IMG/VR virus record: IMGVR_UViG_3300021225_000528
Span: 1-30,438 of that record
Strand: one strand, 5' to 3'
Length of the DNA: 30,438 nt
Source: a virus
Below are positions 1 through 30,438 of the stretch, one piece after another (position 1 is the first letter of the stretch; the number at the start of each line of letters is the position of its first letter). The position numbers were made by a program, and so were the translations under genes. The notes under the pieces were generated by a model, which was not told where the DNA came from, ran no database searches, and saw only the letters and a list, made by a program, of their open reading frames with translations.

Positions 1-1044
1 TGCAACCGCCTTTTCGGTAAACTCACCATGCATCAGTTGTGAAACGTCAGGGTCAACACGCTCGGGATTGTCGGACTCTGTCGGGGTGACTGATGGCGTG
101 ATGCGTTTAGACGGTGGGGTGGATTTTTCTTTCATGGGCGGCAAATCGATTGGAGTACTCATTCCGCACTCGAACCCCCACCAGATGGTACGCAGTTCTT
201 TGGCGGCGTTCTCACGACGTGGCACGTTGGCGTCGAATAGGCGGGTGACGATTGTGTTTTCACTCATTGCGTTGTACCCGTGGCGCACTGCAGTCGTGTA
301 ATACCCACCGATAGCACGGGCCTCACTTCGTCTCGTATCGTGCCGACTGCCATCAACAGCGCTACCGATTTTGCGTTCTGCTGACGACACCTTGTTTTCC
401 ATGAACTTCTCTAGCCATGTGGGGTGATAGCCATTATCTACCTGTAGCACTTCACGAGACACGGCCCGCGTCATAGCACGGGTAGTGGTGATGTGATACC
501 GCTCGATGACGTCCTCGAGCTGGGTGCGGGCATCGGTGATGGTGTTGGGCGTGCCTGCCACGTGGTGACCGGTGACGGTAAAGTACCGCTTACTGTCGTA
601 CACCTCCATCATGAGGCCGCTGGCAAGCTTCACCCGTGAGGCGGTGAAGTCTTTCGGCTTAACCCCGTACATCAGCACGTGTAGGCCGTTGCCACTTGGG
701 GAGTACTCGGTGTATGAGTCGAGGTGAGTGACGATTTTCATCACTTCGGCATGGATCACGCCATCAGTGACACAATTATCAAAGTCGATACCCATGATGC
801 CGGTATCGAGGGAAAAGGCAAATCCCAGCCCATAGAACCCGTGCCGTTTCTGCCACTCCATACAGGCATCATACGATGCCCACAGTGCCGGGTCGGTCGG
901 GTCTGCGGTCTTCGTGTGTCCATAGGGAAAGGGTTGTTTGTTGATTTTGCCTGCACTGTCGATGGAATTGTCGCCCCAACATATCCACTGATTATGCCGT
1001 TGTAACTGCGCAAGTGCAGGAAGGGTGGTGAGTGTGTCGGCCAT
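1..1044 (-). CDS. PrimPol-helicase, N-terminal part (AEP primase-polymerase domain), continues past position 1
   Basis: This is the N-terminal 348 residues of a replicative primase-polymerase. The reading frame is still open at position 1. It begins at ATG 1042-1044, preceded by AAGAGGA. Archaeo-eukaryotic primase motifs are visible: GIDFDN (metal-binding D87 and D89), SPSGNGLHV (H122 of the SxH motif) and MEVYDSKRYFTVTG (E147, R153), in the order and spacing of phage PrimPol domains. The domain should make primers and extend them as DNA. The last residues read here (FTEKAVA) join in frame to the leftward frame entering at 30438, so the full protein is probably 924 residues with a helicase half. 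The family resembles the PrimPol-helicases of phages such as NrS-1 and BFK20 (family knowledge). No other DNA polymerase was seen in the window. Confidence 0.9.
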   Translation of the reverse strand, partial: MADTLTTLPALAQLQRHNQWICWGDNSIDSAGKINKQPFPYGHTKTADPTDPALWASYDACMEWQKRHGFYGLGFAFSLDTGIMGIDFDNCVTDGVIHAEVMKIVTHLDSYTEYSPSGNGLHVLMYGVKPKDFTASRVKLASGLMMEVYDSKRYFTVTGHHVAGTPNTITDARTQLEDVIERYHITTTRAMTRAVSREVLQVDNGYHPTWLEKFMENKVSSAERKIGSAVDGSRHDTRRSEARAIGGYYTTAVRHGYNAMSENTIVTRLFDANVPRRENAAKELRTIWWGFECGMSTPIDLPPMKEKSTPPSKRITPSVTPTESDNPERVDPDVSQLMHGEFTEKAVA

Positions 1045-1077
1045 AGAGTCCTCTTCTTTATCCCACTAGGCAAATCA

Positions 1078-1107
1078 CCCCACTGACAAGTATTTTTGTC
1101 AGTGGGG
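1078..1107 (-). other. intercistronic hairpin before the PrimPol gene
   Basis: A perfect 12-bp inverted repeat (CCCCACTGACAA and its complement at 1096-1107) encloses a 6-base loop. It sits between the stop of the SSB-like gene and the PrimPol start. On the leftward transcript it is followed by TGATTTGCC, so it has no proper U tract. It is more likely an RNA processing or stabilising element, or a weak attenuator, than an efficient terminator. Confidence 0.65.
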
Positions 1108-1127
1108 CAATCATTGTAACCCAACTT

Positions 1128-1964
1128 CTACTTCCAGATGTCGTCGTCGTCATCCTCGACGGGCTTGGGTACGTTCTTTGTGGGTGGAGGCGTGGCATTG
1201 TCCGCACCCTGCAATGGAATGTCATTAGTACGATAGGTTTGCCGCCATTCGCTGTGCTCTGCGTACAAATCTGCCAACTCTATCAGCATATCACGACCAA
1301 CGTATAGTGCTTTGGCGGTGTCGCGGGTGACCTCGCCTTTGATGTCGAGTGCGGGCAGTGTGACCGTGGAGCCATGGCCAGTGTCGGTAAATGCAACCCG
1401 ATTCTTTGCATCACGTTGGGTGGTTATGGGCACCCAAAAGGCGAATGGCGGGAGTTTCTTCCCCTTCTTCAGTGTCGCCTTGGCAACACTCACCACCGTA
1501 TCACGAAATTGCGTGAAAATGCCTGATGCCTTGTTGGTAAGTGCCTTGCCCGTGAGTCCCTTGACTGCTAAAATCACCAGACCGTCATACCCCTGCATAC
1601 GGCAAAGAATCTCGGTGTAGATCCGTGCGCCGGTTTCGTACTTCCCTGCAGGCAACCACGTTTTGATTTTGCGGTTCCCCTCGGTGGTTTCAAAGTACGC
1701 TTGGTATCGCTTGCGAATGGGGATGATAGACAGATTGTCGGTGGTGTACCCGTCACCGTCTTTGAACCACGATACCGGCGTCCATGGCTCACCAAGACCT
1801 TGGGGGAACTCGCTCTCACTGGTGTAGAATCGTCCGCCGGTTTGTGCCTGCTTGGCACCGTTAAACCAGTAAATGCGGGGATAGCCTTGGGTGGCGTTTT
1901 CTTCTTCGTACTGTATCTCGTCTAATCCGTCAAAATCATCGATGTGTTGTGGCTTGTTTGTCAT
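1128..1964 (-). CDS. putative single-stranded DNA-binding protein (SSB-like, acidic tail)
   Basis: This 278-residue protein begins at ATG 1962-1964 with AAAGAG upstream. It lies directly ahead of the PrimPol gene. I do not recognise the core by sequence. The C-terminus, however, is a proline-rich linker followed by an acidic run ending DDDDDIWK: several aspartates and then a bulky hydrophobic tip. Such tails are typical of bacterial SSB and of T7 gp2.5-type proteins, where they bind partner replication proteins. The core is rich in aromatic and basic residues (for example PIRKRYQAYF and RKIKTWLPAG), compatible with ssDNA binding by an OB fold. Position and tail support a role as replication SSB; the fold assignment is inference. 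It could instead be another phage replication accessory protein. Confidence 0.55.
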   Translation of the reverse strand: MTNKPQHIDDFDGLDEIQYEEENATQGYPRIYWFNGAKQAQTGGRFYTSESEFPQGLGEPWTPVSWFKDGDGYTTDNLSIIPIRKRYQAYFETTEGNRKIKTWLPAGKYETGARIYTEILCRMQGYDGLVILAVKGLTGKALTNKASGIFTQFRDTVVSVAKATLKKGKKLPPFAFWVPITTQRDAKNRVAFTDTGHGSTVTLPALDIKGEVTRDTAKALYVGRDMLIELADLYAEHSEWRQTYRTNDIPLQGADNATPPPTKNVPKPVEDDDDDIWK

Positions 1965-1981
1965 GGTGTAAACTCTTTTCC

Positions 1982-2173
1982 CTACTTTGATTCAGTGTAC
2001 TGTGGACGTTGCTTGCGGGCTTCGATTGCCTCTACAAGTAGTAGGTTGATGACCCCGTTGATGGACATTTGCCGTCGCTGTTGCTGTGCGGCAGTGTAGA
2101 TGTAATCGCGAATCCACTGGTACGTATCCATCTCAATACGTACCGATGTGGTAACGATGGTATCCTCTGACAT
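1982..2173 (-). CDS. ribbon-helix-helix (CopG/Arc-like) DNA-binding protein
   Basis: A 63-residue protein starting at ATG 2171-2173. Residues about 6-15 (IVTTSVRIEM) form the beta strand, followed by two helices (DTYQWIRDYIYTAAQQQ, then SINGVINLLLVEAIEA). This is the layout of ribbon-helix-helix repressors, which dimerise through the strand and insert it in the DNA major groove. The length is usual for the family. It stands between a coiled-coil protein and the SSB-like gene and is spaced by only a few bases, so it belongs to the same leftward transcript. Its operator is unknown. The palindrome at 9241-9263 or the inverted repeat at 2928-2947 are candidate sites (inference). Confidence 0.7.
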   Translation of the reverse strand: MSEDTIVTTSVRIEMDTYQWIRDYIYTAAQQQRRQMSINGVINLLLVEAIEARKQRPQYTESK

Positions 2174-2175
2174 TG

Positions 2176-2502
2176 CTATCCCTTCTTACTGCGAAATTGA
2201 AGACTCGGATTGCGATTCGACTCTTTGCGGCAATCGGCAATTGCTTGAGCGGTACGCATCTCTCCATTTTGAAGGAGGGTTGCAGTGAGTGACTCGAGTG
2301 CATCGGCATCATATGACACCGTAGTGCCCGCCTTCGTCATCAGTACTGTGCCAACCCCGGGCACTTCTGCCCGCTGATCGGGCAACGATTCGACAATCGC
2401 TTGGATGCTGGCCTTGAGTTCCTTCTTGGTTGTCTCAAGGGCTTTCAGTTCGCTGTCAATCTCGTACAATGCCCCAACCAAATCGTGTAAATTGTCACTC
2501 AT
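2176..2502 (-). CDS. hypothetical protein with N-terminal coiled coil
   Basis: A 108-residue protein of unknown function. The N-terminal 35 residues (ALYEIDSELKALETTKKELK and following) have the heptad pattern of a coiled coil. A short beta-like region follows (VPGVGTVLMTKAG), then a helical segment containing QAIADCRKESNR. The start overlaps the end of the upstream gene by 4 bases, indicating translational coupling. The general shape, a coiled coil followed by a small beta domain, recalls small phage proteins found near nucleases and recombination functions, but no motif allows a firm call. Neighbours are replication-associated, so a supporting role there is plausible. Confidence 0.6.
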   Translation of the reverse strand: MSDNLHDLVGALYEIDSELKALETTKKELKASIQAIVESLPDQRAEVPGVGTVLMTKAGTTVSYDADALESLTATLLQNGEMRTAQAIADCRKESNRNPSLQFRSKKG

Positions 2503-2909
2503 TCGAACACCACCATTTCGGGATGCTCAAGGTTGAGGAGTGCCGCAATGGTGATTTGCACATCCTGTAGCCCCTCTGCCCACGTCGAGCGGTACTCCCG
2601 CTCAACCCCGTTGACGTCCGTCACCGTGTACTCGATAACCAGGTACTTGGGGCTATGGTCAATCATGTGTACCTGAATCAGCGTTTTGCGGTCGTGGGTG
2701 TCGATAGACTCGTGTGTCCAGCCCAGTAGCTCCCTAGCGTCGTCTGTACTCCAGACCGTGCGAGTGAGCACCGTATGAATCCGTTGAACCGTTGTGTCCT
2801 GCTCGAGCTTCTTCTTAAGTGCCGTGCGTCGTGCGATGCCCACAATGTCGCCAATGGCGTCTACCAGTGAGCCGATGCGGTTGAGTGCCTTTTTGTTCTC
2901 GTCTGTCAT
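2499..2909 (-). CDS. hypothetical protein, first gene after an internal leftward promoter
   Basis: A 136-residue protein starting at ATG 2907-2909. I recognise no family. The N-terminal 40 residues are helical and basic (ARRTALKKKLEQ). The remainder looks like an alpha-beta domain (YLVIEYTVTDVNGVEREYRSTW). It is the first gene downstream of the promoter proposed at 2954-2981 and overlaps the next gene by 4 bases. It therefore probably heads a sub-operon leading through the coiled-coil protein, the ribbon-helix-helix protein and the SSB-like protein into the PrimPol gene. Function unknown. Confidence 0.55.
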   Translation of the reverse strand: MTDENKKALNRIGSLVDAIGDIVGIARRTALKKKLEQDTTVQRIHTVLTRTVWSTDDARELLGWTHESIDTHDRKTLIQVHMIDHSPKYLVIEYTVTDVNGVEREYRSTWAEGLQDVQITIAALLNLEHPEMVVFE

Positions 2910-2927
2910 GCGTTTTCTCCATAGCGT

Positions 2928-2947
2928 GTAGTACCGTACTGCACTAC
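2928..2947. repeat. imperfect inverted repeat near the 2954-2981 promoter start point
   Basis: GTAGT at 2928-2932 and ACTAC at 2943-2947 flank a partly symmetric centre with GTAC and related steps. The element lies where transcription from the adjacent promoter should begin, a usual place for a repressor operator. The symmetry is only partial, so this is tentative. Confidence 0.3.
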
Positions 2948-2953
2948 GTAACT

Positions 2954-2981
2954 ATTGTACCATACTATTTTGATATTGCAA
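2954..2981 (-). promoter_or_regulatory. putative internal leftward sigma70-like promoter
   Basis: Read leftward, the hexamers are TTGCAA (2976-2981) and TACAAT (2954-2959), separated by 16 bases. The second matches TATAAT at five of six positions. It lies in one of the few gaps in the leftward block (2910-2981), directly upstream of the gene starting at 2909, and overlaps only the stop of the preceding gene. It would boost the replication genes independently of the main leftward promoter. Confidence 0.5.
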
Positions 2982-3479
2982 CTACTCCCACGGCATGCGC
3001 TCATTTTTTCTTACCAGATGATGAATTGCTTTTAGAGCCAGTGCCATCTCTGGCTCGGGAATGGGGCACTTGTCATAAACGAAGCGCAAGATGTCACTGC
3101 GGAGTGCACGAAATCCACGTGCCGAGTCAATTGGGTCATCAAGTAATACATTCCAGTGGTCGTGCTTCATTGATCCGCCATAGCTGACAAGGCGTTTTTG
3201 CGCTGGAGAGTATACCTTTACATTGACATGGATTTGTCGTGCGGTAACAGATTTGTAGGGATAGTCCTCCATTGATTGCACCTCAACCACCACCGTCTCA
3301 AATCCGTCTGACACCGAGCCGACCATGGGCTTGCACCCCCATATACATCGCATCAAATCTAACAGCGCAAAGTCTTCTGCGGTTGGGGTGGGCGGCGCAG
3401 GTGGCTTGGGCGTGCTCCAAATTGCGGCGATTGCCGTGCCAAACCCTGGCCACCATGGCTTCCTTGTCTGGTCAGGCAT
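2982..3479 (-). CDS. hypothetical protein with proline-rich N-terminus
   Basis: A 165-residue protein starting at ATG 3477-3479, preceded by GGAG at a good distance. The first 35 residues are rich in tryptophan and proline (PWWPGFGTAIAAIW, then TPKPPAPPTPT), which suggests a flexible or surface-exposed lead rather than a signal peptide. The rest is a mixed alpha-beta domain with no catalytic motif I recognise. The start overlaps the preceding gene by 8 bases. It is the last gene before the internal promoter. Function unknown. Confidence 0.55.
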   Translation of the reverse strand: MPDQTRKPWWPGFGTAIAAIWSTPKPPAPPTPTAEDFALLDLMRCIWGCKPMVGSVSDGFETVVVEVQSMEDYPYKSVTARQIHVNVKVYSPAQKRLVSYGGSMKHDHWNVLLDDPIDSARGFRALRSDILRFVYDKCPIPEPEMALALKAIHHLVRKNERMPWE

Positions 3480-3753
3480 CAGGTACTCCTTTCAATCGAA
3501 TCTGGCTAGCCTGATTGTGTATGCGCATGGCATAGTCACGAATAACTTTTCTTGTTTCCTCCGCTACGACCCGCTTGGGCGGATGGGGATTAGTACGGAA
3601 GGTGTTAATCGTCTGCTCTTGATATCCAGCGCGCGTGTAGCACACCGTCCACTGATCGTTGGTCGCACTGTCACTGTAGACCGTTACCGTGAATCCATGG
3701 GCAACGTCTGACGATTCGACCGTGTGAGTATAAGTGTGGAATCGTGGAGGCAT
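3472..3753 (-). CDS. hypothetical protein
   Basis: A 93-residue protein. Two in-frame ATGs are possible. The one at 3763-3765 has its GGAG only one base away, so I prefer 3751-3753, which directly follows the upstream stop and has GGGA at a workable distance. The sequence has a beta-rich first half (VAHGFTVTVYSDS, QWTVCYTRAGYQEQ) and a basic helical second half (RVVAEETRKVIRDYAMRIH). No family recognised. It sits in a run of small unknown leftward genes. Confidence 0.5.
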   Translation of the reverse strand: MPPRFHTYTHTVESSDVAHGFTVTVYSDSATNDQWTVCYTRAGYQEQTINTFRTNPHPPKRVVAEETRKVIRDYAMRIHNQASQIRLKGVPDA

Positions 3754-3754
3754 A

Positions 3755-4069
3755 TTATTTCCCATACTCCTCGAATGGCGGACACTTTAATACGCACTCG
3801 ACATAGTAGGCAACGAGTCCGTGATAATCATCGTCTTTTCTGATAATCATACCGCTGTACACTGTATCATCAGGCACACGCCAAAATACCATTGACTCGC
3901 CTGCATGCACGAGCGGATAAATCCCGCTCATGAATGGCTGTTTTGAAAAGATGATGCGGACAAGTGATTCGGTGACAATGCGCAACTTTTGTGGTGGGGT
4001 CTGTGATGACTCGACCTTTTTCGTGACCTCACGAAATTGATACAGTGTTGCTGGCGGTATTTCATCCAT
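3755..4069 (-). CDS. hypothetical protein
   Basis: A 104-residue protein starting at ATG 4067-4069, just downstream of the WQYY-family pair. A helical first half (LYQFREVTKKVESS, LRIVTESLVRIIF) leads to a beta-rich, aromatic second half (SMVFWRVPDDTVYSGMII, YYVECVLKCPPFEEYGK). No motif recognised. The aromatic content resembles that of the two genes upstream, but I see no alignable similarity. Function unknown. Confidence 0.5.
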   Translation of the reverse strand: MDEIPPATLYQFREVTKKVESSQTPPQKLRIVTESLVRIIFSKQPFMSGIYPLVHAGESMVFWRVPDDTVYSGMIIRKDDDYHGLVAYYVECVLKCPPFEEYGK

Positions 4070-4079
4070 GTGTGGGTCA

Positions 4080-4556
4080 TTACTCCTTCTCTACATCGCT
4101 CTCCATATGAATGCTTTCCCGTACCCACTGCTTAAAATGTGCAAAACTAGGAGGGATTACTGCTGGATACCACGGCGAATAATGCTGGCACTCATAGACG
4201 TCTTTGCCAGTGTAGTACTGCCAGCATGTACCGTCCTCGGAGCGGTATACATAGAAGGTGATAGCACCTACACAGTACCTTATCGACTTATCCTTTACAG
4301 TGCCAAAAAACTCTTTTCCATGTTGTGCGAGATACCATGCCGACATCTGCTGGTCAGTGGCAATATACTTTGTGACCTCAAAACCGAGGTCTGCGGAATA
4401 CCGTGTGACCACTTGGCCGTTGATTTGCATGCATCCGCGTTCCATTGTCACGTGGTACACCGTGTCGTTGACCACTACGGTGCCAAGCGATCCGCCCTTG
4501 CCATCTGGGTGCATTACCAATTCGCTGTCGAAAACGTAGTACTTGTATATCATCAT
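4080..4556 (-). CDS. WQYY-family protein, second copy
   Basis: A protein of about 158 residues. GGAGG precedes two adjacent ATGs (4554-4556 and 4551-4553) and either may be used; the first overlaps the upstream stop. It is a clear paralogue of the gene directly upstream. Both share FYVYR, DGTCWQYY, YS.WY, a PS.AHF.QWV stretch near the C-terminus, and a beta-rich N-terminal half with TRY. I do not recognise the family. Cysteines are frequent, but no zinc-binding spacing is evident. No signal peptide or membrane segment is seen. The copy is strongly diverged in its first half, so the duplication is old or under diversifying selection. Function unknown. Confidence 0.65.
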   Translation of the reverse strand: MMIYKYYVFDSELVMHPDGKGGSLGTVVVNDTVYHVTMERGCMQINGQVVTRYSADLGFEVTKYIATDQQMSAWYLAQHGKEFFGTVKDKSIRYCVGAITFYVYRSEDGTCWQYYTGKDVYECQHYSPWYPAVIPPSFAHFKQWVRESIHMESDVEKE

Positions 4557-5032
4557 CACTCCTCCACTGATACGGTTGACGCCACCCACTGCCCAAAGTG
4601 CGCTATGCTCGGCTCCACCACGGCACTCTCGTACCATTCCGAGTAGTAGTAGTAATCATCACCCTCGCTGTAGTACTGCCAGCACGTGCCATCCGTTGCA
4701 CGGTATACATAGAATTTGATGTCGCACACCACGTATACCTGTGATGCGTCAATGGCCGCATCGAGGTAGGCAATCCAATTACAGTACTGCCACGCCGTGA
4801 GGCTGTGCAGTTTTATGAAGTACTGTGTGAAGGCTTGCGGAGTCTGGTACGCGCACTCTACCCCATCGACGTAGTACCGTGTGCAGAGCATGGGGCTGTG
4901 CTCGTCCTTAAACTGCAAGAGATATGTCGTGCCGTTAAAAGTAAATTCTTCGGTAAAATATCCGGATTTGCGCTTGAGAAAAATCACATTCTCCCCGCAC
5001 ACCGATACCATGCGCCCCTCTGATACAGTCAT
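4556..5032 (-). CDS. WQYY-family protein, first copy
   Basis: A 158-residue protein starting at ATG 5030-5032, overlapping the transglycosylase-like gene by 4 bases. It is the paralogue of the next gene downstream (shared DGTCWQYY and AHF.QWV blocks; nearly identical DNA stretches around 4211-4253 and 4669-4710). It is rich in tyrosine, tryptophan and cysteine, with an acidic, tyrosine-rich patch (EGDDYYYYSEWYES). No enzyme motif, signal peptide or transmembrane helix was seen. Tandem duplication of small acidic or aromatic proteins is common among phage host-takeover and anti-defence factors, which makes that a reasonable but unproven guess. Confidence 0.65.
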   Translation of the reverse strand: MTVSEGRMVSVCGENVIFLKRKSGYFTEEFTFNGTTYLLQFKDEHSPMLCTRYYVDGVECAYQTPQAFTQYFIKLHSLTAWQYCNWIAYLDAAIDASQVYVVCDIKFYVYRATDGTCWQYYSEGDDYYYYSEWYESAVVEPSIAHFGQWVASTVSVEE

Positions 5033-5391
5033 CGCATCACCGCCTTATCATCTGCATTAATCACTAGCCACTTATCCCAGCACGGTTTGCTTGATCGCCA
5101 GTGACGCCAACCCAAACCACTTCGCCACAACCACACAAAACTATCATACTGATTTTTGGGTGAATCCACCTCGGCATTGGTGTACCCATTCATCCACAAA
5201 TACGTATCGTCGTTGAACTGCCATATACCACCGTCGCTCGTGTGGCTCCTGGCGTGCAGTTCATAGCTGCCAAGCGTCACCGTGTCGCCTGATTCACACG
5301 CCGCAATCGCCAACGCCTCAGGGGTCACCATCAGCGGAGTGGGGACGCAATGCCCCATCGAGCATGACAGGTAAATTAAAATCTCGATCAT
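5029..5391 (-). CDS. Rpf/transglycosylase-like lysozyme-fold protein
   Basis: A 120-residue protein from ATG 5389-5391, overlapping the upstream membrane-peptide gene as TGATG. After a short hydrophobic N-terminus, EALAIAACESGDT carries the catalytic glutamate in the context usual for resuscitation-promoting-factor and transglycosylase-like domains (IAxCESG). GGIWQFNDDTYLW matches the following GxxQF..xTW block, and the C-terminal GWRHWRSSKPCWDKW fits the domain end. These enzymes cleave the glycan strands of peptidoglycan. Its place in the leftward, probably early, block rather than in the lysis or tail genes is odd. The hydrophobic start could be an export signal or anchor. Whether it is active, virion-associated or used early in infection cannot be told from sequence. 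Confidence 0.7.
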   Translation of the reverse strand: MIEILIYLSCSMGHCVPTPLMVTPEALAIAACESGDTVTLGSYELHARSHTSDGGIWQFNDDTYLWMNGYTNAEVDSPKNQYDSFVWLWRSGLGWRHWRSSKPCWDKWLVINADDKAVMR

Positions 5392-5543
5392 CACTTTCCC
5401 CACTTCAGATAGAACGCACAGTACTGATACGTCAGTATCGCCGTCAGTCCAGCTTCGAATTTGAATCCCTTGTAGCTTAGTAGTAGCGACAAGATGCCCG
5501 TAAGAATTCCCAGAATCCGAATTGTTTTTGCAAGTTCGCTCAT
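5391..5543 (-). CDS. small membrane protein next to the lysozyme-like gene
   Basis: A 50-residue protein. The frame is open further upstream, but TTAGGAG at a good distance marks ATG 5541-5543 as the start. Hydrophobic stretches (IRILGILTGILSLLLSY, then AGLTAILTYQYCAFYL) suggest two membrane passes with a short basic connection (KGFKFE). The stop overlaps the start of the transglycosylase-like gene, so the two are translationally coupled. Together they look like a miniature holin-enzyme pair or a membrane-tethered wall-remodelling pair. The holin reading is inference from size, topology and neighbour only. Confidence 0.6.
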   Translation of the reverse strand: MSELAKTIRILGILTGILSLLLSYKGFKFEAGLTAILTYQYCAFYLKWGK

Positions 5544-5560
5544 ATAATCTCCTAATATAC

Positions 5561-5815
5561 TCATCCGTGGTGATTTATCATCGCAGTGCGGAAGCGGTTG
5601 ATGAGGCGGTGATACACTATACCACCATTCCCCGATACTCGTACTTGCATCGTGTGGTATAGCGTGACGTGGGTAGTGTGGTTCTTCCATCGCTTGGCAG
5701 CGTACTTTTGGTCACATGGCACTTCGGCAAATCCCGTATCACGGATGATACCTGTCACTACTGCCATACTATCTGGCGTCACGCTAAATAACGTGCTGGT
5801 GAGTTCGATTATCAC
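5561..5815 (-). CDS. hypothetical protein
   Basis: An 84-residue protein. The best start is GTG 5813-5815, overlapping the stop of the HTH gene, with GGAGG five bases upstream inside that gene. The first part is beta-like and hydrophobic (VIIELTSTLFSVTP). The second is basic and histidine-rich (KYAAKRWKNHTTHVTLYH). The end contains YHRLINRFRTAMINHHG. No family recognised. Translational coupling to the HTH protein suggests related timing. Confidence 0.5.
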   Translation of the reverse strand: MIIELTSTLFSVTPDSMAVVTGIIRDTGFAEVPCDQKYAAKRWKNHTTHVTLYHTMQVRVSGNGGIVYHRLINRFRTAMINHHG

Positions 5816-6735
5816 GATGTCCTCCACGTGTACCACGCACACTTCAGCGGTTGCCAGTCGGCGTCAACCTGGCGCACCGCCCAACGAAACTTCGGCCCAA
5901 GCCACTCGCCCACCACTTGGGCAACCTCCTCGCGATCATAGGCAAAAAGGTTGTTCTGCCCGGGGTACATACGTAGGTGTACAGGCAGGTGCATCGTGTG
6001 ATACCGGATGCCCTTTGGCGTGGCAGGAATAATCTCACTCAAGTACTTTGTGCTGACGTACTTGTAACGCATCGTATCACGCACGCTGGCGATGAGGCGA
6101 TGCCACCGTGGAGCCGCGGAATTAGTCGTAGTAAGCATTGCGAGACCATTGCGAAACAGGGTTGCAATCTGGTCAACTTCGTAGGGGATGGTAAGCAGAC
6201 CTTCCGCAATGCAATGCTCAATTAGCGACTTACTCACCCCAAGCTCACGCTGAAGCTGGGCAAGTGAAAGGCCGGACGTGGTACGCCACTCACGCACCCG
6301 CATGCCGGTGGCGCGCCTGATGACGTTGTGCAGTGTGGTGGGGTTGAGTCCCGCACGGGTGATGACGCGATCAGGTATATTTTTTGCCTCTGGTCGGCTC
6401 ACCCACCGGTCGATTGCCTTAATCTGCTTTTCTGTGTAGATGCCCGCGCGTCGCGCCTTCAGTCGCCCACTCGTGACAAGTGCGTGCTTCAGGTGGTTGT
6501 ATCTCACCTGGCTGATACCAAGGATTGCGCAGTCGTTGGCCTGCACGCCGGTGAATACCTCGATGTACCGTGCGACAAACTCGGGAGTATTGGCCGGCTT
6601 CGATAGCACCCAGCTCACAAAATCGTCAGACGTATAGATGTGATTCATTACCGCCTGACTCGTCATACCCAGCTCGGTGGCGATTTCTTTGATGGTTTGC
6701 CCACTGATGTAGCGTGCGACGTAGGGATTTTGCAT
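5812..6735 (-). CDS. multi-helix-turn-helix DNA-binding protein
   Basis: A 307-residue protein. AAAGGA seven bases upstream fixes the start at ATG 6733-6735. At least two helix-turn-helix units are visible: IKEIATELGMTSQAVMNHI near the N-terminus and LAQLQRELGVSKSLIEHCI near the middle. A third possible unit lies between them (ITRAGLNPTTLHNVIRRATG). The C-terminal third is different, with KYLSEIIPATPKGIRYH and YDREEVAQVVGEWLG. It is the largest gene of the small-gene block and follows a strong hairpin, so its expression may be set separately. It is the most credible candidate for a protein that binds the GGATTGAGGTT repeats, either as late activator, switch or origin factor. Target and role are inferred. 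Confidence 0.65.
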   Translation of the reverse strand: MQNPYVARYISGQTIKEIATELGMTSQAVMNHIYTSDDFVSWVLSKPANTPEFVARYIEVFTGVQANDCAILGISQVRYNHLKHALVTSGRLKARRAGIYTEKQIKAIDRWVSRPEAKNIPDRVITRAGLNPTTLHNVIRRATGMRVREWRTTSGLSLAQLQRELGVSKSLIEHCIAEGLLTIPYEVDQIATLFRNGLAMLTTTNSAAPRWHRLIASVRDTMRYKYVSTKYLSEIIPATPKGIRYHTMHLPVHLRMYPGQNNLFAYDREEVAQVVGEWLGPKFRWAVRQVDADWQPLKCAWYTWRTS

Positions 6736-6754
6736 GGTATAATCCTTTTGTAGC

Positions 6755-6793
6755 AAATCCCCTTACACATTAGACCGCTGTGTAAGGGGATTT
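6755..6793. terminator. strong hairpin upstream of the HTH gene (attenuator or terminator)
   Basis: A perfect 15-bp inverted repeat (arms 6755-6769 and 6779-6793, core CCCCTTACACA) encloses a 9-base loop. It lies between the zinc-finger gene and the HTH gene. On the plus strand it is followed by TTTTT (6791-6795), as in an intrinsic terminator. On the leftward transcript only TTTG follows, so in the coding direction it may act as a partial attenuator, a processing site, or a block to antisense transcription. Confidence 0.6.
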
Positions 6794-6805
6794 TTGTATG
6801 CGTAT

Positions 6806-7072
6806 TTAGATCAGAGCGCGAAGCATCTCACTGGCTTGCAAGTGTCCGTCGAGGAGGGAATCATCGGCGCGGAAATCGAAATCGCCGTGCGTGACATCGT
6901 CGGTGATTGGCGTGGCGATGTCGTGGTCTTCTGCCCACGCTACCACCGTGTCGGCGCAATCCTGACTGCAGTACACGGGCTCGCTCGCCTCCTTCGTCCA
7001 GTAGTCGCGGGTGTATGCGCCACAGTAGGCGCACAGGGTGATGGTGTACTCGGGTGGTGAAATAAAGTTCAT
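6806..7072 (-). CDS. small zinc-finger protein
   Basis: An 88-residue protein starting at ATG 7070-7072, with AGAAAG 13 bases upstream. Four cysteines (CAYC, then YCSQDC) in C-x2-C-x17-C-x3-C spacing form a zinc finger similar to MYM/HIT-type fingers. The C-terminal half is acidic (EDHDIATPITDDVTHGDFDFRADD). Such small finger proteins often bind proteins or nucleic acids. It is the last gene before the hairpin at 6755-6793. Function unknown beyond probable zinc binding. Confidence 0.6.
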   Translation of the reverse strand: MNFISPPEYTITLCAYCGAYTRDYWTKEASEPVYCSQDCADTVVAWAEDHDIATPITDDVTHGDFDFRADDSLLDGHLQASEMLRALI

Positions 7073-7089
7073 AACAGCGTCTCGTCTTT

Positions 7090-7362
7090 CTATGTAAGAT
7101 GAGTGAAATCGATGTGGTTGATACCGGTGATTGTGCCGTAGTCGGATAGCGTCTCGATAACCGTGTGGGCTGTGCCCCATGCGCTCCGGTGGATAGTCGA
7201 ACCCGTCTGTACCATCACACACCACCATGCGCCATCCTGCCAAACTGTGGTCATGAGGATTGTTGTTGAGTCGGGTGCCTGATGTACTGCCATCCAGACC
7301 CGTTGAAACTTGATTGGGTCGCCTACCACCTTGGGATAAAACCGAATCAATTCCCTGTCCAT
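7090..7362 (-). CDS. hypothetical protein
   Basis: A 90-residue protein starting at ATG 7360-7362. It has a basic N-terminus (MDRELIRFYPKVV) and a compact beta-rich core (STTILMTTVWQDGAWWCVMVQTG), followed by a helix (AWGTAHTVIETLSDYG). The general pattern of strands then helix is shared with several small neighbours, but no motif is recognisable. Function unknown. Confidence 0.5.
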   Translation of the reverse strand: MDRELIRFYPKVVGDPIKFQRVWMAVHQAPDSTTILMTTVWQDGAWWCVMVQTGSTIHRSAWGTAHTVIETLSDYGTITGINHIDFTHLT

Positions 7363-7521
7363 CTACTGCCCCGCTTTCGTGAAGTACTCCGGATACACGG
7401 CCTTGTACAGTGCGATGATTTTGCGACGGTAGCTTGCCATGCCGACCGCGTCCTTGCGATTCTCTGCGCGAATGTACCAGAGGGAGAGGAGGGCCAATTC
7501 ATACTGCTGCTGTGGGGTCAT
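7363..7521 (-). CDS. small helical protein
   Basis: A 52-residue protein. The frame is open far upstream, but that part overlaps the neighbouring gene in another frame and has shadow-like composition (arginine, histidine). GGAG at a good distance marks ATG 7519-7521 as the start. It is helical and basic (QYELALLSLWYIRAENRKD, YRRKIIALYKAVYPEYF). Its stop abuts the next start exactly. Function unknown. Confidence 0.5.
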   Translation of the reverse strand: MTPQQQYELALLSLWYIRAENRKDAVGMASYRRKIIALYKAVYPEYFTKAGQ

Positions 7522-7523
7522 GA

Positions 7524-7784
7524 TTACGCTCCTTTGATGGCGACGAGTGCGGTGAGGCTGGCGAGGATGTCGCACACTGCACTGCGGTGAAGGGCGAACA
7601 ACTCCTCGAGCGACGTGCTGACGTAGTCGGTGGAGGTGTAGACCTCCGCTTGGCTGTGCCCGCTCACCATGTAGGCGACGACGTGCCAGCGGTTGTTGTC
7701 GAGGCGGGTGTAGGTGAATTCGATGTTGATACCGGCGCCAATCTCTTTGCCGATAAACGTGTCCTGAAACGTGGTGTAGCGCAT
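7524..7784 (-). CDS. hypothetical protein
   Basis: An 86-residue protein starting at ATG 7782-7784, with AGAAAG ten bases upstream in place of a GGAGG site. The first half is beta-rich (GAGINIEFTYTRLDNNRWHVVAYMV). The second is a helix (LEELFALHRSAVCDILASLTALVA). Part of the block of small leftward genes sharing the AGAAAG leader. Function unknown. Confidence 0.5.
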   Translation of the reverse strand: MRYTTFQDTFIGKEIGAGINIEFTYTRLDNNRWHVVAYMVSGHSQAEVYTSTDYVSTSLEELFALHRSAVCDILASLTALVAIKGA

Positions 7785-7798
7785 CGTCTGTCTTCTTT

Positions 7799-8005
7799 CT
7801 ACTGAGTGACAATGACTTCGAGAGCGGGGTGTCCACTGCGGCGAACCTCGTATACCACGCCTTTTGGAATGTACTTGAGGAAGATCACCTTCATCGAGCC
7901 GACACCGTAGTGCTGATTGACTGCGGCTTCGACCGCCTTACCGCGCCCTTTGGCGTAGATTTCGATGACGAGGCCACCGGGCAGGGTGATGAAAAACTTT
8001 GACAT
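7799..8005 (-). CDS. hypothetical small alpha-beta protein
   Basis: A 68-residue protein. The start is ATG 8003-8005, overlapping the upstream stop (TAATG) and preceded by ACAGAAAGCGA. The order is beta (KFFITLPGGLVIEIYAKG), helix (KAVEAAVNQHYG) and beta (KVIFLKYIP, VYEVRR). The first gene of the block (8976-9206) shows a similar strand-helix-strand order, but similarity is too weak to call them homologues. Function unknown. Confidence 0.5.
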   Translation of the reverse strand: MSKFFITLPGGLVIEIYAKGRGKAVEAAVNQHYGVGSMKVIFLKYIPKGVVYEVRRSGHPALEVIVTQ

Positions 8006-8295
8006 TAGAACATCGCTTTCTGTGTGAGTTCGAGCTTTGGCTGTGCGGGTGCGCCGCTGATGATTGCTTGCCATTCGTCACTGGTGAGGTCGCGGAATCC
8101 GCTTTTGTGGGTTTTGATGTACTGCCCGATCGCCTTGACCGCGTGGTCGATGTCGCTGGTGGTGATTTTGGCGAAAGTGATACCAAACTCGACGAGCTCC
8201 ACCGTGCCGTAATCATAGGCGTATGCGACGATGAAATTCGTGCCAATCCACTGTGAATAAAGCTTGGCCCCGGGCTGACGTTGAAATAGCTCCAT
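8005..8295 (-). CDS. hypothetical protein
   Basis: A 96-residue protein with start ATG 8293-8295, fixed by AGGAGG four bases away. It follows the hairpin at 8315-8335. Predicted layout is beta (FIVAYAYDYGTVELVEFGITFA), then helix (DIDHAVKAIGQYIKTH), then a segment typical of small folded domains (DLTSDEWQAIISG). No family recognised. It overlaps the next gene by one base. Confidence 0.55.
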   Translation of the reverse strand: MELFQRQPGAKLYSQWIGTNFIVAYAYDYGTVELVEFGITFAKITTSDIDHAVKAIGQYIKTHKSGFRDLTSDEWQAIISGAPAQPKLELTQKAMF

Positions 8296-8314
8296 GTGCC
8301 CTCCTGTATGGCAA

Positions 8315-8335
8315 GGGGTGGCGATGTGCCACCCC
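8315..8335. other. GC-rich intercistronic hairpin
   Basis: GGGGTGGC at 8315-8322 and GCCACCCC at 8328-8335 form a perfect 8-bp stem with a 5-base loop, in the gap between two leftward genes. The leftward transcript continues with TTGCC, so there is no U tract. It could be a processing or stabilising structure, or a weak pause site. Confidence 0.5.
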
Positions 8336-8351
8336 ATAGCGACGATTACTG

Positions 8352-8948
8352 CTATACCGGCATGATGGCATAGAAAGAGAATTGGCGCACCCAACGACCA
8401 GATGTCCCCGGGCTCACGTAGTTGGCAACGACGCGGTATGCCTTGCCCTCGTACATGACCACGTCACGCACTTGGGCGCGTGGCCACTTGATGTACTCGA
8501 AGGCCTGTGCATTGCCGTGACGTGTGGTTGGGACAGCGCACTCGACTTGGTCAACGCCGTACCAAAACGGGTTGGTCCACACAAGACCACCAGCGGCTTG
8601 GATTTTCCGTGCCACAATGTCGGCCGTGCGTCGTGCAGCATCGGGCTCGTTGCACTGTTCAACCGCGTTCATCATTGAGGTGACTGCCATGGCAATGGCA
8701 CTGTCAAGGATGATTGGGGTTGGCTCGTCCGTGGTGCGATCAGCCACCCACTCCTCAACCACCGCCTTGACACTGCTGAAGGTAACGTCGGTTTGGCTGT
8801 CTGTCCAGACGGCGTCCTCGTGGATGCTGGCCATGACGGACTCGGTTGTCTCAATGATGGTGTTGAGGGTGACGGCTGTGATGGACTCGTTGACGTCCTC
8901 AATCATGGCGATAACTTGGTCGCGGGTGATGCTGTAGAACTTGCTCAT
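8352..8948 (-). CDS. hypothetical protein, second gene of the leftward block
   Basis: A 198-residue protein starting at ATG 8946-8948 with AGAAAG eleven bases upstream. The N-terminal 140 residues are mostly helical and acidic (VIAMIEDVNESITAVTLNTIIETTESVMASI, split here by context; VKAVVEEWVADR; ADIVARKIQAAGG). The last 60 residues are beta-like and basic (VVMYEGKAYRVVANYVS). I do not recognise it. As the second gene from the strong leftward promoter it is expected to be made early and abundantly, which fits a host-takeover factor, but nothing in the sequence proves this. Confidence 0.55.
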   Translation of the reverse strand: MSKFYSITRDQVIAMIEDVNESITAVTLNTIIETTESVMASIHEDAVWTDSQTDVTFSSVKAVVEEWVADRTTDEPTPIILDSAIAMAVTSMMNAVEQCNEPDAARRTADIVARKIQAAGGLVWTNPFWYGVDQVECAVPTTRHGNAQAFEYIKWPRAQVRDVVMYEGKAYRVVANYVSPGTSGRWVRQFSFYAIMPV

Positions 8949-8975
8949 GGTTAGTTTCGCTTTCTGTGCTGTGGT

Positions 8976-9206
8976 TTAGATTCCGTCGTAGATGGCGACT
9001 GCGTCGATGATCATTACGCCGTGCTTAGTGCGGTGGGTGATCTGAGCGATACCAGTGCTAGCATCAAACCAGACGCCGTAGCACTTGGATGTCGTGCGCT
9101 TGCCAATGGCTTTGAGAGCCGCATCACGGATGTCAACGGCTTTGACGGTCTTGATGGCGCCGCCGATGACTTTGACGGTGAAAGTGGTTTTTTGTGCGTT
9201 ACTCAT
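8976..9206 (-). CDS. hypothetical protein, first gene of the leftward block
   Basis: A 76-residue protein starting at ATG 9204-9206, with ACAGAAAGCGA eleven bases upstream. The order is beta strands (TTFTVKVIGGAIKTVKAV), helix (IRDAALKAIGKR) and beta strands (CYGVWFDASTGIAQITHR, MIIDAVAIYDG). It is the promoter-proximal gene of the leftward transcript, so probably the first phage protein made. No family recognised. A regulatory or anti-host function would fit its position, as an inference only. Confidence 0.55.
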   Translation of the reverse strand: MSNAQKTTFTVKVIGGAIKTVKAVDIRDAALKAIGKRTTSKCYGVWFDASTGIAQITHRTKHGVMIIDAVAIYDGI

Positions 9207-9240
9207 GGTGGGTTTCGCTTTCTGTCTGTGTTGTCGAATT

Positions 9241-9263
9241 ACTCATACCGTATTGGTATGAGT
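9241..9263. promoter_or_regulatory. perfect palindrome over the leftward start point (operator or 5' hairpin)
   Basis: ACTCATACC (9241-9249) and GGTATGAGT (9255-9263) form a perfect 9-bp inverted repeat with a 5-base centre. The leftward promoter's -10 box ends at 9266, so transcription should begin inside or next to the palindrome. It could be a repressor operator. As RNA it would be a hairpin at the very 5' end of the transcript, protecting the message. Confidence 0.65.
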
Positions 9264-9265
9264 GC

Positions 9266-9294
9266 ATGATACCATAGTAGTATACAGGTGTCAA
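9266..9294 (-). promoter_or_regulatory. main leftward promoter (sigma70-like)
   Basis: Read leftward: TTGACA (9289-9294), a 17-base spacer, then TATCAT (9266-9271), which matches TATAAT at five of six. This is the strongest promoter-like sequence I found in the window. It faces the leftward block, about 60 bases ahead of its first start codon at 9206, and lies just outside the repeat cluster. It should be recognised by host RNA polymerase at once after infection, making the leftward genes early. Confidence 0.75.
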
Positions 9295-9453
9295 TAGGCA
9301 ATTTTAGCAGTTTGGATTGAGGATTGAGGTTTGTTTTTAACCTCAATCCAAACTTCAATCGTTATTTTTTAGCAGTATAATCACTCAATCACCCTCTATG
9401 ATTGAGGAATTGAGGTTTATAGAGAAAAAGATAGTTAGATGAGATAAAATATA

Positions 9454-9478
9454 ATATTATGTATACTATACATAATAT
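9454..9478. repeat. perfect 25-bp A+T-rich palindrome
   Basis: Arms of 12 bases (9454-9465 and 9467-9478; core TATTATGTATA) surround a single central C. The element sits in the A+T-rich core between the two iteron groups. It could bind a dimeric regulator or extrude as a cruciform that helps strand opening. Confidence 0.6.
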
Positions 9479-9500
9479 GTTTTATTAGACATAATAAATA

Positions 9501-9529
9501 GTAAAATCGTCATGTTATGACTGTTTTAC
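9501..9529. repeat. imperfect palindrome beside the A+T-rich core
   Basis: Arms 9501-9513 and 9517-9529 (GTAAAA ... TTTTAC) match at 11 of 13 positions around a 3-base centre. It adjoins the iteron copy at 9535-9545 and is unlike the other palindromes, so it may be a site for a different protein. Confidence 0.5.
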
Positions 9530-9629
9530 CAACAAACCTCAATCCATATTTACAACGCCCCATTTACCGCTCTAGTGCGCCGAATCGTGGATTGAGGTTA
9601 TTTTCAACCTAACCTCAATCCATCCGTAG

Positions 9630-9656
9630 TTGTGGATTTGACGGGCATTGTATACT
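9630..9656 (+). promoter_or_regulatory. putative rightward promoter (weak, possibly activated)
   Basis: TATACT (9651-9656) is a good -10 box. The upstream partner is poor: TTGTGG (9630-9635) at 15 bases, while TTGACG (9638-9643) is too near for this -10 box and has no good partner downstream. It is the only promoter-like sequence between the last iteron and the rightward genes. A weak -35 beside repeats is what one expects of a late promoter needing an activator. A small hairpin (9664-9678) lies in the leader. Confidence 0.4.
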
Positions 9657-9748
9657 AGATGTAGAGGATGTACTCCTCGGTTTGCCGATGCTATCGACGG
9701 CTGAACCAGGGAACATCACTCGATAACGTGCGATGAGATGGAGAGTGA

Positions 9749-10297
9749 GTGATCATGGGTTTTGCATACGCGATTGAGCACTGGCGTACTACTGATGAGC
9801 TCAGTAAGCACCTGTTCACTCACTCTCCGCAAGTCGCGTCATGGGCGCAGGGCGCGGTAATTCACCACACATGGAAGCCGGAGCCCACCGGCTGGCGTGG
9901 TCGTCCGACGCTAGACGGGATTCGTCACTACTATGAAGCCAAAGAGTGGGACGCAGGCCCGCACCTATTCATCGTGGTTGGCGCACCAGACCGCGCGACT
10001 GACGGCATCTGGCAACTCACACCGCTCAACCTCAAGGGCATCCATGCCGGAGCGTGGAACTCTACGCACTGGGGCATTGAAGTGGTGGGCAATTACGATG
10101 TACTGCCATGGCCTGACAATTTGCGTTCCTTTATCTATGGCACCGTCCTCACGCTGTTTGCGTGGCGGGGTATCACCGCCAATCGCAAATCGGTGCTGGG
10201 GCATCGCGAGACCGGGTCAAAGAAATCGTGTCCCGGCCGCAGTATTGACATGGACCGCGTGCGACGAGAGATACAGCAGCAGCAGGGAGGCGGGTAG
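9749..10297 (+). CDS. N-acetylmuramoyl-L-alanine amidase (endolysin, Amidase_2)
   Basis: A 182-residue endolysin consisting of one Amidase_2/PGRP domain and no cell-wall-binding domain. It cuts the bond between muramic acid and the peptide stem. Zinc ligands are visible: H39 in AVIHHTW, H152 in LGHRE and C161 in KSCPG. The core WGIEVVGNYD is typical of the fold. The start is GTG 9749-9751 with GGAG five bases upstream; ATG 9755 is an alternative, two codons shorter. It is the first gene of the rightward block, directly followed by three small membrane proteins, so lysis genes precede the packaging genes here. The enzyme has no signal peptide and needs a holin for release. Confidence 0.92.
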   Translation: MIMGFAYAIEHWRTTDELSKHLFTHSPQVASWAQGAVIHHTWKPEPTGWRGRPTLDGIRHYYEAKEWDAGPHLFIVVGAPDRATDGIWQLTPLNLKGIHAGAWNSTHWGIEVVGNYDVLPWPDNLRSFIYGTVLTLFAWRGITANRKSVLGHRETGSKKSCPGRSIDMDRVRREIQQQQGGG

Positions 10298-10522
10298 ATG
10301 ACCCCAACGGAGCTCAATGATTTAGCGCTTCAGCTGGGACGGCTGGAGTCACAGGTACTCCAACGGCTCGATGACATCGTGCGCCGTATCGACGGCTTCG
10401 AGCGACGACTGGACAGGCATCAGGATATGATCGCCGACCTGAAGAACGAGGTCACGCTGTGGAAGGGCGGCCTACTCCTACTAGGGATAATCTTCCCGTT
10501 GATTCTCAAATTTTGGGGGTAA
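10298..10522 (+). CDS. XhlA-like membrane-anchored coiled-coil lysis protein
   Basis: A 74-residue protein starting right after the amidase stop. Residues 1-50 form an amphipathic, charged coiled coil (LESQVLQRLDDIVRRIDGFE and following), and the last 20 residues a transmembrane helix (GGLLLLGIIFPLILKFWG). This layout, cytoplasmic coiled coil then C-terminal anchor, is that of haemolysin XhlA-type proteins, which assist holins in phages of Gram-positive bacteria. The assignment rests on architecture and position, not on a signature motif. Confidence 0.7.
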   Translation: MTPTELNDLALQLGRLESQVLQRLDDIVRRIDGFERRLDRHQDMIADLKNEVTLWKGGLLLLGIIFPLILKFWG

Positions 10523-10524
10523 TC

Positions 10525-10632
10525 ATGGATGACGATTACGCGTGGTATCTCTCAATCATCATTGGGTTTGGGGTAATTTTTGGCACACTGGTACTATTAA
10601 ACATTCTTTTTGGCGCATTGACAGGAGGGTGA
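10525..10632 (+). CDS. 35-residue single-span membrane peptide (lysis cassette)
   Basis: A very short gene starting at ATG 10525 with GGGGG upstream and ending at TGA 10630-10632, fitting exactly between its neighbours. It reads MDDDYAWYLSIIIGFG and continues as one hydrophobic helix, ending LTGG. The acidic N-terminus should stay outside or in the periplasm-side space and the helix spans the membrane. Placement between the XhlA-like protein and the holin candidate suggests an antiholin, holin partner or pinholin-like peptide. It is easily missed by gene finders because of its size. Confidence 0.6.
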   Translation: MDDDYAWYLSIIIGFGVIFGTLVLLNILFGALTGG

Positions 10633-10633
10633 T

Positions 10634-10828
10634 ATGAGTGAGCAGGTGGTAGTAAAGTACTGGTGGGAATCCAAGACGATGTGGGTGAATGTAATCTCGC
10701 TCGCTATCGTCGCCATTGGTACCATAGCCGGGTGGCAGGAGATGCGCGACTATGCGCCCGAGCTCCTCGCTGCCGTCAACGTGTTGAACTTGGTACTACG
10801 TCTGATGACCTATGAGGGCATTAAGTAG
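10634..10828 (+). CDS. putative holin
   Basis: A 64-residue protein starting at ATG 10634 with GGAGG before it. The N-terminal YWWESKTMWVNVISLAIVAI resembles small phage holins that begin with a W.SKT.W segment leading into a hydrophobic helix. A second, more moderate hydrophobic stretch follows (ELLAAVNVLNLVLRLMTY). It would form membrane lesions releasing the amidase. Being the third membrane protein in a row, its role could be exchanged with either neighbour; the call is by resemblance and position. Confidence 0.7.
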   Translation: MSEQVVVKYWWESKTMWVNVISLAIVAIGTIAGWQEMRDYAPELLAAVNVLNLVLRLMTYEGIK

Positions 10829-10836
10829 GACGGCGT

Positions 10837-11412
10837 ATGGCATATAAACGCAAAGACGTATCAGCCTACATCAAGCCAGCGACGCCACCACCAATCCCCC
10901 CACGCACCCGCACCAAGTCATCTTCGACGCTGACACCACAGGGCGAGCGACGACGCGCGGGGGATAGAATTAATGGGGGCAAACCGCTTGAGCAGACCGA
11001 GGGCTACAAGGCGTGGGCACGCACGAAGGGTCTAAAGCGTACCTTCATCGCCTACTACGCCGACTGTGGCGTGCTGTCCATAGCCTGTGCGTATGCCAAC
11101 GTCAATCCGCGGACGGTAAAGCTGTGGTTGGCGTCGGACCCCGATTTTCAGCAGGATTACGACGACGCCACCGATATGGCCGTGGGCATCCTCGAGCATG
11201 AGGCGCGCCGACGTGCGCTGGCTGGGTCTGATCGCCTCCTCGAATTTCTACTCAAATCCCTCCGGCCCGAGGTATACAGGGAGCGCTATGAGGTCAAGCA
11301 GGAAGTGGCAGGGGACTACATCATCGACATCTCAAATCCCAATCAAACGACTATCACATCTGCAATCCACGGGCCCACAGATGACGTTTTGGACGAACCC
11401 CCAGCCGTATAG
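10837..11412 (+). CDS. terS: terminase small subunit
   Basis: A 191-residue DNA-recognition subunit of the packaging motor. After a proline-rich basic lead, the core has an HTH region (SIACAYANVNPRTVKLWLAS) and then the typical phage TerS block (DFQQDYDDATDMAVGILEHEARRRALAGSDRLLEFLLK, quoted in parts: AVGILEHEARRRAL and LLEFLLKSLRPEVYRERY). The last 50 residues are less conserved and probably contact the large subunit. Its 3' end overlaps the large subunit frame by about 125 bases. The Shine-Dalgarno site is weak, which fits coupling to the holin gene eight bases upstream. Confidence 0.85.
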   Translation: MAYKRKDVSAYIKPATPPPIPPRTRTKSSSTLTPQGERRRAGDRINGGKPLEQTEGYKAWARTKGLKRTFIAYYADCGVLSIACAYANVNPRTVKLWLASDPDFQQDYDDATDMAVGILEHEARRRALAGSDRLLEFLLKSLRPEVYRERYEVKQEVAGDYIIDISNPNQTTITSAIHGPTDDVLDEPPAV

Positions 11413-12508
11413 GTTATTCGTCGGTGGACGTGGCAGTGGGAAGACGCGCGGTGGAGCGGTGGATGTCCTGCGTGTGCCACCACGTACCAACGCGATGGTG
11501 ATTGCGCCCACCTACCAGATGCTTCGTGATGGTGCTATCCGCACACTGCTCGAGCTGTCGAAGGCCGGGGGCATCTATGTGGACTACAACAAGAGTGAGA
11601 AGGAACTAAAGTTATTGGGCGGTCGGTCGGTGTTTTTTCGGTCGGCAGAACATCCCGATCGCATCCGCGGAAACAATATGGGCTTATTGTGGTTCGATGA
11701 GTTGGCGTATTGCAGAGAGGAAATTTGGTCTACCGCACTCGGGACACTGCGTGAGGCACCACGTCGCGTCATCGCCACCACCACGCCCAACGGCAAAGAC
11801 TTTGTCTATGACATCTTTCACCGTGACCCCCAGCGGTATGCTATCGTCAACTCTGCCACCATGGACAACACCTTTCTTGACCCCGACTACGTGAGAGACC
11901 TGCGAGAAAATATGACTGAAGAGCAATTCCAGCAGGAGGGATTGGGGCTGTTCATCGACCCGACCGGCTCCATGTTTAATCGTGCGTGGTTCAAGTACGT
12001 TGACACCCCACCGCCCAACCTGCAGTGGTATCGGTATTGGGATTTAGCGATGACCACGAAGCAATCCAGCGACTACACCGCCTCGGCAAAGGTGGCGTTG
12101 GCTCCTGACGGGGTGATGTACATTGATGGAGTGTTGCGGACGAAATCCGAGTATCCCGAGGTCAAGCGTCTGATTGTTGATACCATGCATGGCGAGAAGG
12201 ACGTCATCGTCGGCATTGAGGAGGCAGTGAGTGGCTATGCCGCCATGCAGGAACTCAAGCGCATGCCAGAGTTAGCCAGCACGACCTTTCGTGGGGTGCG
12301 TGTGGACAAGGACAAGAAGACGCGGGCCATGCCGTGGGCATCGCGTGCCGAGCGTGGCGACGTGCGTCTGGTGTATGGACAATGGAACCGGATACTCCTC
12401 GATGAGGTGTCATCGTTCCCCAAGAGCCTGCACGATGACATGGTGGATGCGATTAGTGGATGCGTGCAGATGATGTCGCAACGACAGATAGAATGGGAGA
12501 TTGTTTGA
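11288..12508 (+). CDS. terL: terminase large subunit (packaging ATPase-nuclease)
   Basis: The packaging motor: an ATPase that translocates DNA and a nuclease that cuts concatemers. Visible motifs are Walker A GGRGSGKT, Walker B LLWFDE, coupling motif ATTTPNGKD, and nuclease acidic residues in YWDLAM and DDMVDAISG. The frame is open from 11198. ATG 11381 would remove the Q-motif glutamine (GPQMTFW), so I prefer ATG 11288, preceded by GGGAG, giving 406 residues, near the family norm. This makes a 125-base overlap with terS. The stop overlaps the portal start as TGATG. Which packaging mode is used cannot be read directly. Confidence 0.9.
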   Translation: MRSSRKWQGTTSSTSQIPIKRLSHLQSTGPQMTFWTNPQPYRLFVGGRGSGKTRGGAVDVLRVPPRTNAMVIAPTYQMLRDGAIRTLLELSKAGGIYVDYNKSEKELKLLGGRSVFFRSAEHPDRIRGNNMGLLWFDELAYCREEIWSTALGTLREAPRRVIATTTPNGKDFVYDIFHRDPQRYAIVNSATMDNTFLDPDYVRDLRENMTEEQFQQEGLGLFIDPTGSMFNRAWFKYVDTPPPNLQWYRYWDLAMTTKQSSDYTASAKVALAPDGVMYIDGVLRTKSEYPEVKRLIVDTMHGEKDVIVGIEEAVSGYAAMQELKRMPELASTTFRGVRVDKDKKTRAMPWASRAERGDVRLVYGQWNRILLDEVSSFPKSLHDDMVDAISGCVQMMSQRQIEWEIV

Positions 12509-14499
12509 TGGGTGTAGTATCAATCCCGAGCTGGGTGGAACAGCTCAAGGCGGGTGACAAGCTGACCGGCACCATTGACGCTTATAGCCGATTCCCTCCG
12601 CTGTACCGTGCCGTCAACATCCGCGCCGATGCCGTGTCTGGTGTCCCCTATAAAATTGAGCGGGATGGCGAGGTAAGCGAGTGGTATTTTCGCACGTCAC
12701 TGCAAAGTCTTTTGCGTGACACCGAACGTAGTCTACTGTTAACCGGTGCCGCCTTTTGGCTCAAGTTGATGAACGGCAAAATCCTTGTGGGCTTCCAAGT
12801 ACTTAACCCGCTGACCATCTCAGTAGACATTGACATGGCAAATTTCAATGGGCTCGACATCAAGCAGGCGATGACGTTCACGCAGAATGTCAACGGCAAA
12901 ACGTGGAAGTTCGATACCAGTCAAATTATTTATTTTCGCGAGCCGTCATTCGTGGACGAGGTGCGTCACGGTCTTGCCCCTGCTGAGGTGGCCATGCAAG
13001 CGTCGCAACTTGGCTACTACCTCGACCGCTTCACCGCCGCATTCTTTGAGCACGGTGCTCAACCCGTAACCATCATGAGCATGCCCACCGATGTGAGCAA
13101 GGAGGAACTAAGCCGGTTTAGTCAGGACTGGCTATCACGATTTAATGGCGTGGTCAACACTTTTCGCACGGCGTTCATTCGTGGTGGCGACATCAAGACC
13201 ACCGTTATCACCCCACCTATCAAAGATTTGACACTGACGGAGCTGTATGATCGTGCCGTTGCCCAGACGGCGATGGCGTTGGGCGTCCCACTAACCATGT
13301 TGGAATCCAAGGCCGCCAGCTATGCCACGGCAGACACCGACCGCACGAGCTTCTACAGTGAGACAATCATCCCGCGCTTGTCCCTGTACGAGCAGGTCAT
13401 TAATCAACAGCTCCTTGATGACATTGGATACAAACTCATCTTCCAGCCCGAGGCGTTGAGCATGTTCCAAGTGGACGAGTCACAGCGTGCGCAGTCGCTC
13501 GTCCTGCTGACACAAGCGGGCATCCCTCTTCGTGACGGCATGATTATTCTTGGTATGGACTATGAACTCACCTCGTCGCAGACTTTGCCCCCATCAGTGG
13601 AGACCACGCCCACGCCTGAGCCCGTGACTGATGTGCCAGTCATCGACAATCAACCGCAGAATGTGCGAGCATACACGCTGTGGCGACGCAAGGCGGAAAA
13701 GAAGTTCGTGAGTGGCAAATCGTTGAGCTTCCCGTTTAGCAGTCCCGACATTGCCGACGAAGACGCCGCATGGATTGCGCATCACCTTCCCGACTGTACC
13801 TCACTGCACGACATCAAAAGCCTGTTCGATGAAGTGAAAATTGTAGGCGTCAACGACAATGAGCGACCGCTTTACAATGCGATCATTGCCGTCCTACGCA
13901 AGAAGGGCAGAGAGTTAGCGTTGATTCTCTCAACCAATTTGGGCTATGAGATTCAAGATGATTTCTTTGATGAGCTTGGGCTGGCAATGACGCCCATCAT
14001 CAGTGAGAAGATGCAAGCCGACCTCATCGGACTTCAGGAGCGGTATACGATTGACATCGATGATGCGCTCGAGCAGACGCTCATCAATAAGCAAATCGAC
14101 GCCTACATGCCCAAGATGATTAAAGGCTTAACCGACACCACCCGCAAGCTGGTGAAGCAAGTGATTGACAGTGCCCGGGCCAATGGCAGTATCACCAATG
14201 ACGAGCTGATTCGGCAGTTGTCCCCCGCCTTTGGGCAACGTCGTGCAGAGATGATCGCTGTCACCGAGTATACGCGCAGTGCCAGCAACGCCACCACGGT
14301 GTACAACGACTACCTCAAAGACTTCGGCCTTGACACCGAGCGGGTATGGAACACCGAGAACGACGAAATCGTCAAGAAGTGTCCCGTGTGCTATCCACTT
14401 AATGGCAAACCCGAATCGGTGTGGATTGAGAAACATCCCGACGGTGCCCCGGCGCACCCTCGCTGTCGCTGTGACATCAGCATCAGGATTATCAAATAA
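12508..14499 (+). CDS. portal protein fused to a MuF/SPP1 gp7-like head morphogenesis domain
   Basis: A 663-residue fusion. ATG 12508 overlaps the terL stop and has GGGAG at a good distance. Residues about 1-390 form an HK97-type portal (FPPLYRAVNIRADAVSGVPY at the start; later AVAQTAMALGVPLTMLE), the ring through which DNA enters the capsid. After a proline/threonine-rich linker (about 375-395), the C-terminal part ends with the MuF signature (AEMIAVTEYTRSASNATTVY; then KKCPVCYPLNG and HPRCRCDISI with conserved cysteines and histidine). In most phages these are two genes; fusions are known. MuF proteins are minor capsid components near the portal, packaged with DNA in some phages. Confidence 0.88.
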   Translation: MGVVSIPSWVEQLKAGDKLTGTIDAYSRFPPLYRAVNIRADAVSGVPYKIERDGEVSEWYFRTSLQSLLRDTERSLLLTGAAFWLKLMNGKILVGFQVLNPLTISVDIDMANFNGLDIKQAMTFTQNVNGKTWKFDTSQIIYFREPSFVDEVRHGLAPAEVAMQASQLGYYLDRFTAAFFEHGAQPVTIMSMPTDVSKEELSRFSQDWLSRFNGVVNTFRTAFIRGGDIKTTVITPPIKDLTLTELYDRAVAQTAMALGVPLTMLESKAASYATADTDRTSFYSETIIPRLSLYEQVINQQLLDDIGYKLIFQPEALSMFQVDESQRAQSLVLLTQAGIPLRDGMIILGMDYELTSSQTLPPSVETTPTPEPVTDVPVIDNQPQNVRAYTLWRRKAEKKFVSGKSLSFPFSSPDIADEDAAWIAHHLPDCTSLHDIKSLFDEVKIVGVNDNERPLYNAIIAVLRKKGRELALILSTNLGYEIQDDFFDELGLAMTPIISEKMQADLIGLQERYTIDIDDALEQTLINKQIDAYMPKMIKGLTDTTRKLVKQVIDSARANGSITNDELIRQLSPAFGQRRAEMIAVTEYTRSASNATTVYNDYLKDFGLDTERVWNTENDEIVKKCPVCYPLNGKPESVWIEKHPDGAPAHPRCRCDISIRIIK

Positions 14500-14960
14500 T
14501 GGAAGTACGCATCACGATTCCCTCAGGCCTTGAAAAACGTCTGAAGGAACTGGGCAAAAACGTGGTTGAGCCGACCATGGTTGGCATTGCTACATCGGTG
14601 CAACACGAGTTGACGTCCAACAAGCCTCCACCGCCCAAGCGTGGCCAGATGCAGTGGAAGTCCGACCGTCAACGCCGATTCGTGATGGCAGGCATCCGTG
14701 ACGGCACGATCGATTCGCCATACCGACGAGGTATCAGCCCGGGCTCGCAACGGATGAATCGGTCGTACAAAATCATTCGAGCACCACAGACAATTACACT
14801 TACCAATACCGCTTCGTACATGCAGTACGTAATTGGCAATAAGCAGGCAAGGATCCACCAGAACCGGTGGCTGACGGGCGACATTGCCACCAAGCGAGTG
14901 ATACAAAGTGGCATCATCGCCCGCATTGTGGTAAAAGCGATTCGTAAACACTTTAAGTGA
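14499..14960 (+). CDS. HK97 gp10-like / virion morphogenesis protein
   Basis: A 153-residue basic protein whose start overlaps the portal stop by one base. Conserved blocks of phage neck or minor-capsid proteins can be seen: KSDRQRRFVMAGIRDGTIDS, PYRRG, and the end YMQYVIGNKQARIHQNRW, which resembles the A.YV.G..Q...H..RW motif of the gp10-like family. Such proteins complete the head-tail joint. Its place ahead of the capsid gene instead of after it is less usual. It might therefore be a minor capsid protein of the same fold. Confidence 0.6.
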   Translation: MEVRITIPSGLEKRLKELGKNVVEPTMVGIATSVQHELTSNKPPPPKRGQMQWKSDRQRRFVMAGIRDGTIDSPYRRGISPGSQRMNRSYKIIRAPQTITLTNTASYMQYVIGNKQARIHQNRWLTGDIATKRVIQSGIIARIVVKAIRKHFK

Positions 14961-14966
14961 GGGCAC

Positions 14967-16163
14967 ATGGCAGACACCTATACACCACCGGTGACAGTGG
15001 CAGAAAACGCCCAACGGGCCCTCGATGTGCGGGCAACCAAACCTCCATCACAGCAGGGCATGACACCGATTGGTCTTGCTCGTGCCAATCAACTCGCCAA
15101 TCGTGAACCCGTGTCACTCACCACGATTCAGCGCATGGTTGCGTACTTTGACCGGCATGAGGTGGACAAGCAGGGCTCCACGTGGGATGAGCAGGGCAAG
15201 GGTTGGCAGGCATGGATGGGCTGGGGTGGTGACGAGGGGCGCGCGTGGGCGAATCGCATCTTGCAACAAGTAGAGAAAGCGGAGACGAAATCAATGGACA
15301 ATTTCAATTCACGCCAGCGCATGATTGCGGCTGCACTGATGGAGGTTGCGCACGAGGTCGGCAAATTCGATTGGAGCGTTGGCGCCAATGGTGCCCATTA
15401 TGTTCCCGCATCGGAAAACCCATTCCTACCGCAAAATATCCGATGTGAAGAGTGCATCTTTTTCGCCAATGGCAATGAGTGCGCCATTGTCGGTGGCGAA
15501 ATTGAGGCTGATGCGGTCTGCAAGTTTTGGACGATTCCCGAAAATGAGATTATCCAAGTGATGCCGGTGAGTGACACCACGGACCAGACATCGGGTGATA
15601 CTCCGATTTTCATGGGAGCTAGTGCGATGGAGGCAATGGGGCTGATTGATGATATGAAATCAGCGGATAGCATTAACCTTTACATGCAGGGTGTTGACGA
15701 GCCGTATACAATCAACACCCCTGACGATATCGCCGGTGCCTACGACAAGCGCATCGTTGATCAGGACGGACCCGAAGGTTTCGACGATTTCAAGGCGGAA
15801 CTCATCGCGATTGCCAAGCGCAAAGGTTCCGACTATGTCGCCAAATTACCCAATGATTGGCGAGACGAGATGAAAGTCAATCTCTCAACCGCTGAGCGGG
15901 ACGCACTCCCAGATGAAGATTTTGCCATTCCTTCGAGTCGCAACTTTCCCATCGATTCACCTACTGCCATTAGTGATGCGGTATCAGGGTGGGGTCGCTA
16001 CCGTGGTGACGTTAGCTTCGAGACCTTCAAGCAAAACCTCATCCGCATTGCCCTGCGCAAGGGGCAGGACTACGTGGATGCATTGCCGCAGGCATGGCAG
16101 GACGAAATGCAGAAGCACATTGTGATGACCGCAAAGCGGTATTTAGCTTTCCTTGACAGCTAA
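14967..16163 (+). CDS. capsid-assembly associated protein with Cys cluster and duplicated C-terminal module
   Basis: A 398-residue protein between the morphogenesis and capsid genes. The N-terminal part has a block common in phage head-assembly proteins (ARANQLANREPVSLTTIQRM, RHEVDKQG, WMGWGGDEGRAWANRIL). A middle region carries four cysteines (C160, C163, C172, C185; C-x2-C-x8-C-x12-C), able to bind zinc or an iron-sulfur centre. The C-terminal part holds two related modules (about residues 265-303 and 344-382), both reading roughly FK..LI.IA.RKG.DYV..LP..W.DEM. Role unclear; location suggests scaffolding or head maturation. It starts at ATG 14967 with GAGGGC. Confidence 0.65.
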   Translation: MADTYTPPVTVAENAQRALDVRATKPPSQQGMTPIGLARANQLANREPVSLTTIQRMVAYFDRHEVDKQGSTWDEQGKGWQAWMGWGGDEGRAWANRILQQVEKAETKSMDNFNSRQRMIAAALMEVAHEVGKFDWSVGANGAHYVPASENPFLPQNIRCEECIFFANGNECAIVGGEIEADAVCKFWTIPENEIIQVMPVSDTTDQTSGDTPIFMGASAMEAMGLIDDMKSADSINLYMQGVDEPYTINTPDDIAGAYDKRIVDQDGPEGFDDFKAELIAIAKRKGSDYVAKLPNDWRDEMKVNLSTAERDALPDEDFAIPSSRNFPIDSPTAISDAVSGWGRYRGDVSFETFKQNLIRIALRKGQDYVDALPQAWQDEMQKHIVMTAKRYLAFLDS

Positions 16164-16188
16164 CATATAATAAAGAGAGGGGGATACT

Positions 16189-17763
16189 ATGCCATATAGT
16201 GCACAATCCATGGGTGGCAGTGTGAAAATGGTAGGCGACTACACCATCAAAGGCACCGCCATTGTGTTTGGTGGTCGCGACCTTGTGGGCGACTGCTTCA
16301 CCCCTGCCACCGACCTTGGGGAAACCCGTCCGTTCGTTGGTATGCCCGTGTACTACGACCATGCCTTGGGCAACGAGCCCAACCAGATCGGTACGGTCAA
16401 GCAGTGGGAAACCACCGAAGGCGGCATCGATGTAGAGATTGAGCTGAGTAAGCGATACCGCTATGTCGAGCAGGTGATGGAACTGGTCAAGAAAGGCGCT
16501 ATTGGCCTCTCCACGGGAGCGGTAGGAAATACCGTTGTACGTGAGAAGGGGCAACTGAAGCGGTGGATCGTGGGCGAATTGTCACTCACCACCACCCCTG
16601 CAGAACCTCGTACCGTAGCGAGCACAAAGACCGCTGATGCAGATGCTCAGCATGGTAGTGCCGTGGGTAACATAGATTTGAATCATCAACAACTAGGAGA
16701 TACTCCCATGCCTGTAGATAAGAACGAGTTAAAAGACGCCTTGCGTGAAATCGCCGGCGAGCCCGTACCTGGTGGTGGCGTCGTAATGCCCGAAACCAAG
16801 GCCCCATTCGTCAACACCATCAAGTCCAATTCCCAAGACGAGCTCAAGATGGCACAACTCCACTGGTTGCGCACCGGCAAAATGAACGACGCCACCAAGG
16901 CCACCATTGCCGAAGATTCGGGCACTTGGGGTGTCAGCGTCGCCCACGACCTCCAGCGTACCATTGTCGGGAAGCGTGACGAACAATCGGTACTCAGTCA
17001 ATTGCCTATCAACCGCATCACTACCTCCAAAGAGTACTACGACATCAACGCCGAAAATGCCAAGGCATCGATGGCGTTCGTTGCAGAAAAAGGCGCCGCT
17101 AACCAGTCCGAACCTACCGCATCTCAAGTGTCGATTCGTCTCTACAAGGCGTCGCTCATGATTAAACTCACGAACGAAATCTTGGAAGACACCTCGAACA
17201 ACTTGGAGGAGTACTTGACTGACGTCATCGCTCGCGCCTATGCCGTCAACGTCAACACCTATTTCTTAGGCGGTTCAGGCTCAAGCCAACCCCAAGGCGT
17301 GATTCCTCGTATCACCAACTCAATTCCCTTGACCTCAACCACGGGTGTCAGCGTCGCCAATGTCAATGACATTTTCTACGGCTTGCCCATGCCATACCAC
17401 GGTGCCCAAACCGGCTGGGCGATGCAACTCGCCACCCTGGGAGCCATTCAGTCGCTGGTAGTCGCTGGAGCCTTCGCCTTTGCCGAAACTCCCCAAGGGA
17501 ATCTCAATGGCGGGCCCACATTGAAGTACCGTCCCGTCGCCCCCACCGCTGGCGTCAGTGCCCTTGGTGCGGGCAACAAGTCCATCATCTTTGGTAACTG
17601 GAGCTACAGCCACTTCGTGGAACACACCGGTGGTATTAAAATCAGCCGCAATCCGTACTTGTACGAGGCCACTGGTGAAACCGCAATCTTTGTGACCGCA
17701 CGATGGGGTAGCGACGTGAGCCAAGCCGAAGCCTTCATCCGTGGTACCAATCCCGCCTCGTAG
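16189..17763 (+). CDS. HK97 prohead protease fused to major capsid protein
   Basis: A 524-residue polyprotein. Residues 1-150 are an HK97-type prohead protease (S78 family-like): TIKGTAIVFGGRD at the N-terminus, catalytic histidine H58 in YYDHALG, serine S108 in AIGLSTGAV, and ELSLTTTPAEPRTVA at the end. After a linker, residues 174-524 are an HK97-fold capsid protein (RLYKASLMIKLTNEILEDTS; GIKISRNPYLY; FVTARWGSDV). In most phages protease and capsid are separate genes. The start ATG 16189 has AGAGAGGGGG upstream. An in-frame start inside it (16708) probably makes free capsid protein, so the fusion may be the minor product. Confidence 0.92.
   Translation: MPYSAQSMGGSVKMVGDYTIKGTAIVFGGRDLVGDCFTPATDLGETRPFVGMPVYYDHALGNEPNQIGTVKQWETTEGGIDVEIELSKRYRYVEQVMELVKKGAIGLSTGAVGNTVVREKGQLKRWIVGELSLTTTPAEPRTVASTKTADADAQHGSAVGNIDLNHQQLGDTPMPVDKNELKDALREIAGEPVPGGGVVMPETKAPFVNTIKSNSQDELKMAQLHWLRTGKMNDATKATIAEDSGTWGVSVAHDLQRTIVGKRDEQSVLSQLPINRITTSKEYYDINAENAKASMAFVAEKGAANQSEPTASQVSIRLYKASLMIKLTNEILEDTSNNLEEYLTDVIARAYAVNVNTYFLGGSGSSQPQGVIPRITNSIPLTSTTGVSVANVNDIFYGLPMPYHGAQTGWAMQLATLGAIQSLVVAGAFAFAETPQGNLNGGPTLKYRPVAPTAGVSALGAGNKSIIFGNWSYSHFVEHTGGIKISRNPYLYEATGETAIFVTARWGSDVSQAEAFIRGTNPAS
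16708..17763 (+). CDS. major capsid protein from internal in-frame start
   Basis: Within the fusion gene, ATG 16708 is in frame (codon 174) and preceded by TAGGAGA eight bases away, as good as any start in the window. It lies exactly at the junction between protease and capsid domains and would give a 351-residue HK97-fold capsid protein beginning MPVDKNELKDAL. This would supply capsid subunits in hundreds of copies and the protease only as a minor fusion. No long N-terminal delta domain is visible, so the protease part may serve as scaffold. Internal starting is inferred from sequence. Confidence 0.65.
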   Translation: MPVDKNELKDALREIAGEPVPGGGVVMPETKAPFVNTIKSNSQDELKMAQLHWLRTGKMNDATKATIAEDSGTWGVSVAHDLQRTIVGKRDEQSVLSQLPINRITTSKEYYDINAENAKASMAFVAEKGAANQSEPTASQVSIRLYKASLMIKLTNEILEDTSNNLEEYLTDVIARAYAVNVNTYFLGGSGSSQPQGVIPRITNSIPLTSTTGVSVANVNDIFYGLPMPYHGAQTGWAMQLATLGAIQSLVVAGAFAFAETPQGNLNGGPTLKYRPVAPTAGVSALGAGNKSIIFGNWSYSHFVEHTGGIKISRNPYLYEATGETAIFVTARWGSDVSQAEAFIRGTNPAS

Positions 17764-17771
17764 GAGTGACC

Positions 17772-17960
17772 ATGCAGATTCGACTAATTGACGTGAGCAT
17801 CGCCTACTACGTCGATTCGTCGCTTCGCACCGCAAGCGAAGGGGAGGTCGTGAGTGACCTCCCTGACGCCGATGCACAGCGATTGATTGACACCGGTCAT
17901 GCGGAGCGCATCGATACCCCACCGCCTGACGTGGCACCCAAGCGTAAGCGAGGTGCGTAA
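17772..17960 (+). CDS. small hypothetical virion-region protein
   Basis: A 62-residue protein starting at ATG 17772 with GGAG upstream. It has a beta-like first part (MQIRLIDVSIAYYVDSSLRT), an acidic middle (DLPDADAQRLIDTGHAERI) and a basic proline-rich end (PPPDVAPKRKRGA). Small proteins in this place, between capsid and connector, are common; some are decoration or connector accessory proteins. Its stop overlaps the next start. No specific family recognised. Confidence 0.6.
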   Translation: MQIRLIDVSIAYYVDSSLRTASEGEVVSDLPDADAQRLIDTGHAERIDTPPPDVAPKRKRGA

Positions 17961-18556
17961 TGGCATATGTCACTGCTGCAGAGATGCGCGCATTTCTCGA
18001 CATCACGTCCACTGATGACGATGCAATTTTCACCGCACTCATCGCCGCCGCATCCCGTACCGTCAATGCCATCACTCATCGGGTCTTTGAAGCCAGTACC
18101 ACCACCACGCGCAAGTTCACCCCACTCACCAGGCGGAATGGCGGCAATCTCACCAACGACGGCAGAACCCTGATGTTTGATGATGACTTGTGCGGTCTCA
18201 CAAGCATTGTCAATGGTGACGGAGGTACGATTGCGAGTAGCGAGTATTTTCTGATTGCCCCCAATAGCACCGTGTGGTACGGAGTCACCCTCAAATCGAT
18301 GTCATCGGTGGTGTGGACATACACAGGCTCGCCCGAACTATCCGTGGAGATTACGGGCAAGTGGGCATACAGTGAGACGTGCCCTGCCGACATCGCACAG
18401 GCAGTGAAGATGATCGTCAAGCACTTCTATACCGCTCGAGCGGTTGGGAACGACAGCGACCGGGATGTCCTTAGTGCTGACGGGGTGGTGATTGCCGCAT
18501 CACGAATCCCGAGTGCGGTACACAAGATTCTCGGTGCCTATGTGAGGTACTCGTGA
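17960..18556 (+). CDS. head-tail connector (gp6-like adaptor)
   Basis: A 198-residue protein with the usual connector layout: an N-terminal helical part (TAAEMRAFLDITSTDDDAIF, then ALIAAASRTVNAITHRVF), a beta-rich middle and a C-terminal helix (ADIAQAVKMIVKHFYTA). The first part matches gp6/gp15-type adaptor proteins, which form a 12-fold ring below the portal. Its start overlaps the previous stop and its stop overlaps the next GTG start. Confidence 0.75.
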   Translation: MAYVTAAEMRAFLDITSTDDDAIFTALIAAASRTVNAITHRVFEASTTTTRKFTPLTRRNGGNLTNDGRTLMFDDDLCGLTSIVNGDGGTIASSEYFLIAPNSTVWYGVTLKSMSSVVWTYTGSPELSVEITGKWAYSETCPADIAQAVKMIVKHFYTARAVGNDSDRDVLSADGVVIAASRIPSAVHKILGAYVRYS

Positions 18557-19005
18557 GTAGTCACCTGCTTGACATTGTCGATGCGATCAAGGCACTTAGT
18601 GTGACCTATGACGGCAAAACCATCAGCGTGCGAGACGGCTCAACACTCGTGCAAACACCCAGTATTGCCGACCTGCCAATGCGGGTCATTAGCGCACAGG
18701 GCACCACCGGTGGGCAGGTCATTCGCAAAACCCTTGGCACGCAACCCGTCATCAACTTCCGTTGGCAAATCACCGACATGATGCTTGGACAGCAGGTGGG
18801 ACTCGGGCGAGGCATCAAGGACCAGAGCACTGCTCTGTACACCTATGCCCAAGCATATGCACAGCAAGTTCGCAGTCTGGTGACAAGCACGTGGCAAATT
18901 GAGGACGTCACTCTTTCAATTGGCAGTATCGAATATCCCGAATCGTCCGGCACACGCTACCACAGTGTCACGTGTGAGTTCATCGTCAAGGAAATCGTTC
19001 AGTAA
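18553..19005 (+). CDS. putative tail terminator / head-tail joining protein
   Basis: A 150-residue protein starting at GTG 18553, inside the end of the connector gene. It begins HLLDIVDAIKALSV, followed by beta strands around ADLPMRVISAQ and a C-terminal region with WQIEDVTLSIGSIEYPE. Size, order (helix, then beta core) and place between connector and tail-tube gene fit a tail terminator (gpU-like), which stops tail growth and joins head and tail. No diagnostic motif is present. Confidence 0.55.
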   Translation: MSSHLLDIVDAIKALSVTYDGKTISVRDGSTLVQTPSIADLPMRVISAQGTTGGQVIRKTLGTQPVINFRWQITDMMLGQQVGLGRGIKDQSTALYTYAQAYAQQVRSLVTSTWQIEDVTLSIGSIEYPESSGTRYHSVTCEFIVKEIVQ

Positions 19006-19017
19006 GGAGGAGGCTCC

Positions 19018-19461
19018 ATGGCACAGACAACCACTGCCACGACTACGAGTGTCGCGGTCGTGCAGGTTAAGATTGCATCCGGATCATACACCGCCATCAG
19101 CGGTTCCACCAACTCAGTAGACACCGTCACCATCGAAGTAGCAACGGGAAGCAAAGGCACACTCGAGGGCGGTGAGCAGATCATCCAAGCCGGTCGACAG
19201 GTTGAAACCACTGTCACCGTCAACTGCTTATACACCGAAACCACCGGCGAGGCACTCAAACTCACGCTTGCCAGTATCAAGGCAGGCGACGTGTGTCAAG
19301 TGAAGTGGTGGCCCGTCTCATCTGGTGGCAAGTCGTTCAACACGGCAGAAAATGGCCGCATCCTCAAGGTAAAACTACCAGCACCTGATGCGGAAAAGGG
19401 CGAGCCGCTGATGTTTTCATTCGACGTCCTTTGTGGTGGCATCGAAACCTCATTCACGTAG
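19018..19461 (+). CDS. tail tube protein, copy 1
   Basis: A 147-residue protein starting at ATG 19018, with a very strong AGGAGGAGG site, as expected of an abundant structural protein. It is beta-rich with serine and threonine (SGSYTAISGSTNSVDTVTIE) and shares VNCLYTET.GEA..L..A.IK with the next gene. Position between terminator and chaperone genes, expression signal and composition identify it as a major tail tube protein. The two copies could form a mixed tube or have different roles. Confidence 0.75.
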   Translation: MAQTTTATTTSVAVVQVKIASGSYTAISGSTNSVDTVTIEVATGSKGTLEGGEQIIQAGRQVETTVTVNCLYTETTGEALKLTLASIKAGDVCQVKWWPVSSGGKSFNTAENGRILKVKLPAPDAEKGEPLMFSFDVLCGGIETSFT

Positions 19462-19478
19462 ACTAGGAAGGTACTTCT

Positions 19479-19958
19479 ATGGCACAGACAACGGGGAGCA
19501 TCACCGGGGCACTTGGGAAGATTGAAATATCATTCGATGATGGCACGACGTTTACTGATATCTCGGGCTCGACCTCCAGTATTGATGCGATTGAGTATGC
19601 CCGCTCATCGGGGTCAAAGGCGACATTCCAAGGCACGTATCGTCTGGTGACTGTGGGCAAGCAGGTTCCCGCCATGATTGTCATCAACTGCTTGTACACT
19701 GAAACCGCAGGCGAAGCGACGCAACTTGCCATTGCCAATATCAAAACCAATACCCCGTGTGATTTGCGTTGGCAGTATGCCGACGTCACCACCACGCCCG
19801 GGGCAAAGTACTTGCAGTACGTCACCCTTGGCAAAAGTCGTATTATCAAGGCGGCATTGCCCAACATCGATGCAGAGTCTGGCGAGCCCGCTATGCTGGC
19901 ATTTACTGTCAGCGCACCCGGCATCGACTACTCCGAAATCACAGTACCCACCCCATAA
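19479..19958 (+). CDS. tail tube protein, copy 2
   Basis: A 159-residue paralogue of the preceding gene, starting at ATG 19479 with AGGAAGG. Both begin MAQTT, have ISGST.S(I/V)D, INCLYTETAGEATQLAIANI, a conserved tryptophan after a cysteine, and a similar ending (DAESGEPAMLAFTVSAPGID). It is immediately ahead of the chaperone pair, the usual site of the major tail gene. One copy may be the tube and the other a tube-initiating or decorating subunit. Confidence 0.75.
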   Translation: MAQTTGSITGALGKIEISFDDGTTFTDISGSTSSIDAIEYARSSGSKATFQGTYRLVTVGKQVPAMIVINCLYTETAGEATQLAIANIKTNTPCDLRWQYADVTTTPGAKYLQYVTLGKSRIIKAALPNIDAESGEPAMLAFTVSAPGIDYSEITVPTP

Positions 19959-19971
19959 TGCGTTACAATGA

Positions 19972-19996
19972 AGTGGGTAGGTTTCGCCTACCCACT
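19972..19996 (+). other. hairpin between tail tube and tail chaperone genes
   Basis: AGTGGGTAGG (19972-19981) and CCTACCCACT (19987-19996) make a perfect 10-bp stem with loop TTTCG. No U tract follows; the chaperone Shine-Dalgarno AAGGAGG begins eight bases later. It may lower expression of the chaperone and tape measure genes relative to the tube genes by pausing, partial termination or RNA processing. Confidence 0.55.
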
Positions 19997-20015
19997 GCCA
20001 AATAAGGAGGACGAT

Positions 20016-20246
20016 GTGGCGACAAAAAAGACCATTCAAATCGATGTGAACATTGATGAATTCACCGTCGAAGACCTCGAGGTCATCGACAAGGCGACCC
20101 GTGGCGAGGCATCGCTGACAGATGAGATTGCGATATTTGACCGTGTAGTGACGGGTGGCGTGCGTCATATGAAGGCGACCGACATTCGCAAAATTCGTAA
20201 TGCCATCCTTGACGCACTGGTGGAGGACGCCAACAACCCAAACTGA
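20016..20246 (+). CDS. tail assembly chaperone (zero-frame product)
   Basis: A 76-residue protein starting at GTG 20016, with AAGGAGG five bases upstream. It begins VATKKTIQIDVNIDEF and continues as a helical protein (VEDLEVIDKATRGEAS; MKATDIRKIRNAILDALVED). It is the short form (gpG-like) of the chaperone pair that binds the tape measure protein during tail assembly. The end carries a slippery sequence just ahead of its TGA stop, allowing a longer form. Position between tube and tape measure genes is diagnostic. Confidence 0.85.
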   Translation: MATKKTIQIDVNIDEFTVEDLEVIDKATRGEASLTDEIAIFDRVVTGGVRHMKATDIRKIRNAILDALVEDANNPN

Positions 20247-20425
20247 TTAAGCGGTTGTATGCGTTTCTCTACACGAACGCACCACAACCGCCTGAATATC
20301 GAACGTATTGGTGGTGTATGAAACTGCAATGCCGACCCGATCAACTCCCCCCAGCGCGCACAATTCTGTTGTGGGAGAAGATTATGAGTGTAGAGGCGAA
20401 AGTGCGAGCCAAAAAGCAAAGCTAG
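20016..20425 (+). CDS. tail assembly chaperone, -1 frameshift fusion (gpGT-like)
   Basis: If ribosomes slip -1 at CCCAAAC (20237-20243), translation avoids the TGA at 20244 and reads 60 more codons to TAG 20423-20425, giving a fusion of about 136 residues. The added part begins LIKRLYAFLYTNAPQPPEYR and includes YWWCMKLQC and ILLWEKIMSVEAKVRAKK. It has no plausible start codon and Shine-Dalgarno of its own near its beginning, and it fills the gap up to the tape measure gene exactly. The arrangement matches the conserved programmed frameshift of phage lambda G-T and many siphophages (established knowledge). Confidence 0.8.
20237..20243 (+). promoter_or_regulatory. -1 ribosomal frameshift slippery site (C CCA AAC)
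   Basis: The heptamer CCCAAAC is in the correct phase (zero-frame codons CCA AAC, shifted codons CCC AAA) and stands one codon before the TGA stop. It fits the X XXY YYZ rule for -1 slippage, with the downstream stop likely enhancing pausing. Confidence 0.8.
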
Positions 20426-20434
20426 GGGGTGTCC

Positions 20435-22879
20435 ATGGCGGATGACATTGTAATTAGATTCCTCTCCACCGATGGGGTGACCCCGACCGCCCAACGGGTG
20501 ACGGGGTCAATTAACGTCGTTAAAAAAACGGGAACCGAGGCCACCGGCGCCATGTCGGCACTTGGGTCAACGCTTGGCAAACTCGGAGCGGCGGCTGGCC
20601 TTGCAACCCTTGGTAAGCAGATGGTGGAATTGGGTGTCAACTCTGCACTGGTGTATGACAAGTTTGAAAACGTGCGCAAGGCATTGGGGCTTATGACGGG
20701 TTCGACACAGGCAGGCAACGAGCTATACGGGGTGATGCAAGACCTCGCGGCTCGCACCCCGTTTACCTTCGATGACATCGCCCAAGGTACACAAAAACTC
20801 CTTGCCATGGGATTCACTGCCAAACAAATCCCCGCCACGATGACCGCGATTGGTGACGCATCGTCTGCCGTGGGTGGTGGTGCGGAGGGAGTGAATCGGA
20901 TTACCCTTGCCCTTGGACAGATGCAGGCAAAGGGAAAAATCACCACCGAAGAAATGATGCAACTGCAGGAGATGGGGGTACCCGCCTTCCGTATCCTCGC
21001 AGACGCCACCGGGGTATCACAGCAGGCACTTATGGAGATGGTGTCGAAAGGCATCATCCCAGCCGAGCAAAATCTGCAAACCCTCATCGATGGCATGAGC
21101 AAAAACTACGGTGGCATGATGGCTCAACAGATGGACACTGCCACCCAAGCGCAATCCAATTTTCAGGACGCCACCGACCGTGCCTCACAGGCACTTGGGG
21201 AAATTGCCTCACCATCGGTGAAGATTGCGTTTAATTGGCTGACTGGTGCACTTGACCTAGCCACAAGCGGAATGAAAGATTTTGGCACATGGCTCAACTG
21301 GGCCGATCAGTCCCTTATTGCGTGGCAAATGCGTCTCCGTGGTGCGACTGATGCGCAAATTGCCGGTACGCTTGCTACTCGTGACTCTTCGGCAGTCACC
21401 AAGGAGCATGCACAGGACGCCTACGTACTCAATCGGGCATACGGCAGTATGACCGGAGGGGTACAGCAGGCAACCACGTCACTCAACATCAACACAAGTG
21501 CCCTCAAGGGGACGTCCGGTGCCACTAATAAACTCGCACAGGACGAGAAGTCGCTAAAGACCGCAGTAGATGCACTTCGCACGTCGTTTCTCAACATTGC
21601 CTCGGCGCAGCGTGATGTCAAGCGCACACGCGAGGCACTTGAGGACGCCACCAATCCCGAGACGCTTGAGTCGTACCAGATTGCCGCTGACCGTGCGTAC
21701 TACTCTAACGAACTGCTGACGAACGAAATCACGCGTATGACAGAACGTCAGCGTCAGGTGCGTGCACAGCTTCAGCAGGGCAACATCACCCAAGAACAGC
21801 GCAACGAGCTACAGGCCGAGGACGCCAAATTGACTGAAGAGTTGATTGGCAAAAACATCGATGCAAGGGCGTCAGTCATTGAGTTACACAAAGCGCAAAA
21901 AGACCTTGACCGAGCCCGCGACCCTGCCCGCATCCAAGAGTATGCCGACGCCCACACCAATGCCCTGCTACGTCTTGACGAGCTCAATGCGAAGCAGGTG
22001 GAAAACATCAAAACGGTGGGTGAGCTTAGCACCGCTCTTCGTACAAACACCGACATCACCGCACTCCTCGGGCAAGCCGCGGCACTCACTGCGACACCGC
22101 TTGACGATATCAACACGGCTGGTGGCAACATCACCACTACCTATGCCGCAAAGGGTGGCGTCAATGCCTCACTTGGGATTACGTCGCAGTCACTGTCTGA
22201 CATCAGCGCGAATGGGGGCAGTGCCGCTAATAGCCTGTACGGAGTCAACACGGCTATCAGTCGCATCACCGTGGACACATCGAAGGCGGCTGGGCTCACG
22301 TCGCTGTCGAGTGCGCTTGTTGGTCTCGCATCGGCTGGTGTGTCACTTAAGACCGTGGATTTTCAAGGCGTGTTAGGTGGTATCATCAGCAAGGTAGCGG
22401 GCTTGACGGTCGACCTTGTAAAACCATGGACGGCACTGAATACGGCACTTGCCACGACACTCAAGCAAATCGAGGAACTTGGCAAGGCGGGAGCAGGGAG
22501 TGGTAGTTCGGGTACTGATGAGAAAGAGATTCGCAATCGGGTGCAAACCGCCTTCTCTGACAAGTACCTGTCAAGTGACGAGTATGGCATGATACAGGGT
22601 TATGCCAGCTCCAAGGGCATCGCATCAGGCACCGTTGACACGTACATCAAAGAGTTTTTGTCAGCGGCAGGCAGTGCCTATACCACGTATAACAAGCCCG
22701 TATTTGGGCAACTGTTGCCAAACACAGGCAATGGAATGACTAGTGGCGGGGGAGATTCGCTGTTTGGTGGTAAGAGTGTGACGATTGTCCTCAACTACGC
22801 CACACCGCCCAACAGCAGTAACCCGCTCAAGGACGTTGAGGACTACATCACGGCACAAGGGGGATTGATTCGCATATGA
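20435..22879 (+). CDS. tail tape measure protein
   Basis: An 814-residue protein, the longest single frame in the rightward block. ATG 20435 with AGGGGG five bases away is preferred over GTG 20429. The N-terminal 210 residues match the TP901-type tape measure domain (YDKFENVRKALGLMTGST; LAARTPFTFDDIAQGTQKLL; GKITTEEMMQLQEMGVPAF; MVSKGIIPAEQNLQTLI). The middle is a long coiled coil with many glutamines and arginines (about residues 370-540), followed by a serine/glycine-rich region. At about 0.15 nm per residue the tail should be near 120 nm. No peptidase or lysozyme domain was seen. Confidence 0.92.
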   Translation: MADDIVIRFLSTDGVTPTAQRVTGSINVVKKTGTEATGAMSALGSTLGKLGAAAGLATLGKQMVELGVNSALVYDKFENVRKALGLMTGSTQAGNELYGVMQDLAARTPFTFDDIAQGTQKLLAMGFTAKQIPATMTAIGDASSAVGGGAEGVNRITLALGQMQAKGKITTEEMMQLQEMGVPAFRILADATGVSQQALMEMVSKGIIPAEQNLQTLIDGMSKNYGGMMAQQMDTATQAQSNFQDATDRASQALGEIASPSVKIAFNWLTGALDLATSGMKDFGTWLNWADQSLIAWQMRLRGATDAQIAGTLATRDSSAVTKEHAQDAYVLNRAYGSMTGGVQQATTSLNINTSALKGTSGATNKLAQDEKSLKTAVDALRTSFLNIASAQRDVKRTREALEDATNPETLESYQIAADRAYYSNELLTNEITRMTERQRQVRAQLQQGNITQEQRNELQAEDAKLTEELIGKNIDARASVIELHKAQKDLDRARDPARIQEYADAHTNALLRLDELNAKQVENIKTVGELSTALRTNTDITALLGQAAALTATPLDDINTAGGNITTTYAAKGGVNASLGITSQSLSDISANGGSAANSLYGVNTAISRITVDTSKAAGLTSLSSALVGLASAGVSLKTVDFQGVLGGIISKVAGLTVDLVKPWTALNTALATTLKQIEELGKAGAGSGSSGTDEKEIRNRVQTAFSDKYLSSDEYGMIQGYASSKGIASGTVDTYIKEFLSAAGSAYTTYNKPVFGQLLPNTGNGMTSGGGDSLFGGKSVTIVLNYATPPNSSNPLKDVEDYITAQGGLIRI

Positions 22880-23820
22880 CCTATAGTGCAACCTCGTTTA
22901 CACTCACCTATGCCGTGAATGGCGAAACTCACCTCCTCAGTGGCTACGATGCCACATCAGGTATTACGTTTAACTACATTGGCGACCGTGGCTGGGGACT
23001 CCCTGCCATCAGTCGCATCACCAATCGGGGTGCACTGCAAAACGGGGACACCGACATTGATAATCGATTCGATGCCCGCACGGTCACGCTAGGGCTATTC
23101 GTCGAGTGTGACAATGCCATTGACCATCTGCGGTATCGTGAGGCGATTGGCAACATCTTCATCGTGTCGAATCAGCGAGGGACGTTAACTGTCGCCTACA
23201 GCAGTACCACCGCAGGTATCACCACATCGTCATCACGATCGCTTGATGTGTTTGTGAGTGGCGGCATTGATTTTGGTAGTATGAGTTACGATGACTTCAA
23301 CCTTGATTTTACCGTAGAACTTCGCTCCGACACTGGCGTATGGTATGACACCACACAGCAGGTAGTGCTTATCTCGCAACAAATTGCCGGTACGCCTACT
23401 CCAATTCCCCTACTCATTCCGTGGACGTTAGGCGGTGGAGGGCTCAACAAAACCACAAGCGTCACCAATGGTGGACAGGTGGCAGTATACCCACTCATCA
23501 CCATCATCGCCGGTGATATCGGTATCACCAACCTATCAATCGTCAATGCAAGTTCAGGCAAGACCATCGTATTCCCCACACTGTCCGCCAACACCACGTA
23601 CATCATCGACTTGGCATATGGCAAAAAGACCATTGTTGACGGTAGTGGCACCAACGCAATTTCGCTTCTCTCCACCGCTCAATCGAGCCTCGCCACGTGG
23701 TGCTTACTCCCTCGGCAGGTAGTGACGGGTGGCGTCAATACCATCACCTGCTCGAGTGACGTCACGGGCACTAATGCCAGCGTCACCATCTCGTACTATG
23801 CAAACTACTTAAGTATCTAG
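22876..23820 (+). CDS. distal tail protein (Dit-like)
   Basis: A 314-residue protein whose ATG overlaps the tape measure stop as ATGA. The first 150 residues resemble siphovirus distal tail proteins: LLSGYDATSGITFNYIGDRG at the start, NRGALQNGDTDIDNRF, then RTVTLGLFVECDNAIDHLRY. The second half is beta-rich (PIPLLIPWTLGGGGLNKTTS; VAVYPLITIIAGDIGITNL). Dit forms the hexameric hub joining tube and tip. The extra C-terminal domain is like that of larger Dit proteins. Confidence 0.8.
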   Translation: MTYSATSFTLTYAVNGETHLLSGYDATSGITFNYIGDRGWGLPAISRITNRGALQNGDTDIDNRFDARTVTLGLFVECDNAIDHLRYREAIGNIFIVSNQRGTLTVAYSSTTAGITTSSSRSLDVFVSGGIDFGSMSYDDFNLDFTVELRSDTGVWYDTTQQVVLISQQIAGTPTPIPLLIPWTLGGGGLNKTTSVTNGGQVAVYPLITIIAGDIGITNLSIVNASSGKTIVFPTLSANTTYIIDLAYGKKTIVDGSGTNAISLLSTAQSSLATWCLLPRQVVTGGVNTITCSSDVTGTNASVTISYYANYLSI

Positions 23821-23829
23821 GAGTAAATT

Positions 23830-24771
23830 ATGCCAGCTGTTGAGCAGTCTTTTGGGATGACGACCGGGGCGGGCGATGGCACCGTAGGCGGATACTCGTC
23901 TACCCGGGTGACATCGATGTTTGCCGGGATACTGAGTCGTACTAATGGGGTATTTGTCAAAACCACCAAATCTCCCACCGTGTCAGGACTCAGTACCACC
24001 AATTTGACCGTCGGGACATATGCGTGTATCAACCAGGGTTTTTACTACGAAGGCTCGGGCATTGTGCTGACTATGGTTGGCATTGGATCAGGCACGTACT
24101 ACCTCGTCAACCGGGTGAACAACACGGCTTCGGCAATCACGGTGATTCGGTCGGAGGGCACAGGGGCAACCACGACCACCATCGCCGCTCGCACCGTGCG
24201 TACCGCACTCATCACCACTGCCAGCTACTCGTCCGCTACTGACGTCATCCTCGCCACCATCACGATTAACTCAAGTGCGGTGATTACCGCCATTGATGAG
24301 TCAAGCCGCGAGTGGACGACCAACCCCACACTGCCTACTACTGAAGTGCTGAGCAACACCGGCGTCAGTGGAAGTACTACGACTGCTGTTGAAACACTTG
24401 CGGTGATGACTGGTGATATGACCACGAGCGCACAAGGGATCATCAATGCCACATCAGCAGGGGTATACACTGTCACAAAAGGCGGGTATTACCTCTTTAC
24501 CGCCTCTATGTCATGGGACACTAATACGACGGGGTCGCGCTGGATGCGATTTGGACAGGCATCCACGTACAACATGCCAAGTGGCGCGCTTGCCACGTCA
24601 CTCGTGAATCCTGGCACTTACTTGGGACTCACGGCAAACACGGTGATACAGACGTATGCGTGGCAAGGCATACTACTGCCGGGCACGAGCTATGGGCTCT
24701 ACCTCTACCAAAACTCTGGTGCTACTCGTACCTATGCAAACCTTGCCACCACGCTCACCCTGCTGTCATAA
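23830..24771 (+). CDS. tail-tip protein with C1q-like C-terminal domain (putative receptor binding)
   Basis: A 313-residue protein, rich in threonine, serine and glycine with many predicted beta strands and no long helix. Its last 130 residues (from about GIINATSAGVYTVTKGGYYL through SRWMRFG and TYAWQGILLPGTSYGLYLYQ) have the C1q/TNF-like jelly-roll pattern used by phage and host trimeric binding heads. The N-terminal half has repeated short Thr-rich strands, like a fibre stem. It sits between the Dit and the tail-tip protein genes. A receptor-binding role is inferred from fold and place. Confidence 0.6.
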   Translation: MPAVEQSFGMTTGAGDGTVGGYSSTRVTSMFAGILSRTNGVFVKTTKSPTVSGLSTTNLTVGTYACINQGFYYEGSGIVLTMVGIGSGTYYLVNRVNNTASAITVIRSEGTGATTTTIAARTVRTALITTASYSSATDVILATITINSSAVITAIDESSREWTTNPTLPTTEVLSNTGVSGSTTTAVETLAVMTGDMTTSAQGIINATSAGVYTVTKGGYYLFTASMSWDTNTTGSRWMRFGQASTYNMPSGALATSLVNPGTYLGLTANTVIQTYAWQGILLPGTSYGLYLYQNSGATRTYANLATTLTLLS

Positions 24772-24780
24772 GGAGCCTGT

Positions 24781-25878
24781 ATGGCAGTCGAGTACAACGT
24801 CTACATCTATAACTCGTCCAACGTGCTGCAGGGTTTGATAAGCAATTTTTCAGACATCAACATCGCAAAGACCGTGAATGGCTACGACATATTGAGCATC
24901 AGAGTGCCGTATGATTCACCGCTCAAGCAGTACTTGGCGACTGATAGTCGCATCGAGGTATACCGGGCCAATGTGGAGCTCGGTATACCGCTCACCAAGG
25001 AGTTCAGCGGTATTGTCACTAAGACTACGTTTACCTATGGTCGGCAAAAGTGGCTTGACGTGGTCGCCTTTGGGTGGGAATACATCCTCTCATATCGTGT
25101 CGTTGCCTACAACGAGGATAAGCAGAATCACAGTGAGTGGCGGGCAAAACCCGCCAGCACTATCATCAATGACCTCGTCGTGAAAAACTTAGGTGTTGAC
25201 TCTGTCACCTCTGGCATCGCCGACCGTGCCGTGAGTGGACTCATCACTGGGGTGTCTGGCACCACCACCGGACTAGGCAATGTGCTTACGGTGGCAGATA
25301 TGTCATACAAAAACGTTCTGACGGCAATACAAGATGTGGCACTGTTGGGCAACGTGGACTTTGATTTCTCGTGGAATCCTAACGGCACCTACACGCTACT
25401 GGTGGGAAGCCCAACGCTTGGGTCTGATCGCCGTGGGGTGGTGACGCTCAGTGTTGACAATGGCACTATCAACAATTTTTCACGAACAACCGACAAAACA
25501 CAAAGCTTTACACAGGCAATTGTGCGTGGGCAAGGGACCGCCAATGCCACAATTCGCGCCGTCCGACCGTCGCCACCACTTACCCAACTCAACAGCAAAG
25601 AAGCCTACTTCGACGTCTCATCCATGGGCAATGACGTTGCCTACCTCAATGCCTACGGTGATATGAAGCTGCAGGAGATTGCCAAGAAAATCGAGGTCAT
25701 TGACATTGATGTACAACAGACGCCATCAGCACTCTATGGACTGCACTACTTTATCGGTGATTTGGTGAGCGTTGATCTCGTCACCGAAACGATTGTACTA
25801 CAGGTGAGCAACGTCACGCTATCCATGGATGAGCGAGGGAGTGAGACGGTGGGGGTAAAGCTACAGTATGCAAACTAA
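24781..25878 (+). CDS. tail-tip protein (ReqiPepy6 gp37-like / Tal-like)
   Basis: A 365-residue protein starting at ATG 24781 with AGGAG. The opening EYNVYIYNSSNVLQGLISNF and SDINIAKTVNGYDILSIRVP, then FSGIVTKTTFTYGRQKWLDV and the later YFIGDLVSVDLVTETIVLQV, resemble the family of siphovirus tail proteins with a gp27-like hub fold (ReqiPepy6 gp37-like). It should close the tail tip below Dit. No peptidoglycan hydrolase domain is attached. It overlaps the last structural gene by 11 bases. Confidence 0.7.
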   Translation: MAVEYNVYIYNSSNVLQGLISNFSDINIAKTVNGYDILSIRVPYDSPLKQYLATDSRIEVYRANVELGIPLTKEFSGIVTKTTFTYGRQKWLDVVAFGWEYILSYRVVAYNEDKQNHSEWRAKPASTIINDLVVKNLGVDSVTSGIADRAVSGLITGVSGTTTGLGNVLTVADMSYKNVLTAIQDVALLGNVDFDFSWNPNGTYTLLVGSPTLGSDRRGVVTLSVDNGTINNFSRTTDKTQSFTQAIVRGQGTANATIRAVRPSPPLTQLNSKEAYFDVSSMGNDVAYLNAYGDMKLQEIAKKIEVIDIDVQQTPSALYGLHYFIGDLVSVDLVTETIVLQVSNVTLSMDERGSETVGVKLQYAN

Positions 25879-26365
25879 TCGTATCATTGGCGCACTTGTG
25901 GACACGCAAAAACAAGTCGACGGCTTAAGCCGTCAGGGACTCCATGCCTGTGGTGGCACGTGGACACACAGTACCGCTCAATCTATCGTTACCACGGGCA
26001 CGGTACTCACATTTAACACCGAGATTCGCAATTCAGGCATCAGTGTAGACGCCACCAATCAATTCTTCACCGTCAATACTGGCGGAATGTTTGTTATCAA
26101 CCTTGCCTTCAACTTCTCTGCTGCCGTCGGACATGCGCTGTATCTTCGTGTCAATGGTGTCACGACTGATATTTTTGTCGGAAACAACACGACTACGACA
26201 TACCACTCGGGCATACTGATGAAGTACCTACAAAAGAATCATGTGCTGTCGTTTTTTCTTGCATCTGGTGCCAACACGACCATTCCTATAGTCGCAGAAG
26301 ATGGGGCTGCCGAATCGCCTATCCTGCAGATTGCCCAAGTGTCGCCCAAAATCACCAACACATAA
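25868..26365 (+). CDS. C1q-like putative receptor-binding protein
   Basis: A 165-residue protein, last of the rightward block. A short helix (IIGALVDTQKQVDGLSRQG) may bundle three chains. The rest is a jelly-roll of C1q/TNF type (TVLTFNTEIRNSGISVD; FFTVNTGGMFVINLAFNF; GHALYLRVNGV; HVLSFFLASGANTTIPI). It shares the T.N.GG.F and lR..G pattern with the C-terminus of the product of 23830-24771, so the two may be distant relatives. A distal receptor-binding head is the likely role. Its start lies inside the preceding gene without a clear Shine-Dalgarno, which suggests coupling. Confidence 0.65.
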   Translation: MQTNRIIGALVDTQKQVDGLSRQGLHACGGTWTHSTAQSIVTTGTVLTFNTEIRNSGISVDATNQFFTVNTGGMFVINLAFNFSAAVGHALYLRVNGVTTDIFVGNNTTTTYHSGILMKYLQKNHVLSFFLASGANTTIPIVAEDGAAESPILQIAQVSPKITNT

Positions 26366-26367
26366 AC

Positions 26368-26425
26368 ACACAACAAAAACACCCCGCCTTCTGACAATGC
26401 AGGAGGCGGGGTGTTTTTGTTGTGT
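26368..26425. terminator. bidirectional intrinsic terminator at the convergence point
   Basis: A perfect 22-bp inverted repeat (arms 26368-26389 and 26404-26425) with a 14-base loop. The G+C core (ACACCCCGCCT and complement) is flanked on both strands by TTTTTGTTGTGT, so it can terminate both transcripts. It lies two bases after the last rightward stop and one base before the last leftward stop. Confidence 0.92.
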
Positions 26426-26426
26426 A

Positions 26427-27167
26427 CTACTTTTCGTTCTTTGGCAGGTGGCGTGTGCCGTACTTTTTCCAGTCGAACTCCTCAGTGAGCACCGTCCACA
26501 GTAGGCCATAGTGATTGTGGCAAATTGTGTCAACGGCTTGTGCATAGCGTTGTGTCAGGCCTTGGGCATCTTTAGCAGTGCGAAGGGATACGAAGTGCCA
26601 TAGGGCCTGTGGCGTCGCTGTCCAATAGAACTCCGTGTACAGCCCCATGGGGAGAATTGCGCGTGCCTCCTCGTTGGCCACTCCGGAGTCTATCATCTCG
26701 TTATATAGCTTAAGCATACGATTCTTAAGCATCGTCCACTCGAGCACATAATCGGTACTGCGCTTGTGGACATCCTCGCTTGCTCCCTGCTTTTTGTTGG
26801 GTGCCTGACTATGGAGCACATCGGGCACATAGACGTCAGAGTAGCGAATGTATCGACCAGATACCTCGTTCCAGCCCGTGTCCTTGAAGGTGTAGTCAGT
26901 ACCGACAATGTGCTTATACCATTGCCTTGCCACCATCTCCGGACAACGAACGTGCAGGGTGATTGGCGAATGACGGAATGGCGACGTGTGTGCTTCTTGT
27001 GCCAACCACCGCAAAAGCTTCTCGTCGCTTGGGTCGAATGTGCCTTTTTGCTTGGCAAAACTTGCCCGTGCCATGTTGGCGGTTTTGAGCGATGCGTCCA
27101 TCACCATGTGGTCGTGAAGCATGACGTGGCCATCGTCAATGTCAATTCTCAGCGTTTCGTCACTCAT
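26427..27167 (-). CDS. thyX: FAD-dependent thymidylate synthase
   Basis: A 246-residue enzyme that makes dTMP from dUMP using folate, FAD and NADPH. ATG 27165-27167 has GGAG seven bases away; ATG 27173 is too near it. Family marks: RASFAKQKG, LLRWLAQEAHTSPFRHSPI with the active-site histidines, VARQWYKH, WNEVSGRYI, and ARAILPMGLYTEFYWTA near the end. The ThyX signature is a variant: RQWYKH is separated from NEVSGRY by a longer stretch than the usual RHR..S.NE. It is the last gene of the leftward block and follows dcd, forming a small thymidylate module. Confidence 0.93.
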   Translation of the reverse strand: MSDETLRIDIDDGHVMLHDHMVMDASLKTANMARASFAKQKGTFDPSDEKLLRWLAQEAHTSPFRHSPITLHVRCPEMVARQWYKHIVGTDYTFKDTGWNEVSGRYIRYSDVYVPDVLHSQAPNKKQGASEDVHKRSTDYVLEWTMLKNRMLKLYNEMIDSGVANEEARAILPMGLYTEFYWTATPQALWHFVSLRTAKDAQGLTQRYAQAVDTICHNHYGLLWTVLTEEFDWKKYGTRHLPKNEK

Positions 27168-27169
27168 GG

Positions 27170-27742
27170 TCATTCTCCTGTTACTTTGGCGGTTACGGGC
27201 TCGTCTATCTGGTGCTGGTATTTACCTCTGCGATCGGCATAGCTCACTCGTGGCGGGTGTCCGTAGTGGAACACGGCTTGGGCGATGCCCTCACCAATGT
27301 ACACACGAATCGGTAGGAAGGTGGCGTTGAACAGCTCAATGGTCAAGTGCCCAGCCCATCCCGCCTCCATCGGCGTGCAATTCACCACAAGCCCACAGCG
27401 CGCATAGGTTGATTTGCCAATCACGATACCCATGGTGTGTCGTGGCATCATAAAGTACTCCACGCTATATCCGAGGGCATAGGTGAGTGGTGGGAGGTCG
27501 TAGTAATCCGTCGCTTCTATGTCGTACACCACGTCGGGATTGAAGTTCTTGGGGTCAATGAGTGGCACACTTGTGCTCGGGCCATGACCGAACACCTTAA
27601 GCTTGGGCCCAAGGCGCATATCATACCCGAACGACGACAGCCCATAGCTAATCACCCCGTTGCCTGTGTGCAGGGCAAAGGGTTTGATCATGTGCTCATT
27701 TTGTGCGTACTCGGTAATCTGCCTATCATTCATCACGCCCAT
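27170..27742 (-). CDS. dcd: dCTP deaminase
   Basis: A 190-residue enzyme converting dCTP to dUTP (or, in bifunctional members, to dUMP), feeding ThyX. The start is ATG 27740-27742 with GGAGGT six bases away. Signature blocks are SYGLSSFGYDMRLG, GIVIGKSTYARCGLVVNCTP, EAGWAGHLTIELFN with the catalytic glutamate, and YIGEGIAQAVF. Length agrees with Dcd. No separate dUTPase was seen, so either this enzyme is bifunctional or the host supplies dUTPase. It precedes thyX by a few bases. Confidence 0.92.
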   Translation of the reverse strand: MGVMNDRQITEYAQNEHMIKPFALHTGNGVISYGLSSFGYDMRLGPKLKVFGHGPSTSVPLIDPKNFNPDVVYDIEATDYYDLPPLTYALGYSVEYFMMPRHTMGIVIGKSTYARCGLVVNCTPMEAGWAGHLTIELFNATFLPIRVYIGEGIAQAVFHYGHPPRVSYADRRGKYQHQIDEPVTAKVTGE

Positions 27743-27974
27743 TATCCACCTCCTCTTGTAGCTGGTCTGCAAGACCACGAATATCGTCAATCACGTGCAC
27801 AAGCTTGTCCTGCACGGTCGTGCATTGATAGAAATTGCCCACCATTACCGTATCATACTCACCGTCAACCCCATACCGCACAAGCTCGTACTGATTGTCA
27901 CGGACATAGACCTGATAGGTGTACCGACCATGCAACACCGCACGCCTAAAAAGTTTAATCCACGTTCTGGTCAT
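27726..27974 (-). CDS. hypothetical protein
   Basis: An 82-residue protein. The frame is open upstream within the nuclease gene, but I prefer ATG 27972-27974, next to the end of that gene; ATG 28044-28046, with GAGG eight bases upstream, is an alternative that would add 24 residues. The N-terminus is basic (MTRTWIKLFRRAVLHGRYTY), followed by beta strands (YQVYVRDNQYELVRYGVDG) and an acidic helix (KLVHVIDDIRGLADQLQEEV). It overlaps dcd by 17 bases. No family recognised. Confidence 0.5.
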   Translation of the reverse strand: MTRTWIKLFRRAVLHGRYTYQVYVRDNQYELVRYGVDGEYDTVMVGNFYQCTTVQDKLVHVIDDIRGLADQLQEEVDNGRDE

Positions 27975-28263
27975 TATCAGAAACTTTCTGTTTTTTATAC
28001 GCCTCTGATATGAGGCCAATTGCCTCTCCAGCGTCTCGGACGACATAGACCATTCCTCTCCACTCAGCATGCCACGTAATCTGTGGGGCGGTTAACGTCC
28101 CGTTCTTGCCCTTGACCTCGAGTAACCAATTTTGCCCACGGTACCCGACGAGTAAGTCGGGCACCCCTTTACCAACGGTGGCAAGCGATTGCACACTGGC
28201 CCCAATTGCCCGCAATGCCTCCACGATTTCCGTCTGGTTTTTATCGACCCGCGCGCTTCGCAT
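27955..28263 (-). CDS. VRR-NUC domain nuclease
   Basis: A 102-residue stand-alone VRR-NUC protein of the PD-(D/E)xK superfamily. Motifs in order: E at the end of NQTEIVEAL, GKGVPDLLVGYRG with catalytic aspartate, WLLEVKGKNG (E-x-K), and TAPQITWHAEWRG. Such small nucleases occur in many phages next to replication genes and are thought to cut branched or flapped DNA. Its start lies inside the preceding gene by 23 bases, without a clear Shine-Dalgarno. Confidence 0.88.
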   Translation of the reverse strand: MRSARVDKNQTEIVEALRAIGASVQSLATVGKGVPDLLVGYRGQNWLLEVKGKNGTLTAPQITWHAEWRGMVYVVRDAGEAIGLISEAYKKQKVSDNDQNVD

Positions 28264-28693
28264 ATCCTCGTACCCACTCGTCTAACTCGGGATTGGGGCG
28301 GATGCTGATAGACAAAAAGACGACGTCCGACAGTGTTTCCTGCAGTTGCTTGTGCCGTGTCCACATGGCGAGGGCATCTGCGAGATCACCGCCTCGCATG
28401 ATGGTACGTCCCGTGCGTGCGTCCAACTCCTCGAGTGCGCTTTTGCGTTGGGCAGGGAAAGCAATGGTTTTGGTGGTTTGATACGCTGCCAGAATCTTGT
28501 CCAAAATTGCCGTATCAGCGTCATTCAAATCAGCAAACATATCCACATATGCCGCTCCGGTGTCCTCCACTTTGCGGTCAAGGTCACTCAGTACGGTGAC
28601 GATGTTTTTACAGCAGTCAAGGCAAATCTTGACCGTGTGATTGAAATCAATGTGCTTCTTGACCGTATCACATGTTCTGCAAGTGTATTCCAT
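28241..28693 (-). CDS. zinc-ribbon protein downstream of the helicase gene
   Basis: A 150-residue protein. GGAG six bases upstream fixes ATG 28691-28693. It begins MEYTCRTCDTVKKHIDF and has four cysteines in C-x2-C-x15-C-x2-C spacing, an N-terminal zinc ribbon. The rest is helical and acidic, then basic (DLNDADTAILDKILAAYQTT; GGDLADALAMWTRHKQLQE), ending RGYAKRAGR. Its place between PrimPol-helicase and nuclease suggests DNA or protein binding in replication or repair. No family recognised. Confidence 0.6.
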   Translation of the reverse strand: MEYTCRTCDTVKKHIDFNHTVKICLDCCKNIVTVLSDLDRKVEDTGAAYVDMFADLNDADTAILDKILAAYQTTKTIAFPAQRKSALEELDARTGRTIMRGGDLADALAMWTRHKQLQETLSDVVFLSISIRPNPELDEWVRGYAKRAGR

Positions 28694-28707
28694 AGCGCAC
28701 TCCATAT

Positions 28708-30438
28708 CTATAATTTGGGATACCACTTGGTATCCCGTCGTATGACCAAACCCTTTTCGAGGAGGGTAAAGAGGGCATCGACCACAATGTCACCTTTGCC
28801 ATTTAACTGCATAAGTTCGATGATTTGCACCGCCCACACGCCCTCTATGGCACGGTCTCGCACGTAGCCAAGTATCTGTACATGTAATGGGTTATCAAGC
28901 GGCAGGGGATCAGTCGTGGTTACGGTGGGCATTGTAGGTGGAGGTGGTGTGGATATGGGTGGAGGTGGTGTGGATATGGGCGGAGGTGGTGTGTCATCGT
29001 CAACAACAACTTCGCTATTTACCCGGTGATTGATTTTGGTAATGTCGGTGTAGGGAGCAAGAGCCTGTGGCAGTGAGCCCGCAATGCCCACGAGCTCATC
29101 GATGTAATCCTTGCGCACTTGAATACCAAGGTAGAAATTACCTCCCGTTTTCCCTGACTTGACGCGCGTATTGAGGGACTTTGCCCACTGAATCCGAGTC
29201 ATGCCGTGGGCATATTTTTCATTGTTGAACCTTGTCCAGTACTGCCAAAGTACCCACAGTAAATCCTTGCGTACATACATGCCCGACTCATCGCTTTTGT
29301 CGGTGTCGCATACCTGTGTAATGAACGAACCGACGGTGTCCGACTCCTGCCGCAATTCCTCGATCCCACTGCGTACCGCACTACACTCGGGTAATTTCTT
29401 CCCACTGGCGTACCACTGCATGGCGCCACGTACCGCCCACGCGAGAATTGCGCCCTCCTCTGCACGAATACGCTCCATGATCTCGGTATCGTCAATGCGC
29501 TCACTCTCGGTGATGGTGTGCCCAAAGGGAATCAATTTAAACCGGCGCCAAATCCCATTGTCCTCGTCTCGCATATTTGGCGTGTGATTACCCGTGAACC
29601 ACAGCTTGGTAATCGAGTGCCACGTGACCTTTTTCTCGTACTTGTCTGCGGCTGATATGGGACTGCCGTCTACTAATTTTTTGACGAGGTCGGAGTTAAA
29701 CCGCTTGCCCTTTGGCAATTCTGCAGTAGTGGATAGTCGGGCATTGCGTAACCCCACGATTTCGGTGTTCGAGCCATTGGAGGTAAATTGGTTTTCAATA
29801 AGCGCATTGACTGACGTCTCAATGCTGAACTTGCGACCGGCAATGTGCGCCAAAATTTTGTTAACAAAGACCGATTTGCCGTTCTGTGCGTCACCGTAGC
29901 AGAAAAACACCGCCTGACTATCTGTCCGCCCCGTCATACTATAGCCAGATGCGCATTGTACGTAGGTGATAAGCTCCTTGTCGCCCTTGAATACCGTGTC
30001 GAGGAACTTGTCCAAAAATGGATGTGGGGCATCAGGGAGGTAATCAAAGTCCAGCATGCCCGTGAACATCATCTCTTTGGAGTGGGGCAGTAGTTCGCCA
30101 GTCATGAGATTGATAATCCCATTACGAGCAGGCTTGTAGTCGTGCTGCATATCAAAGTCAGTCGGCAGTACACGCACATCCTGCCGATGTTTCACAAGCG
30201 CAATCACCCCGGTGATGAAGCGATGGGTTTGTGTTTTGATGCGGACGGATCGGCGCGCCTTCACATCCTCAATGTGCGGGCATACGTCGCTATCGATGTA
30301 TGTGACGATGTCCATCACCATCTGATACACGATACCGCCCGAGCTGTCCATCTGCCAGATACTGCCGTCCCATACGTACCATGTGGATGTGAGATGCGCA
30401 TACTTCACATCGCCTTGCCATTTTTCGGCAAAGAAGTC
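28708..30438 (-). CDS. PrimPol-helicase, C-terminal part (D5/P4-type SF3 helicase), enters from position 30438
   Basis: This frame is open to the right edge and stops with TAG at 28708. It is the helicase half of the protein whose N-terminus ends at position 1; codon phase is kept across the junction. The entering residues (DFFAEKWQGDV, then KYAHLTSTWYVWDG) match the linker that normally precedes D5_N domains, with the WyvWdG signature. A D5_N-like region follows, then Walker A GDAQNGKS (about residues 530-537 of the fused protein), the SF3 region around LSTTAELPKG, and LWFTGNHTP, which holds the sensor/motif C asparagine. SF3 helicases form hexamers that unwind DNA for the attached primase. 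The C-terminal part carries a proline-rich repeat (ISTPPPP units) and a winged-helix-like tail ending WYPKL. An internal GTG at 30408 is not the start, because coding sequence continues upstream. Confidence 0.93.
   Translation of the reverse strand, partial: DFFAEKWQGDVKYAHLTSTWYVWDGSIWQMDSSGGIVYQMVMDIVTYIDSDVCPHIEDVKARRSVRIKTQTHRFITGVIALVKHRQDVRVLPTDFDMQHDYKPARNGIINLMTGELLPHSKEMMFTGMLDFDYLPDAPHPFLDKFLDTVFKGDKELITYVQCASGYSMTGRTDSQAVFFCYGDAQNGKSVFVNKILAHIAGRKFSIETSVNALIENQFTSNGSNTEIVGLRNARLSTTAELPKGKRFNSDLVKKLVDGSPISAADKYEKKVTWHSITKLWFTGNHTPNMRDEDNGIWRRFKLIPFGHTITESERIDDTEIMERIRAEEGAILAWAVRGAMQWYASGKKLPECSAVRSGIEELRQESDTVGSFITQVCDTDKSDESGMYVRKDLLWVLWQYWTRFNNEKYAHGMTRIQWAKSLNTRVKSGKTGGNFYLGIQVRKDYIDELVGIAGSLPQALAPYTDITKINHRVNSEVVVDDDTPPPPISTPPPPISTPPPPTMPTVTTTDPLPLDNPLHVQILGYVRDRAIEGVWAVQIIELMQLNGKGDIVVDALFTLLEKGLVIRRDTKWYPKL
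28937..28993. repeat. 21-bp tandem repeat inside the helicase gene
   Basis: Units start at 28937, 28958 and 28979; the first two are identical 21-mers and the third is a partial copy with one change. In the helicase frame they code for ISTPPPP repeats forming a flexible linker between the ATPase and the winged-helix tail. The unit number may vary between isolates. Confidence 0.8.

Follow-up and report, generated by a model that had tools for sequence, protein, structure and literature searches.

The window analysed here is the whole of a 30,438-bp viral record (IMGVR_UViG_3300021225_000528). The gene for a PrimPol-D5 primase-helicase crosses both of its ends in one frame, running on the minus strand from 1-1044 (348 aa) into 28708-30438 (576 aa), and the joined protein aligns with homologues straight across the join. 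It follows that the map is that of a circular or circularly permuted genome, probably a complete one. The N-terminal PrimPol half (1-1044, minus, its frame continuing at 30438) aligns by homology with PrimPol-type phage primases; a Pfam scan of this half matched no family, Toprim included. An AlphaFold model of the D5-type helicase half (28708-30438, minus; pLDDT 86) has two predicted C-terminal winged helices, at residues 377-441 (29116-29310, minus) and 517-574 (28717-28890, minus), and Foldseek paired the model with PrimPol of African swine fever virus and D5/E5 of poxviruses. The primase gene belongs to a leftward gene set, and the endolysin, terminase, capsid and tail genes form a rightward one. 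No DNA relatives of the window were found among GenBank phages and no relatives of its terminase in bacterial genomes, hence no host is pointed to.

Where the two gene sets diverge lies a gap of 542 bp (9207-9748), the largest non-coding region (the runners-up measure 182 and 121 bp). Five exact copies of the 11-bp word GGATTGAGGTT stand in it, at 9321(+), 9339(-), 9535(-), 9589(+) and 9611(-), together with one-mismatch copies at 9314(+) and 9407(+), with which the cluster spans 9314-9621, and a two-mismatch copy at 9351(-). Exact copies occur nowhere else in the 30.4-kb genome, and only two one-mismatch copies lie outside the cluster (11098 and 27537). Matches with at most two mismatches number 21 in the whole window, against 7.2 +/- 2.6 expected and a maximum of 13 in 100 shuffles; the top 9-mer of the gap has six copies, against at most three in 500 dinucleotide shuffles. 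Elsewhere in IMG/VR the word was met only as isolated chance pairs.

With > for a forward and < for a reverse word, the order is > > < (<); > >; core; <; > <. On the left, two overlapping forward words, GGATTGAGGAT (one mismatch) and an exact GGATTGAGGTT, occupy 9314-9331 (plus), a place where the relatives G002 and G001 described below also have forward words. The exact reverse word at 9339-9349 (minus) forms the left dyad with 9321-9331 across a 7-nt T-rich gap and is followed by the degenerate reverse word (9351-9361, minus). The left edge of the core is marked by a forward half-word plus a one-mismatch word (GATTGAGGAATTGAGGTT; 9400-9417, plus), and the right edge by an exact reverse word (9535-9545, minus); exact forward (9589-9599, plus) and reverse (9611-9621, minus) words make up the right dyad. 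The core itself (9418-9534) is 79% A+T and the likely melting region, with G+C down to 17% at 9430-9489 against roughly 50-56% for most 1-kb windows. Within it lies a 25-bp inverted repeat, ATATTATGTATA-C-TATACATAATAT (9454-9478), whose TTATGT..ACATAA motif is common to relatives. The description in the earlier note, of five exact and two one-mismatch copies confined to the only large non-coding region around a highly A+T-rich core, thus held. Its alternating orientation proved true in that both orientations are present, though not as strict alternation (the forward copies at 9314/9321 are in tandem), and its 25-bp palindrome is there, with two perfect arms of 12 nt separated by a single base. 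Cumulative GC skew, which that note had proposed as a check, left the site unmarked, with its minimum at 5931 and its maximum at 16581.

Relatives were gathered by an endolysin search (endolysins 55-83% identical). G002, G001 and G003/G004 have the same pattern in the non-coding region before the endolysin gene, built from other words: ATAATGGAAAT, GAGTGGAGAT and GGAATTAAGG replace GGATTGAGGTT while arrow layout and spacing are kept. The order is > > <; > >; core; < <; > < < in G002 (AGTGGAGAT), > > > <; >; core; <; > < in G001 (TAATGGAAAT) and > <; >; core; < <; > > > < in G004 (GGAATTAAGG). In the window, G002 and G001 the distances match within about 10 bases, with 17-18 for the left dyad, 82-86 from left dyad to core edge, 125-138 across the core and 44-55 from core to right dyad. 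Aligned with G002, the window is 47% identical in the word columns, 63% in the spacer columns and 67% in the right flank; the contrast of word and spacer has a Fisher p of 0.025 in this single alignment, or 0.008 in the same alignment if columns that are word in just one genome count as word. Four of the words have a skeleton, NNANTGRRRNT, in common, to a degree reached by 2/600 sets of shuffled words. In the upstream regions of the endolysin genes of G005 and L032 no such cluster was found. Origin and primase are both available for only a few genomes of this group (the window, G001, G003/G004 and L038/L039). A core element, TTTTCTCATGTAGGACTTTA, was considered as a conserved feature and dropped, being found in L113, L114 and L038 and not generally.

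Several further observations concern these relatives. G001 (IMGVR_UViG_3300009164_000301) has a 123-bp terminal direct repeat, so its genome, of 26,808 bp and circular or terminally redundant, is probably complete. For the G002 word, IMG/VR yielded only L087, with a few nearby GTGGAGAT copies. In G004 (L024 10632-10785) six copies of TTATGTCAA follow the iterons on their right side, and related TTKACATAA copies in G001 and G002 make up a second repeat class across different word types. Some relatives have perfect DnaA boxes immediately ahead of the endolysin gene, TTATCCACA in tandem in L038 (about 3425-3465), L039 and L032 (about 3350-3420), and TTATACACA in G005; the window's core has TTATGT/ACATAA motifs in place of such boxes.

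The cluster is flanked by divergent promoters, as the earlier note had said. The leftward early promoter (9294-9266, minus) reads TTGACA-17-TATCAT, with 11/12 matches and a TG before the -10, and a similar promoter aligns in G002. Just downstream of its -10 lies a perfect dyad, ACTCATACC-gtatt-GGTATGAGT (9241-9263), unique in the window and likely the operator of a lineage-specific repressor; G002 apparently has a different dyad at the aligned place. The rightward element before the endolysin gene (9638-9656, plus) resembles a late promoter, TTGACG-N7-TATACT, with a spacing of 7 and not the 17 of standard sigma-70 promoters. A TTGACR-N7-TATAAT element precedes the endolysin and major capsid genes across the lineage (window 9638-9656 and 16153-16171, plus; G001 15666, 23071 and 86/26894; G003 5446 and 12562; G005 11187 and 3905; L038 3471 and 10696). 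It is probably the phage late promoter and perhaps needs a phage factor. The N-terminus of the HTH protein encoded at 5812-6756 (minus) resembles sigma-70 region 4 (Pfam Sigma70_r4_2, E 6e-7), and the protein could be a transcription factor for this promoter.

This setting raises the possibility that the words are an operator array, on which a transcription regulator would switch the leftward early and rightward late operons; the cluster does lie between the two operons, and about 30 bp separate the end of its last word from the late -10. Several observations make this very unlikely. The leftward promoter has its own dyad operator, and a search of six related records, run without a positive control, gave no match for the HTH protein. 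In L038/L039 the word cluster lies between the primase and endolysin genes, both rightward and thus outside any divergent gap, which indicates that the design does not include divergent promoters. An operator array would also leave the A+T-rich core and the link to primase genes described below unexplained. The switch proposed in the earlier note thus finds no support beyond the position of the cluster.

The strand carrying the words folds far better than its shuffles (z -8.7; -5 to -11.5 in relatives), with words as stems, and AEP-SF3-wH proteins of plasmids and phages have been proposed to assemble at a 3' stem-loop whose sequence is little conserved (PMC4234260). The locus might accordingly be a stem-loop origin of the pRN1 kind, in which a PrimPol-SF3-wH protein reads folded DNA and the words are hairpin arms. 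Good folding is expected anyway because the iterons are inverted. Hairpins need neither a single common word in all stems nor tandem copies in the same direction, such as >>> in G001, >> and << in G002 and 9314/9321 in the window, and the origins annotated in Sfi21 and P4 resemble iteron origins. We consider a stem-loop origin improbable.

An alignment of PrimPol proteins yielded 80 phage loci. A simple detector called a cluster where 450 bp of DNA held four or more copies of one 8-mer and both orientations were represented. It found such alternating clusters 3' of the primase in 24 of 50 PrimPol-D5 loci, as against 14 of 1,737 other windows. The positive loci span 6 of 12 primase groups defined at 50% identity, with 19 of the 24 in one group; at the remaining 26 of the 50 PrimPol-D5 loci this detector found no cluster. 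The words of the family include AAAGTAACA/GTTACTAA, AACCCGTCA, ATACTGGTAA and CGAATCTTCG. Bacillus phage phi105 is a cultured member of the family. Where its primase gene ends (L183 2815-3085; 3' side) it has eight TTTGTTACT-like words, which makes this laboratory phage the carrier of an unannotated candidate origin.

By far the best reading of the cluster is an iteron replication origin. The sequence comparisons make it probable, with good confidence, that it is one of the P4-alpha/PICI/Sfi21 kind, read by the phage's own PrimPol-D5 primase-helicase. The origin proposed in the earlier note is thereby well supported, since the layout is kept in relatives, clusters are linked to PrimPol-D5 genes and annotated origins, those of Sfi21 and P4, have the same design; the 3-4 DnaA boxes ahead of the endolysin genes of L038 and L032 also count in its favour, as do the D5 fold and two winged helices predicted for the enzyme. 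Against it count the GC skew, the lack of an exact DnaA box in the window's gap, the 26 PrimPol-D5 loci at which no cluster was detected, and the position of the window's cluster, which is not 3' of the primase gene as in P4 crr, PICIs and many PrimPol-D5 phages: at 9.3-9.6 kb it lies more than 8 kb from the primase (28708-30438 plus 1-1044). Partition, packaging and recombination sites also show repeated inverted protein sites around A+T-rich DNA. Such a function would predict neither the PrimPol-D5 linkage nor the likeness to annotated origins, and among the proteins scanned no ParA/ParB or integrase family was matched; we regard it as highly implausible.

If the cluster is an iteron origin, it would be the site at which a circularly permuted phage genome starts to replicate. 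The PrimPol-D5 primase-helicase, our proposed initiator, would bind the 11-bp words via one or both of its C-terminal winged helices. The facing words on both sides of the core could load two D5 (SF3) hexamers head to head, and these hexamers would melt the A+T-rich core. The PrimPol domain would then prime both strands, and copying would presumably be bidirectional.

Which protein reads the word was addressed by comparing the window with G001. Identity is 50-85% for most of the replication and structural proteins that they share and 61% for the PrimPol halves, as against 26% for the D5-helicase/winged-helix half; the next lowest is a protein of the tail-fibre region (39%). The two words agree at 4/10 positions, which is chance level, when word agreement averages 7.1/10 over the 90 pairs whose PrimPol identity lies at 55-75%; of these 90, winged-helix identity is lowest in window/G001 (31%). 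Words resemble each other strongly where the winged helices are more than 40% identical, and no better than by chance where identity is lower. Their likeness follows the identity of PrimPol and of the helicase about equally well, so that only the window/G001 pair separates the domains. In a tree of the PrimPol half the window and G001 are close sisters (path 0.44), whereas their D5 halves are 3.07 apart. We rejected this discordance as proof of D5 replacement, because the two still pair in the D5-half tree, weakly (94/92, with long branches); the D5 half may have been replaced or may have diverged fast.

Of the three binders named in the earlier note, the PrimPol-helicase is the one that fits, as far as sequence comparison goes. 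The ribbon-helix-helix protein was discarded because its counterpart in G001 (56% identity) has almost the same recognition strand (TTSVRIE / TTTMRIE) though the word has changed, and the HTH protein because the six related records, in the search already described, gave no match. A lineage-specific binder may read the word, since most early genes of the window (2982-9206) are without a homologue in G001; the family-wide link of clusters to PrimPol-D5 genes disfavours it.

Returning to the primase-helicase as reader, we tentatively propose, at a little under an even chance, that the origin word changed as a set: all copies would have turned into one new word while the rest of the origin stayed alignable, and the D5/winged-helix half would have changed with them (a 'lock change'). 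Such a change could be a response to origin decoys or origin-cutting nucleases, which are known for Sfi21-type elements and for PLE/Odn.

PrimPol-D5 proteins are common in phages, and their recognition target is unsettled. A stem-loop has been proposed for the AEP-SF3-wH type (PMC4234260), and the iteron/A+T organisation has been described as common to PICIs and to 'no other known bacterial replicon' (PMC6092414). Evidence from the window, its relatives and the loci collected here speaks for iterons in ordinary phages as well. The natural pairs of initiator and word can be used to map which residues read which bases, and they allow one to ask how all copies of a word change together. For uncultivated phages, alternating words linked to a D5 gene offer a rule for finding origins.

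Among known systems, a DnaA-dependent origin compares poorly, since the gap 9207-9748 contains no exact TTATNCACA box, unlike the relatives L032 and L038. The replication protein of pRN1 has the same three domains (PrimPol-SF3-wH), but its origin is a long stem-loop without iterons (PMC4234260), whereas the window has iterons and at another position. In the Vibrio satellite PLE, the DNA-binding part of RepA co-varies with the origin and the rest is conserved (PMC8263062), which resembles the covariation seen here; its initiator is of the RepA_N type and unrelated to D5. PICI origins consist of two iteron sets flanking A+T-rich DNA (PMC6092414), as in the window. PICI/SaPI origins differ in lying immediately 3' of rep, when the window's cluster is far from its primase; the window, moreover, adds two inverted word pairs outside the core and belongs to a phage, not a satellite.

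The likeness to P4 is broader. Its ori and crr consist of TGTTCACC (type 1) repeats in mixed orientation, with crr adjoining alpha and ori in a divergent gap. In both genomes short mixed-orientation words lie near A+T-rich DNA, the origin occupies a gap from which an operon with the primase-helicase runs leftward and a late operon rightward, and the helicase has a C-terminal winged helix, predicted in the window's case (PMC4234260). P4 alpha binds its repeats through this winged helix (PMC4234260). P4 differs in its word, in the Toprim primase of alpha where the window's is PrimPol-type by homology, and in the second cluster (crr) next to alpha, to which the window has no counterpart built from the same repeats. 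In phage Sfi21 the annotation reads 'origin of replication, 302 bp non-coding region, phage inhibitory sequence', and elements of this type in extra copies inhibit the phage (PMC6356513). That origin differs in its word, TTAGTTACT, in PrimPol and D5 being annotated as separate genes, and in lying directly 3' of the D5 gene, the putative primase (orf382). Its words run > > A+T-rich core < < beside PrimPol and D5 genes, the same design as in the window.
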